This document shows positions 1 to 64,000 of a stretch of 64,000 nucleotides of DNA, one piece after another; positions within the stretch are counted from its first letter, which is position 1; the number at the start of each line of letters is the position of its first letter. Source of the stretch: Aureobasidium sp. EXF-3400. Lineage: Eukaryota; Ascomycota; Dothideomycetes; Dothideales; Saccotheciaceae. The position numbers and the translations under genes are program-made. Under the pieces are notes generated by a model. It saw nothing but the letters and a program-made list of their open reading frames with translations. It did no database searches and had not been told where the DNA came from. The stretch spans positions 1 through 64,000 of the forward strand of contig SWBL01000204.1 in assembly GCA_024195585.1 (NCBI GenBank), written 5' to 3'.

Positions 1-375
1 ATGCGTGGTGCCTGGGGTAAGCCCAACGGCACTGTCGCCCGTGTCAACATTGGCCAGATTCTCCTGTCTGTCCGCTGCCGTGACTCCTGTAAGTTGGCCC
101 GTTGGAACTCACCAAGCTTGGACAAATACTGATTGTCATGCTCAGCGCGCGCTGTCGCCATCGAGGCTCTCCGCCGCTCCCAGTACAAGTTCCCTGGTCG
201 CCAGAAGATCGTCGTCTCCAAGAACTGGGGCTTCACTCCCCTCCGCCGTGAGGAGTACGTCGCCAAGCGCCAGGAGGGCCGCGTCCGTGTCGACGGTGCC
301 TACGTCCAGTTCCTCCGCAACAAGGGTCCCCTTGAGTACAACATGCGCCGCTTCCCCGACGCCTTCTCCGCTTAA
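1..375 (+). CDS. RPL10: 60S ribosomal protein L10 (uL16), 3' part
   Basis: This is the C-terminal 105 residues of large-subunit protein uL16, which sits near the peptidyl-transferase centre and is added late in cytoplasmic 60S maturation. Exon A is 1-88, the intron is 89-145 (GTAAGT to CAG, 57 nt) and exon B is 146-375. Splicing joins RDS to SRAVAIEAL, the expected family sequence. Recognisable blocks are [31 protein letters not shown] and [14 protein letters not shown]. The full family length is about 220 residues, so roughly the first half lies left of the window. The tail after the [14 protein letters not shown] block is short, as in other fungal L10 proteins. The exon and family assignment are secure; only the 5' end is missing. 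Confidence 0.95.
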
Positions 376-670
376 GCGTAGATACCCAGTTCAAGTCGAA
401 CGCGAAGGATTGATGGGCTTTGGTGCATTACGGCGTGTTGAGGCTTTCTAAAATTACCATACCATTCGTCAATGAGACATGCTGCAAGACCACTTTTTTA
501 TGACTACTGAATGTGACCCGTCTCTTTTCTATTCGTTTCTGTACACATGATGAATCAGACGAAGCGTGACGATGTCAGAAATGTGAGCAGTACGTGCTGC
601 TACGGACTTAACGGCTTGGTCGTGATATGGTAGAGAGCAAAGCTGCCCGCATTTCTCGATCTGCAATCAA

Positions 671-2577
671 TTGTTCCACCATGACTTGATGCCGCTACAA
701 CCTCGCCCGATCACCCTGTCGCTCAGACAGACCTGTCTGTACCATGTTCGCCAAACCCGACTGAACCTGCCGGCAGGGCTGCACATTCGTCGTCAGCAGT
801 TCTCCAGGACCGCATACCACCACCAAGGCGCAAAGGCCGCCGAGACTGCTGTACCGCTTCGCAAACAGCTGAAAGAGGAGGCAAAGCAGCGCAAGAAGTC
901 TGCCAAAGCTGCTGGGAAAGGGAGCAATGAAGTCAACACACTGTTGGACAAGTGGGAGTTGACCGTCGGCATCGAAGTGCACGCCGAGCTGAACACCGCC
1001 CACAAGCTCTTCTCGACTGCTCGAACCTCTGTCAATGCCGAACCCAATGAACATGTCGCTCGTTTCGATGCTGCTCTTCCAGGAGCTCAACCGGCTTTCC
1101 AGAAAGCTACCCTCATTCCAGCTCTTCGTGCTGCCCTGGCCATGAACTGTGACATTCAACCTCGTAGCAGTTGGGATCGCAAGCACTATTTCTACCAAGA
1201 TCAGCCGAATGGGTACCAGATAACTCAATACTATGGTACGTTGTGTTGAATCGTCTGTATGCTGCCTTTTACTAACTCTCGTTAGAACCCTTTGCCCGTA
1301 ATGGTTCCTTGACTCTGACCTTGGAGGATGGGATCGACCCGAACGACGTTTCTGAGCCTAAAGGAAGCGCAGAAAATATGGCCCTCACGATTGGTATCAA
1401 GCAGATCCAGATGGAGCAAGACACCGCAAAGACGGCTTTACAACCTCCTTCGACATACCTCCTCGACTTCAACCGCGTGTCACATCCTTTAATCGAAATC
1501 ATCACCCTGCCTCAAATACATTCACCTGCCACTGCTGCCGCAACAGTTCGCAAGATACAATCTCTACTCAAAGCTGTCGACTCTTGTGTTGCCGGTATGG
1601 AGATGGGTGGTTTGAGAGCCGATGTAAACGTCAGTGTCAGACAACGAGGTTCCACAGGCGATAACAACGAGTACTCTGGCGTTACAGGTCTGGGCACAAG
1701 AACCGAAATCAAGAACTTGAGTTCCTTCAAAGCAGTCGAGGATGCTGTGACTGCAGAGCGAGATCGCCAAATCAAGGTTCTTGAGGCCGGAGGTGTGATC
1801 GAGGGCGAGACAAGAGGTTGGACTATCGGCAGCACAGAAACAACTCGTCTTCGAAGCAAAGAAGGAGAGGTTGATTATCGATATATGCCCGATCCTGACT
1901 TGCCTCCTGTTCTGATCTCGAATGAGCTGGTGGAACATCTCAGGAAGACTCTGCCAGAGTTGCCAGATTCAACAGTTTTGAGGACAATCAACGATTTTGG
2001 TCTGTCCACTAAGGATGCGAAAACACTCTTCTCGTTAGATGATGGCGAGAGACTCGAGTATTCTGCCGAGACAATCGAGCTGGTTCAGACAAAACTCTCT
2101 GCTCAAGGCTCTGATGACGGTCAGAACCAAGCCAAGGTTGGCAAACTGGTTGCAAACTGGGTTTTGCACGAAATTGGTGGTCTACTCGCTTCGGACGGTC
2201 GCGAGTGGTCAGATCTAACGATTACAACTGAAGAACTTGCTTCTCTGCTGGCAAACCTTTTGTCGAAGCAAATCACTGCTCGTGTGGGCAAGCAGATCCT
2301 CCAGCAACTATATGAAGAGGATGCGGGTGAGAGAGTATCTGTCGATGCTCGCATCGATGAAGGTAACCTTCGCCTACGCCCGATAAGCAGAGAGGAATAC
2401 ATCGAGCTCGCTCAGGCTATCATGGATGAGAACCCGAACATGGTCAGTGCAGTCCGCGACAAGGGACAAAAAGGCAAGACTATGTGGTTCGTTGGTCAGA
2501 TGGTTAGGAGAGCGGAAGAAGGCACTGTGGAAGCCGAGAAGGCAAAGGAAATCATCGAGGAGCTTTTGTTTCCATGA
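671..2577 (+). CDS. PET112: Glutamyl-tRNA(Gln) amidotransferase subunit B, mitochondrial
   Basis: GatB of the mitochondrial GatFAB-type transamidation complex, which converts Glu-tRNA(Gln) to Gln-tRNA(Gln). The exons are 671-1235 and 1286-2577, with a 50-nt intron (GTACGT, ACTAAC branch, TTAG) restoring QYYEPFARNG; the product is 618 aa. The N-terminus is basic and serine/arginine-rich, as expected for a mitochondrial presequence. The core starts near [15 protein letters not shown], and the GatB signature is seen as [14 protein letters not shown]. The end (about the last 150 residues) matches the YqeY-like tRNA-binding tail, including [19 protein letters not shown] second ATG at 689 would shorten the leader by six residues and could be the true start. 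The gene converges on NAA30, 106 bp away. Confidence 0.93.
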
Positions 2578-2683
2578 GATGGAGTCTATGTAATTACAAG
2601 CCATCAACACACGCTGCGTTTTCCCACGCGCTGCAAAGGGTATCTAAATGCAAAGTCAAGTCCAAACGCCAATGTCTGAGGGT

Positions 2684-3361
2684 CTAGTACAGCGGGTCGT
2701 AAGGCATCTGCGTCTGCTTCAGAGCGACGCCATCTTTAAGGTAGAGCACCATCCTGTAGGCACTGTTGCCATTCAGATAGTAACGATGTAGGCGTTTCGT
2801 CCTTAGGAATCCTAGTCGTTCATAGAGTTTGAGAGAGGGTATGTTGTCAATCTCGGTTTCGAGAGCGATCTGCCCTGGGTCAATTGCAGGTTCCTGAAGT
2901 CGTAAACAGAAAGCACTAACCTCATCTGCATCTTTTGCTATCATTCCGTCCATAGCCATCCGCACCAGTTTTGAGGCAATGCCTCTTCCTCTGTGCTCCT
3001 TTTTGACCGCCAGCATGGCGATGTATCCACGCATCGGACCATCGCGATGAGGTTCCAGTTTGCAGACGACCACGCCTATCAATTCCCCAGTCGAATCAAC
3101 CGTCTCGAGCAAAAAGTCAGTCTGGCGATCCCTTCGAATAATTTCGAATAATACGAGTATCAATGTACTCACCATATAACAGAGATCAGCCCATTGATAG
3201 AGAAAATAGCGGTAGACATAAATACTGTAGGGTTCGGAAAGGTCTTTTGATATCAGTTCGCGGATGGCGGTGAGGTATTGGGCTTCCTTGTCTGGATCAT
3301 ATTGAATGTAGTGTAATTCCGGAAGTGGTAGCTTCGCGGAAGCATCAAGTTGAGTTGTCAT
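2684..3361 (-). CDS. NAA30: N-alpha-acetyltransferase 30 (NatC catalytic subunit)
   Basis: GNAT-fold catalytic subunit of NatC, which acetylates nascent proteins starting Met-Leu/Ile/Phe and acts with Naa35 and Naa38 on the ribosome. The reading frame is open throughout, but two stretches are better read as introns. Exons on the minus strand are 3361-3173, 3121-2921 and 2869-2684. The introns, 3172-3122 (GTGAGT to CAG) and 2920-2870 (GTTAGT to CAG), are each exactly 51 nt. Removing them gives a 191-aa protein with the continuous family sequence KDADEIALETEIDN. The acetyl-CoA loop is RGRGIA, preceded by RGYIAMLAV; LYERLGFLRTKRL and the RYYLNG end are typical of Mak3/Naa30. It is divergent from LRO1. 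Confidence 0.92.
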   Translation of the reverse strand: MTTQLDASAKLPLPELHYIQYDPDKEAQYLTAIRELISKDLSEPYSIYVYRYFLYQWADLCYMVSTLILVLFEIIRRDRQTDFLLETVDSTGELIGVVVCKLEPHRDGPMRGYIAMLAVKKEHRGRGIASKLVRMAMDGMIAKDADEVSAFCLRLQEPAIDPGQIALETEIDNIPSLKLYERLGFLRTKRLHRYYLNGNSAYRMVLYLKDGVALKQTQMPYDPLY

Positions 3362-3624
3362 TCCAGACTCTTGTGTAGTTGTTTAGAGGATATGGTTTCA
3401 CGAAATGGTTCGGGGCCAGCCAGATTCGAAGCACATGTTTCTTGGGGCTCTCTCTGGGGTCGGCAGCGCGCACATGAAAGACGAGCTCGGGCCAATGACG
3501 AGTGTGGCAGGTGATGGACAGGAACGAGAAGGAAAGAAAGAGCATCACCTAACAATTTGTTTGCTGGTCCCTGCAGCAAGCGCCTTCTTCTCGTTTATAT
3601 CTGGATCGCTCTTGGCCCGTCGCC
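3362..3624. promoter_or_regulatory. Shared upstream region of NAA30 and LRO1
   Basis: This 263-bp interval separates two divergent start codons and must hold both core promoters. I see no clear TATA box. Its role is inferred from position only. Confidence 0.4.
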
Positions 3625-5702
3625 ATGTCAGGTCTACGGAGACGCATCTTTGGCACGTCGTCCGCAGACACTCCTTCCCTAACACCCGAACACTCGCGAG
3701 AAGGCACACCGACATCCGAAGAAGTCCGCGTCGTGTCGGCAAAGAAACTCGAGAAATTGACTGCCCAGCACAAGGCCAAAGGTACAAAGAGACGCAATGC
3801 CTGGGTCTTTGGACTGGGAGGCCTGTTTGGCATTCTCATTGCTGGCTTCTTTGCATCCAGCAATGAGGTCTTTGACATGCAGGCCTTGAAGGACATGAAT
3901 CTCGATTCTATCCTTGACGTGCTGCCTGCTGGTCTGATCAAAGATGCCCATGAACTTCAGGTCGGTTTCCTCAACGCGCTTGTAATTTGACACATCTCTT
4001 CTCTTGTTTCTCTCGCTTGCTCCTTGCTTGTTTGTCGTGCTGCCTTAGACCATGTAGCTTACATTTCCTGTACTTTGTAGAAACATCAACGAGACGCCAT
4101 CGCATATGATTCCTTTGCTGTCGGTCTGCATGCCCAATCTCAAGGCATAACAGCCAAACACCCCGTCATCATGATCCCTGGCGTCATCTCGACTGGTCTA
4201 GAGAGTTGGAGCACTGAAGAGGACTCGCGACAATATTTCAGAAAGAGATTATGGGGTAGTTGGAGCATGATGCGGGCACTGGTCCTGGACAAGGCTGGTT
4301 GGAAGAGACACATCATGTTAGACAAGAAGACTGGTCTGGACCCACCAGGTGTCAAGCTGCGAGCTGCTCAAGGCTTTGATGCCACCGACTTCTTCATCAC
4401 TGGATACTGGATTTGGAACAAGATTTTGGAAAACCTTGCTACTATTGGATACGACCCTACGAATGCTTTCACAGCTGCTTACGATTGGAGAATGAGCTAT
4501 ATGAATTACGAAATCCGCGACCAATATTTCACTCGCCTGAAGCATCACATCGAAACGGCTACGCATATATCTGATAAGAAGGTTGTTCTCCTGAGTCACA
4601 GCATGGGCTCTCAAGTCCTGTACTACTTCTTCCACTGGGTCGAGACCGAAGGTTATGGCAACGGTGGTGAAACATGGGTGGACGACCACATCGACTCATG
4701 GATCAACATCTCTGGATGTATGCTTGGAACACCAAAGGGCTTGCCTGCAGTGCTGTCTGGAGAGATGAAAGATACCGCACAACTCAACGCCTTTGCCGTC
4801 TATGGTCTAGACAAGTTTTTGAGCCGCAACGAAAGAGCAGAAATGTTCCGCGCCATGCCCGGTATCTCTAGCATGCTACCCATCGGTGGTGATGCAGTTT
4901 GGGGAGATGAACACAGCGCTCCTGACGACCGTCCCGATCAGAATGTCACGTACGGCAAATTCCTCAGCTTCCGCCATCTGAACTCAACACAGCTTCCCAA
5001 GAAAAATCTCACCGTCGAGCAATCCCGCGCCTACCTCTTCAACACCACAGAAGATTGGTACTCGGAAGCCGTACTGTCCTCCTACTCCTTCGGCATCGCC
5101 CACACTAGAAAAGAAGTAGAAGAAAACCAAAAGATCCCTCGCAAATGGTCCAACCCACTGGAAACCCGTCTCCCCAAAGCACCAAACATGAAGATTTTCT
5201 GCTTCTATGGTATTGGTAAGGAGACCGAGCGTGCATATTACTACCGTGAGGACAACGAGCCAGGTAGCAAGAACGACGTTATGATAGATACAGCAGCCAC
5301 ATTCCTGAACCCAGATGAGGATCACGTAGCCGACAGAGGAGTGGTCATGGGAGAAGGAGACGGCACCGTCAACCTGCTAAGTACAGGATATATGTGTAAC
5401 AAGGGTTGGAGGATGAGAAGGTACAATCCTTCAGGGATCAAGATTACAACCTTTGAGATGCCTCATGAGCCTGATCGATTCTCGCCTCGTGGTGGACCTA
5501 ATACTGGTAAGTCTTGACTATATGAGGCAAGCAAGTGCACAAGCTGACGATGGTGACAGGTGACCATGTGGATATCCTCGGCCGTGCATCTCTCAATGAC
5601 TTGATCCTCAGGATAGCAGGTGGCAAGGGAAATGAGATCAACGAGACCATCTACAGCAACATTACACAATATGCCGAGAAGGTCAAGATCTGGGATGACT
5701 GA
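3625..5702 (+). CDS. LRO1: Phospholipid:diacylglycerol acyltransferase (LCAT family)
   Basis: PDAT moves an acyl chain from a phospholipid to diacylglycerol, making triacylglycerol at the ER and lipid droplets. The exons are 3625-3960, 4081-5506 and 5560-5702, giving 634 aa. A short basic cytosolic N-terminus is followed by one membrane anchor (NAWVFGLGGLFGILIAGFFA, about residues 58-77) and a luminal LCAT-type hydrolase domain that opens with PVIMIPGVISTGLESW. The catalytic triad is visible: Ser286 in SHSMGS, Asp539 in GEGDGTVNLL, and His590 in GDHVDILG, the last encoded in exon 3. The first intron (120 nt) begins with the weak donor GTCGGT, so that junction (ELQ to KHQRD) is less certain than the second. 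Length and order match yeast Lro1. Confidence 0.94.
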
Positions 5703-6828
5703 AGGCATCGCTGACATCGATGAAACCTAATTGACCTATTCTTGAGGAGATTGGGATGAAATTATAATGTATAGACCGCAGGGTGTTCTGGAATAGAAGG
5801 GAGACGAGTTGCTTACTTACGCATTAATGATTCATTTCTATACTCCTATATGCACATTTACTTCTCACATCAATCGTCTCATGCAAACTTTCTCTGCCTT
5901 TTCACTCGGTCAGCCGAAAATCCCACTATATAAAACCAACTTGGAGCAATCACAAGAGATTTCACCACTAAGCAGCAAACAACCGTCCTAGAAGTACACC
6001 AAGATCTGCTGGTCAGACTGAACTGGAGGAACGCATTGCGAACAGTTTCGATGTTGTTGGATCTTTACACCCTAGTATATTCGACAATCCGGTCGTTGTC
6101 GCGAAAGTTTATGGTGTTGATCGCCTCTCAGCGTTTTAGAGCTGCAAAACTTGTCGTGAAGTACTTCGGTATCATTTTCGTGGAAAGTTTCGTTACGGGA
6201 GAGATGCGACCAAGTACAGTGGTTGCCCTTTGCCTAAGTGTCGGAAGTGGTATCTGACTGTAGGAATGGAACATCTCGTTGTTCAAAGTGGTGTCTTTGA
6301 CACTCCATCGAGATGCAGAGTATTCTATGATATTTGGAGAGCTCCAGTGAAAGCTGGTGCTGTTATGGGATTTCTGTGGACAATTTGAAGAACTTTTGTG
6401 CCTTTTTATAGCTTGTTTTTGCAGGAGTGCTACTCTTGGAGTGTCCACTAGAGAAAGCAGCCTTATCGTTGACCTACGGTAGACCTCGGACGTTCTCTCT
6501 ACTATAATGGCATGCGATGAAGTTGCTTGATGAGTCACTGTGTTGTAGAATGTAGAGTCTGCATCGTACGAGATATGTATCGAAAGTGCTTGATGTCAGT
6601 TGCCGGGTCAGTCGAGTCTCCTTGCTCGTTAGGTGTAGCTCTTCGACGAGATAGCTCGGCACATTCACGACATGTTATCGTTCTTAAAACCGCTTTGTGC
6701 AGCGGAACCGTGTTCCCCCTCTTCTTACGCTTGCTGCAGGTACGCTTCTGGTACGTCTTACGCGTGTACGATATGGCATGAGAAACACAAAGAACTTACA
6801 ACAAACAGGATAGGAGCTGCAGTCCAAG
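5703..6828. other. Intergenic, no convincing gene
   Basis: About 1.1 kb between LRO1 and the broken BTB gene. Only short ORFs with no coding character are present. A TATA-like element lies at 5927-5935, so a non-coding transcript or a long 5' leader is possible. Confidence 0.6.
5927..5935 (+). promoter_or_regulatory. Possible TATA box (TATATAAAA)
   Basis: A perfect TATATAAAA sits in front of a 0.9-kb stretch with no convincing ORF, ahead of the BTB gene at 6829. It could drive a long leader or an unannotated RNA. Motif only. Confidence 0.3.
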
Positions 6829-7688
6829 ATGAACAACAGGGTCCCTCACCACACAACTGAGCAGCAAGCTCACCAGGAGCACGACGCAGAGGGTAGTACC
6901 CTGCAGACCAACATCCACAAGATCATCGAGTACTACAACATCAAGACCGAGGGTTCCCCTAAGCCAAAGCCTCGCCATCTCCCTCCTCCATCGTAAGTCT
7001 GATTTTACCTACTGTTGCAATTCACAGCTGAACCTTACATATCAGTCTCTCCGTCGAGAAGGAGGTAATCATCATCTGCAAGACCCTAGATGGCAAGGTA
7101 AACCGCGAGTACCGCTTCAAGCGCGAGATCATCTGCCGCCACTCCGCTCGCATCTTCGACCTCTGTCTGCGCCGCACAGGCTCCACCAGCGCGATCATCT
7201 ACGTCTACGTCGAGCACCAGCACAACATCTTCGCCCACTACGAGCGCTGGGTTCGCAAGTCTGAACTCCCTACCCTCGATGTCACTATCGCCGACCAGCG
7301 CGATGTCCTCGAGTTGTGGATCCACCTGTACGAGATGGCCCGCGAGATGGAAGACTAGCGTATGATCGCAGCCACCAACGCCCAAATCATCGAAGTCGCC
7401 AAGAAGGGTTCGTGGAGCTTCTACAAGCGCAGTGTGGTCGACTACATCAAGAAAGCTCCTGATGGCGATGAGCTTCGCCAGCTGTTGCTTGATTTGCATG
7501 TTGCTTGCTTTGAGATCAACCTCTTCAAGCGTTACTTCTGGATGCTGGGCCCGAAGCTGTGCTTTGCGGTTGTGAGGCGTAAGATGTTGGCTCACCCTCC
7601 TACTATGGAAGGGATGGGAAAGGTTTGTGCTTATCATCAGCACGATCAGCTTTACCCTTGGGGTGAGTGTGGTGCCAAGGTGGCGTGA
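6829..7688 (+). pseudogene. BTB/POZ-type protein with an in-frame TAG
   Basis: Exon 1 is 6829-6992 and the intron 6993-7045 (GTAAGT to CAG). Exon 2 starts at 7046 and runs to a TAG at 7356-7358, giving 158 aa. The same frame stays open for another 109 codons to the TGA at 7686-7688, and the downstream part is clearly protein-like (GSWSFYKRSVVDYIKK, FEINLFKRYFWMLGPKL). The first part contains a BTB-like segment (FKREIICRHSARIFDLCLR). Fungal BTB proteins of this type continue through this junction, with MED followed by an aromatic residue and RM. The TAG therefore looks like a nonsense change of a Tyr codon. No intron that removes it keeps the frame. It could be a pseudogene, a truncated but functional allele, stop readthrough or a sequencing error. 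Confidence 0.55.
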
Positions 7689-8632
7689 GGGGTGTGATTG
7701 GGAGAGGTACAGCTAGCATGAGTTTGCGCAGAAAGCTGCCTGGTTGATCAACAGCCAAGGGGTCAGGAAACCCTGATCAGTCCACATCGTTGAAGATGTA
7801 GATAAGACGTTCATTACAGACCTGCGTTAATGCATAATAATTTGGCTTTCACCTGCTCCTGTTCTCAATTGTGAGTGTACCAGAAGAAGCCCAATGACTC
7901 CTGAGTTGAAGCGATGTGTATAAAGGGATCTCCAGCCTTTTTGTACCAGGTTGTAGCCGCCTCCAGAACTGACAAATTTGATCCGGATTATGAATAGAAT
8001 AACTCGATACATCGCGTCAACGCAAGATCATACTGTCATTCTTCAAGTCTCGATCAGAAGACTTGGCCAGACAGATGATATCTCTGCAAGATGAATAGCA
8101 ACGTCCGGCATAGCTATCTGATTCTCGCAAGCAGCTGTCAGAAGATACAATCCGAGTCCACCGTAACGGCAACTTCATTTGAGGTTTGGCTGGTAATCAA
8201 TGACAATGAATGTTTGGATGCATCAAACATGTTTTCTGCTTTGATAACTGTAAGAGTCGCAATCATGGACTGTAGTTCAAAAGTCCGAAGCTCGGACTTT
8301 CCGAGATACAAGATAAGGATCAGTCAGCAGGAGCATGATTGGCTGTAGATGGACGGCGAGTGCCGTGTCATTGCGGTCTGTAGGAAGGTCTGACCAAAAA
8401 CTGCGAAGAGACGCGGGAAGAGAAAGAGCTTAGAGAACGTTTTGAGCTTGTGGCTGTCTCCAAGAAGTCTCGGGTCCGAGATCGCCGTTCACCGAGGATC
8501 AGATTAGCGTCATAAAGTGTGTGTCGCCTCTCAGCTTTGTTCAAATCGTCGTTCCCCTCCACGAAACAATCCATCGAACCTACGAACCTGTCACCTATCA
8601 CACCGAATCTACAAACGATCAAATCAATCACA
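7689..8632. other. Intergenic, ISU1 upstream region
   Basis: Roughly 0.94 kb with only short, non-coding-looking ORFs. The last 150 bases are C/A-rich, as in a fungal 5' leader, ending in the CAATCACA context of the ISU1 start. Confidence 0.55.
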
Positions 8633-9394
8633 ATGTTCAGAAGAGTCGCTTCCACCGTCCCCGCTCAGGCTAGCAGAGCCATGGCTGCCGCCGTCAGACC
8701 TTCGATCGCTCCCTCATTCCGCGCCGCCGCTCCCGCCATCAACAACGCAAGAAGAAGCTACCACGAGAAAGATATGTCTACCCATCTTCCATCGCTGTCC
8801 ATGCGTCGATGGTGAATGAAAGGCCATCGACGCATTGGCAGCTCTGGATCTGGTCACTCTTGAACGCTCAGCTAACATGCGCAGCACTGCTCGACCACTA
8901 CAGCAAGCCCAGAAACGTCGGCAGCATGCAGAAGAACGACACCGACGTCGGTACCGGTCTCGTCGGCGCTCCCGCTTGCGGCGATGTCATGAAGCTTCAA
9001 ATCCGTGTCGACCCCAACGACAACACCATCAGCGAGGTCAAGTTCAAGACTTTCGGCTGTGGTTCCGCCATCGCCAGCAGCAGTTACTTAACCGAGCTCG
9101 TCAAGGGCATGACCCTCGAGCAGGCTGGTCGCATTAAGAACACCGAGATTGCAAAGGAGCTCTGCCTGCCCCCTGTCAAGCGTAAGTTGACACCATCAGC
9201 GGAGATGCGAAATAGAGAACACGAATACTGACTTCATTATAACAGTCCACTGCTCTATGCTCGCTGAAGACGCCATCAAGTCCGCCATCTCAAACTACTA
9301 CACCAAGAACCCCAAGGCAAGAAAGACCGACCTCGGCGGCACCTCCGCACCTCTCCCCAAGGTCGAGGTTGAGACCGTTTCGGCCACCGCTTAA
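8633..9394 (+). CDS. ISU1: Iron-sulfur cluster assembly scaffold, mitochondrial
   Basis: IscU-type scaffold on which the cysteine desulfurase complex builds [2Fe-2S] clusters in the mitochondrial matrix before the Hsp70 chaperone hands them on. The exons are 8633-8771, 8888-9181 and 9246-9394, giving 193 aa. An Arg/Ser/Ala-rich presequence (about 42 residues) precedes the mature protein. The three ligand cysteines are in GAPACGD, FGCGSAIASSSY and LHCSMLAEDA, and the chaperone-binding LPPVK is present. The second intron (GTAAGT to CAG) restores LPPVKLHCSML. The first intron is unusual: only AT...AC ends (8772-8887) give the conserved YHEKVLDHYSKPRNVG. The C-terminus is about 15 residues longer than in yeast. 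Confidence 0.95.
8772..8887 (+). other. AT-AC intron 1 of ISU1
   Basis: A 116-nt intron that starts ATATGT after the exon base G8771 and ends AGCAC before T8888. Joining there yields GTG (Val) and the invariant HEKVLDHY. A fungal-type branch site GCTAAC lies at 8871-8876, about 12 nt from the 3' end, and no U12 consensus (ATATCC, TCCTTAAC) is seen. The 5' site equals the common donor GTATGT with its first G changed to A. Confidence 0.75.
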
Positions 9395-10073
9395 ACGCCT
9401 CTTTCTTCCACAATTCTTGATGTTTTCGTCTTCATGTCATTAGCGAGTTTCTTTACCATCTGAGATTTTTACTTCTCATCACAAATTATTTTGGAGTGGC
9501 CCGGATCGGCCTTTTTTGGGGTTTCAACGGATCGGGCTTTTCTCTTTTACCCCACGCTCACACTGCCGTCCATCGTTTACTGAGGGATTCGGAGTTGCGT
9601 CGGTATCGTGCTTCACGGCTCCCATTACGAATACAATAACCATGTATTTTAGCTTCACAAAAGAAGAATCAAATTGGCATACTCACACTCTCGAGATATC
9701 TCATTTCCATGTTCTCTTACACATTCTTGAGAGAACGTGAATTCGCCGACAACAGATCGCCAACAGATTCAGTTCAGTACACATCGTGTATGGTTACAGG
9801 CGTCCCATGGCCACACTATTGCATTTTTATATTGACTTACTACGAAAAGGCGCGGATCGCGCGGAACATGATCTAAAATCTCGTCCACTGAACCGACTAT
9901 CAGCCTTGTGTATGTGCTGTCTCCCTCTCCCTCTCCCTCACCGGTCGCTGGGTCGCTCCATTCATGTTCTTGGTAGCTAACATTGCTCCTCGAGCGTTCT
10001 TGATCGTAGAGTATCAGTCGCTCAAAATCAACCTTAGAACCAAATCTTTTTCGTTTTTATATCAAAGGCATGA
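9395..10073. other. Intergenic between ISU1 and the NLR-like gene
   Basis: A convergent intergenic region of about 0.68 kb holding both 3' ends. There is a short CT-rich repeat (CTCCCT units) near 9920-9940. I see no gene. Confidence 0.6.
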
Positions 10074-13000
10074 TTAAGGTGAACCAATCAATTCCTCCTC
10101 AAATTCCTGAGCGTCAAAATCAGAACTCTCATCGTTGTGCTCAGCTCGCCATCCTCGGACAACGTATATGACGCACTCCTCGTCATACTTAGAAGTTGAA
10201 TACATGAGCCCTCGAAGCGTTTCGGGAAGCTGTTTGAGCCCTAGCGCCTTCGCCGCGAGTCGACTTGACACGGACTCGCTCGTATCTGTTTTTGATGCGG
10301 CAGTAGCTTGGGGTTGGAGTCCTTCTGCGAAGCATTCGATCTGTTTTTTCATTTCGTTGATCTCGACCCGTTGATTTTCGAACATGCCCCTCAGTTCAAC
10401 GTTGTCGAGTCGCAACTTCTTGAGCTGTGTTCTGATGTCCTCTTCTGCCTCGTCCTCACTCTGACTTGCGTGACTTGTTGACTTACGCTTTTTCAATTGT
10501 TTAGCAGTTCCGGGGGTGAGGGATCTGATATAACGGTCTTGCGCTGTGGGATAACCGCTCCGCATGAGCTCGTATGCCTCGTGCAACTTGTCTCTCATCT
10601 CAGGGGGAATATTTAGGGTTGTTCTGACTAGATGATGAAAAAACTCATGTCTAGTCAGTAACACAGCCATCTCGCAGCTGTCGGGATGTGAAGTTTTGGC
10701 AAGTGTTTCCACGAGATTAAACATGACGTCCATAGGAAATTGATGCACAATGCAACGTATGATACCTTGAGTGAGGCTGATTTTGAGGTTGGGTTTTCTC
10801 ATCAGTGACATGAGTGCTTTGCTGCTGCTTTTGAGATGAGACTGCCTGAGAACAGGACGGTAATCATGATGAACCCTAAGACCATGAGCGTGAAGCTCTC
10901 GTACAAAACCCATTGTCCTTCGCGGTGGAGAAAGGTAACAGTTGAAAACAATTGAGAGAATAAGTTCTTCTGTCAGAACGCTGTCTTCCCATCTGTGCCT
11001 CAGAAGTGAGTTGAAGGTCTCGAGGTTGAATCCCTTAGTCACCATAAGCACAGCCGACTGGGGTAGAGGATGCTCGATGGTTTGGGTATCGAGGAGAATC
11101 TTCAGAATCATCGATCCCGAGGGAGAACTAGCCAGAGTTTCAATAAGATCTGTAGTGATGGGAATGGCTGCGGGAAGCAAGTTCGATAGCTTCTTGATGT
11201 TGGACGCTGACTTCTCTTCAGCCAGGTGCAGGTAGTCTTGCTCATTGAAGCTAATTTCTGCTTTACGTAGATCGACAAGCATCTGGAGCGCCGATGAAGA
11301 TGTGCCTGCGACGGCAAGCAGTGCCCGAAGACTTAAAGGAAACTCGTGAGGACGGTTTCTCACGAAAAATTCCATAGTTTGTGATCCCGAGGAAGCCCTA
11401 GCCAGAGTTTCAATAAGATCTTTAGTGATGGGAATGGCTAATGGAAGCACGGTTGATAGCTTCTGAATGTTGTAGGCTGACTTCTCCTTTGCCAATTCAA
11501 GGTAATCTTGCTCATTGAAACATACCTCTCCTTTGCGTAACTCAACAAGCATCTGAAGCGCTGAAATTGATGTGCCCGCAATCGCAAGCAATGTCGGGAA
11601 ACTCAAAGGAAACTCGTGTGGACGGTTCCTCACGAGATATTCCACGATCTTACGATTCCATTTGTTGTGTGTTGCAGCATGAACAAGTTCCTCGGTGATG
11701 GAGATAGAGGCCAAATTCTCCTCGAGTAAGATCTGCAGGATCTTCTCACCAACAGTAGTCTTTGTCAGAGCATAGACAACTTCAGTACTGATCAGTGGCC
11801 TGCGTCCTTTCCGCAGCAGCGCTCGGATGGTTTCTGCCACATTGACGCGCAGATACTGTACAATTCGAGCAAGATCGAAATAGTCAGAAGGAGTTTCGAG
11901 ACGATCAGTTAGGCACATAACGGTTTCTACATGACCCATACAGGCAGCAGCACTGAGTGCGTTTCCATAGAAGCCATTTTGTAGCTTGAGCTCAGAGGGT
12001 TCTTTCCAAAAGTGGATCACACTTCTTTCAAGACCGAGCAGAGAAGCGTAGTACAGAGGTAGGTTGGTACCCCCTAGCGGACTGGACTCGTTGGGATACT
12101 GTACTCGTAACCAGTCGAGAAGCTGTTTACGGTGATTCGCTTGCAAAAGGGAGTTGACCCTGGATTGCACTTCATCACAACTAACAGGATAGGACGCTCT
12201 GTCAGTTTCTCTCGCATGAGCAGGCCAAAATCGGCTCGCGTACCCGCAAAGATTTCGTGATCTGGCTGGGGTACTGTCAAAGGCACAATCAATCGCCTGT
12301 GCTGTGATTGACTGATGCGCTACACGAGCGGTAAATCGATACCAGTGAAGACCCTCCTCAACGCCCTCTCGGACGATTAGAAACTCTTTAACTGTAAAGT
12401 GCGCAAGCTTGATCGTATCACGAGTGTCCCCGTCGATCACGGTGATCAACACACTCGTACAGATTCTCAATACATCTTCGACAAATGGAAACGAGGCTGC
12501 CGCAGCAACCTCCAAGGATGTCAGTTCTCGGAAGGATGAAGCCAACCATATGAGTACTTGTCGCACATGTTTCTGATGGTTTTCCGGTATGGTCTCTAGT
12601 GCTCGATGATAGGTTTCCTCGAGTGTCTTGGGGATGGTATTGAGTGCCTCTCGAAACTCATCCGCTGTCGGGCAAGCATGCAAGCGCTTGATCTGGAGAT
12701 CTGTCCATCTGAATCGCCTAGAGATTCTTTTAGCCGTGGTCGACATGTTGACAAGTTGATATGTGTACCTTTCTTCAGAGTGAAGCAGCCTCTCAGTAGC
12801 CAACGACATGAGTTCTGCGCCCCATCGCTTGATTGACTCATGGCTGAGGGCATGATGTACGAACTTTTCCACGTCACTCCCCAAGGGTTGATCTACATCG
12901 ATCGAACAATCAGACATCGATCGTAGAGCTTTCCGGATATCTGGTTCTCTCCTGCTTGTGACAATGAGGTGTGTGCGTTCTTGATACATCGTCCGTAGTC

Positions 13001-14748
13001 CCCTAATTGTCTCTAGCATGGTCGATCTTCCGGGTGACTTGGCTTCCGGATATTCATCCAACGCATCGAAGACTAGGAAAACATTTTTGTAAGTAGCGAT
13101 GAGATCCCTGATTGTGTCGAGTAGCTCGCTATGAGACGGTTCGGTCCCGTACCGATGGTGAAGCTTCCACAGCTCTTGAACTTTATCCGGTAGAGGTGAG
13201 CACATCAGTTGTCTTAGAATGGACCGAAGCATGCAAGATATGTCCTGTGTTGAAACGCTACTGAACTGAAAGTACCAATATGCCACGCGACTATCAGGTC
13301 TTGACCTGCATCTTTGAATCAAATGATCGATAATCTTTGAGCTGGAAACCCTGTCAGATCGAAGCTACTGCTGATCGGGGTCGAATGGGTCGATACCTCA
13401 AGACGGTCTTACCGCAACCGGCTAGTTGTTGTTATTGCCAATGCTCGAATTACTCTGGAACAAATACTCACCCACACCATTAATCCAAATTAACCCGCCA
13501 AAACGGTACCAGTCTATATTTTCGAGGTGTTGTATCAGCCAGTCACCTGTGTCCTTAACACGGCAATGTCTGATCTCGTTCTGAATTTTCGAGAAGTCCG
13601 ACGAGGGCCACAACCACTCAAGTATCTTTTGTTCTGCAGCGTCTTCAAGGCCACGTAAGCACTGGTATGTCGATCGGTCATTGCGACGTACTTTGAATCT
13701 TTTGATCTGTCTTTTGAGTAACATCTGTGTTCTTAGCCAATTGTGAGGACAGATTTTCCATGGCCTGGCTGATTGTCTGTGTCTGAGACACTTTCGTAGG
13801 GGCTAGATGGTTGAGCAGTTCTTTGGCAAATGCGGCGGCCGCCGCCGCTGCATATCTTTGCCAGCCATCGTTCTTGTGCGAATCGGAATAGTCCGAGATA
13901 CCACGTATAACAAGACATGGGAAGTTGTTCATCAGACCAGCAGCTTCCATCTCAAAGCAGAGCACGCCACCTAATGCCTGACTTATAACGTCTCTTTCGA
14001 CGGCATCTTTCATAACCCGATTGCCAGAAGCGATCGTGCCGTAATGGATAGCAGGGACTCTGTTCGATCTCTCCTCGCGTGGCACCAAGTTCTCTTTGCC
14101 GCAGTCAAAGCAGGTCTTTCCACCCATATGTAGATGATTTGGCTGATACAGGTCATCAGTGAGCTTCACTGGAAACCCATATGCCGGCAGCCTTTGGGCT
14201 AGTTGTGACAAATGAGCAGCTATGTTGAGTTCATCCATCTCTTGAGCGGCTATAACATCGGTAAGGGTGGTGAGAAGTGCGTCTGGCGGTGGAGCGAGTG
14301 ATCCGGTGCGTTCGAAGTTTCCATTCGGTCGCGTCTTTCCCAAATCATACTGAACGACACCACCATGCTGCCCGGACGGCTTGCTTATGATAACGTCTCC
14401 AAGCCGGATGTCATGCTCCTCGCTTGGCACGCCGCCTCCAATCCCAACCATCAGTCCAAAGCGAACGCATCTGAAGCTGGACTTCATCTTTAAGGCAACG
14501 CTGGCTGCCGAAACAAGACCGGTTCTTCCAGCTGCTAAACAGCCGATGACGACGTTGTGTTCTCCAATGTGGCCAAAACGATACGAATTGTCGTCACCTA
14601 GATCCTGTAACAGGCGGGGATGCTCCTTATCCAGCAGCTTCACAGCTGCTGCCAGCTCTATTGGTAGGGCGCATATGATACCGATCGTATAGTCTTCGCT
14701 GCTGTAATCTCCATGAGTATAAGATGTAGAGGCCTGGGCCAAAGACAT
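10074..14748 (-). CDS. PNP-NACHT NLR-like protein
   Basis: A fungal STAND/NLR-like receptor, a class tied to non-self recognition and regulated cell death. The model is 14748-13723, 13661-13472, 13421-13397 and 13341-10074, giving about 1502 aa. Residues about 20-310 form a nucleoside-phosphorylase-like domain (YTIGIICALPIELAAAVKLL, FGLMVGIGGGVPS, CFEMEAAGLMNNFPCLVIRG). A linker leads to the NACHT module: Walker A GVAGCGKT at 404-411 and Walker B VFLVFDALDE at 501-510, then RLAHFTVKEFL-like winged-helix features (seen as KLAHFTVKEFLIVREGV). The remainder is helical-repeat sequence with two near-identical 90-residue repeats, a charged segment and a C-terminal coiled coil (QLKKLRLDNVELRGMFENQR). 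The 25-nt exon 13397-13421 encodes the core of the P-loop. The first junction (donor GTTACT at 13722) is weak and may hide a frameshift. Confidence 0.8.
11105..11644 (-). repeat. Tandem 270-bp duplication inside the NLR-like gene
   Basis: Two adjacent copies have a period of exactly 270 nt (for example, GCCAGAGTTTCAATAAGATC starts at 11131 and again at 11401). Each copy encodes 90 residues with shared blocks such as VRNRPHEFPLS and FNEQDYL. The unit edges are approximate. The high similarity indicates recent duplication or conversion. Confidence 0.85.
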
Positions 14749-15342
14749 GACTATCTTGATGGATGACCGTAAAGGTGGGAAGGTTTAGTCGTTGTTCTGA
14801 ATCACGCAGAGAAAATACGTTCAAGCACTGGGGAAACCGAGAACACTTATCTTGCGAGACAACCCCCTCATTGAACGCCAGGACATGCATGTATGCAGGC
14901 CGAGCGCCACTTAGGCTGAGCACTACTAGTGAGCGACTGCGATTTGTCCTGCAAGCCGTCTGACAGATTGTTGCCATCACGTGGTTGATAAGAGACGGTG
15001 CTGTGATAGATTGTTAAAGGACAGAACCCAGAAGTAAGCGTGTCTACATTATGGGACTGTGAAGGGAAGTGAGCATGGTGTGTGCGCCTTCCGTCAGAAA
15101 ATCACACAACACTCGTCGAAGTCGTCGGGGAAGTTGTACGTATTCATTTGGAGGATAGCGCGGGAAAGTGCGAGGCCGCTGGCTGCAGTGCTCATGCAGG
15201 CGTCCAGATTTAGAATAGGCGATGTGTGCCTCAACTGCACAGCCTGGCCAACAACTTTGAAAACAAAATATGTAAGATATCGATTAGCAGGTATCGCGCA
15301 CCATGAGGCAAATTTTGTCTATTTTGTCGCCTACATAATATT
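14749..15342. other. Intergenic upstream of the NLR-like gene
   Basis: About 0.6 kb between the NLR-like start and the 3' end of NIT2, both on the minus strand. It should hold the NLR-like gene's promoter. No gene is seen. Confidence 0.55.
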
Positions 15343-16357
15343 CTATACCTCGGCGTATACATCGCTGGAGAAGTTAGCAAGACGATTGGCAAAGATATGG
15401 CGAATGTCAAACTTACGTTCTTCTGTGAAGAGGCACACCCTTCTTGATCTTTGCTATTAGATCGTGGTCAATCTCGGCAGTAGCAAGTTCGGGCTCCCAC
15501 GAGTCTCCCTTATTCTTAAAGTCTTCTTGGCTGCCCAGCTCTGCAAGTATTCTGCCCCAGGGATCGATGATCAAAGAATGACCATAACTTGATCTCTTCT
15601 TGTTGTGGGGACCAACTTGAGCAGGAGCAAGAACATATGACTGTGTCTCAATGGCACGTGCCTTTAGTAGTGCATGCCAGTGATACTTTCCAGTGTCGGG
15701 GGCAAAAGCTGAAGGATAACAGAGTACGTCTATTTCTTGGCGCTTGAGGGCGAGAGCAAGTTCGGGAAAGCGTAGATCGAAGCAGATGCATGAACCGATT
15801 CTGCCAACAGGCGAATCGAAGGGAGGTAAAATGCTGTTGCCGGGCTCAACGGTATCGCTCTCTTTCATGGTTGGGCCGTCGTCTAGCTCCATGTCGAACA
15901 TGTGTAGCTTCTGGTAGCGGTGGGTGATTTCGCCATTCTCGTCAATCCAGATCAGAGTGTTCTTGATCTTCTTTGGTGTTTCCGAGGGCTCATGGATGCC
16001 CACGTTGATGCAGAGGTTGTTCTTCTTTGCCTCCTCTTGCAGACCTAGGACAAATGGTGATTCGGTAACGGATTTGCAGAGGTTGTAGGATTCGTCTGGC
16101 GATCCTCCAATATAGTCGGAGGCTTCAGGAAGGAAGAGGACCTTTACTGAGCACGCTCGGTCAGCTACCGGTACAGAGAACATCTTGACAAGTAGTACAG
16201 ACCTTTGCGCCTTCGGTAACAGCCTTCTTGACAAGGGTCTTGCACTGGTCAAGGTTGTGTGACAAGTCTGCTGTGGAGCATATTTGACCGATCGCCTAGG
16301 GATAGATCAGTCTACTGGTTGCTGGTTGCAAGTGCTGTGACTGACTGCTTTGACCAT
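15343..16357 (-). CDS. NIT2: Nitrilase-family deaminated glutathione amidase
   Basis: Nit-type enzyme that hydrolyses deaminated glutathione, a metabolite-repair reaction. The model is 16357-16346, 16295-16203, 16141-15417 and 15364-15343, giving 283 aa. The first coding exon is only 12 nt (M-V-K-A) and the last is 22 nt (finishing RRT-DVYAEV). The Glu-Lys-Cys triad is visible in FLPEASDY, YQKLHMFD and GSCICFDLRFPEL, together with the SAFAPDTGKYHWHALLKARA block. Exon 2 encodes AIGQICSTADLSHNLDQCKT, the expected N-terminus. The intron between exons 2 and 3 (16202-16142) has donor GTCTGT and acceptor AAAG, both weak, but gives the conserved EGAKVLFLPEA. Divergent from SGM1. Confidence 0.9.
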
Positions 16358-16732
16358 GTTTACGGTATTATTTGCTATGTGGAATGACTATCTTGATGAG
16401 TGTGAACAGGGATGTGTGGCGCAAGATGGAGAAAGTTATTGAGAAGGAAGAAGAAAGGGTAAGGTGGAAAAGATATGCAGGGCATGCAGGGATCCGATCG
16501 ATCGCCGCCAGGAACGCATTTAGTAGAGATATAGGGATGCAATAGTCATCAGTTACTCGATAAGGAAAGCGCAATCGGTGGAACAAACTGGAAGGAAAGA
16601 AAGCCGATGTGTCTACGTCACCTCTGCCAAGGCTCATCCCCGAGCCGCCGCGTGTTGCGGCATTACCGAGTAGCTCAGAGGCATGCGAACCATCAATGTT
16701 TCCGTGACAGTGCTCAGCAACAGTGCGCCGCA
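16358..16732. other. Divergent promoter interval NIT2/SGM1
   Basis: A 375-bp region between two divergent start codons. It contains short ORFs only; no clear TATA box or other site was recognised. Confidence 0.5.
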
Positions 16733-19479
16733 ATGGCATCCCAGCCACCAAACAGACCCAAAGCATCACGATGGGGCTCGCTGCTCTCGGGAGCCGTCGC
16801 TGGCTTGGAATCGCGTCTGGACACAATCCTAGCTGAGGACAACGAAGCGTCTGCTCGCAGCAGAGCTCAGGACAAGGCTACCGTCCACGAGAAGTCCTCG
16901 GCCGAAAAGCCTACTGCTCTGGTCGTTCCTAGCACTCCAACCGACACCTCACGTAGCCCATCGCGCTCTCGCTTGAACGATCGACTGCAGGAAAGACTAG
17001 CCAAGGCTGTTGCCAGTCAGAACCCTTCTCGTTCTTCGACTCCTCTGAACCAACCTGCCAGCCCGAGGTCTAGTCTTGGATCAAGACAATCAGCAGATAT
17101 ACCACGGCCTTTACCAGAAACTAAAGACGAAACCGTATCAACACCAAGTGCAGAAGTCCAAGTCCTCGATGTCTCAACTCCTGACGCTGTTGACGATCCC
17201 CTTCCCGAACCATCAATCGCAGACCCCACCCCCGAGCTTGTAGTTACTGAACCTCCTCCGACACTCTTGACTTCTGGTCTACCGATTAACCCTGCTCGCA
17301 TCTCCAATGACAGTCAAACCAGGCCCTCGATCGATCTCAATGATGAAGTTCAACCGGAGGAAACGGTAGAAGAGGAGAAGGTCGAAGATCAAGAACAGAA
17401 ACCCGACGTAATAGCGCCACAAGATGTTTCCGAACTGAACACTGAGCTTGCACAATTGCGCCAGGAGAACGCCGAAGCTGAAAAGCAGAGGCAGGAAGAG
17501 ATGCTTGCAAACCTCGAACGCATTGATGCTCTCCAGGCAAAGCTTCAATACCTTGCGAAGGAAACCGTCGCTGCTGCGAAAGAGGCAAACTCGAGTTCTC
17601 AAACTACTCCTCAGGAACGCAAACTCGCAGAGAAAGATGAGCGAATCGCTCTTTTGATGCAAGAAGGCGAAAAGCTGAGCAAGATTGAAATGCGTCAAGG
17701 GGCTGCTATCAAGAAGATGCGCGTGAAAGCACAGCAAGACGAGAAGGTTATGGCCGATCTCCGGACACGTCTTGCTCGACTTGAAGATTCCGAATCAGAT
17801 CTGAAGCAACGTTTGAGACGGACAGAGCAGAATGAGAAACAGAGCGCCGAGCAACTAAAGCGATACTCAAATATTGAGAAAGATCTGGAGAATCAAAAGT
17901 CGGAGCTCGCGAGTAGTAATGCCACCATTGCCAGTCTGCGAAGTCAGTTGCTCGAAGCTGAGAGGAAAGCAGAGGAAGCTGAAAACAAAGCAAAAGAGAG
18001 CGTGGTTCAGGCAGATACCAACAAGTTGTCTGACGTCCAAGAGCAGCTTGAGGATGCAAAGTTGGAGAAGAAGCTGGCAGATGACAAATGGAGCGCAGAA
18101 GTCAAGAGAATTACTGAGGAAGCTCGTCAACAGAGGCAGCAGGCCAGCTTTCGTGAATCAGAGCTTACTAACGAGATCTCGGTGAGTTTATGCCGTGATG
18201 AGAACCATCTTGTGTGTCGTGCTTATGTGCATTATAGAATTATGAAAGCCGTCTCGAAGCACTTCGTGTCCGCGCTGAGGAAGCGTCTTCGGATGTAGGA
18301 GGTGACTCTCAAGCCAAACTACTCCGTCAGATCGAAACGCTGCAGACCCAATACTCCCTAGCAGCAGAGAATTGGCGAAGCATCGAAACTTCATTGAACG
18401 GACGTATTGCTGCAATCGAAAAGGAACGAGACGAAGCTACGAAGCGTGAAGCAGATGTACGCAAGAAGGCTCGCGACATTAGCAGCAAGGCTAAGCGCTT
18501 GGAGGAACAACTCGAAGAAATGACCGAGGAATCTCAATTCTTGACTTCACAACTCCAAGCCAGCAAGACGGAGATGAAGAAACTACAAGCACGTCTCGAA
18601 ACTGCAGAGACATCTCTTAACGAAGCAAGGGCGGATCTTGATCGTCAAAAGCAGACTTTCGAATCAGAGCTGAGTCAAAAGCTAGAAGAGGAGAGAACAA
18701 GGCAATTATCGCAGGGACTCGGCATTGCCAGTCCGAGCAACGGAGCCATGGCTTCACGAACAGAATCACCAACCAGCTATTTCCGAAGGCAGCCCTCGCA
18801 AGATCCTTATGGGTCTGTACAGTCACGGCGCGGACTATCACGTATACCTTCTCAGGAGCAAACGACAAACCTTTTAATAGACCGCTCAGTTTCGCGACGG
18901 CCATCGACTCTCACACCCGGTCTAATTCCCTCACGCACACCAATGACCCCTGACTTCCCCTCACCGAGCGTTAGCAGACAAGGCTCCATGTTCTCTCTCG
19001 CCCAACTCATCAATGGCGGCAACGGAGCAGCACCTCAAACTCCTTCCATTCACACCAACGACGTGGACGCCGATGACAACTTTGACAATAGATCCAGTCC
19101 CCAGCGAACAATCAACGATGTCATCAGTGCCTCCACTGTACACACAGGCCCTAGCGTACAATTGGTTCAACACATGTCATCCAAAATCCAACGCCTCGAA
19201 GCCGAAAAGTCAGCACATAAAGACGAACTCGCACGCTTAGTCACCCAACGCGACGAAGCAAGAGATGAAGTCGTATCCATGATGCGCGAGATCGAAACTA
19301 AGCGCAGTGTAGATGGCAAAACCGACAAACTCGAGCAAGAACTTGGACAGGTCAAGCAAAGATATGAGGCTTGTCTTGAAATGCTGGGAGAAAAAGAAGA
19401 GGAAGTGGAGGAGTTGAAGAGTGATCTTGTGGAGGTCAAGAAGATGTATCGCGAGCTTGTGGATAGAAACATGAAGTGA
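16733..19479 (+). CDS. SGM1: TMF/SGM1-type golgin, coiled-coil Golgi tether
   Basis: Fungal relative of TATA-element modulatory factor (TMF/ARA160) and yeast Sgm1, a Golgi coiled-coil protein bound by a Rab6-type GTPase. The exons are 16733-18181 and 18238-19479 (56-nt intron, GTGAGT to TATAG), giving 896 aa. The start begins MASQPPNRPKASRWGSLLSG, a family-like N-terminus. A disordered Ser/Pro-rich segment (about 50-230) is followed by long coiled coil with heptads rich in Glu/Lys/Gln (about 230-650). A second disordered linker leads to the conserved C-terminal coiled coil (VQLVQHMSSKIQRLEAEKSA to KKMYRELVDRNMK), the Rab-binding TMF domain. The first exon frame also contains an upstream ATG at 16607; the chosen ATG matches the family. 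Converges on NAS6. Confidence 0.85.
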
Positions 19480-19646
19480 TGTGGGTCATGGTTAAGGGGT
19501 ATCAGTTGATAGAAGATGAATCTCTACTAGATGCATTATGTTGTGCTTATGATCGCTTTGCTGCCTGCGGCTTTTCATCTTCAGTCCTCTTTTAGACTTC
19601 TGCATGCTGATCGCCATTTTGATCGCTAAGACAGAAAGGTGTTGGA

Positions 19647-20620
19647 CTATAGAGTAATCCCTTCTTCCTCTGCAGCACGGACGATATAATCCCTAACCTG
19701 CAACCAAAAGTCAGCAACACAGCTCTCACCAAAAAAAAAAAAAGCTCACACTCCAACCTACCTTAGCATCGGGCGCAAGATCCAGCGCCAAAGCACCAGT
19801 ACTATCCTTCTTATCCGTCTCCGCACCCGCCTTGAGCAACACAACCGCCGTATCACCATGACCCTCAGCAATAGCATGATGCAAAGCCGTACACCCATCT
19901 GCATCAGTCGCATTCACCGGACTTCTATTCGCCAACATCAACTTGACCATAGGAACATTGCCCACCGCTGCTGCCCTGTGCAAAGGCAATTGTCCTCTCT
20001 TGTCTTTGACTCTTGCTGAGGCTTTGTGTTCGAGCAGTTTTTTGGCTGTGTCGAGGTTGGTTTTGGAGGCTGCGAAGTGTAAGGCTGTGGCACCGGTGTT
20101 GGTGGTCAAAGTGGGATCGGCGTTTTTGGCGAGCAAGAGGGTGGTGAGGGTTTCTGAGGCGGACGAGTCTTTGAGGGAGGAGGCGATCATCAGTGGTGTC
20201 CAGCCTGCGCCGTCCTGTGCTCGTTTGTCAGTACTGTTGCTTCTTGCATAGAGTAATAGGTGGCATATTGAGGTTGGAGAGGTTATCGTACTTGGACGTC
20301 TGGGTCAAAGTCTTTGCGATCAGACAGGATCTCGACGATGGGTAGGCGGTTGTAGGATGCAGCCCAGTGAATGGGAAGTCTGTCATCATCGTCGCGTAAC
20401 TTGGCAAGTTTGGGATTCGCCTGAGATGAGCAGAACTGTCAGAACTATATTCATCGGTCTGTTGCGAAAGTGAGGCGTACGTTTAGTAATGATTCGGCCA
20501 GGTTGACTAATGGTACGTTAGTGGTGTGTTCTGCGGTACGAGTGGAAGACACTAACTCTGTCCATCGCGACAAGCTGCGTGAATTGCAAATTTATTCGTC
20601 TCTCCTTGTTCGGTCGCCAT
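19647..20620 (-). CDS. NAS6: Ankyrin-repeat proteasome assembly chaperone (gankyrin/Nas6)
   Basis: Ankyrin protein that binds the Rpt3 ATPase during assembly of the 19S regulatory particle. Five exons on the minus strand: 20620-20557, 20506-20481, 20420-20292, 20214-19762 and 19697-19647, giving 240 aa. All four introns are GT-AG (50, 60, 77 and 64 nt) and each junction keeps frame. The start MATEQGETNKFAIHAACRDG and the end KVRDYIVRAAEEEGITL match the family. Repeats are visible as RLPIHWAASYNRLPIVEIL, GWTPLMIASSLKD, GATALHFAASKTNLDTAKKL, GQLPLHRAAAVGNVPMVKLM and GCTALHHAIAEGHGDTAVVL. The length agrees with Nas6 (228 aa) and gankyrin (226 aa). The last intron contains a 13-base homopolymer run. 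Because the gene is split into five small exons, it is easy to miss in ORF scans. Confidence 0.88.
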
Positions 20621-20841
20621 TTTCCTTGTGTTTGGTTATGTAGAAAGTTGAAGCAGATGAAAGCTTGAGTGACGCTCTGAGAACAACCCTTGTGGCGGGG
20701 TGATCTGCGAATGTGGGGTTTGTGAAAGCTGGGTGACAGGAAACACAAAGTTATGCTAATGCTAATGCAGAACTCGAGTAGGTGTTCAACATGCTAAGGA
20801 ATTGCGAGACAGCGTGTGAAATTACGCGAAGTGAATACTTT

Positions 20842-21628
20842 TCAAGGTAGACTATCTACTAGTGTTCTCTGTCTCTTCGCTGCATGCTGGTGAGGTTCAC
20901 CAGTAATCAAGCGATTACAGCAGCACTTCATAATCTTCCTCTGCTCATTCATCAAATAGAGCACACGCGCACATACCGGTTCAAGAGCTTCCAACGTCTC
21001 GCCGATCTGCATGTGCTCCTCGTAGATCCAGACGCCATGTTGACATAGTACCCCAATCATCCCATCCAAGCACGAGGTATCTGCTAAGTTGTTATTGTGA
21101 TACAACTCCGACACCTTGAGGACTGTCCTGGCAAAGTTCTCCTTGTATTGCTGAGGCAAGCTCTTAATCGACTCTGCAGTTGGACATATTCCCTTTCCGA
21201 GGTAGGCAAGAATGGTGTTGGTAGCAGCTGCGGTAAGCGACTGCACTCGATATTCATTGGCAATGAGCAGAACACCAACCCAGAAATCAGGAAGCTGTTC
21301 CGCACTTGGACTGCTGGCCATAAATTGTTGATTGTATGAAAAGCCATACATGTGTCTTAACATCGCATGGACCACTTCGGGAGGATAACCCTTGATCTCA
21401 AATTCGGCTTGGCTCGCAACCTACACCTTGTCAATACAGTGATTCGAATGTGTGAGGCCTTGTTCGATGTACCTGAAAGTTGCTCTTGAATGCTGTGTGG
21501 AACAGCTCTGAAGCTCCAGCCAGAATAAGCTTGTGGGCGTGGATTTTCTTGTTGGCAAAGCAGAGGACCACATCAGAGCGACTTTCATTATCATAGTAGT
21601 CTTGAAAATGAGGATAGGCGCCAGACAT
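20842..21628 (-). CDS. BTB/POZ domain protein
   Basis: Fungal BTB protein of 244 aa, probably a substrate adaptor or protein-interaction module; no specific role can be assigned. The exons are 21628-21473 and 21420-20842, with a 52-nt intron (GTACAT to GTAG). The chosen start is MSGAYPHFQDYYDNESRSDV, just before the BTB core: SDVVLCFANKKIHAHKLILA, then GASELFHTAFKSNFQ, and after the junction EFEIKGYPPEVVHAMLRHMY. The second half is a BACK-like helical region containing IANEYRVQSLTAAATNTIL. The C-terminus is Cys/Arg-rich (CCCNRLITGEPHQHAAKRQR). An in-frame upstream extension to 21847 is open but does not look conserved. It is unrelated to the broken BTB-type gene at 6.8-7.7 kb beyond the fold. 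Confidence 0.82.
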
Positions 21629-21975
21629 TTTGTGAGAGATCCGATGATTGCAACCCATTTGGTGAAGAAGTCGCGGCCGCGAGTGTGTCCCAGACAAAAC
21701 ATGGCAAGATCTCATTCTTATACCCGGTGGGGGCGTGATCAAAACCTGCTCAATCGAACCAAGGTTCATCGTTAGACGTCGTCTCATCACCATGTGGAGT
21801 ATACTCCCTCTTCGCCATGACCAAACAGTCAACGATCGCTCAAACAAACATTGCCTAGTCTAATTTTTGGAGCATTTACTCATAACTTCATGCCTAACAG
21901 ACGTTAGTAGTGGTCATTTTCTATCTTCCATCCGACAACGTACCTTATAATGTCGTATCACGATCGAGGCTTCTT

Positions 21976-22938
21976 TCATCCCTTCTTAGCAGCCTTTGCG
22001 AACATCTCCTGTACCCTTCCCGTGCCCTTTAAAGCTAGTCTTACCGCCTCAAACCTCTGTTCGGGTGCCCTTTTGCCGTTGGCCACGCTCTCCATGACCC
22101 ACTCAGCAGTGACAAACTTGACGTTCTTGCCTCCAACCTTCGCAATCTCTTTCTGCATCTTTGAGGCTGACAGACCACCACCAGCTCCAGGAATAGCAGA
22201 AGCGTTGGGACGACCGAGTATTACGTGGGTGACTGAGCGACGGCCAAGATGTATGCTGAGGCGTGCACCATGGGTTACGAGAAGGTGTTTCAATCTGTGG
22301 TCGGAAATTGTTGGAAAGGTGCTGCCGTTGATGTATATGCAGGTGCCGGCGAAGACTTGAGGAACCTTTGGTGTTGTAATATCTCCAGTTTCTTGATCGT
22401 GCTTCTTTTCGTGTACCCATTCGTTCGGACTGGAGTCCTCGCGCAAGAGCTTGTCTTCGTAGCTTGATGGTTGTACTTGGTCTTGAGACGAGTCCTCTCG
22501 AATCGGCTGTGCGCTTGGTATATCCAGAAGATCCAACGTTTGCTCTTGCGCCTCATCAACCACCAACTTCGCCTTCTCCTTCTCAATCGCCGTATCCTTG
22601 ACGCCAACTTTCTTAACCCTAAAAGCCTCAACCACACTAATTTGGCCCTTCTCTCTTAGACCTGATGCACCCCTAGCCCAATCTCCGTTCTCTAGCCTGC
22701 CATCTTTGCCAAAGTTCTCACTGCCAGCACCAACAGTGTCTGCGAGTCGAGCACCACCAGAAGCCCCTCCTGCAAACTGATTGCTGAGTTTCAGGCTGCG
22801 AGATTCGCGCCAACTCGTGCTTCCAGCTAGGCTATTGTCTGCTCTTTGATGTCCGGTCGATGATGAGTTCCATGGATCGAAGAAACGGCGTTTGGGCTTT
22901 GCGCTAGCAGGAGGTGGGAGTTGGTGAGGGTTCGACAT
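21976..22938 (-). CDS. BRCT domain protein
   Basis: Single-exon gene, 320 aa. The first two thirds are low-complexity and charged, beginning MSNPHQLPPPASAKPKRRFF, which resembles a nuclear localisation motif. A single BRCT domain occupies about residues 195-295: QVFAGTCIYINGSTFPTISD, LKHLLVTHGARLSIHLGRRS, VTHVILGRPNAS, and the Trp-containing helix KNVKFVTAEWVMESVANGKR. The order of disordered N-terminus then BRCT resembles the N-terminal part of Rev1-like proteins, but no polymerase follows: the frame stops at 21976 and the next gene is different. A role in DNA damage signalling or repair is plausible for a lone BRCT protein, but it is inference. Confidence 0.8.
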   Translation of the reverse strand: MSNPHQLPPPASAKPKRRFFDPWNSSSTGHQRADNSLAGSTSWRESRSLKLSNQFAGGASGGARLADTVGAGSENFGKDGRLENGDWARGASGLREKGQISVVEAFRVKKVGVKDTAIEKEKAKLVVDEAQEQTLDLLDIPSAQPIREDSSQDQVQPSSYEDKLLREDSSPNEWVHEKKHDQETGDITTPKVPQVFAGTCIYINGSTFPTISDHRLKHLLVTHGARLSIHLGRRSVTHVILGRPNASAIPGAGGGLSASKMQKEIAKVGGKNVKFVTAEWVMESVANGKRAPEQRFEAVRLALKGTGRVQEMFAKAAKKG

Positions 22939-23271
22939 GTTTAGTGCCTGTTTGTGCTGTGGTGTAAAATTACCGTCGCGTGACGTTACAGCAGATCGAT
23001 CAGTCGTTTGGCAACATCTGATGTTTGCGCCGGGTCGTTATGGACGAAAAAAATGAAATGTTTTGGTCGTAGACATTGTTCATTCAGTGGATGACGCGAC
23101 GAAAGCAACCGCCAAGTCACGTTTCTCATTTCGCTTGCACTTGCCAGCTTTTTGGTTCGGCTTCACCTGCTTCTCTAATGAATTGGTCGTCTACCATAAG
23201 TGCATGCTACCAAGAAAATAATCATCGTGGCACCGTGGAATCTAATTCTACGTATTTACAAATCTTGGGCT
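22939..23271. other. Intergenic upstream of the BRCT gene
   Basis: A 333-bp spacer between two minus-strand genes. No gene or clear motif is seen. Confidence 0.5.
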
Positions 23272-26208
23272 CTAAACCTTAGCCTGTGATACTGCCTCCT
23301 GATCTAGCTGTTCCAAGCGTGCTACAACTCTTTTCAAAGGCAGAGCTGCTCCTCTGCTGACCACATTGAGACCATCGCGAGTTTCTACACTCGCACCCTC
23401 CTCGCTGTTTCTGAGTATCGTATGGGCTGCACTGATAGCTTTTGGCAACAACTTCGCACCATCAGCATCGGTATACAGCCATCGCAATACACTTTCAAAT
23501 CCTTCCAAGCCTGCTACTTCGCCACGTGCCAAACGACTGACGGGCGAGATCAGGAAAGCCCTTGCACGAAGGTAAGTGCGTTCGGTGTAAGCCACGCTGT
23601 TCTGGTTGATGGATGAAAGTCCTTGGAGCGGCTCGAATCCTGCCTCGTTGTAGTAGGGCTCTCTGACAAGGACGAGCCCCAAGATACTGACTAGCACTTG
23701 GAGCACAGTACTTTGATGTGGCGTCCATGCTTCATTTCGTGCTTCGTCGCCTTGCCATGTTCCTAGTAGCGAGAGACAAATCTTTCCTTCTTCGTACAGA
23801 TTCGGATTGACTCGCCCAGACATTCCAGCACCTTCCGCAGTCCAGCTGTGGAAGAAAGCCTTTGGAGGTTCGTACGGGTACTGAGATGGTAGATGCAGAT
23901 CAATCATAAACGGCGCGTACTCGTAGGGAGTGTCAAAAGGACCGACGAACAAAACTCTGATCAGATCCATTCTAGATTCCCATGTTCGCACATAGACACC
24001 TTCTGGAAGTGCGCCAGGCGCGCTCAAGATTTTGTGCTCTTTTGACACATTTTTCATGTGGTTTGCCGATGTTGGACCCCTTTGCAGTAGATAGTGATGG
24101 CCTGAAGGTACCTCAGATTCAAGGATCTCGTAAGCTGCGGGCGCATTCGGCAGCGAGGATAGGTGCAGCTCTTCTACGGCCGCATTAACCATCGTTTGAT
24201 CCATGTTGTCAGCACTACCATTTTGAGCTGGTTGTGGTGTCTGGACAGTAGGCGCTTCAGGCGGTATAGGATTTGTTGCTGGTGTATCGTCTTGTGTCGC
24301 CATTGCGTCTGACATATCGTTGTCTTCGTCTTCTGTGCTCCAAGAGTCGTCGGCGTCGTCAATTGGAACATCTTGCCCATCCTCAAACCAAACATCCTCT
24401 TCTGATTCCGAGGATTCCAACAATTCTTCCATGTCAAAGTCGACGTCTTCACTCGCATCGCTGAGGAAATCGCCATCCCCATTGACGATCTCCGTGAAAG
24501 GATTGTCGTCTACATCCAGGTTCATGGCAGGCGCTGTGTCTGTGATGTCACACTCAACTTCCTGCACTGGCTCGGCTGCTCCTAGTCTGACCGTGCACTT
24601 TCCATTCCTATCCAGGTCCACAACCTCGCCAAACCAGTTGACGCTGCCGGGCTCAGTATGTGGCAGATTTGGCGTGTTTAGCAGTAGAACGTAGTCTCCT
24701 CTGTTGCGGTTGACGCTCTTTGGTGCCCGAATGTCATAAAAGCTTACTTCCTCTTGTTCCTCTCCGAGAGTCCCAAGTTTTGTGTTTGGAACGAGCAAGT
24801 CCAAGCTCTTATCACAGAATGACAGTGTAGAGTCCTTGAACCATGTGACATGAGCCACTCGATCCTTGATGTTGACCCTGACAGCAACTCCAACACGTTG
24901 CGGGGTCGTAGCCCAAGAGGTCAATGCCTCTGGAGGAGGGTCTCTCGTCTCGTTCGTACACACAATTTCGCCAGGAAACACTGCGTCTTCATCGTCGATC
25001 GAAGGATCTGGGATGATCGAAGTTGTGCGAACCGTTTCTACAGTCAAGTCGTCGCTCCAGAGAACATCGGCTTCTGTAGTCGTACTGGTGATGGTGAAGA
25101 CATTCAGGTCGTATCCAAGACTTTGTCTACGATCGAGCATCTCGAGCTTTCCATGAGAATTTGATCCATCGTACTTAGCACAGGCTGCGGAGAGATCCTT
25201 GAATCTTACACGAAGACCACCCTGAAGCTCAGGATCAGAACGCGATCTGGTTGAGCTTGGTTCCTTCGGCATGTTTGAGATGTCGTACAGGCGAACGTCG
25301 TTGCTGTCTAGTTCGTCGGGTCCAAGAATACCTTCAGGAGCACTACTCCAGATCGGAAATTCACTGGCCCTCTCCATCCGAGGATGTAACCAATCGACTT
25401 GACACTCCTTGGTGCGAACATCGACTACAACGCCAATGGGTTGTGTGTTTGGGGAGTAAGTTCCATAAATCCATCTGCCCGTCCTAAGCACGCCTTTCTT
25501 TGTCCGGACCAGTGATCCAACAGCGAACCTTTCTTCAGGATCACCACTCATGGGTTCGAGCTTGCTCTCATCTGCGATACTCACAACGCCATTGTCGGTC
25601 AATCGAACAGTGACTTCGTCAAAACATTCCTTTATGCGGCCGATCCAGTTTTTGTAGATGATGATTTCGCCTTCGTTGAAGGTCTGCACTAGCTTCAGTT
25701 CGGAAGCGGGTATGTCGTAGAGCAGTTTACCATCATTGACCAGTTCGAGAGAGGGTTCTTCTTCCATAGGCAACGGCAACCAAGCACATTTCATGGTCTT
25801 ACGACTCTTGGTCTCCCTGACATCGCACATGGAGAGAAGCGTGCATTGCGTCCTTGTGCTGACAACAGTGCCTGATCGATTTCCCCTGCGCACAAGGTCT
25901 CCAGACATGAACGAACGATCTAACAGAACGAGATCGCTGCATTGAACGAGTTCAGCTTTATTCTCTGTCTGCCACTGCATGAGTACATAGCCCTGCGGAG
26001 GAACGCCGTCCCGCAAAAATTCTTTATACAGCTGGCGTGGGACGGCCGCGTGGCGATGAATCTTGCCGTATGTGTTCACTGGATATGGTACATGGCTTTC
26101 CACTTCGGCGTGCGTTCTGTCGACATAGCCCACGGCTAACTGATTGCTGCTGTTTGACGTGCACACATCATCGACGTGAAGTTCGGGGACTGATTCTGTG
26201 GATGTCAT
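23272..26208 (-). CDS. UBE2O-like ubiquitin-conjugating enzyme
   Basis: Large E2 of the UBE2O type, which can act as a combined E2/E3. One exon, 978 aa from the first in-frame ATG at 26208 (MTSTESVPELHVDD); the open frame upstream has no ATG. The N-terminal 600 residues contain repeated SH3-like beta modules of the UBE2O CR1/CR2 kind, such as GDLVRRGNRSGTVVSTRTQC, FNEGEIIIYKNWIGRIKECF and FAVGSLVRTKKGVL. An acidic stretch (about 590-650) follows. The UBC fold has YPYEPPKAFFHSW and the catalytic cysteine, Cys811, in EEGKICLSLLGTW, then WTPHQSTVLQVLVSILGLVL. A helical tail of about 100 residues ends the protein. In animals UBE2O targets orphan ribosomal and other basic proteins; that role here is inference. 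Confidence 0.9.
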   Translation of the reverse strand: MTSTESVPELHVDDVCTSNSSNQLAVGYVDRTHAEVESHVPYPVNTYGKIHRHAAVPRQLYKEFLRDGVPPQGYVLMQWQTENKAELVQCSDLVLLDRSFMSGDLVRRGNRSGTVVSTRTQCTLLSMCDVRETKSRKTMKCAWLPLPMEEEPSLELVNDGKLLYDIPASELKLVQTFNEGEIIIYKNWIGRIKECFDEVTVRLTDNGVVSIADESKLEPMSGDPEERFAVGSLVRTKKGVLRTGRWIYGTYSPNTQPIGVVVDVRTKECQVDWLHPRMERASEFPIWSSAPEGILGPDELDSNDVRLYDISNMPKEPSSTRSRSDPELQGGLRVRFKDLSAACAKYDGSNSHGKLEMLDRRQSLGYDLNVFTITSTTTEADVLWSDDLTVETVRTTSIIPDPSIDDEDAVFPGEIVCTNETRDPPPEALTSWATTPQRVGVAVRVNIKDRVAHVTWFKDSTLSFCDKSLDLLVPNTKLGTLGEEQEEVSFYDIRAPKSVNRNRGDYVLLLNTPNLPHTEPGSVNWFGEVVDLDRNGKCTVRLGAAEPVQEVECDITDTAPAMNLDVDDNPFTEIVNGDGDFLSDASEDVDFDMEELLESSESEEDVWFEDGQDVPIDDADDSWSTEDEDNDMSDAMATQDDTPATNPIPPEAPTVQTPQPAQNGSADNMDQTMVNAAVEELHLSSLPNAPAAYEILESEVPSGHHYLLQRGPTSANHMKNVSKEHKILSAPGALPEGVYVRTWESRMDLIRVLFVGPFDTPYEYAPFMIDLHLPSQYPYEPPKAFFHSWTAEGAGMSGRVNPNLYEEGKICLSLLGTWQGDEARNEAWTPHQSTVLQVLVSILGLVLVREPYYNEAGFEPLQGLSSINQNSVAYTERTYLRARAFLISPVSRLARGEVAGLEGFESVLRWLYTDADGAKLLPKAISAAHTILRNSEEGASVETRDGLNVVSRGAALPLKRVVARLEQLDQEAVSQAKV

Positions 26209-26887
26209 ATTGCAATTCAGCAGGTCATGAGTGGACTGATGTCCTGTCTGATGGGAAGATTCGCTATCCTCGCTACCAGATGCAGAAGAAGTTTGTTCAA
26301 AGCGGTGGTGGTTTTGTTGTTTTGTTTCTTTGACACAAATGCTGCCCTGTCTCACTTTCAAGATTCAAGAGGCTAGCAGGAGTGACGCAAAGCTTTGACC
26401 ACGTACACTGCGGCAGGTACAACCCTGTCTACTAAGTCATACCTGCTTTGCTGCCACTGACTTCCCGAAATCGACTTCATAGCCTCCAAGGATAGGATGT
26501 CTAGTAAGTTTCAAACTAATCATTCCCAATTCTATTATCAATACAAGTGATTAGCAACTTCAGGACCGAAATTTGATGGAATCCTTGTTCTGAGCCCGAG
26601 ACATCTCCTTAACCATTCAACTGTCGTCACAAGTCTTTGACAAACCACGACAATTACGCTTGCACCGATTCAAAATGTACGTGAGACAGGGGATGAGCAG
26701 GAAAACAATTGAAATAAAGCTCTACCAAGATTTCAAATCGGATGATCTTGATCGCATTTGTACGCAAGTAAAAGCGTGATGTGATCAATATGGCTATGTC
26801 TATGGAAAGCTGTTGCTAGAAGAGCAGTCCTCACGTACACAGCCAACCACTCTGTATGGTCAACGAGACTTGTTGATCTAGCTCATA
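26209..26887. other. Intergenic, possible tiny spliced ORF
   Basis: About 0.68 kb upstream of the UBE2O-like gene. A plus-strand ATG near 26500 is followed at once by a good donor (GTAAGT), an ACTAAT branch and a TTAG acceptor. Splicing there would give a 30-codon ORF starting MSTTSGPKFDG. This is too little to call a gene. Confidence 0.35.
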
Positions 26888-27502
26888 TCACATCTTTGTC
26901 ATTTGTTCGCGCAGAATTGCCCAGGCATCCTCCCAGGCTTTGTTAGATGGAACGGATGAGCCATTGTCGCACTTGGCTCGCTCAAATTCCGTGGCTGCCT
27001 TCTCAAAGACCAACTCACGCTCATGTCTCATCTTCTCCAGGTTGGTCTCATTGTCAAGAAGGCCTTGATTGAGTTGCTCTGGCTGTGAAGTTGGCTTAGG
27101 TGGAATAGGCTGTGATGAATAGGCCGCGACAGAGGCAGGCTCAAGATGTGGGGGTGGAGCAACTGAGTAGTGGATGTGCAATCTATCGTGTGGATGGAGC
27201 ATGTGACTGTAGTCAACGTATTGGAGGTGGGTGGGTAGTGCATTCGAGGTGGTTGTCGAGCCTGTAGGCACAGTTATACCGTCCAAGGCCAGGTCCTGTA
27301 GTGGCCAGTAGCCTCCGAACATTGGCACTCCTGAAGCAGCATTCTGAATACTCGGCGAGAAATGGTCGTATTCTGTAGACCTGATATTGTTGTGCGACTG
27401 AGGATGTTGTGATTGATGTCTTCCGTCGAAATGCTTCGGGCTTTGGTAGATGCTTTCATTCGTGGGTGACCAATAGTCAGACTGAGGAGGTGGCCCACGC
27501 AT
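26888..27502 (-). CDS. Uncharacterised Pro/Ser/His-rich protein
   Basis: Single-exon ORF of 204 aa that I do not recognise. The first 140 residues are rich in Ser, Pro, His, Tyr and Gln (MRGPPPQSDYWSPTNESIYQ, YSHMLHPHDRLHIHYSVAPP) and are probably disordered. The last 50 residues form a likely amphipathic helix (ETNLEKMRHERELVFEKAAT, EDAWAILREQMTKM). There is no signal peptide or membrane segment. The plus-strand and other frames across it are broken, which favours this reading. It could be a species-restricted regulatory protein; there is no evidence for any specific function. Confidence 0.55.
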   Translation of the reverse strand: MRGPPPQSDYWSPTNESIYQSPKHFDGRHQSQHPQSHNNIRSTEYDHFSPSIQNAASGVPMFGGYWPLQDLALDGITVPTGSTTTSNALPTHLQYVDYSHMLHPHDRLHIHYSVAPPPHLEPASVAAYSSQPIPPKPTSQPEQLNQGLLDNETNLEKMRHERELVFEKAATEFERAKCDNGSSVPSNKAWEDAWAILREQMTKM

Positions 27503-27646
27503 TGCGAATCGATGGCAGGTTATGTTGGGTTCAACCTACAGTTATATACCTGTCAACTGGCTACAAGTGTGCATGAATATACTTGTCGAACGACTACAAG
27601 TTGTAAGACCATCGCTGAATGAAAGCCTTTACAAAGATGGACAGTT

Positions 27647-28171
27647 TCAGATGTTCCAGATGGGCTCTAGAAGTGAAGTGAAGTCCTGACAGGAATATTC
27701 CACAGAACCACCTGCATGATGTAGTTTGAACCGTGGATAGGGCATGGTCGACAGATCCATTATCCAAAACCAGTAGTTTTCATTGTCGATCAGCTCGACG
27801 CTGTACAAGAAGATGCCGCTTGATGTCCATTGGCTCTCCCGGGTTCGATTTCCGTGCTCAAAGTGGAGTATCGCACTGTTTTCGAGATCGCGAATCGTAA
27901 AGACGAAAATTGACCTCCTTTGCAAGACGTCAATTCCTTTCATTGCGAACACCCCGTACGATAACGCAACCTTTGCCAGGAGACCAGTGAAGTACTGCGC
28001 CGCGTCATAGATGCAGAGACAATCCTGGGCTTTCGGAAACGAGGAGCTTGCGGTTGTGGGTGGTTGAATGCTCCGCGTGCCGAGGATGTTGAACAGATGG
28101 CAGCGCAGAGCCAGGCTCAATGAAGGACAGCAGCAGCAAGGTGCGCCATACGATACGACGACTTGACGCAT
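27647..28171 (-). CDS. Uncharacterised ORF, doubtful
   Basis: Open frame of 174 aa. Its last 120 residues look protein-like (KVALSYGVFAMKGIDVLQRR, SQWTSSGIFLYSVELIDNEN, YWFWIMDLSTMPYPRFKLHH), but the first 50 do not (Cys/Pro-rich). The true start may be internal or on another exon. No family was recognised. It overlaps a plus-strand ORF starting at 28120, so at most one of the two readings is right in the overlap. Confidence 0.35.
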   Translation of the reverse strand: MRQVVVSYGAPCCCCPSLSLALRCHLFNILGTRSIQPPTTASSSFPKAQDCLCIYDAAQYFTGLLAKVALSYGVFAMKGIDVLQRRSIFVFTIRDLENSAILHFEHGNRTRESQWTSSGIFLYSVELIDNENYWFWIMDLSTMPYPRFKLHHAGGSVEYSCQDFTSLLEPIWNI

Positions 28172-28547
28172 GGGAAATCAACATGCGCATTTTTGAATGG
28201 GAAAAACCCGAGTTGCCGAGCCTTCAACAATCGGTCGATGGCACACAACAGGATATCGCCCGGTGCTCCGGGACTTTCGAGGAGCAGAATACGGCCGGAC
28301 AGCTCATTGCTCAATACGGGAAGGGAACCCACGGATGCTACAGTTGCAGGCAGGACAGGAATCAGTGGCCAGTTTCGAAAGTGAAAGTGGATCGAGCAAA
28401 AGTGCCATCTACGATGAGAGTCTTCTAAACTTGAGCCGACCAAAAGCGAAAAAAAGACACGGCGATTCGTTGACAACCCGCCCATGGCGACAATCCGGAG
28501 AAATACAGGCTGCTTGGGTACTGGAATATATTTTACCCCAGAAGTGA
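28120..28547 (+). pseudogene. Possible frameshifted plus-strand gene remnant
   Basis: Two overlapping frames both look protein-like. The first, from ATG 28120, reads RRLDAWEINMRIFEWEKPEL and then SLQQSVDGTQQDIARC. The second takes over near 28330 and reads ESVASFESESGSSKSAIYDE and RPWRQSGEIQAAWVLEYILP to the TGA ending at 28547. No donor/acceptor pair of usable length connects them, so a one-base frameshift is the simplest link. An antisense ORF (28117-28674) covers the same bases. No family was recognised. Confidence 0.3.
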
Positions 28548-29247
28548 GAAGTGTCACAAAGCAAAGGCCTGCCCAACGACAAGGGCTCAAGACATGGTGC
28601 CCTAGTAATTCTGCGGCAGGAATATTGAAGCGAGCGGCGTGTTTCAACTTGTCCGATCGCGTCTCGTACAACACCGTTCAGTCAGCTGTTGCGGCACGTG
28701 AAAGATGCATGCCTGCAGAGTGGTGTTAAAATATTTTAACACAAAACGGTCCCGCACTCCGATTTCGAATTGTATGGGACGCCTCAAAACGCCACAAGGT
28801 GGTGTTGACAGAAGCCCTGAACCCGTCGAAGCCTTGAGGAAGACGCTGTTAGCCTGTTGCCCAAGCAAGACGGTCTCAGCGACCGGATTGAATTTTTTTC
28901 TTCGCCGAGTCGGAACACCAGCATCCCCTTGTGTTTGTCAGATAAACACGGGGCCGGCTTTCTTTCTACCGTGCCAGTCCCAACATAGACCAGTCCATCA
29001 AGGTCTAGAACGACGCATGCTCCTGCGTGCACGCTAGGCGGCAGACTATTCTTGCCTTGCAAAGCAAACTCCTGTTCTTTCTCACATGCTCATCTTCGCC
29101 GACGATCGTTGAGTCTCCCATTTACAGCCTCCTTCCTTTTGTCTCTTCTTCGATCGCAGCAGCCACAGTTCGTGTCCAAACCACGCGGCGGTTGCTTCCT
29201 CTCTTCAGCCACAATCTCGTGCGACGTCCCTTGAGTAATCGATCAAG
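28548..29247. other. Intergenic, upstream of the 29.2-kb gene
   Basis: About 0.7 kb with no convincing gene. It contains a 20-bp perfect palindrome at 28723-28742. The part near 29050-29240 is C/T-rich, as in a fungal 5' leader. Confidence 0.5.
28723..28742. repeat. 20-bp perfect palindrome
   Basis: GTGTTAAAATATTTTAACAC reads the same on both strands. It lies in non-coding DNA. It could be a binding site for a dimeric protein or simply chance in an AT-rich patch. Confidence 0.6.
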
Positions 29248-31365
29248 GTGTCAGAGCTCGGGTTTCATTTCATGGATACCGCAGCGCGAAATTTGCGCGG
29301 CATCGTTGAGGATGTTCAGTCACCAAGTGCCGGCTTATTGGATTTCCCCTCACCTGCAAGCGACCTAGAAATCTACACTCCCGGTGTTGGCTCGTTATCT
29401 TTGGCAGCAAACGTGACCTCTAATCCATGGCCGGGTCCCGATGCGTGCTTGTCTTCTGCAACATCTGCAATCCCTGACACAGCAGTGCTGCAGCCTTCAG
29501 TCCTTACGCCAGCTCACGAGTTTGAACAGCCTGGCCTTGGCTTCGACACTCTTGTCGGCGCTCGAGTAGCACCTGCCCCTACTAGCCCTCCGCCAGTTAC
29601 TTCCATCAAAGACAGCAGAGACCTTCGTTTACCATCATTCTCGGAACTTGGAATCGCTGCCCCGCACTCTGAACCAGTTCGTCCACTGCTTGTCCGCAAC
29701 CCTCATCCTTTTCTTGGCGGCGACGACTCAGCAGCTCTACCCCAAGTCGGAGCAGGCGCTCTTGGTGAGAACACCAAAATACCTGCCGATCATCACATCG
29801 ACGATGCTTTGCTCGGACACGTAGACGCGTTCCATCCCGAATCTTCATCTACAGTACAACCTAGAGCACCTCTTCACAGTCCGATGCATCACTATGTAAC
29901 GACGCTTACACCACCTGACGACTCTGGAAGAATAACGTGGGAAGCAATCACGCAGTTCGCAACAGGACCCATGACTTCTCCAACGGCTGCAAGCGGTGGT
30001 CTAGCTTCTGCTTCTGCTTCTGCTTCAGCCGCATTGGAACCAGATGGATCGGCAATCCCGAGTATCAACGTACAAGTTTCTACTCCCAAGGAGGAATCAC
30101 CGCGTCCATGGTTGAAGGACGCCATAACAATCATGCGTGAGTGCTGTCCGCTGGCGCTCTCACGCGTCACACAATCGAGCTAACCTCAACCTGTGCAGTC
30201 AAGAATATTCGCTCAGCGTCCAACGCTTATCAAGACCCAATCAAGGTCCTTTCGCACGCACTACCATGCCCATCAACCGAGGGCCACGCCTTTCCCACCA
30301 TCATCAGTTCTCTACACGACGAGACCCCTACATCTCCTACGTGTTGGATCAATGTTTTCCACGCGCTTCCCGTAAGTACTGCAGAAGCGGCTCCATTGGA
30401 CGCGCACGCCGGACCTTTGATGCACGCAACACTAAGCGAGTACACACCAAGTTGTTGCCCAGCGGCGATCGGGGAGATGCACCGACGTCTAGCTTCCATA
30501 GATCGCGTGCTAACAAGTGCTACAGGGCAGATTCAATCTGGCAGATCTTCCCACATCACCTCCCAGCACTCCAGGACCTCCTATCGGCGGGGACGACTAC
30601 TTTACCAGCAAAGTATTTGACTCGGCCGTACACATACTCGATTATGCCGATAACCTGAAATCGCTCCCGCAATCTCCTCGACCTGTAGTACCGCCTTCTT
30701 CAGTAGACGTCTCCATCGTTGAACGCTATATCCCGCCTACCAACAAGAACGAATTCGCCGACATGTTTACCACCAAGGGCCCGTCATTGTTGGTAGATAG
30801 ACTGGTCGAGTTGTCGCCAGATAACGGTACACTCATCTTTATATACCCCACCAAGCGCGGAGCGCAGACATTCGTCAACGAGTATCTGGGACCCATTCTC
30901 GACCCGATACTAAGATCAATGGTCGTTGTCAACGGATTCTCGTCGGACATGGGCCAGCAACTGGGCAAAATGGTCGCTGCTGACGAATTGCCTGACCATG
31001 ATATGATGAAGAGAAAGATCATGTCACTCTGCTCTTCGTTGAGCCAATCAAGTCCTGGAATGGAACGCTTCCAGAAGCTACCCACGAATTTTGAGCTACT
31101 GCTTTCGACCACGGAGGAGGTCATTCTGGATCGCAAAATTTGGTCGCAAGACTGGTGGGCTAAGCAGGAGAAGCCACGCATTAGAGAGACCATCTCGCGG
31201 TTCTTCCGCAAAGCTAACAGAGCACAGGAAGACCAGACACCTGTCAGTCTAGTGCACGAAGTCTTGGACGGCGTCGCTCAAAAAGCATACCCAGAAGGAA
31301 AGGAAAAACAATCTGGCATTGAAGTCAGTGTGTTTGTCATCTCGAGATCGAGGTGCGCAAAGTGA
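29248..31365 (+). CDS. Conserved-looking fungal protein, unknown function
   Basis: The model is 29248-30136, 30199-30371 and 30526-31365, with both introns GT-AG and in frame; 633 aa as read. The N-terminal 290 residues are Pro/Ser/Ala-rich and disordered, with an ASASASASAA run. The C-terminal half is folded-looking: KVFDSAVHILDYADNLKSLP, EFADMFTTKGPSLLVDRLVE, LIFIYPTKRGAQTFVNEYLG, PILDPILRSMVVVNGFSSDM and WSQDWWAKQEKPRIRETISR. I cannot name a family. The frame stops at 31363-31365, but another frame continues with plausible sequence (EVRKVIGGLDSEG, FIAFIWRTGRDGW) to TAA at 31509-31511. A frameshift near 31345 may therefore have clipped about 50 residues. An internal ATG at 29272 could be the true start. 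Confidence 0.65.
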
Positions 31366-31511
31366 TTGGTGGTCTGGATAGTGAGGGACGATGTTCACGT
31401 TTTTCTACATTTGCACGCGACGATATCCCTGGAGCATTGCGGGCGAAGAACAAGCAAAAGGAGGATGAATTCATTGCATTTATTTGGCGCACCGGACGAG
31501 ATGGGTGGTAA

Positions 31512-32018
31512 TTCTTGAGCTTCTTGGTCAATGAGCGAAGAAGATTAGATGCGGTTCACTCAATCATACACACATGACACGCGAGAATATCCTTTGCCCG
31601 TGAACATGGCCAATCTTGCTGACAAGTCGGTGATCGCGTGCGACAGTACAAGATACAAACAGGTCTTGAGGCCCGTTGATGTGTTGATCAGCAAACCCAG
31701 ACAAAGCACGCAATTGTCCATGTTTTTGTAAGCATTCTCGGAGCGACCCTCCGATTGGATGCTCTATGCTCTTTTGCCTTCGCATCTCAAACCGCATCCC
31801 CCGCATGAGAGAAGAACCGAGGAAATACATCTTTACATTTCCAAGCAGACTCACAGATGACGTGATGAGACGCGATGCACAATGTTTATAAATCAAAGAC
31901 GTGAGCCTTTGCCGCTCATCCGCTGTCTCGATATATAAAAGGTCTGGTGTCAGAAGGCAAGTTCGTACATACCACACCCAATACCTATTCAATCAACCAC
32001 CACATACCCAAATCCAAA
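31512..32018. other. Intergenic upstream of the CmcJ-like gene
   Basis: About 0.5 kb. It contains a strong TATA box at 31932-31940. No gene is seen. Confidence 0.55.
31932..31940 (+). promoter_or_regulatory. TATA box of the CmcJ-like gene
   Basis: TATATAAAA lies 79 bases before the start codon at 32019, with a C/A-rich leader between. Most other genes in the window lack such a box, suggesting a regulated promoter. Confidence 0.55.
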
Positions 32019-32882
32019 ATGTCTACCACAACCACAACCACCACAACGACGACCACAAATTTCAAATCACAAGACATAGAAATACCAAGAGGTCCTGTTA
32101 CATCGAAATTGATTTTCTACGCTCCACCACCAGATAACTCCGCACCATGGAATTACGTGGAACAACCTCCTGAAGGTTTTCCTCAGCGAAACTACACCGA
32201 ACATCCTTCTGAAGTCAAACTCAACGATATACGCGGCCAAGAGTCTTCCTTCCAACTAAACACCCAAGGCTTCACCACCGCCAGCAACGTTTCCTCCCAA
32301 TGCAAAGACTTTACCTCCGACGACCAAATCAAACAAATCTACTATCCAGAAGTAGAGGCGTTGATTTTGGAGCAGGTTCCAGGCGCCAAAAGAGTCTTTC
32401 TGTTTGATCATACGATAAGGAGGGCAGATACGAATGCAAAACGGCAACCAGTCCACCGCGCCCACGTCGACCAAACCGAGAAATCAGCTCTGCAGCGCGT
32501 ACACCACCATCTTCCTGACGAAGCTTCTTCACTGCTAAAAGATAGAGTCCGCATCATAAACATCTGGCGTCCTCTCAATGGCCCCGTAGTTTCTTTCCCT
32601 CTGGCCGTTGCGGACAGCAGAAGTGTCTCTGAGGAAGCTGTTGTGGGTATTGAACATAGATATCCCGATCGCGTGGGCGAAACGGCAGGGATTCTAGCTC
32701 AACAAGAACAGAAATGGTGGTATTGGAGTGGTATGGGGAATGATGAGAGATTATTCTTGCAGTGTTTTGATAGTCATGGCACGAAGGCTAGGACACCGCA
32801 TACTGCGTTTACCGATCCGAGGACTAAGGAAGGCTGGCCTGCGAGGGAGAGTATTGAGGTCAGGGCTTTGGTGTTTGGATGA
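32019..32882 (+). CDS. CmcJ/AsaB-family (GA4 desaturase-like) enzyme
   Basis: Single-exon gene, 287 aa. The N-terminus has a run of Thr residues (codon mix ACC/ACA/ACG, so not a pure microsatellite). The family layout is clear: RGPVTSKLIFYAPP, NYTEHPSEVKLNDIRGQESS, the FDHTIRR strand, PVHRAHVDQTEKSALQRVHH, RIINIWRPLNGPVVSFPLAV and a C-terminal HTAFTDP then RESIEVRALVFG. Members are often called hydroxylase/desaturase and include CmcJ of cephamycin synthesis and fungal natural-product genes. The fold is thought to relate to Fe(II)/2-oxoglutarate oxygenases, and the RAHVDQT histidine/aspartate pair fits. The start is the ATG after the C/A-rich leader; an upstream in-frame extension lacks conservation. 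No backbone synthase gene lies nearby. Confidence 0.85.
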   Translation: MSTTTTTTTTTTTNFKSQDIEIPRGPVTSKLIFYAPPPDNSAPWNYVEQPPEGFPQRNYTEHPSEVKLNDIRGQESSFQLNTQGFTTASNVSSQCKDFTSDDQIKQIYYPEVEALILEQVPGAKRVFLFDHTIRRADTNAKRQPVHRAHVDQTEKSALQRVHHHLPDEASSLLKDRVRIINIWRPLNGPVVSFPLAVADSRSVSEEAVVGIEHRYPDRVGETAGILAQQEQKWWYWSGMGNDERLFLQCFDSHGTKARTPHTAFTDPRTKEGWPARESIEVRALVFG

Positions 32883-33055
32883 TGGCGACGCTAATGATTG
32901 GGAGGATTGGTTTGGACACGATATGTGAGACTTTATGAAATGAATCAATCTTACTTCTTATCTACATTATCTACTTGACATTATCTAGTCTACATCTTGC
33001 CATCTACGTCGGCACGTCGTTAGTCGTCTCCTCTATATCCTACGCCTTTTTGTTC

Positions 33056-34764
33056 TTAATCGCTGCTAGGGGGCTGAGTGTTCTCCAAGATTCCAGCCTG
33101 GCCGCGGTACACAGTACCGTCGTAATCGTTTCCATTGGTGGTGTTGGCGATGGTCCAGTTGCCGAAGCAAGCATAGTCGTAGTTGCTCAATGCGTACGAA
33201 CCGTTTTGGCTAGCAACGAACTTGTCCAAAGCACACATACCATCGATACGTCCCTTGCATGCGCCTCCTCTCAAAGTATCCAGAGGCAAGATACCGTTGT
33301 TCAGACGCATGCGGACGAACTTGTGAGTAGCGTTGGAAGGGTTGTAGCCGTACTGGGTGGGGTAGTACTGGACATGCTCTTTGCTTACAGCAGTGGGGTT
33401 GGCCGAGGAGCAGCCGATCACTTCAGTGATAAGGTGGCCACCGAAAGGAGTCATCTTCGACAGATAGAAGTGGCGGTCAGGGTTAGGAGGGTACTGAGTG
33501 AGACTGGGAGCTTCGCGGAAGTAGTCCAAAGACATGGCTGTCATGACACTGACAATGATATCGTCATGAGTAAAATCGGCGTAGAAGGGGCGGTCGAGAG
33601 GGAAGTCTTGAGAGTTGTTGGTGATGCTGCTGTTCACAGAGCTGTTGGAGACGGTGATGTATTGGTGTGTAAGACGGGCAAGGAGCTCCTGCACGTAGCC
33701 AATACCTTGGGCTCTACCAGTTGGGTTGCCGTAGCTGTAATCATAGTAGTAAGCAATGTCGAGGGTTTGCTCGAAACCGTCCCACTCGTCTGCGGTGAAG
33801 AAGTCACAGAAGTCGGACATTCCGAGGAAGCCAGTCTCTAAAACAGGCATTAGATCAGAATCATAACGTACGAATTAATGTACATACCGTAAGCGCAGAG
33901 CAGTTGCACGGCATAGGTGTTGTTGTATGTGAACTTGAAATCTGCAGGAGCGTACTGCTGGAGACGAGTGGTGGCGTTCTTGAGATATCTTGGGATATAG
34001 GTGAAGACATCTTGGTCACCAAGGTCGCCAATTCCAGTGAGATCGTCATTGAAGCATGAGTCGTAGGATGCAAGAGTGTTGTTCTCAGTACCACCTTCAG
34101 GAATGACCACAAGGTCGAAGAAGTCACCATCAGTGTAGTTGGTCAGCTTGGGAACAGGAACCGTCTCGTATGTGGGACCGAAGAAACCCAAGGCCCAGTT
34201 GATCTGACTCTCGCGGATACGAGATTGGCTTGTCGTACGAAGGACTGGCTTGGGTCTGGCTGTGCCGTTGGCGTAGTCAGGGTTGTAGCTGACCTGACCA
34301 GCAGAGGCATTGTACAGAATGCGACCATATCTGTTCCAGAAGTCGACACCCAAGGAGAACTCAGTACGAGCACCGATACCGGTGAGATAACTTTCATTCA
34401 TCTGATACTTGTAGGAGTTGAGGAAAGACAAGGGGCCAGAGAACGAAGAGCTGTGGTTGGCCCTGAAGTCAACGAGCTTCTGAGCAAAAGCCTCAGTCAA
34501 GACTCCATCATCGGGATAGCTGGTAGGGAAACGTTGTGCATGACGCTGAAGAGTGTGGGCTTGCTCGGCCTGACAACCAGCAGGAAGACCAAGCCATTGA
34601 ACGCCAAAAGCGTCAGCAGGGTTGTTCATGTATGTGCTAATCTGACCCCAATGCTGAGAGATGAAGTTGATATCAGTGACAAGAGAGTCATTTGCAGCAC
34701 TGGCAAGTGCGGGAGCAAGTGCACTTGCCAGTACAATGAATGAAGAAAGAGGAGTTGAATGCAT
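33056..34764 (-). CDS. Secreted histidine acid phosphatase (phytase-like)
   Basis: Branch-2 histidine phosphatase that releases phosphate from phytate or other phosphomonoesters outside the cell. The exons are 34764-33888 and 33837-33056, with a 50-nt intron (GTATGT to TTTTAG) restoring CAYETGFLGMSDFCDFFT; 552 aa. A signal peptide is evident (MHSTPLSSFIVLASALAPAL). The catalytic motif LQRHAQRFPT contains the nucleophilic His and two Arg (RHxxRxP), and the proton-donor HD pair is in DFTHDDIIVS. Many N-x-S/T sites (NHS, NES, NAS, NTT, NSS) suggest heavy glycosylation. Cysteine spacing fits the fungal acid phosphatase/PhoA type. An upstream in-frame ATG at 34809 would place 15 residues ahead of the signal peptide and is less likely. 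Confidence 0.92.
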
Positions 34765-34824
34765 GCTGGCTGAGAGTGAAGGAGAGGCAGCTTGGTGAAA
34801 GCTTGTCAAGACCAGCAGGGCTTG

Positions 34825-34831
34825 TTATATA
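34825..34831 (-). promoter_or_regulatory. TATA box of the phosphatase gene
   Basis: TATATAA on the minus strand, about 60 bases upstream of the signal-peptide ATG at 34764. This fits an inducible (phosphate-regulated) secreted enzyme, but no Pho4-type site was confirmed. Confidence 0.45.
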
Positions 34832-35416
34832 GCATAGCGCAGCACATATAGTTTGGCATCTTAGTTGAAGCCGAGCGAGTCATGTTGTGCATACCGGCCA
34901 CGCTTTTGAAAAATGTACGCGGCTTGCCGGATCGGAACTTAAGCTCAGTCGAGGCTCGTGTATGGCGTTCATCTTGTGGAAGTGCGGGACGGGCTATGTG
35001 GAAACCCGGAAAATCCAGATATACTTCAAAGGTGTCCAATGCTGATATACAGACCCTAATGGCACTGGGCCTTGGAGACGATATGAAGCAGCATGATGGG
35101 GGATAATGGCCGAGAAAAGTGGAGGAAGAGAGAGGCACAGACGAGGGTCAATGACGTGTGGCCGAAGTTTGTTGCAACTTGTTCGCGCGCATCATCGTGG
35201 TCATCAATGCGACAAAGCTGCATGTTTTTAGCTTTCTTGCTTCAATTCGTTCCAACAGCATTCACACCGACGAGGAAAAGCTAGTCGAGCTTCGCGTTTA
35301 CTACGAGTACCACTTCCAAATACCATTCAACGAGAACGTGCCTCCACGAAGAGGCATTCCCGAACAACCAATCAGCGCCCTCGCATTCACGACTTTGCTA
35401 TCCGCACACATTCACC
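34832..35416. other. Divergent promoter interval phosphatase/HBS1
   Basis: About 0.6 kb between divergent genes. No gene is seen. Confidence 0.5.
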
Positions 35417-38203
35417 ATGGCCCATCGCAGAGTAAAAGAGATTGACTACGATGAGGATGAATACGATGAATACTACTCGGGCGAGGACGAGTACGGCTAT
35501 GATGGCGCCGACACTGGAGCAGCCGCAGCAGACACTCAAGAGGACGAATTAAGCCCCGAGGACAAAGAGCAGATGCGCATCGGTACCGAGAATGTGAGGG
35601 CTGCTCTAGGAGACGTCTCCGACTTTGTGACGGATGAGGCCATACAAGAAGCACTGTGGCACTACTACTACGACGTCGCCAAGTCCGTCACCTACTTGAA
35701 GAGTATGCCGAATCCTCAGCCTTCCACAACTCCAAGCTTATGTCCTCTAGACCAGAATGCTCCCCAGCAGGCACAGTCCAAGGAGAAGAAACAGAAGCCC
35801 GTATCCAAGTTCGATCAAGCTGCTACATCAGCTGCCCAGAAGCCAGTTGAGATTAAGGGTGCGTCCATGTTTTCTTACACTTCCCTTTCCTTCCTACATA
35901 GAGCGCCACCACACATACATCCGAGTTGGACTACCCTGCCAGACACGAGACTCGGACGAGACCATGGCCACATTTTCTCCCGGTACACAAGCGAGCACGC
36001 TCTGACTGGGCTTGGAACAGTGCCGACCAGCCCACTGCCCCGACCGCATACAAATCCCGCCGACCTCTTCAATGGCATACCTTGGTTCAACGTCCCGGAA
36101 GAAAGAGTCGGATGTATAGTGTCTGAACAAGTCCGACCACCACTTCGTTTACTAGGCGGCACTGGCAAGCCATCAAAGCTGGCTGCTCTGGCCGCTGCAA
36201 GGAAAAAGAAAGAAGCCGAACAGAAGGCTGCACAAGAGGGCGGCCAATCCGAGAAGCCTGCTGGTGTTGCATCGCTCATGGACCGTCTTGGTACAAGGTC
36301 CGCTCAGCCTGCAAACCAGGAGAACATCAAGCCTGGAGACGCCACTCAGCAACCCGAGACTCGCACTTTCCCTATCCGCAAGCGTAAAAGTCCTTCTCCA
36401 CCACCACCAGTCGAAGATCGCAGACCTGCTGCTCCAGAGCCCACTACGACCGAGGTAGCCGAGCCAACTCCTAAGCCCGTCGAACATGTGCGCGCAGGCC
36501 CATCAATTTTCGCCAGCACAATGTGTGGTGGCAGCTCTAGAAGGCGTCCTTCACACCAAGACTCAGCTTTCCTCTCTCAGAATATTCTGCCAGCCATTTA
36601 TGGCCACGACGCGAACCTTGCTAATACCAATGCCTTCTCAGGTCCGAGCCCAGATGACATTGTCATGCAAGCCCAGGCAAAAGGTTCGGCGCGGTCGTGA
36701 AAAGGTAGAAGAATACAAGCATACTAACTAGTTTGTCAGCCTCGGGCGCAAAGAAGCAGACTTCTCAACAAAAGGACTCTAAATCTGTCACCAATGGCGT
36801 CTCCTCTCTCAGTCTGGAAGAGCCGCAGCAGACCAGTCAGAAGTAGGTTCAATTGTATGGTTTGTCCTCGTGACTATTGCTCACAGCATCATAGGGTCAA
36901 AAGCAAAAACTTGGACGTTCTTGCAGAGCATGCAAAGGCCGGACGCAAGAATGCTGCCAGTTTCGTTGTCATTGGACATGTCGACCACGGAAAAAGTACA
37001 CTCATGGGCCGCTTACTGTACGACCTCAAGGTTGTGGACCAACGCTCGCTTGACAAATATCGTAAAGAAGCAACGAGTATTGGAAAATCTTCCTTTGCAC
37101 TGGCGTGGGTCATGGACTCGACCTCCGAGGAGAGAGAACGAGGCGTCACTGTCGACATTGCTACGAACAATTTCGAAACAGAAAAGACAAAGTTCACCAT
37201 CCTGGATGCTCCTGGACACAGAGACTTCATCCCCAACATGATCGCTGGAGCAAGTCAAGCAGACTTTGCCGTTCTCGTTATCGACGCCGGCACTAACAGC
37301 TTCGAAGCTGGTCTCAAAGGCCAAACACGAGAGCACGCCCAACTCGTACGCAGTATGGGTGTCCAGCGCATCATTGTAGCCATCAACAAGATGGACAGCA
37401 TAAACTGGGCCCAAGAGCGCTTCGAAGAAATTCAACAACAGATCTCCGCCTTCCTAACCACCACAGGCTTCCAGCAAAAGAACATTGCCTTTATCCCCTG
37501 CTCCGGTCTCACTGGCGAAAACGTTGTCACTTCAGCCCCTGAGGCAGCAGCTTGGTATACCAAGACACCTTCACACCAAACACTCATCCAAGCCCTCGAA
37601 GCCCACGAACCTACAAAAGCAGCTTTGTCATCTCCCTTCCGTCTCCCCATCTCAGACATCTTCCGCGGCGGTGTCCAAAACCCTCTATCCATTTCCGGCC
37701 GCATCGAAGCCGGCACCTGTCAAGTAGGCGACTCTCTAATCGCCATGCCCGCCAACGAATCCTGCAGCATCAAAGGCATCGAAGTGGACAACGCCGCAGC
37801 AGACTGGGCAGTCGCGGGCCAAATCGTAACTTTGCACTTGACAGAAATCGACCCTGTGCATTTGCGCATTGCGGATTTGCTCTGTGATGCCAGAAAACCT
37901 GTTGCTAACATCAAGAGCTTCACAACAAAGATTCTCGCGTTTGAACATGTGTTGCCCATGACTGTTGATGTGCATAGAGGACGTATGCATGTTCCTGGCC
38001 GCATCAGCAGTATGGTGTGTGTATTGGACAAAAGCACTGGCAACATTACGAAGAAGAAACCGAGGGTTGTGCAGCCGGGGAGTGTGGCTAGAGTCAAGGT
38101 GGAACTCGATACCGCGGTGCCGCTGGAGGTGCCTGGCAGGATTGTGCTGAGATCAGGCGGTAATACTGTTGCTGCTGGGTTGTTGGAGGAAGTGCATGCA
38201 TAG
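35417..38203 (+). CDS. HBS1: Ribosome-rescue GTPase Hbs1 (with Ski7-like exon)
   Basis: eRF3-related GTPase that works with Dom34/Pelota to split stalled ribosomes. The exons are 35417-35702, 35751-35858, an optional exon ending at 36683 (probable start 36021), 36740-36842 and 36895-38203. The N-terminal Hbs1 domain is clear (FVTDEAIQEALWHYYYDVAK, then SVTYLKNQ across the first 48-nt intron). The GTPase has G1 GHVDHGKST, G3 DAPGH, G4 NKMD, then domains II/III ending PLEVPGRIVLRSGGNTVAAG. The middle exon encodes DLFNGIPWFNVPEER and KPSKLAALAAARKK. Skipping it keeps frame and yields 601 aa, close to yeast Hbs1 (611); including it yields about 822 aa. The start of the optional exon is uncertain because the frame is open through the preceding intron. 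Confidence 0.9.
36021..36683 (+). other. Probable Ski7-like cassette exon of HBS1
   Basis: A 663-nt (221-codon) segment with GGAACAG before it and donor GTTCGG after it. Both flanking exons meet in phase 1, so inclusion and skipping are both in frame. It encodes a PW-containing motif (DLFNGIPWFNVP) and basic low-complexity sequence, unlike the Hbs1 N-terminal or GTPase domains. The left edge is tentative. Confidence 0.55.
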
Positions 38204-38699
38204 ATGTCAAAACCGAGGTTGTGTTCAGATGTTAGACATACATTTGAGATGATAAAAGAATCTACACCAAAAACTCCTCGAAAAAGGATACTCTCTTGGT
38301 TAACAGCCCAACCATTCAGCACACTGTACGTAGGTAGTCGCCTTTCTCTTTCGTCCATTCTCTGCATCAAACATGCGAACCATGTAGTCGTTTACTTCGC
38401 CAATGGTATCTAACGCCTTTTGCGATATCTCGACACCAATTTTCACCCAACTGCGATCTGCCTTGGGTTGTAGAAGCCATACAAGAATCCTCTGTCTACC
38501 ACTGGATACATCTTCTTTTCCTCCACCCTTGGTGTGATGTAAAGCAGACGAGTAACAAATCCAATATCGTCGTAGCTCCAAGTGATTGCCTGCATGTATG
38601 GTTTTAGCATTTTTGAGTGGCTGCTGAAACATATTCATTGCATTCAAGACGATAATGGGATCCTTGTTGCTCAACAAGGCGTATATAATGTGTGCTCTG
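38204..38699. other. Intergenic, HBS1 3' side
   Basis: A minus-strand ORF (38300-38677; SWVKIGVEISQKALDTIGEV) has some protein-like character and lies downstream of the dispersed element at 38700-39130. It may be the 3' part of the same unknown or decayed gene. Not called as a gene. Confidence 0.35.
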
Positions 38700-39130
38700 A
38701 TCTATACTATAGACTACCTAGGATGGTACACCCGTCGCCATTTCTGATTTTGATCTGTGTAACTGATACCGAGCTCTTGCAGTTGCGGTGTTGCTACACT
38801 CCCTTCCTTCCTGAGACTTATCACAGTGTAGCTGCAGAAATATACAAAACTTTTGGAAGGAATGCGGAACTCCACAGAGATGTTGCGAGCTCTCTCGATG
38901 GCCAGAATCATATCTAGAACACAATTGTGCATTTCGATAGCTTACAACTTGATGTCCCTTGTGCCTCCGGATGATGAAGGGTCAATCGCGAGATTGTGAC
39001 AGTCCTCAGCACACAGGGAGGTTCGTGGGAAACTCTTTTCCCATGAACATACAATACATCCTCACATTCGAAACTGGTGGGAGGTAGTGTCAGGGCGATA
39101 TCACATTTGGAGAGACTGTTCATTGAGAAT
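38700..39130 (-). repeat. Dispersed unknown element, copy A (gene-like)
   Basis: The minus strand here aligns by eye with the plus strand of 48480-48900. Shared blocks include AAGCTATCGAAATGCA, CTCCC-GTGTGCTG, CTGTGGA followed by CATTC, and AGCTACACTGTG. On the minus strand this copy has protein-like ORFs (FECEDVLYVHGKRVSHEPPC; ILAIERARNISVEFRIPSKS), whereas the other copy has stops. It may be a small unknown gene, its pseudogene or a mobile-element remnant. Confidence 0.6.
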
Positions 39131-39336
39131 CATGTTATCGTTTCATGTCGTTGCAAGCAGTCTATTTTGATCCGCGATGCCCCGTCCAGGCCCTTTGAAC
39201 CGCCCCTTCCACTTTTTTGAAACGCCTATTTATGCTTCTGCCTGATACAAATGCCATCTAAAAGAAACCCGAGAAGCGAAAAAAAAAAAACAACTTTAAT
39301 GATGTGCTTCTCCCTATGCGTGTAGGCCAGTGTCAT

Positions 39337-42300
39337 TTAATGCTGTTGAGTCTCTTCAGCGACAGTCTGGTCGAAGTCGGCGGGAATAGTCCATCCGTGA
39401 ACCATGCAAGCGCGCTTGTATGCCTCGACGGCCTCTCTAGTGCCATACGAGTTGTTGTCTCCATCGGCATACGTACCCCTGATCTGCAAGCGCGCAGGCT
39501 TTGGATCGACAGAGGCCATGGCCATGCGAAGTTGCAGCAAGACAGACTCGATGGTGGTGGTGCATAGCCAGCCGTCTGTGGTGAGGACGGCGTGACAGAT
39601 AGCGCCTCCTGCAGTGACATGACCGCCGCCACCATTCGCGAAAGGAAGGAAGCGAGGACGAACGACTCTGACAAATGGCGGGTTGTCAGGGTATGAGCCA
39701 GGGAAGCGAAGCTCAAGGACGATGCTCTTGACGTTATACTTTTTCATGTCGGTGACAAGAGGCAGCACCTTGTTCCCCTCGTTGAACATGTGAAAGGAAT
39801 GGAGCTCGATTATCCACCGATAGAGATTGTCGGCTTTGCTGGGATTGATGTACCAGCCGAGCTCATGAAGCGGCGTCTTTTTCTGGATCTCGAGCAGGGC
39901 CTTCAAGTCTTGTGCCAGTCTCTTGCTCGCCTGAGTGTTGGCATATGGAGGCGTGGGTAGTCTGGGAAGCTGGTCATGGTCCAAAGAACCTGGGATGAAA
40001 TCGGTCTGCGGCGGGCCTGTTCTAACAGCCAGCTGCTGTTGAGTCTGGGGCTCTTTGAAGATCTCAAGGTCTTCATCATCAGTAGCCACACTGAAGCTAT
40101 CGCTTAGTTCACTATCATCATAGACGGGCTGGATCTCATCATCAGTGTCGCCTGTCAAGTCAATAACTTGTGACGGTTTGGCGATCTTATTCAACAAGCC
40201 TTTCACCTTCTTAGTCTTCTTCGGACCAGGTGACTTGGTGTTGGCCAGCTTGCGCTTTCCAGCCTTGATGCGCAGTGCTGGAATGACGATCTGCGATTGC
40301 TCACCAGTAGGAATACGGGCAGGGTCCTGTTCTAGCTTGTGCTCTGGCAGCTGGTCGAACTTGGGCAACTCGTCATTAGTGCTGGCGCCACACTTCACAA
40401 ACAGGTAGCGAGTTTGAATCCAATCCAGCTGACTGATCACGTAGTGAGGAGTTCTGGAAACAAATTCCTCAGGCGCATTGACAATTTCGTTAAGCGCGAT
40501 AGCCCCTGAAATCTGCAAGCCTGAGTTTGGCCACATGTATGGTCCTGGGACGCTTCCTTGGTAGGTCGGATACATGCCGGAATAGCCAAGCGAGGTGTTG
40601 TAGTGTGGAGAATGATAAACACCATTTCCGTAGGCACGGCCATTGAGCGTCTCATTGAAATGTAGGCCCTCACGAATGATACTGTGCCAATTTTGGAGCA
40701 TGCTTCCATGCCAGGCATAGAAGGTCGGATACTTGGACTTGAGTCGGGTTGCAGTCTCCTTGACGGCCTTCGAGAAACGAGCTTCTTTGTCGGGTGCTCC
40801 CATAGCGAAGCGAAACTGCACATAACCTGACATGCCATGTACCGCCTGGTGGTGTTCAACCTCGACAATACAGGAGCGATTCGAGGCCAAAGTCCAACGC
40901 AGGATGGCTAGTGCGGCTGGTGAGATAGTATCAACCCATCGAGACAGGTCTGGAGTACTCTGTTCCAGGAGATAGGTCTTCATCTTTCCGACCGACGGAA
41001 GCAAAGCCAGCAGGTTCTGTACAGCACCGCGTTTCTCGGCGTCTTGCAAGTCATCAAAACTGGTATTGTACTTGTCGATGAAGGCAGTGCACCATTTAGC
41101 AGTCATGGAGTCCAGAGTGACTTGTCCTACCAGGGGACCAATTTTGGCGGAGGGGCCGAGTGTGTCCTGAATCCTACAGTGAAATGAAGGGCTTCCTATT
41201 TCATCTGGTAGCTCGATAGCAATCCAGTCACCCTTTCTGAGAGGATAATCTGAGTCAGTGTCGTCGAACAATATCTCTGACTTGGTAATGTCAAAGCGAG
41301 CTTGGAGTCGACCCTCAAGTCTTGAGGAAGAGGATTCTTCTGGAGGCTGCGCGACCGTGCCGTACAGGTGGCGAACCTGTTCTTTAACTGGCAAGGCGAT
41401 GGAACGAGGCAAGCTCAAAGAAAGACCGGTGGGGAAGGTCTTGAGTCTTCCTAGAGAGGCGCTGCTGTAGCAAAAGCTAAGGAGTAAGTCAACAACCTTG
41501 TCTTGATGCATGATTTCATGCTCGATCGAAGGACCGAAGCCCAGAGTCATGTACTGGTAAAGACATAGAGGTTCATCGCAAACGTAAGGCTTGAGCGCTT
41601 CGACCGTAGTGGAGAGTTTCTTGTGGCAGACAAGACAGAATTCTGTGCAACGGACGAAGTGGCGCAGCGTAAACTGCATAGCAGCGAGTGGGAAAGAGTG
41701 TGTCTTGCAGGCACGATCACCCAGGTGGTCTGCAGTGACGACAGTAGGGTAGCTTGGTTTTTGCTCTTTCTGGAAGTGTTGAGCAATAGCGCACACGTCG
41801 GCATCAGGGTTGTTTTGCCTCATTCTGTACGAGTCCTCGGCGCCCTGCCACGACATGCCGGCATCTCTGTAACGTACGACAAAGACAAGACGTTCGCACA
41901 AGAGGTCCTTCAGAGGCTTGGAGATGAAAGTGTCGCGGAATTGTGCTGAGCTTGAGTCTTGGGTCGTTGATGTGCCGATGATGGTGAAAGCGTTGATGAC
42001 TTGATCTTGTGTTGGCTTGTAACTCTTGGAGGCACCGACACGCATCTCCAGATGTGCAGAGACAGAGGAGGAGCCAAGAGCGAGAAGTTCCTCTCTGGTC
42101 TTGTATCCTTCCTTGTACTGAAGAAGTAAGATGATGTAGTCGGAAGGCTCGATGCGCCAGGCTTGCATGGCCTCTTGCGAGATGCCGAGCTTGCGAGCAG
42201 AGATAGACACGGAAACGACACAGCTGTAGCTATCGAGAAGACCGCCAAAGTAAGCAATTTTAAAACCGGCATCCTTTGCCATTTTGAGATCGCTGCGAAC

Positions 42301-42783
42301 GCGAGATTGGAAGTGGCTAGACGGATTTGCGTGCGTCGTGTTGGTAGGCATGGCAAAGGCGGGCTTTGGAGAGACGTTGTCAAAGTCTTCGCCATAGATG
42401 TCATCATCATCGGACTCATCGTCCGAGTCGGGATCTTGCAATGGCTCTGCATCAGACTCAGAATCAGATGAACCAGAGAGAGCATCAGAGACGTGTGAGA
42501 GGAATTGGTCGATGGTCATGCTCGCCGGCTGACCAAGCTTGTCTACGATTTCGGCGACATGCTTGGGTGCATTGTCGTCGCAAAAGAGAGTGTAGTAATG
42601 GGCAGTGGGATAGTCAGATTGCTCTGGAACGCTAACAGTGATGGTGACAGACGAATCGAGTGTTGGATGAGTAAAGGTAAATGTGAAGCCGTCTTCATGA
42701 ACGCAGCAGTTGTCGACGTGCGCGAGACTGTGCTTGCCTTTGACGGCATCGTCCAGATCGGCCTTGAACTGCTTACGAGGCAT
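39337..42783 (-). CDS. PARP-E2 fusion protein (ADP-ribosyltransferase + UBC)
   Basis: Single-exon gene, 1148 aa from the ATG at 42783 (MPRKQFKADLDDAV). The N-terminal part is uncharacterised, with an acidic stretch (DPDSDDESDDDDIYGEDFDN, about residues 117-136) and a Cys-rich segment (CTEFCLVCHKK, then CDEPLCLYQY). A PARP catalytic domain follows: His692 in FYAWHGSMLQNWHSIIREGL and Tyr723 in GNGVYHSPHYNTSLGYSG, ending QTRYLFVK. This resembles the mono-ADP-ribosylating PARP6/8/16 group, lacking the Glu of PARP1. A basic linker (GPKKTKKVKGLLNK) with VIDLTGD resembles a SUMO-interacting motif. The C-terminus is a UBE2Q-like E2 with Cys1063 in GGAICHAVLTTDGW and FPGSYPDNPPFVRVVRPRF. PARP-E2 fusions are known in fungi; the substrate is unknown. 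Confidence 0.9.
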   Translation of the reverse strand: MPRKQFKADLDDAVKGKHSLAHVDNCCVHEDGFTFTFTHPTLDSSVTITVSVPEQSDYPTAHYYTLFCDDNAPKHVAEIVDKLGQPASMTIDQFLSHVSDALSGSSDSESDAEPLQDPDSDDESDDDDIYGEDFDNVSPKPAFAMPTNTTHANPSSHFQSRVRSDLKMAKDAGFKIAYFGGLLDSYSCVVSVSISARKLGISQEAMQAWRIEPSDYIILLLQYKEGYKTREELLALGSSSVSAHLEMRVGASKSYKPTQDQVINAFTIIGTSTTQDSSSAQFRDTFISKPLKDLLCERLVFVVRYRDAGMSWQGAEDSYRMRQNNPDADVCAIAQHFQKEQKPSYPTVVTADHLGDRACKTHSFPLAAMQFTLRHFVRCTEFCLVCHKKLSTTVEALKPYVCDEPLCLYQYMTLGFGPSIEHEIMHQDKVVDLLLSFCYSSASLGRLKTFPTGLSLSLPRSIALPVKEQVRHLYGTVAQPPEESSSSRLEGRLQARFDITKSEILFDDTDSDYPLRKGDWIAIELPDEIGSPSFHCRIQDTLGPSAKIGPLVGQVTLDSMTAKWCTAFIDKYNTSFDDLQDAEKRGAVQNLLALLPSVGKMKTYLLEQSTPDLSRWVDTISPAALAILRWTLASNRSCIVEVEHHQAVHGMSGYVQFRFAMGAPDKEARFSKAVKETATRLKSKYPTFYAWHGSMLQNWHSIIREGLHFNETLNGRAYGNGVYHSPHYNTSLGYSGMYPTYQGSVPGPYMWPNSGLQISGAIALNEIVNAPEEFVSRTPHYVISQLDWIQTRYLFVKCGASTNDELPKFDQLPEHKLEQDPARIPTGEQSQIVIPALRIKAGKRKLANTKSPGPKKTKKVKGLLNKIAKPSQVIDLTGDTDDEIQPVYDDSELSDSFSVATDDEDLEIFKEPQTQQQLAVRTGPPQTDFIPGSLDHDQLPRLPTPPYANTQASKRLAQDLKALLEIQKKTPLHELGWYINPSKADNLYRWIIELHSFHMFNEGNKVLPLVTDMKKYNVKSIVLELRFPGSYPDNPPFVRVVRPRFLPFANGGGGHVTAGGAICHAVLTTDGWLCTTTIESVLLQLRMAMASVDPKPARLQIRGTYADGDNNSYGTREAVEAYKRACMVHGWTIPADFDQTVAEETQQH

Positions 42784-43557
42784 GGTTAGAGTGGGTGAAG
42801 GCCGACAGCATGTGTTGCTGCGGGTGTATGCGGAGTGGAAGTGGAAGATGATCAAGAAGGTTGACGTCTTGAAGATGGAATGGAGAAGGTTGAAGGTTTC
42901 TTGATGGCAGGATCAAGAAAGAGCACGTTTTAGTATGAATCACGGTCGGCAATGAGCAAACAGAGCGAGTTGCGGAGTGACAGGCAAGGGAGCGAACGGG
43001 AGAGAGTGAAAGATGGGAGTCAAATCGAGTTGGTTTCAAGCGCATGTGAGCAACTTGTCTCAAAATCACAGTCACAGTGAAAGACTTTACTTGGCCACTA
43101 CGTGTTTTGTGGAAAGGAATGGATGTCTGTCGTTAGGCAGCGTTTGCTTGAGTGGCTGCCTGGCCAAAGAGGCACAGACATGAAGTTCAGGTGGGCAGGC
43201 ACGCGTGAAAGCTCCTAATCTAGCCCCTTGCCTTTTGTCCACTCGGGTCAACCAAAACGCCGTATATTGTGCTCTTCCAATGCCATCCTTCCTTTGCCTA
43301 TATACACTATTTGATGCTCGATGGAAGACTTGTATCGTCTAGTGATTTTAGATGAAAGCTGCTCAGTGTTCCATTCTCAGATTAACTAGTATCTCCCGTG
43401 CTGCGCAGTGTACAATTCGAGCTCCGCATGAATGTAAGTGCTTGGCACGAGACCGCCTACGTTCGATAGCATGTTGTCTTAGTCCATGCTTCACATGAAT
43501 GGTAGAGTAGAGTTACCATCTTCGCAACAGACAAACCTCATCAACGAGACACGCACA
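42784..43557. other. Divergent promoter interval PARP-E2/COG7
   Basis: About 0.77 kb between divergent genes. It contains purine-rich strings and a TATATA near 43300. No gene is seen. Confidence 0.5.
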
Positions 43558-44577
43558 ATGGCAGTACAGTCCGAGGTTGCTATACAGAGCACGCCCAAGT
43601 CGACACACGTCCAGGACGAAGCTCTTCAGCCGTTCCTCCAATCTCAATTCGATCCGGCCGACTACCTGAATGCCACTCTGCCTTCATTGACCTTTTCTAA
43701 CCCTACCAAAGATCGCATCTCTCTCGCCGAACTGTCCACACAGACTCAGACCCTTATATCACAACTCAATGTGCAAACTTTGCGCCTTACCAACACTCTC
43801 AACCAGCTCACCGATGATATCCTACGAAGCGGCAGCAGGCTTGCCTACCAAGTAGAGATGCTCCGTGGTGAGACTGCTGGTCTTACAGATGCCTTGGACA
43901 CTTCACTTCGACCTGAAATCGCCTTGTTCGTTCCACAAATCCTACAAGAACCCACACAACCCGAGGCAGACGACGTTTCTCCCGACCAACCTGTCGTGTC
44001 AACTTCAACTCAGCCCACCGAACCAGACTACATCTCGAAGCTTCGTACGCTTGTCATGGTGCGGCAGCGTCTCGACTCCGTCATAAAAGTCTTTGGCGAG
44101 GCTATGGCCTGGCCCATCGCTCCCTCCGATCTCGTATCGTCCTCGTTCATCTCGGTGTCAGCTCCCTCGGCTGGAGGTCCTGAAGAAACACGCAATCGTG
44201 AAGAGAAGGCAAAGGAACATGCACAAAAGCTGCGAGACGAGATCACTCAGTTACTACACAGTGCTGTCTCGGCAGAAGAAGGCATCACTGCTGCAATCAA
44301 AAGGGTCGACGAGCTGAGGGATCTCGCATCCATCTGGAAAGGCACCGCTGAGGAGAAGGCTCGAGCCCGTCAGATTGATAATCTTGAGAAGATTGTCGAA
44401 GACGAGCAGAAAGCACTCGCTCGCAAGGCAGATGCGAAAAAGCGTACAGCCTCTCCTGCAGCAGTCGATTACAAGTACAATAACGGCACTGAGTCAACCC
44501 GTGCCAGCAACCAGGGCAGCGGCTACGGATTTATGAACAACTTGCGCCGTATTAAAGACGACATTTACCTCGATTGA
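43558..44577 (+). CDS. COG7: Conserved oligomeric Golgi complex subunit 7
   Basis: Probable fungal Cog7, a lobe-B subunit of the COG tether for retrograde intra-Golgi vesicles. Single exon, 339 aa. The family-like N-terminus is LQPFLQSQFDPADYLNATLP. It is followed by a long helical/coiled region (LISQLNVQTLRLTNTLNQLT, RSGSRLAYQVEMLRGETAGL), a Pro-rich linker (about 150-175), a second helical block (YISKLRTLVMVRQRLDSVIK) and a charged coiled coil. The C-terminus ends GYGFMNNLRRIKDDIYLD. The chosen start MAVQSEV is 72 nt inside an open frame that begins at 43486. Fungal members are much shorter than human COG7 (770 aa), as seen here. The identification rests on the N-terminal block and architecture. 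Confidence 0.7.
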   Translation: MAVQSEVAIQSTPKSTHVQDEALQPFLQSQFDPADYLNATLPSLTFSNPTKDRISLAELSTQTQTLISQLNVQTLRLTNTLNQLTDDILRSGSRLAYQVEMLRGETAGLTDALDTSLRPEIALFVPQILQEPTQPEADDVSPDQPVVSTSTQPTEPDYISKLRTLVMVRQRLDSVIKVFGEAMAWPIAPSDLVSSSFISVSAPSAGGPEETRNREEKAKEHAQKLRDEITQLLHSAVSAEEGITAAIKRVDELRDLASIWKGTAEEKARARQIDNLEKIVEDEQKALARKADAKKRTASPAAVDYKYNNGTESTRASNQGSGYGFMNNLRRIKDDIYLD

Positions 44578-45689
44578 GAGCCTAGCCGAGGCCTCTGACA
44601 CACTCGCAGAGCTTGCTCGTATATGAGGTACGGATCTTTAGTTAGAGGCCACGGCTACTGCTAGTTAGATGCTTCGAGGGACCGAACGTGATTCTGAACC
44701 TCCTTGGTTCGGTATCTTTGACCGTTCTCTCGCATGCTTGAAACATGCATCGGTGATTCCGAGCCAGTGGTGTGATAAGTCGGGTGATAAGACGCTCTAC
44801 TATCACCAGGGAAACGCAAGATGGACTCTTTCCCACTGGGCTCTCCTCGTATTTGATCAGCACTAAAGGGCATGGAATGGATCCTTATAGTCAATCAATC
44901 CTTATAAGTGAAAGTCCAGTGGTCCCTGATCGGCAGATGGCTTGCACGCTGGTAAACAGCCGGTTGTCGGGGAACGCAGGGACAGCTCTGCAGCGTGGAT
45001 CCTCTTAATTGAGAGCAGCATTATTAGTATGCGACTCGGCTTCTGCTACCTTTTTGAACCATGCTAGAGTTAGGGCATGATTTTGCAAAAGATAAGCATT
45101 TGGAGAACCCCTCGGGTGAATACGTCTCACCTGTGCTACCAAGCAAGCAAGTACACTCGCTAAACGTGTTCCTTAGTCCCTGTTTTGCGAAGGCATAGAT
45201 CATGCCACTGGGAAACGGGCGAATCCTTCGATAGCAGGGGTAGCTCTCGGGACATAGCATCCGGCAACGAGTGGTCCTACAAAGTCATGATTAGAAGTAC
45301 CATTTCTATACACATAGTGAACTTAGTGTAATCAAGTCGGCCAGCTTGAATCATGAGTAAGGCTTGTGTTTTGGATCATTTTCATAGGTGCATATCTCGG
45401 AGGGCTCGGCAGCACAAGAGCACGGATGCATTGCTCCGCTGGGCTTGGCGTGACGATCTGGCGGAGCTCTGTGAAATGACGTAACACCGATAGTAACCAA
45501 AGAACCAAGTTACCAAAGAACCAAAGGTTGACGAACGTGTGAAAGCATCTATGTGAGCCGCTGGCTTCCGGGTAACAAGTGGAGCTGAAGGTGCTGCGGA
45601 GCTTCAAAACACAAGTAGCTAGCTGTGTCCCTCTTTGTCTCTCTTCTCAATTCTCAATTCCTCTTCCTCAGGTACACACAACCTTCACA
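44578..45689. other. Intergenic upstream of phosphoketolase
   Basis: About 1.1 kb with only short unconvincing ORFs. The last 60 bases are C/T-rich, as in a leader. No gene is seen. Confidence 0.55.
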
Positions 45690-48327
45690 ATGGCTGAGAC
45701 AGAGAGCCTCTCACCCTTTGGCACTGCTAGAGCTACAGTGACCGACCAGCCTCTCAGCAAGGATGAGGTCGACAAGATCAACCGTTACTTCCATGCCAGC
45801 ATGTACTTGTGCTTGGGCATGCTCTACCTTAGAGAAAACCCTCTGCTCGAGGAACCTCTCAAGGTTGAACACATCAAGCCTCGTCTCCTTGGACACTGGG
45901 GTTCTGACTCTGGCCAATCCTTCACATACATTCACATGAACCGTTTGATCAAGAAGTACGATCTTGATGCCTTCTTCGTTTCTGGTCCTGGCCATGGTGC
46001 TCCTGCTGTCATTTCCAATTCCTATCTCGAGGGAGTCTACTCCGAAGTCTACCCCGACAAGTCTCGAGATGCCGAGGGCATGCAGCGCTTCTTCAAGCAG
46101 TTCTCATTCCCAGGAGGCATCGGCAGTCACGCAACTCCAGAGACTCCTGGCAGTATCCACGAGGGTGGTGAGCTCGGTATGTACCATTGAAACCAGTTAC
46201 GCAAGCAATATCCTGCCTCTCCAAGCTTAATCCCTCCCCAAAACAAGCATTCCCCACCACTGCAGCCCTGTCCAAAGTCAAGCAATCGCATCCCCTCCAA
46301 ATTCAAGCAATCTCATCCGCTCCAAGCTCACAAACTTTAATCGCAGGATATTCTATTTCTCACGCATTTGGCGCTGTGTTTGATAACCCCGACTTGATTG
46401 CTTTGGTAAGTCCCATGCGTATGCATTGTAAGTATCCTCGACTAACAGAGCTCTCCAGACCATGGTCGGAGATGGTGAAGCCGAGACTGGTCCTTTGGCA
46501 ACCAGCTGGCACAGCACCAAGTTCCTGAACCCTATCTGCGATGGTGCAGTCCTGCCTGTCCTCCACTTGAACGGATACAAGATCAACAACCCCACCGTTC
46601 TCTCAAGAATCAGCCACGAGGAGCTGAAGGCTCTGTTTGTCGGTTATGGTTGGGAGCCTTACTTCGTCGAAGGCTCTGACCTCGATACGATGCACCAAGC
46701 AATGGCTGCCACTCTGGAAAGAGCTGTCACCGAGATCAAGGCTATCCAGAAGAAGGCTAGAGATTCTGGCAAGGCTGAGCGTCCCAGATGGCCCATGATT
46801 GTCCTCAGAACACCCAAGGGCTGGACTGGTCCTCGTACCGTCGACGGCCACTTCCTTGAAGGTTATTGGAGAGCTCATCAAATCCCCCTCACCAATGTCC
46901 TCAAAGACAACGACCAGCTCGCTCTGCTCGAGAAGTGGATGCGCAGCTACGAGCCCGAGAAGCTGTTCAAGGACGGCAAGTTCATCGACGAGCTTCGTGA
47001 GCTCGCTCCTAGTGGTAACCGTCGTATGAGTGCCAACCCCGTCACCAACGGCGGTCTTCTGCGCGCCAATCTCAGAATGCCCGATTTCAAGAAGTTCGCA
47101 CACAAAGTGAGCAAGCCAGCCACTGAGCAAGCACCTAGTATGAACCTGTTCGCAGACTTCTTGACCCAGATCGTCAAGGCCAACCCCACCAACTTCCGTC
47201 TGTTCGGCCCCGATGAGACACAGTCCAACAAGCTCGGCGCTGTTTACGATGTTACTCAAAAGGTCTGGATGGCCGACTACTTCGAAGAAGACAAGGATGG
47301 TGGCAACCTCGCCCCCTCTGGTAGAGTCATGGAAATTCTCAGTGAGCACACAGTCGAGGGCTGGTTGGAAGGTTACCTCTTGACCGGTCGCCACGGTCTG
47401 CTCAACAGCTACGAGCCTTTTATTCACATCATCGACTCGATGGTCAACCAGCACGCAAAGTGGCTCGAGAAGTGTCACGAAGTTTCTTGGAGACAAGAAG
47501 TTGCCTCGCTCAACATCCTGCTTACCTCCACCGTATGGCGCCAGGATCACAATGGTTTCACTCACCAGGACCCCGGTTTCCTTGATGTTGTTGCCAACAA
47601 GTCGCCTGAAGTTGTTCGCATCTATCTCCCTCCGGACGCCAACTGCCTGCTCAGCACTATGAACCACTGTTTGAAGTCATCCAACTATGTCAACGTTATT
47701 GTTGCCGACAAGCAGAACCACCTGCAATACTTGAACATGGAAGATGCTATCAACCACTGTTCCAAGGGTCTTGGCATCTGGCAGTGGGCTTCGAACAGCG
47801 AACACCAAGAACCCGACCTTGTCATGGCCAGCTGCGGTGACACCAGCACTCAAGAGGCTCTTGCCGCTACGGCTTTACTTCGGGAATACCTTCCCGAAAT
47901 TAAGGTTCGCTTCGTGAACGTCGTCGACCTTTTCAAGCTTCAACCTCACGGCTACCACCCCCACGGCCTCAAAGATGATGACTACGAAGCCATCTTCACT
48001 TCCGATCGGCCAATTGTCTTTAACTTCCATAGTTACCCATGGCTAGTCCATAGAATGACGTACAAACGCAAGGGTCAGCACAGAATGCGCGTGCGCGGGT
48101 ACAAGGAAAAGGGTAATATTGACACCCCGCTCGAGCTGGCCATCAGAAACGAGACCGATCGCTACAGTCTGGCCATTCTTGCTATCGACAGTCTCAAGTC
48201 TGTTCTCGGCAACAAGGGCTCGTCGACTCGCGAGTATTTGCTCAACAAGCGCACTACCGCTATGAACTACGCCTACGAGACCGGTCAGGACCCTGATGAC
48301 TTTGTCAACTGGACCTGGAACTACTAG
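45690..48327 (+). CDS. xfp: Xylulose-5-P/fructose-6-P phosphoketolase
   Basis: Thiamine-diphosphate enzyme that cleaves xylulose-5-P or fructose-6-P with phosphate to acetyl-P and glyceraldehyde-3-P or erythrose-4-P. The exons are 45690-46176, 46347-46405 and 46459-48327, giving 804 aa, the usual length. Family marks are [39 protein letters not shown], the [17 protein letters not shown] block rebuilt across intron 1, and the ThDP-binding [19 protein letters not shown] at about residues 186-204. Downstream blocks are [32 protein letters not shown] and the C-terminal [19 protein letters not shown]. Intron 1 (170 nt) holds a short direct repeat of about 28 nt. In filamentous fungi this enzyme feeds acetyl units via acetate kinase; neither partner gene is here. 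A fragment of this gene recurs at 63158-63384. Confidence 0.95.
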
Positions 48328-48479
48328 GTCCTCGTCGCCGGATGACGGGATCTACTAAAGACGATGGCGTTTCTGATGATATGGTTATGAGGCGTTTTCT
48401 TACTACAGCTAGCTTAGTGACTTTTCCAATGATGAGTACTTAATATCCCTATACCTGCTGTGGATGATTAACTTGTGCT

Positions 48480-48900
48480 CTGCCATTCGTGCCGTTCCTG
48501 ATCAACGACCTCGATCTTACTGTTGATCGTACCTTCAACAGCCTTTGCATCGTGAATCATCAAGCAACCCAGTAATGAATGCTGTATCTGAGTCTTGCAC
48601 CCTCCCCGTGTGCTGTAGGCAGTCACAGTTTTGCAATTTAGCACCCCTTCTCCATCACAAGTATAAGGGTTATTATAAGCTATCGAAATGCATAGTTGCA
48701 ATCAGAATGTGAGGCTAGCCATTGAGATAGCCTGTAATGGGGTTTCTCTGTGGAAACCACATTCTTCTTGAAAGTATTATGCATTTCTATAGCTACACTG
48801 TGGCTGTCTTTTGCACACGGGGAGGACATGAATTGAATTCCATAGCTATAGAAACGCACAATAAACAGGACAGTATCCACTGAAAAGCGACAACCCATCG
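48480..48900 (+). repeat. Dispersed unknown element, copy B (degenerate)
   Basis: Diverged partner of 38700-39130 in opposite orientation. Translated in the homologous direction, it keeps fragments such as KLSKCIVAI and LAIEIACNGVSLWKPHSS but is interrupted by stops. It also contains short inverted repeats around TTTCTATAGCTA (near 48780 and 48845). It lies in the phosphoketolase/UTP20 intergenic space, which otherwise (48328-49179) shows no gene. Confidence 0.55.
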
Positions 48901-49179
48901 GCTCTCAGTGGACACACCTCTGATTCTATAACATTTGTGCCTTTTTACAGTGTACACTTTACTCTTTGCACATGGGAGTACGATAGAAGTTACAGACTTT
49001 TGATATCATGCTTGAAACAAATATGCTAGACTCCATATTCTACCTTTGCTTTTTCTATAAATTGGACCAGAAACGAAACCCCACTCGAACTCCACAACAA
49101 TATGCATAGATGCAAGACGCAGAAACCGGAACAAAGACAAAAAGAAAATCGCAAAACAAAGTATGCAAGAGGCACCTTT

Positions 49180-52100
49180 CTACCAACCTCTCCTCTTACC
49201 CCTAGCCTCAGCACTCTTCTCCTTCCTCTTGGCCTTGGTTATATCATGTTTCCTCCTCTTGTCAGCTGCATATTTCGCCGGCGCGCTCACAGCTTCAATC
49301 CTTCTCTTTCTTCTTCTCTCTTCTCTTCTGCCTCTGACTTGTTCTTGCACTCCTCTCATGGCAACCACGTAATCAGTGCTGCCCAGTTTCTTTTGCAGCA
49401 AGGAAGCTACTTCGGTGGCAAGGGCTTTGAGGTCTTGGTAGGACTTTTGGAGGGGTTCGGTGGCGAGGCGGGGGGCGGCGATGGAGGCGTCGGTGAGCAG
49501 ATAGATGGGAGTCAAGATAGAGGGTAGAGAGGGTGAGATGTGGGGTGAGGGAAGGATGTTGCATAAAGAGGCGATGGCTTGGAGGGAGCCGATCTTTGCG
49601 GATAACACTGATGCAGTTGGTGCGCCGTCGTCGCGGCGGACGAGTGCTGAGAGGCGAGATAGCAGGTGGTGGAGGGCTGTTGTAGGTGCGGAGGTAGTGG
49701 TTGTTTCTCCGTCTTCATCTTCTGCATCTGCTGTTTCGTCTTCCTCCTCGTCTTCTTGCTCATCTTCCTCTTGAGAAACTGCAACGCCATTTCTGGTGTA
49801 TGGGGTTGGGTGTTCCCAGTCCACATTATCGGCACTGTAGCAACGACCCAAGAAGATCAAGTTGCGCACCGTCTGACCAACCAGCTGTTCACTAACATTG
49901 CTGAAACGAAGGGTTCTCAAGCCAGCGGCACACAACTGATGAAGCTCCTTTGCGGTAACCTCCATCTTACTGTTTGTGTACAAAGGCAAAGCAGCAAGAC
50001 CTTGCTCAGTCTTAGAAGCGCAGTTACCCAAGTCCGCAAACAGCAGACCCACAAGACGCGCAGAAGAAAGCTTGACCCACGCATGTGGGAAAACAAGACA
50101 TTTGAAAATGTTTGTCCAGGATGGCTTGGCGGCAGGTGCGAGGGAAGTGGAAGGTGCCATCTCTGCCATCTTTGCAAATGCTTGCAAGGCATAGTACAGC
50201 AACTCCCAGTCTTCAGTTTCGACATCTTCAGGGTTCAAAAGCTTGGACACTTGCTTGAACAGGAAGGAGGTCTCCTTGCCGCTTGCCTTGCCGTGTCCGA
50301 TGTAGATGGTCCAGCACTGCAAAGCAATACGACGAGGCAGCAATTGTTCATCCTGCTCCAGCCATGTACGCAGCAAAGTGACAAAGTTGCTTGTGCGTTC
50401 ATCGTCAGCACGTTCAAGAATCTTGCTGATCAATGCACCAGCCATCTCGCGACATTCCAGAGAGTCGTCATTGACCATCATCATGACCAATGGCACAAAC
50501 AACATGCTCGACAACTCTTGGACGAGATCTCCTTGAGTCTTGGCCAGCAAAAGATGCAACAACTCGAGCACAGACTGTCTTCCCTCAACGTATTTGTACT
50601 CAAGGTTCTGGACCAAGAACGCAATCTGCTTGTTTAAGCGAGTGCCTGCTTGAGGATACTCCATCATGAAAGCGAAGTAGACGCCACGAGCGAGATCTCT
50701 GGCACTGCGCGTCTGGTTGGTCACCATGATTGTTGCAACAGAATCCATCACCTCGTAAACTTCAGTAATAATAATCTTGCGCGCCACAACAGCCTTCAAA
50801 AAGTTGAAGATGACACCTTGGCGATCAGGTTCTTCGAGATCGGGCTTGACCCTCTTGAGCACGTAGGCCATATCGTTCTCCTTGATCTTGATGTCTGGTC
50901 TGTCGCGGAGGATGGCTGAAATCAATTTCAGCGAAGATTGAGCCAACTCGGTGATGGTCGAGGGAGCAGCTCTGAGGATCTTGACTGCTTCTGCTGCGTA
51001 GACTGGACCATTTGACACGATTTGCGGTGATGGAACCCTGATGATGGAAGTGAGCAGGCGGACCGATGCCATCTGAACCTCCTCTTGACCACCGATCAAA
51101 GCATCACCCAAAATTGGCAAGAAGCCAGCAAGGTTTGCCGGAGTCTTGAGCTCATCATGTTTCTGCAAGACAGCGCGAACAAGATCCAGAGCGAACCTAG
51201 TAAGCTTGAAGATGTAGGAGCTAGTTGCCCCCTTCTTGCCAGACTTGTTGGCGCTCTGCATCTGAATTAGATACTTTCGAATCTTGTAATCCTCCATGAC
51301 GGGACGAGTCTTGGCTTCAGCAGTCGCAGCATAGACCTTTTGGATGATCTCATAACCAAAGATAAGGATGTCTCTGTCCTTGACCGACGGATTTTGACTT
51401 GCACCCAAGCCAATGCGACGAAGGAGTTCATCAATCTTCTTGACAGTCTTGAGGTCCAGCTTCTCAAGCAACAAAGACTGAATGGGCCTGATCAAATCGC
51501 CAAGATGAGAGGTGGTGGTGATCTTTGCCATGAGTTCAGCAGAGTCGTAACTCTTGCTGCTCTTGACTTCCTTCATCTTGCTGATGTATTCTTCAGCGTC
51601 CTTCTCCTGACCCGCAACACCAAAGATATCGTCCATGACAACAGCAATAATATCGTTAATACAGTGGTCGAGATCTCCAGCTTTGAGAGACTCAATGTTG
51701 TCGACCAGAATTGAGTGCATGGTGAACGACATAACGTGAAGCTGATAACCACGCTGCAGAGCACTGCGCAACTCCTTGATAACAAATTGGAAATAGGATG
51801 GCCCAAGAATACCAGTAATCTCGGACAAGGTCTTTCTTGTCATGTCTCTGGCCTCAGCGGCTTTACTACGAAGGACGTGGCAAAGGTCCATGAGCACTGT
51901 AGGAAGTCTCAAAGCGTGCTCGGCAACAGGAAGCACGCGGATGAGCTTGACCACAGCGACACCAACAGGAACACGCAGACTGACGGTCGACTCATCCTTA
52001 AGATGCAGGAATTGAGTCAAAGGAGGCAAAAGCTGCTTGTTGATCTCATTGGACAGCTTTTCCTCCGAGGGCAGGGTTGCAGCAAGTGGGCTTAGGGCCG

Positions 52101-55100
52101 AGATGCCATTGGAGGTCGATTCGGCTTCGCCATCCACCTCCATGCTGGTGTTCTTGCTGCGGACTGACTCTGAAGCACGGTCGAGAGCATCAATGACACG
52201 ACTGACGATTCTGAGTACAATCTTCTGTAGCTCCTGCTTGCTCTGAATGTAGCTAACAAATCGTCTCAGCGTTGATCTGTACAGCTGCCAGTCCAAACAC
52301 CCGGAAAGAGCTCCGACAGTGTTGATGGTCTCGGCAGACAAGTTGTGAGCACCATCATCACCAGCAGAATCGAAGATGAAGTGTTCGAGAAGAGGGATGA
52401 AGAACAAGCTGACGTTGTTGCTCGAGATGACACCAGCATGGGCTTCTTCAGACAATCTTCTCAAAGCACGAAGTCTGCGGTGCTGCTGAATGTGGAGAAT
52501 GTTGTTGAAGAAAGAAGCTTCTTCATCACCCTCGACAAGCAGACTAGTCATATCGTTGACTGCATCCCAAGCTGAGAAGTGCTTGATCAAGTGAGCCAAA
52601 ACTTGGAGATACTCCGATCTGACCAACTCCGAGGGGTCACGCATACCACCTTGCAGACCATTGTAAAGGCCTGAGATGGTCAAAGACTTGAACTCCTCGT
52701 CCTTGAACTCACCATCCACGCTTGCCACTTCGATAAATCTTCTCAAACTGTACGAGGCGCTAGTTCGGATGGCAAGTTCATCGTTATCTCTGATGAAGTA
52801 CAGCATGCTGTAGACCAGAGGCTGCCACTGCATAGCAGTGAAAGTAGAGTATTTTTCTTCGTTGATAGTGCTGAAGGCAATGGCACGACGCTCGAAATCA
52901 GGTTCATCGAGTCTAGATGCCGAGAAGGAGTTCAAGTCCTCGCACAATGAAGCGACATAAGACAGCTCCTTCCTTTCGTCGGCCAACTGCTTGACGACAG
53001 CAGCAAGAAGCTCTCTGCTTTCACGATCCTTGAAGTAGCCAAACAGTGGACAGAGGGTCGAATAGACTTGGTTGAAACGAACCTCGTCCTTGTTAAGCTC
53101 AGCACCAGGAATAAGATGGAACAATGTTTGCAGCAAATCACGCTTGGTGGTGAAGTGAACAGTCTTTGAGGGCTGGCCAAGCAAGAAGATTGAGACGTCG
53201 ACAACATCACGAATGTTCTCAACTCCAGTGACCAATGGTGCGAGACGGGAAACACACAAAACGCTTGAGTCGAGGATATCTTTAGGAGGGCTTTGTCTCA
53301 AGACAGCACCAAGTCTAACGACAAACAGACTTGCACGTGGTCCCAGTATAGATGCACGTGCTTGATCCTGCTCCTCGGTTGTGTCGATATTCATCTCGGC
53401 ATCCTTCGATTGGCGTGGCTGGATGGTGTCCAACAAACGTCCAATGATGTGCTCGATGATGAATGACTTAACTTCGTTCTTTGCGCTAGGAACCACAAGA
53501 CAGTCTGCCACAGCATTTAAAGTTTGCGGGAAGAACTCTGTCAGGTAGTGACAGGTGGCCAAAGAGCTAGCCCAAGTCGAGAAGAGACGCAGGAAGGCGG
53601 ACACAGACTGCGCAGTCTCAATGGGAAGCTTTTCCAAACGAGGGCCCACCAACTCACTCATGACGACCTTGGCGTAGTTGTACCAAGAGACCTCAGTGCA
53701 AGATGAGAAGACTTGGATCAAGCAGTGGAAACCAGCTTGGCGGATAGCACGATCGAGAGAAGTCTGAGATTCCTCCTCGACCGGGGCCTCCTCATCGGTT
53801 TCGATAGAACCGGTATGCGACTTGGAAGCTTTGAGTAGACAGAGGAGAACGGCATCAGCAATTTTCGTTGCATAGCGGTCCAGTCTGTTGCCGAGAGTGT
53901 GTACCATGTCGTCCAACATGTTCAGCAAACCGACTTGCTTTCTGGGGGCAACAGCGAATTTGTCCACGGCTGACTGATTCAACTCGCCATTCTGGATAGG
54001 CTCCATAGTGGCTAATGAACCGAGAGAGATGCTCAGGTATTGTCCAACAATCTCCGCAGGGAAGCGAGCGAGAGCAACGAAAATGGCTTTGCGACGGGTC
54101 TGTTGTCCACGTTTACCACTTGCCGATCCGGCTCTTGTCACCGCTTTGCCGTACAGGATACGCAACAAGACCGGCATAAGCTCTGGACAATCGGCACTTC
54201 GAATGGCATCACCCTCTTCTTCAAGACGAAGGAATACAGAAACCTCTTCTCTGAATCTCGCATCATCAAGGAAGTTCAGCAAATGCTCTTGGTACTTGAT
54301 GACACTGGGAGTCTTCCAAGCAAGAATGGCTTTGAGTGTCGACTTCTGGATCTCGTTGTCACCATTCGTGAGAAGGTTTAGCAGAGCTTGGTAGACTTCA
54401 GTTGCCTTGAACAGCACTCGAGGGTTCTGGAACTGTGCGAAGACGCCGAGCATGGCTTTCTGATCCTTGCGGCCCCAATGGCGGGTGCTTCCAGTTTCTT
54501 CTTGCTCCTGCTCTTCGGTTTCATCACCAGCCCATTCGAGTAATACGGGAACCAAGAGTCGCGATCGCTTCTCGGCCAATTGCGGCATGGAGTTCAGTGC
54601 GCGGAGAGCCTGTGATCGTTCAGAGAGGGAAGCTGCAAACGTCTGGACATGATCTCTTTTGAACTGTTTTTCGATTCCTTGATTGAGATCCGCAAAGAGA
54701 GACTCAGAGATCTCGACATCCCTCTCGATCTGGTTCATGTTGGAACATTCGAAATCAGAGCTGACGTGGCTGATGCTTCTATCCTGCGTTGTCTCTGCTT
54801 GTACTGTATGTTCTTCCGCATCGGCATTACCCTGAAGCCACTGCGTGATAGTGCTTGTAATGATCTCCTCTGCATTTCCATGTGCGGTCATTTCCTTGAG
54901 TGCCGCAATCGAATCGTCCCAGGCTTGTGCGAGGTGGATGTGTAGTAGACCGAAACAATAGGTGGGAATAGCTTTCGCTAGAATAGGATCAGAGAGGATG
55001 TCAGGATATCCGAGAGCCAGTCTCCGAATTTGGGACGAGATAAAACGAGTATTCGGTACACTTGGAGGTGTGTCTTCGATCGAGATAGCATGAGTCAATA

Positions 55101-57114
55101 GTTCCGGAACATCTTGTTGTCTCTTCTCGTAGATAGTTTGCAATATCCGTAGGCCAGAAAGTCTGAGGTCATGACTGGGCGTTTTCAGACAATCAATAAG
55201 GTTAGCGATAAGGGAGTCCATCTGGTCTCCAGTGAACGCAATGTCAGCCTTCTTGAGGACAGAGTTCAAGCCAGTCCAGTAAGGCACAAGCTTTTTGCAT
55301 CGAGTAGAGGCAGAGCATAGCGCTTCTGCCAGTTCCTTGTCCTGCAAACTTTCGCTGAACTCGTCTGATATGTATTGGAAACCTTGGCCTAAAGCAAAAA
55401 GATCCCAGCCTCCAATAACTGTAGACACTGACTTTGCTGCGGACTTCAATAACTGAAGAATGCTGGCCGCGATCTGTTTGCGTGTTTCTGAGTCTCCCTG
55501 AGAGATTCGCAATACTGCTAGGTGGCCGTTGCTCATGTGTAATGTCTCGACGTCTTTCGAAGGCGAGTTCCCTTGAGCTTTCTTCAGACGTTGAAGCATG
55601 ACTTTTTGCCACTCCAGAGGGCATTGCAAAGGCGTTTTCGCAAATGTGTTCTTACGAGACAAAGACGGAAGCATTGCGCAAAGCGCCATCTCATTCTCCT
55701 TCCAGTGGTTGACGATGAACTTCTGAAAGATAGGCAAAACAAAGCTTTGGAAACGCTCCTGGTTAAGCTCTGCAAAGATGTTGCAGAAAGGCAGGAAATG
55801 AGCAATCCACTTGCCTCGGCTGATTGTGTCGAGAATGGCAAGTTCTGGAAGGACTGCATCAAAAGGTGCATAATTAAGTACCACGGCCAGCGTGTTGAGA
55901 AGTGCAGTCAATGTATCCGAGTCAATGTCCTTGTTTGCTTTGTCGGCTGTCTGAATCATGGTCGTTACACGCTTAGCATACGTTTGCCAATCTGAAATTC
56001 TGCTTCCTTTGCGAACAGATGCAGCAGTAAACAGAAGAGTGTTCGCCGCGTCTAAGTTTTTAACTGCATCTTCACCCTCCGGGTCGGTAAACTCGAAGAT
56101 TGCCTCCTGAACGGACTCAAAGGTTTCTGGAGTGGTATGATGTACAACACTGATCAATGAGCCTCTCAAGATTTGAAGGGACCTGCCCTTGAGGAACTCT
56201 GAGTGGTCAGCATTGAAGCAGAATCGGGTCAAGCATTGCAGAACAGTGTTTCCTCCTGAGTGGAGGGTTCCTTGTACACCCTTGATAGACTCTGTGAACA
56301 GTGTCATCAGACCTTGTGAATATAGATCGTCCGAAGCAGTCTCGTTCTCGGCAAAGTCGTTGAGCATGTGCTCGACGATTGTATCCAACGGCTCCCTGCT
56401 CTTGTGGTATGTGGTTCCGGCCTTCCTGACTAAGAAACTCATTGCCTCGGCAGCGAATCGAATGACATAGGGCTTCTGCTTCTGTTTGCCCAGATACGGC
56501 GATAAAAGGTCGTACAGCGGTCTAAGATCGGGGACTAATAGACGAGAAAGGTACTTGAAGAGCCAGGCTAGGCAAGTAAATGCCCACTCGACAACCTCGG
56601 GCTCTGCGTTGGTGGCTGCGACATGTGCGACGGTTGCGACGGCTCTTTGGAAGTGCTTTTCGAATCGGACATCGAGGTCGTGTGCAAAGTGTGACATGAG
56701 GGCTAGCAGAGGCTCGAGCGACATGACATCTCCCTTTGTGATGTATGTGATCAGGTTGTCCATGATGGTCTCCTCATGGAAGATGACCATGGGCAGGCTG
56801 TCGGAAATGTTGTAGACGTTTTTGGCAAAGGTCGTAAAGTTTTCGGACAGGTTGAGGTCCTTCCATTCATCCAGAGCAGTACGGAAGTACGAGGCCTCTC
56901 CTTCCAGTTCGTGGGCACCTTCTGCTCCTACTCCGCGACGAGTGCGGCGAATGGGATCGATCTTCATCTTGGAGATCCTCTGGGCGAAACCTTCAAAGTG
57001 GTGTCGTCGACTTGAAGGTGTCGATTTTGTCTTTCTTTGTGTTTTGACGACCTTTGTAGCCGCCTTGGCCGACTTGGGCCCATTGGAGGCGGTATTCCTC
57101 GAGGTCCCGGCCAT
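49180..57114 (-). CDS. UTP20: U3 snoRNP (SSU processome) protein Utp20
   Basis: Giant HEAT-repeat scaffold of the 90S/SSU processome, needed for 18S rRNA processing in the nucleolus. One uninterrupted exon of 7.9 kb, 2644 aa from ATG 57114 (MAGTSRNTASNGPKSAKAAT); the frame extends 51 codons upstream without family similarity. The N-terminus is basic (KVVKTQRKTKSTPSSRRHHF), then the family block RHHFEGFAQRISKMKIDPIR. Alpha-solenoid repeats fill the protein, with the DRIM-type core in the middle. The acidic insert EEDEQEDEEEDETADAEDED sits near the C-terminus. The tail is Lys/Arg-rich (KRRKHDITKAKRKEKSAEAR), typical of nucleolar proteins. Length and order match the roughly 2500-aa yeast protein. 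It is divergent from DRN1 across 205 bp. Confidence 0.96.
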   Translation of the reverse strand: MAGTSRNTASNGPKSAKAATKVVKTQRKTKSTPSSRRHHFEGFAQRISKMKIDPIRRTRRGVGAEGAHELEGEASYFRTALDEWKDLNLSENFTTFAKNVYNISDSLPMVIFHEETIMDNLITYITKGDVMSLEPLLALMSHFAHDLDVRFEKHFQRAVATVAHVAATNAEPEVVEWAFTCLAWLFKYLSRLLVPDLRPLYDLLSPYLGKQKQKPYVIRFAAEAMSFLVRKAGTTYHKSREPLDTIVEHMLNDFAENETASDDLYSQGLMTLFTESIKGVQGTLHSGGNTVLQCLTRFCFNADHSEFLKGRSLQILRGSLISVVHHTTPETFESVQEAIFEFTDPEGEDAVKNLDAANTLLFTAASVRKGSRISDWQTYAKRVTTMIQTADKANKDIDSDTLTALLNTLAVVLNYAPFDAVLPELAILDTISRGKWIAHFLPFCNIFAELNQERFQSFVLPIFQKFIVNHWKENEMALCAMLPSLSRKNTFAKTPLQCPLEWQKVMLQRLKKAQGNSPSKDVETLHMSNGHLAVLRISQGDSETRKQIAASILQLLKSAAKSVSTVIGGWDLFALGQGFQYISDEFSESLQDKELAEALCSASTRCKKLVPYWTGLNSVLKKADIAFTGDQMDSLIANLIDCLKTPSHDLRLSGLRILQTIYEKRQQDVPELLTHAISIEDTPPSVPNTRFISSQIRRLALGYPDILSDPILAKAIPTYCFGLLHIHLAQAWDDSIAALKEMTAHGNAEEIITSTITQWLQGNADAEEHTVQAETTQDRSISHVSSDFECSNMNQIERDVEISESLFADLNQGIEKQFKRDHVQTFAASLSERSQALRALNSMPQLAEKRSRLLVPVLLEWAGDETEEQEQEETGSTRHWGRKDQKAMLGVFAQFQNPRVLFKATEVYQALLNLLTNGDNEIQKSTLKAILAWKTPSVIKYQEHLLNFLDDARFREEVSVFLRLEEEGDAIRSADCPELMPVLLRILYGKAVTRAGSASGKRGQQTRRKAIFVALARFPAEIVGQYLSISLGSLATMEPIQNGELNQSAVDKFAVAPRKQVGLLNMLDDMVHTLGNRLDRYATKIADAVLLCLLKASKSHTGSIETDEEAPVEEESQTSLDRAIRQAGFHCLIQVFSSCTEVSWYNYAKVVMSELVGPRLEKLPIETAQSVSAFLRLFSTWASSLATCHYLTEFFPQTLNAVADCLVVPSAKNEVKSFIIEHIIGRLLDTIQPRQSKDAEMNIDTTEEQDQARASILGPRASLFVVRLGAVLRQSPPKDILDSSVLCVSRLAPLVTGVENIRDVVDVSIFLLGQPSKTVHFTTKRDLLQTLFHLIPGAELNKDEVRFNQVYSTLCPLFGYFKDRESRELLAAVVKQLADERKELSYVASLCEDLNSFSASRLDEPDFERRAIAFSTINEEKYSTFTAMQWQPLVYSMLYFIRDNDELAIRTSASYSLRRFIEVASVDGEFKDEEFKSLTISGLYNGLQGGMRDPSELVRSEYLQVLAHLIKHFSAWDAVNDMTSLLVEGDEEASFFNNILHIQQHRRLRALRRLSEEAHAGVISSNNVSLFFIPLLEHFIFDSAGDDGAHNLSAETINTVGALSGCLDWQLYRSTLRRFVSYIQSKQELQKIVLRIVSRVIDALDRASESVRSKNTSMEVDGEAESTSNGISALSPLAATLPSEEKLSNEINKQLLPPLTQFLHLKDESTVSLRVPVGVAVVKLIRVLPVAEHALRLPTVLMDLCHVLRSKAAEARDMTRKTLSEITGILGPSYFQFVIKELRSALQRGYQLHVMSFTMHSILVDNIESLKAGDLDHCINDIIAVVMDDIFGVAGQEKDAEEYISKMKEVKSSKSYDSAELMAKITTTSHLGDLIRPIQSLLLEKLDLKTVKKIDELLRRIGLGASQNPSVKDRDILIFGYEIIQKVYAATAEAKTRPVMEDYKIRKYLIQMQSANKSGKKGATSSYIFKLTRFALDLVRAVLQKHDELKTPANLAGFLPILGDALIGGQEEVQMASVRLLTSIIRVPSPQIVSNGPVYAAEAVKILRAAPSTITELAQSSLKLISAILRDRPDIKIKENDMAYVLKRVKPDLEEPDRQGVIFNFLKAVVARKIIITEVYEVMDSVATIMVTNQTRSARDLARGVYFAFMMEYPQAGTRLNKQIAFLVQNLEYKYVEGRQSVLELLHLLLAKTQGDLVQELSSMLFVPLVMMMVNDDSLECREMAGALISKILERADDERTSNFVTLLRTWLEQDEQLLPRRIALQCWTIYIGHGKASGKETSFLFKQVSKLLNPEDVETEDWELLYYALQAFAKMAEMAPSTSLAPAAKPSWTNIFKCLVFPHAWVKLSSARLVGLLFADLGNCASKTEQGLAALPLYTNSKMEVTAKELHQLCAAGLRTLRFSNVSEQLVGQTVRNLIFLGRCYSADNVDWEHPTPYTRNGVAVSQEEDEQEDEEEDETADAEDEDGETTTTSAPTTALHHLLSRLSALVRRDDGAPTASVLSAKIGSLQAIASLCNILPSPHISPSLPSILTPIYLLTDASIAAPRLATEPLQKSYQDLKALATEVASLLQKKLGSTDYVVAMRGVQEQVRGRREERRRKRRIEAVSAPAKYAADKRRKHDITKAKRKEKSAEARGKRRGW

Positions 57115-57319
57115 GTTGTGTGGTTGTGAAATGCTATGGCAACTTTTTTGCAGCAACTTCGAACTTTCTTCGAGCGCGGCGGAAGATGCGATCAGAACGC
57201 GCCAAGACTGTGGGGAAAGTGGGCCTCGACCCTTTTGGTGCTCGTGGACTCCATCAGATCGCGTCAATTTGCTTTCTCAATAATTATTCACTTTTCTCAG
57301 CCAGCCAATTCCTAAGAAC
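57115..57319. promoter_or_regulatory. Bidirectional promoter UTP20/DRN1
   Basis: Only 205 bp separate two divergent start codons, so both genes must share this region. No TATA box is obvious. Inferred from position. Confidence 0.5.
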
Positions 57320-59003
57320 ATGGTATCCAAGATGTTTGTGTCATTACACCCTCAATTCACAGATCACAACTAACCAGATTATTAGTGCGGTCATTGGCGC
57401 AGTCAATGGCCAAATCTCTGCTGTCTTTGGCAAATTATCAGCATTGCATGCTAAAAATGCCTTTGCATTTGCTATTATCACTGGAGACCTATTTGCAGAT
57501 CCAGTGAACCCTAGCCCAGAGGAAGCCAGTCAACTTAAGGATCTGCTTGAAGGCAAAATCGACATAGCTCTACCTGTATACTTTGCTCTCGGCAAACGTG
57601 AGCTGCCTCGTGAGGTCCAGGAGAAACTAAGCGCTCATGCTGGCGAGTTGTGTTCGAACCTTTACTTCCTTGGCCGAAGAACTACTGTCAAAACATCTGA
57701 AGGCGTCAAGATTGTCGCTCTGGGCGGTGCTCACATCGATGCTGTCTCAGATAAATCCTTGATCACAGAATTCAGCCCCAGTCACACATCAGAGGATGTT
57801 AAGGTATTGAGAGGCGCTAATACCGCCGACATCTTGGTAACAAGTGAATGGCCTGCGGAGATTCGCACCGGCTCCAATGCACCTTATACTGGCGAAGAAG
57901 CTGTTTCACAACAGGGCGTTGCAGACCTCTGTACTGTGCTAAAGCCTCGTTACCACTTCTCCTTCTCGGAAGGCTTCCTCGAACGCGAGCCTTTCTTCCA
58001 TACCCAAAGCGAAGATGACAGCGGCTATCAAATCACGCGATTCATCAGTTTGGCACCCTACGGAAATGCGGCCAAGCAGAAGTGGATCTATGCATTCACC
58101 CTGGATACTTCAGTGGCACCTACTGCAACAGTGCCGTCGGGAGTCACAGCATCTCCATTGTCATTCACGAAGAAGCGCAAGGCTGTTGAATCCCAAGCGC
58201 AGTCGTTTTCGCGCTTCTCTGGTGGTAACGGTGATGGTGGTGGTCGGCAGAGAGGTCGTAACAAGCGCGCTCGACCAAACCCGAACCCAGCAGAATGCTT
58301 CTTCTGTTTATCGAATCCCAACATTGCAACACATCTAATCTCCTCGATCGGCGACAGCGCGTATTTGACAACAGCGAAGGGACCGCTTCCGACTCCCAGG
58401 ACCTTCCCTGCGCTCGGCTTCCCAGGCCATATGCTGATTATTCCGCTCGAACATGCGCCCACTCTTGCGTCGATACAGGACCAAGATTCCAAGAAGGCCA
58501 CTATTGCTGAGATGCATCGCTATCGACTTGCATTGCAAAGTATGCTCACGAAGAGGTCCGAAGATGCTGCTGAAGCAGATAAGCTTGGTGCGGTAACATG
58601 GGAGATCAGTCGTTTGGGAGGTATCCACATCCACTGGCAGTTCACGCCGGTACCACAGGACATCATCAAGAAAGGATTGGTGGAAGCAGGATTCAAGGTC
58701 GAAGCAGAGAATCAAAGTTACCCAGCTTTCGAGTCGTCGAATGTTTCGACCGATATAGCCGCTGAGGGTGATTGTTTCAAGGCTACTATATGGGACGGAG
58801 CAGAGGAGAAAACCATGGTTCTTCCTCTGGACTCGTCATTTAGGTTTGATCTGCAATTTGGACGAAGGGTTCTAGCCAAGTTGCTCGGTCTAGAGAGCCG
58901 ATCGCATTGGCAGGACTGTGACCAGAGCGAGGCAGAGGAGAGCACAGATGTCGAGGCCTTCAAAGCTGCGTTTGCTCCATTCGACTTCTCGCTCGAAGTC
59001 TAA
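57320..59003 (+). CDS. DRN1: CWF19-like protein (Drn1/CWF19L1)
   Basis: Splicing-associated factor that aids intron lariat debranching with Dbr1. Exon 1 is only 14 nt (57320-57333); the intron is 57334-57385 (GTTTGT, CTAAC branch, TTAG) and exon 2 is 57386-59003; 543 aa. This split gives MVSKIAVIGAVNGQISAVFG, the family N-terminus, from an otherwise hidden start. Residues 1-300 form the metallophosphatase-like domain (FAFAIITGDLF, LPVYFALGKREL, VALGGAHIDAV) with degenerate metal ligands, as in Drn1. A basic Gly/Arg linker (RGRNKRARPNPNPAE) leads to CwfJ domain 1 (CFFCLSNPNIATHLISSIGD, FPGHMLIIPLEHAPTL, GGIHIHWQFTPVP; HIT-like) and CwfJ domain 2 at the end. Confidence 0.93.
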
Positions 59004-60303
59004 CAGAAATCACGAGTTGGATACGCAAGTGTCGTTTCACACTGAGATGGATGCTCTTCCAGAGCACTTTAATGATCTGAAATCAAAAATAAACATTCTT
59101 ATGCATTGATTTGTGCACTTTCGTTCCCCGAGGAAAAGCATCGCCATGTTCATCGTGTGTGCCTGAATGACTAGTGTGACTGGCCCATCAGGTTGCCCAA
59201 GTTGAGCCGCCAATGCAGTGATGAGTATGCTCAACAAGCGCGATTGACCAATCAAGGAAGAAAGTGGCACAGTTTTTGGACAGATTGACAATATGCAGGG
59301 CCTAATCGATATGTACACAACGACCCTAACGATCTGAGTACAGAGACAACGGCGAAAAAAGGTTGTCGTCGAAGAGGGCACACATAACACGAGATAACAG
59401 ATAGACGTTTTGCAGCCTTGTGGTAAGTTTCCGATGACAGGTTCAGCACGCGCACCGATGATACTGTAGGCGGGACGATCGCCGACTGCGAACAAGGTAC
59501 ACCAGCACGTGTGGAGCCGGGAAGCCACAAGCAGGCGGCAGCACTTTGCGCAAGGGCGGTGTGATGGTGGATTGCTAGAGGTCGACCTGCCGCATGATCC
59601 AGCGCGCATAGCTCCAGGCGAGGTTTGCATGTCACACCGCATTGATCGCGGCTGTGTGGCCATGGTGGCCATCTGGGTCTGATGTTGTTGTCAGTGACGG
59701 GTGTGATGAGAGGAGAGCCGGCGCAAACACAACAATCAACTCGACATAGCTCTGTAAGCGACGGTCGATTGCGAGCTGCGGTAGACTACGAGTCAAAGCT
59801 GCGGAGAGATCGAGTAGAAAAAGGCAAAAGAAGCAAGCACGGACGCAGCAGTTGAATTGGATCAAGGTCTGGCGCACAGATCCGTGGGTGGAGGCATTGT
59901 GGGCGTTCGCGCGCCTTCCTGCTCACCTTCTGTTTCGCTCCTTCACTCTCTCATCACTCGCTCAAAATCGACTCGCCTTTCGCCTACCACTTCACTTCTC
60001 GCCAGCGATACTCCTGTTTGCGCCCTCCTGAATATTGCCCTTCTCCAATCCGACGCTAGATGGCCGATTGATCCGACACGCCTATCGCGTCCGCTCCCGC
60101 TTTGTTGTTGATTCCGCACGCGCATCCGGCCCACATTCGCGACCGCTGCCGCAACTATCCTGCATCTCGGACGTTACCAGCCTTGAACGTCAAACGACCA
60201 CAACACCTATCTACCCCCTGACGCTCGCTCCCGACCCCTCACTGCTATTGCGCATCAATTCCGACTGTTTCGTTTGTTGTTTAGCTGCGCGCAATCAGAC
60301 GCC
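59004..60303. other. Intergenic, long upstream region of the 60.3-kb gene
   Basis: About 1.3 kb with no convincing gene. The last 400 bases are C/T-rich and low in purines, like the long leader of a regulatory gene; several short upstream ORFs lie in it. Confidence 0.5.
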
Positions 60304-62286
60304 ATGGCTTCGCACAAGCCGAGCGTCTCCACGCTTCCGCGCGATTTCAAGTTCTCTCACAACGACACCGAAATACCACAAACACCGGCCAGACCTTCTA
60401 CTGCCGTCGACTCTTTCGATCTCGAGGCGCCTGCGCTTCCAAAGCAGACGTTCAAGCTGCGCCGTCGCCCACGCGATCAGCAGACTGGAGCAATGGACGA
60501 AGCTCCCATTGTGCCCAGTATCGAGATGACCGAAGTGAACGAGCCGGCTCACTACACTTCCTCCTACTCCATGTCGACTCCAGGATACCTCGCGCCACGT
60601 GCTGGACACTTCCGCCTCTCATCACCACCTAAGACACCTGCATCGCAAGTGACATCCTACAACATTGACGCAACGGACGCCACCGAGTGGTCCATGTTTC
60701 ACCCCGTCCATCTCCACGACATCATACAGCGACCATCTTCAGCTCTCTCGACCTTTTCCGACTCTTCCGCGACATCTCAAGGAAGCAGCTTTGACTCAAA
60801 ATCATCATTCGATGCAGGCAGCTGCACAAGTCCTGAGAGCGACATTGGCGATCCATTTGCTTTCTTCGAACGCAAATCTGGAGCACCAGGATCAACTACT
60901 CCGTCTAGTGGATTCCCCAATGCCAAGCGTATCAAGACGATGCGCCATCCTCACTTCACTCCTGAGATGGACAACCATCTCTGGTTCACGTACATGAGCT
61001 ACGTCCAAGATCCGAGGGTCACTCCGTTTAAGATGCTACCTGGCACCTCACCACCTCTGGGCGTCTGTCATCGTGTCGCGCGTGAAGCTAAGGCAACCTG
61101 GAGACCAAACCGCGTATCATGTGCCCCTAATGGCATCCCACGCATCTCCATCCAGTGCCCAGACTCGTCCGATCCTGTCAGCCCATCCGATGCTATGGAC
61201 CAGTCAACGCCCACTGCAGCGTATTCGCACAACCCAGTCGCACTTAAGTGGCCGCGCTCGGAGGGTGCCACGCGTCGTCGTCTGCGTGAGTTGTGCAAGC
61301 GCAAGCCTTCTCTCTCTGCCCATTACATGAGGCTTTTGCGCACCCGCAGCCCCTCTCCTTTCGAGTCTTCGAGCAGTGTTAGTGCCAGTAGCAGTCCCGC
61401 CCAGCCACCTGCGCCTGTTGCTCAGCCGCCTACTCCTCAACCTTCCTCATTCTCCAGTCGCAGTATGAACGTTTCCTTGGCTGAAGCGACAGCTCCTTCG
61501 ATGCAGCCAGATGGTCCGCTTGCACAACTTCACAAGCGTACCCCGCAAGCCCCCATGGCTCCTCAGCAGCGTCGTGGATCCGATTGGTACGCGCGCATCG
61601 GCCGTTCAGGAGCACGTGCTGCTCATCAGAAGAGCCAGTCTTTGCAGCTCGGTCTAGGCTTGGGCTCCTCGTCTGGCATGCAGTCGAATTCTTTCGAGCG
61701 TGGCAGCATCCTGGCCTCACCATTCGATGACAGCGAACCATCGCGTCAAAACTTCTTGGAGAACATGAACAAGACACAATCTCTTGGACGTGCCTTCTTG
61801 AATAACAACGCCAACCGCCTGACAGATGCCGGTCCTTCGCTGCGTTCTCCCTTCCCACTCGACGGCCCTATGCCGAGCGTCAAATCTCTGAAGCGCAGGT
61901 TTGGTGTCGATGATCAATCTGGTTCCCAACAGCCATCACTCGAGGATGTCTTTACCGCTCCTCCTGCATCTTCGAATCACCCTATGCGCAACCGTGGCTT
62001 CAGTTTGAGTGCTGTCAACGGCATGGCTCAGAACGCTAACAACAGCTTCCCTCAGCTGTTTACGCCTGTATCTTCAACTGCTGATCACAGGATGGGCGAA
62101 GCTTCAGACAACCTCAATCTACCCAAGCTCGCACAGCCTCCCAGGCTTGGCTCTCCATTCTCCGGCGGTGTTTCGAACAATCGCTTCAACACTTTTCCAC
62201 GCCGTTTCACGCCACGCGAAGCTGGACTGGCTGAACAACCCTTTGAGGAGCGCAAAATGTCCGCAGAATCCCAGCCCGATTCATGA
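60304..62286 (+). CDS. Disordered conserved-looking fungal protein
   Basis: Single exon, 660 aa. I recognise the type (fungal regulatory protein) but cannot name it. It is mostly disordered: Ser/Pro/Thr-rich from 1-190 and 360-660, with many short SP/TP sites (PPKTPAS, RSPSPFES, FTPVSST) that could be kinase targets. One ordered block at about 220-300 reads HPHFTPEMDNHLWFTYMSYV, QDPRVTPFKMLPGTSPPLGV and CHRVAREAKATW, followed by ARG/LYS-rich EGATRRRLRELCKRKPSLSA. It might bind DNA or partner proteins. C-terminal motifs such as PSVKSLKRRFG are basic. The start chosen is MASHKPSVSTLPRDFKFSHN; an ATG 30 nt upstream is in frame. A long C/T-rich leader precedes it. Confidence 0.75.
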   Translation: MASHKPSVSTLPRDFKFSHNDTEIPQTPARPSTAVDSFDLEAPALPKQTFKLRRRPRDQQTGAMDEAPIVPSIEMTEVNEPAHYTSSYSMSTPGYLAPRAGHFRLSSPPKTPASQVTSYNIDATDATEWSMFHPVHLHDIIQRPSSALSTFSDSSATSQGSSFDSKSSFDAGSCTSPESDIGDPFAFFERKSGAPGSTTPSSGFPNAKRIKTMRHPHFTPEMDNHLWFTYMSYVQDPRVTPFKMLPGTSPPLGVCHRVAREAKATWRPNRVSCAPNGIPRISIQCPDSSDPVSPSDAMDQSTPTAAYSHNPVALKWPRSEGATRRRLRELCKRKPSLSAHYMRLLRTRSPSPFESSSSVSASSSPAQPPAPVAQPPTPQPSSFSSRSMNVSLAEATAPSMQPDGPLAQLHKRTPQAPMAPQQRRGSDWYARIGRSGARAAHQKSQSLQLGLGLGSSSGMQSNSFERGSILASPFDDSEPSRQNFLENMNKTQSLGRAFLNNNANRLTDAGPSLRSPFPLDGPMPSVKSLKRRFGVDDQSGSQQPSLEDVFTAPPASSNHPMRNRGFSLSAVNGMAQNANNSFPQLFTPVSSTADHRMGEASDNLNLPKLAQPPRLGSPFSGGVSNNRFNTFPRRFTPREAGLAEQPFEERKMSAESQPDS

Positions 62287-63157
62287 CACGACTCTACTTC
62301 TCATGTTTCGGGAAAGGCTGTCTCAATATTTCATGCAGGCACGTTAGACGAGACTTGCCTACGGATCAGCGACACATCGCTCCCATCATGACTACAGTGA
62401 ACGAATCCGATGAAGGAGATCATTGAACTTTCCTCTATACGATTTCTTCTAATCTGTCTTTCCACTTTCTTCTCCTGGCGGGCCAAGTTAAGTGTACTCA
62501 ACTCTCTTATCCTGGCCTGCTTCTTTTTCTTCTTCTGGAGCGCTGCTCTAGTACTGTCGTCATTTTTGTTTCTTCTTTTTTTCGGTACTGTTTTCTTTCC
62601 TTATATTGTCCCTCTGACGATGCAACGAGACCAGAGACCCGAGCAACGCAACAACTATACAAATGCATAGGACCGGTGGTGCACGGAAGGGGTGTGTTGG
62701 CGAAAATCTGCTTTACAGGGTTGTTCTGTCTTTTTTCTTATTCCTTTGAATCTTGTCAGTGGAAGAAACTTTGATGTTTTGCACATTGGAGGACTTTTTC
62801 CTTTGACACACAACAACAACACTACAAAAAAAAAAGAATCAGGAGGCGCAGTTCAGGGGTATATGATGCATTGGGGGTTGTGAGTGTGGATGCATAGGAC
62901 TGGTTTCAGGAGTTGTTTTTTCCTTGTCTCTTTTGCATGGTCTTCTTTTTTTTCTATCTCTGAGGAGTTCTGGGTTTTCTTTATACAAGTCAGGCAGGGG
63001 GGATTTGAAGTGACGCTGTCAACGAAATGAACTATAACCTATTTTTCCTTTCTACATCTTGTTCTGAAATGACTGCCCCTTGGGGGGTTCTTTTTTCTTT
63101 AGTGTTTCCTTTAGTGATTATTTGCTCTCGTAAAGATCGTTGGCGTTGACAGGTAAA
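62287..63157. other. 3' region, T-rich
   Basis: T-rich and low-complexity DNA after the 60.3-kb gene, with poly-T and CTTTTT tracts. An 86-codon hydrophobic ORF (62410-62670) reflects the T-richness and is not called. Confidence 0.5.
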
Positions 63158-63384
63158 CAAGAATGGCCAAATTGTAGCGATCGGTCTCGTTTCTGATGGC
63201 CAGCTCGAGGAGGGTGTCAATGTTACCCTTCTCCTTGTACCTACGCACGCGTAGCAAGTGCTGTCCCTTACGCTTGTACGTCATTCTATGGACTAACCAA
63301 GGGTAACTATGGAAGTTAAAGACAATTGGCCGATCGGAAGTGAAGATGGCTTCGTAGTCATCATCTTTGAGGCCGTGGGGGTGG
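63158..63384 (-). pseudogene. Phosphoketolase gene fragment
   Basis: A 227-bp piece matching 47955-48181 of the phosphoketolase gene on the opposite strand. There are no gaps and about 18 mismatches by eye (about 92% identity). The first 84 bases (in gene orientation) are identical. It encodes [20 protein letters not shown] and [18 protein letters not shown], then stops matching sharply at both edges. Most differing codons are synonymous (9 of 14). Nothing else of the gene is present. Confidence 0.9.
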
Positions 63385-63685
63385 GATATAGCCATTGGGC
63401 TGTGGACGGGACAGGACAACACCTTGGGTGCTTTGTGAGGTTGTCGAGCCTTAGGTTTCTCGATCCCAACTGGCAGTGTGGCACTGTTGCATCTACTCTT
63501 ATCCGTGAGTCTGTCACTGCTAGTTAAGAGGCAATTGGTGTGCCTATCTATCACGAAGGCAGCCATAAAGTTTCTGTCGTCCAGACTGTTCTGATTTATC
63601 ATCACACTGATCCTGTCTATATACAAATCTCTTCCTGCCACCTTCTACACCACAACTTTTTCTCCCAAAAGAACTCTCCCAACTT
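63385..63685. other. Spacer downstream of LTN1
   Basis: About 300 bp between the phosphoketolase fragment and the LTN1 stop codon, probably including the LTN1 3' UTR. No gene is seen. Confidence 0.45.
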
Positions 63686-64000
63686 CTATCCATAGTTAAA
63701 CGGATTTCTACACAGCGGACAAGTACTCGCATTACTCGTCTTGAACCACTTGAACAAACACGAGCTATGGAACAGATTCTTACACGTACTGCACCTCTTG
63801 CTCGGCAACTGCTTGTCTCCAGAAATAATACTGTAGCAAATGGCACATTCGGATTGTCCCTTCAATGCACCGGTGACATTGCGTTTCCAAGTCGTGAGGC
63901 CATCGATCAAATTGCCGTTGCTGAATTGGATCACGCCTTGAGCGTTGCGTAGCCAGGATTGCCATTTGCGCTCGTCGGCGGCTACGCGGTTGAGGCCTTC
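63686..64000 (-). CDS. LTN1: E3 ubiquitin ligase listerin, C-terminal RING end
   Basis: The last 104 residues of Ltn1, which ubiquitinates nascent chains stuck on 60S subunits in ribosome quality control. The frame is open from the window edge (EGLNRVAADERKWQSWLRNA) to the stop at 63686. The RING is complete and near the extreme C-terminus, as in Ltn1: C-x2-C in ECAICYSI, C-x2-C in KRCSTCKNLF, H-x2-C in FHSSCLFKWF and C-x2-C in TCPLCRNPF, preceded by the helix FSNGNLIDGLTTWKRNVTGA. Full-length Ltn1 is about 1500-1800 aa, so over 90% lies right of the window. Confidence 0.93.
   Translation of the reverse strand, partial: EGLNRVAADERKWQSWLRNAQGVIQFSNGNLIDGLTTWKRNVTGALKGQSECAICYSIISGDKQLPSKRCSTCKNLFHSSCLFKWFKTSNASTCPLCRNPFNYG

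Follow-up and report, generated by a model that had tools for sequence, protein, structure and literature searches.

An AT-AC intron with U2-type splice signals in ISU1 of Aureobasidium sp. EXF-3400, probably old and often misannotated

How is an intron removed from an essential gene when none of its GT-AG pairs yields the protein of the family? This question is raised by ISU1 of Aureobasidium sp. EXF-3400, encoded in the first 64,000 nucleotides of contig SWBL01000204.1 (the window), in which a reading of the sequence alone had proposed a first intron with AT-AC ends. We scanned all combinations of donors at 8700-8879 and acceptor ends at 8760-8904 that leave an intron of at least 30 nt, with the reading frame anchored by the ATG at 8633 and the codon CTC (Leu) at 8890. 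Exactly one of all cut pairs, AT at 8772 with AC at 8887, yielded HEKVLDHY (YHEK-V-LDHY), which bears out the sequence-only reading of this junction. None of the GT-AG pairs scanned gave this family protein, and in this respect intron 1 is not a canonical GT-AG intron. The junction reads G8771 | ATATGTCT ... GCTAAC (8871-8876) ATGCGCAGCAC8887 | TG8888, and the AT-AC ends expected of a U2-type AT-AC intron are found both in the window and in a second, homeologous copy of the gene. The spliced protein (193 residues; NifU_N, PF01592, E 1.3e-51) aligns with yeast Isu1 and human ISCU without gaps across YH.KV.(D/E)HY in the five alignments shown.

Table 1. Features of the ISU1 locus, in window coordinates.
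Feature	Position	Strand	Basis or remark
ISU1 exon 1	8633..8771	+	mitochondrial presequence to ...RRSYHEK and first base of the Val codon; phase 1
ISU1 intron 1, AT-AC, 116 nt	8772..8887	+	sole scanned pair giving HEKVLDHY; ends identical in homeologue
5' splice site ATATGT	8772..8777	+	first 7 bases same in homeologue
Predicted hairpin, 13-pair stem 8801-8813/8823-8835, extension 8794-8799/8837-8842	8801..8835	+	fold
Branch site GCTAAC; motif places the branch A at 8875	8871..8876	+	same in homeologue
Internal AG, three bases before the AC end	8883..8884	+	would yield HEKALLDHY
3' splice site AC	8886..8887	+	cut-pair scan
ISU1 exon 2	8888..9181	+	cut-pair scan, frame
ISU1 intron 2, ordinary GT-AG (GTAAGT...CAG)	9182..9245	+	sequence
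ISU1 exon 3 including stop codon	9246..9394	+	frame

To place this junction in its family, we collected 229 distinct proteins from three protein searches (best 120 each of 7996 or 7997 scored), setting aside P0057, which has no PRNVG anchor as used by the script and itself reads HEKVLDHY. Among the 228 anchored proteins of the 229 listed homologues, the join was normal (YH.KV.DHY) in 170 and faulty in 58. Two short contigs (950 and 956 bases; P0001 and P0002) encode proteins 98% identical to that of the window, read HEKVLDHY and contain neither intron; being short and devoid of introns, they probably derive from spliced RNA. On these grounds, and on those that follow, we conclude with high confidence that intron 1 of ISU1 is an AT-AC intron removed by the ordinary U2-type spliceosome, and that it is old and often misannotated in gene models.

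Two other kinds of join keep the reading frame and fit the protein less well, as had been noted at the outset. The first, an AT-AG intron (8772-8884), would place the acceptor AG 9 nt past the branch A and add one residue (HEKALLDHY); A, S, P or T precedes LLDHY in 45 of 49 faulty models, as an AG acceptor or read-through gives. Yet YHEKALLDHY is read by 0 of the 229 listed homologues, set against the 170 with a normal join, and both intronless Aureobasidium-like records have V at this place, while a passage of PMC3584512, speaking of U12-type introns, describes intermediates with AT-AG ends as poorly spliced. We consider this join very unlikely. Still less credence attaches to GT-AG splicing with extra residues, through 8805-8884 or another pair, although Aureobasidium gene models employ such joins, including P0006 of EXF-3400 itself. 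The pair 8805-8884 gives HEK-DMSTHLPSLSMPL-LDHY, with 12 extra residues (a donor at 8803 and an insert of 11 had been given earlier, and these two figures did not hold), and the remaining GT-AG and GC-AG pairs printed by the scan lose or add conserved residues. The inserts of such models vary across species and among the records of one species, the donor GTCGAT is poor, and the insert interrupts an otherwise gap-free family block. Two further candidates were rejected: a stwintron (nested introns) by reasoning, as the terminal bases of the outer intron would remain A and C, and an introner-like element by a genome search (E<=10) that returned the intron itself, its homeologue and an antisense self-match over the intron's own hairpin (E 0.24).

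A protein search of the assembly (53.4 Mb in 717 contigs) turned up two ISU1 loci and no more. The second, on contig C25, is 93% identical to the first and has the same AT-AC ends and equal intron length, and its protein departs from that of the first at 3 positions. Within intron 1, 17 of the 116 bases differ between the copies, none of them among the first 7 or the last 26. The genome is probably diploid, which would account for the two copies; EXF-3400 is strain O, and strain O is called diploid in a passage of PMC9430960. A sequencing error as the source of the A at 8772 is unlikely, given the identical ends of the second copy and the A at +1 implied by gene models of other species.

Which spliceosome removes the intron is indicated first by its signals. 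Apart from base +1, donor and branch site are those of a U2-type intron, ATATGT matching GTATGT at 5 of 6 positions and GCTAAC matching RCTAAC at 6 of 6, in agreement with the earlier description of an ordinary donor with G1 changed to A and an ordinary branch site; the branch A at 8875 lies 12 nt from the last intron base, where about 12 nt had been estimated. Removal by the minor (U12) spliceosome could draw on the AT-AC ends, on this distance, which lies within the 11-13 nt given as the U12 optimum in part of PMC3584512, and on TCTTGAAC at intron positions 87-94, a match to TCCTTAAC at 6 of 8 bases; that element, however, is altered at positions 87, 88 and 90 in the homeologue. The first eight donor bases, ATATGTCT, agree with RTATCCTT at 5 of 8 and carry G at +5, which places them outside the U12 donors as defined here (RTATCCTT with at most one C of +5/+6 replaced by T); for positions +5 and +6 of U12 donors, a section of PMC2846911 gives CC, or one T at most, and this donor has GT there. 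At the U12 branch site, for which TCCTTAAC near the 3' end was sought, CTAAC matches at 4 of 8 bases.

The snRNA genes of the host point the same way. With Rfam models run against the genome, U11, U12 and U4atac gave no match at E<=1 among the best candidates scored (39 of 2463, 42 of 1107 and 48 of 889, respectively), and U6atac gave two matches among 46 of 2739, both below the cut-off (best E 0.32), so that the assembly check suggested with the sequence-only reading found none of the four above cut-off; the controls of this search were prokaryote genomes, none of them with a minor spliceosome. The minor snRNAs that a U12-type intron needs in its host are likely absent from the genome. The U12 protein marker PDCD7 had no match in a genome search run without a positive control, and Rfam returned nothing at gathering score on the window. 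The same tool found the genes of U2 (8 matches, 7 above cut-off), U6 (2 above cut-off) and U1 (6 matches, under the Rfam cut-off but with E 3.5e-12 or better), all three being thus present in the genome. In a survey of more than 3000 genomes across eukaryotes, neither Ascomycota nor Basidiomycota yielded convincing minor introns, as summarised in a passage of PMC10639083, and part of PMC7072748 mentions minor snRNA genes in a single fungus. Taken with the donor and branch site, these results leave splicing by the minor spliceosome extremely improbable.

All six U1 genes start with ATACTTACCTTG, the normal 5' end, which indicates that U1 is not adapted to an A at +1; a compensating U1 was rejected, as 0 of the 6 U1 genes found show the C-to-U substitution needed for pairing with this A. 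A major-spliceosome mechanism with an AC end is likely. In such a mechanism, normal U1 would pair with AG|AUAUGU in spite of the A at +1, the ACAGAGA of U6 with UGU at +4 to +6, and U2 with GCUAAC. The first and last bases of an intron pair in the splicing step; in the second step here, pairing of the A at +1 with the terminal C would lead to the use of AC at 8887 in place of AG at 8884 and give HEK-V-LDHY.

Some of the snRNA genes are themselves unusual. Both U6 genes found (L016, 1532-1626, and L017 on the reverse strand; contigs C230 and C246) look interrupted, with ...TATACAGAGAAGATTAGCATGGCCCCTGCACTAAGGATG followed by GTGAGTTCGA(T/A)CC...CTAAC...CAG (56 and 54 nt) and then by ACACATGCAAAC and a T-run. 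The interruption reads as a GT-AG intron holding a Pol III B-box-like GTTCGANNC, and resembles the U6 intron of fission yeast. At another locus (L010, contig C430), two U2-like genes face opposite ways at a distance of about 200 bases, and one of them falls under the Rfam cut-off.

The 58 faulty gene models bear on the age of the intron. All 58 have NCBI as their source, and they comprise 16 records of Aureobasidium, 2 of Dothideomycetes sp. NU459 and 40 of other genera (e.g. Bipolaris, Alternaria, Didymella, Botryosphaeria, Phyllosticta, Saccharata, Glonium and Coniosporium), which we take to belong to several orders of Dothideomycetes. Every listed record named Aureobasidium (16 of 16) is faulty at the AT-AC site. 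YHEK is kept in 52 of the 58 models and followed in all 52 by Asp, i.e. G|A(T/C), which implies A at +1 and T or C at +2, as a GT donor would read Gly. The two residues after YHEK are DK in 25 (ATAAR), DM in 13 (ATATG), DN in 6, DD in 3, DI in 2, and DT, DR and DE in one each; the DN and DI models would fit cuts at GT within ATAAGT or ATATGT. At the other end, LLDHY is read by 49 of the 58 (9 do not have it), preceded by A (23), S (12), P (8), T (2), L (2), I (1) or V (1), and an intron end NNAC|TN would be compatible with all 49, each preceding residue having an NNA codon. LT followed by 1-3 residues and ALLDHY, taken as CTAAC, occurs in 16 models, with a branch A-to-end distance of 12 nt in 15 and of 9 nt in P0108, protein models making visible only multiples of three, of which the script took 9, 12 and 15.

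For other species, the intron ends were deduced from the faulty protein models: these fix the A at +1, allow T or C at +2 and are compatible with AC as the last bases. A normal join does not reveal the intron ends used, and the case for conservation across the class is therefore built on the faulty models. The proteins contributed by the second search (73, many of them from Leotiomycetes and Eurotiomycetes) all have a normal join, as do records of Zalaria, Neodothiora and Delphinella, three genera close to Aureobasidium.

Records of one species can differ at this site alone. In Parastagonospora nodorum, P0082 reads HEKVLDHY and P0206 reads HEKDKS...LLDHY, with flanks identical at 47/47 and 141/141 positions. 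The same contrast of Val with an Asp extension between identical flanks was found in Paraphaeosphaeria minitans (P0113, P0220) and Phyllosticta citriasiana (P0092, P0219), and recurred in two comparisons of P0224 (P. paracitricarpa) with records of other Phyllosticta species; two A. melanogenum records compared were both faulty. The genome annotation of P. nodorum Sn15 is described in part of PMC8146201 as RNA-supported and hand-curated, a statement on Sn15 and not on P0082.

With this signature recurring in several dothideomycete orders, the change to AT-AC ends looks old; the intron was probably present already in the last ancestor that Dothideales, Pleosporales and Botryosphaeriales share. 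That many gene models miss it is presumably due to their placing GT-AG ends alone. The original observation is right and broader than first claimed: a U2-type AT-AC intron in a genome in which no minor snRNA was found above cut-off is supported, and a purely local origin by paired changes seems doubtful.

Several minor results came from the same searches. The Aureobasidium record P0015 has an additional insert at the site of intron 2. P0121 (Lamprigera yunnana, a firefly) and P0177 (Carpinus fangiana, a hornbeam) match fungal ISU1, possibly through contamination of the assemblies by fungi. A degenerate exon-donor pattern aimed at the DNA of relatives gave 12 matches in viral contigs, in which tblastn with the exon 2 peptide of ISU1 gave one 15-residue match (E 0.15) and nothing else, and a search of the genome collection for ISU1 DNA of relatives returned at least 80 loci, all with bacterial titles.

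AT-AC introns of the major spliceosome are few and scattered, and U2-type examples (AT-AC II) are known in vertebrate sodium-channel genes. The ISU1 intron shares with these its AT-AC ends and a U2-type donor and branch site, and differs in being fungal, in lying in an iron-sulfur scaffold gene, in a host in which minor snRNAs were not detected, and in its apparent presence in several orders. With U12-type AT-AC introns it has in common the ends and the short distance from branch site to end, whereas its donor is not RTATCCTT, its branch site is CTAAC and no U12-class snRNA of its host exceeds the cut-off. A closer parallel is the AT-AC intron of a GFP reporter in Arabidopsis, which, according to a section of PMC5473141, is also U2-type and has its AC 3 nt outside an AG (cf. 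AG 8884 and AC 8887); that intron, however, sits in a transgene, where a nested GT-AG intron competes with it, whereas the intron of ISU1 is natural and has no good internal GT donor. U2-type AT-AC introns are mentioned in part of PMC7072748, where AT-AC makes up 0.019% of fungal splice pairs; passages of two other surveys give 69 of 14305 junctions in Trichoderma longibrachiatum (PMC4324775) and 0.09-5.19% of junctions in fungal pathogens (PMC6176087). In these passages, AT-AC ends in Dikarya appear as counts, with no ISU1 or conserved case among them. Among the papers listed by searches for AT-AC introns in fungi or in ISU1, conducted mostly outside subscription journals, there was none on an AT-AC intron in ISU1.

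If this intron is indeed old and shared, its place in a core gene of fungi that can be cultured would allow direct tests of the rule that first and last intron bases pair, of how an AC is selected when an AG lies nearer, and of what becomes of U12 introns once the minor spliceosome is lost. It also indicates a systematic annotation fault, as 58 of the 229 listed ISU1 homologues, all NCBI records, carry a faulty join.

As to how the AT-AC ends arose, paired changes from GT-AG, as first proposed, are one of two readings, the other being conversion from a U12-type intron. Under the latter, the donor and branch site of a U12-type AT-AC intron would have turned U2-type upon loss of the minor spliceosome, and the present intron would be what is left of it, with its ends and short branch distance preserved. 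Its signature over several orders and the 12 nt from branch A to end in 15 of the 16 readable 3' ends favour such a remnant, and conversion of U12 into U2 introns is described in passages of PMC3584512 and PMC2846911. Human ISCU isoforms diverge at the same residue, so that an intron may lie there in animals. Against it, short branch distances are ordinary in the window (9-29 nt among 16 unverified pattern matches), the distances taken from protein models could only be 9, 12 or 15 nt, and the 73 proteins of the second search show no trace of AT-AC, their normal joins being silent on intron ends. We regard a U12 origin as possible but doubtful. It is a similarly tentative suggestion that the AT-AC intron was kept for most of the history of the class without a minor spliceosome, either as a U12 fossil or because slow splicing was retained as a means of setting ISU1 output.

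If the intron is retained, the reading frame runs through 14 further codons to a stop in both copies. With so few codons before the stop, the product would comprise little beyond the import signal, and retention could set ISU1 output as slow splicing supposes. The intron also folds more stably than expected (z -4.9 in the window, -3.2 in the homeologue), and its predicted hairpin would perhaps shorten the distance between donor and branch site. Of the 31 pairs predicted in the window, 28 are still paired in the homeologue, one of them via changes on both sides, and 3 are broken, which is suggestive of pairing kept between the copies.
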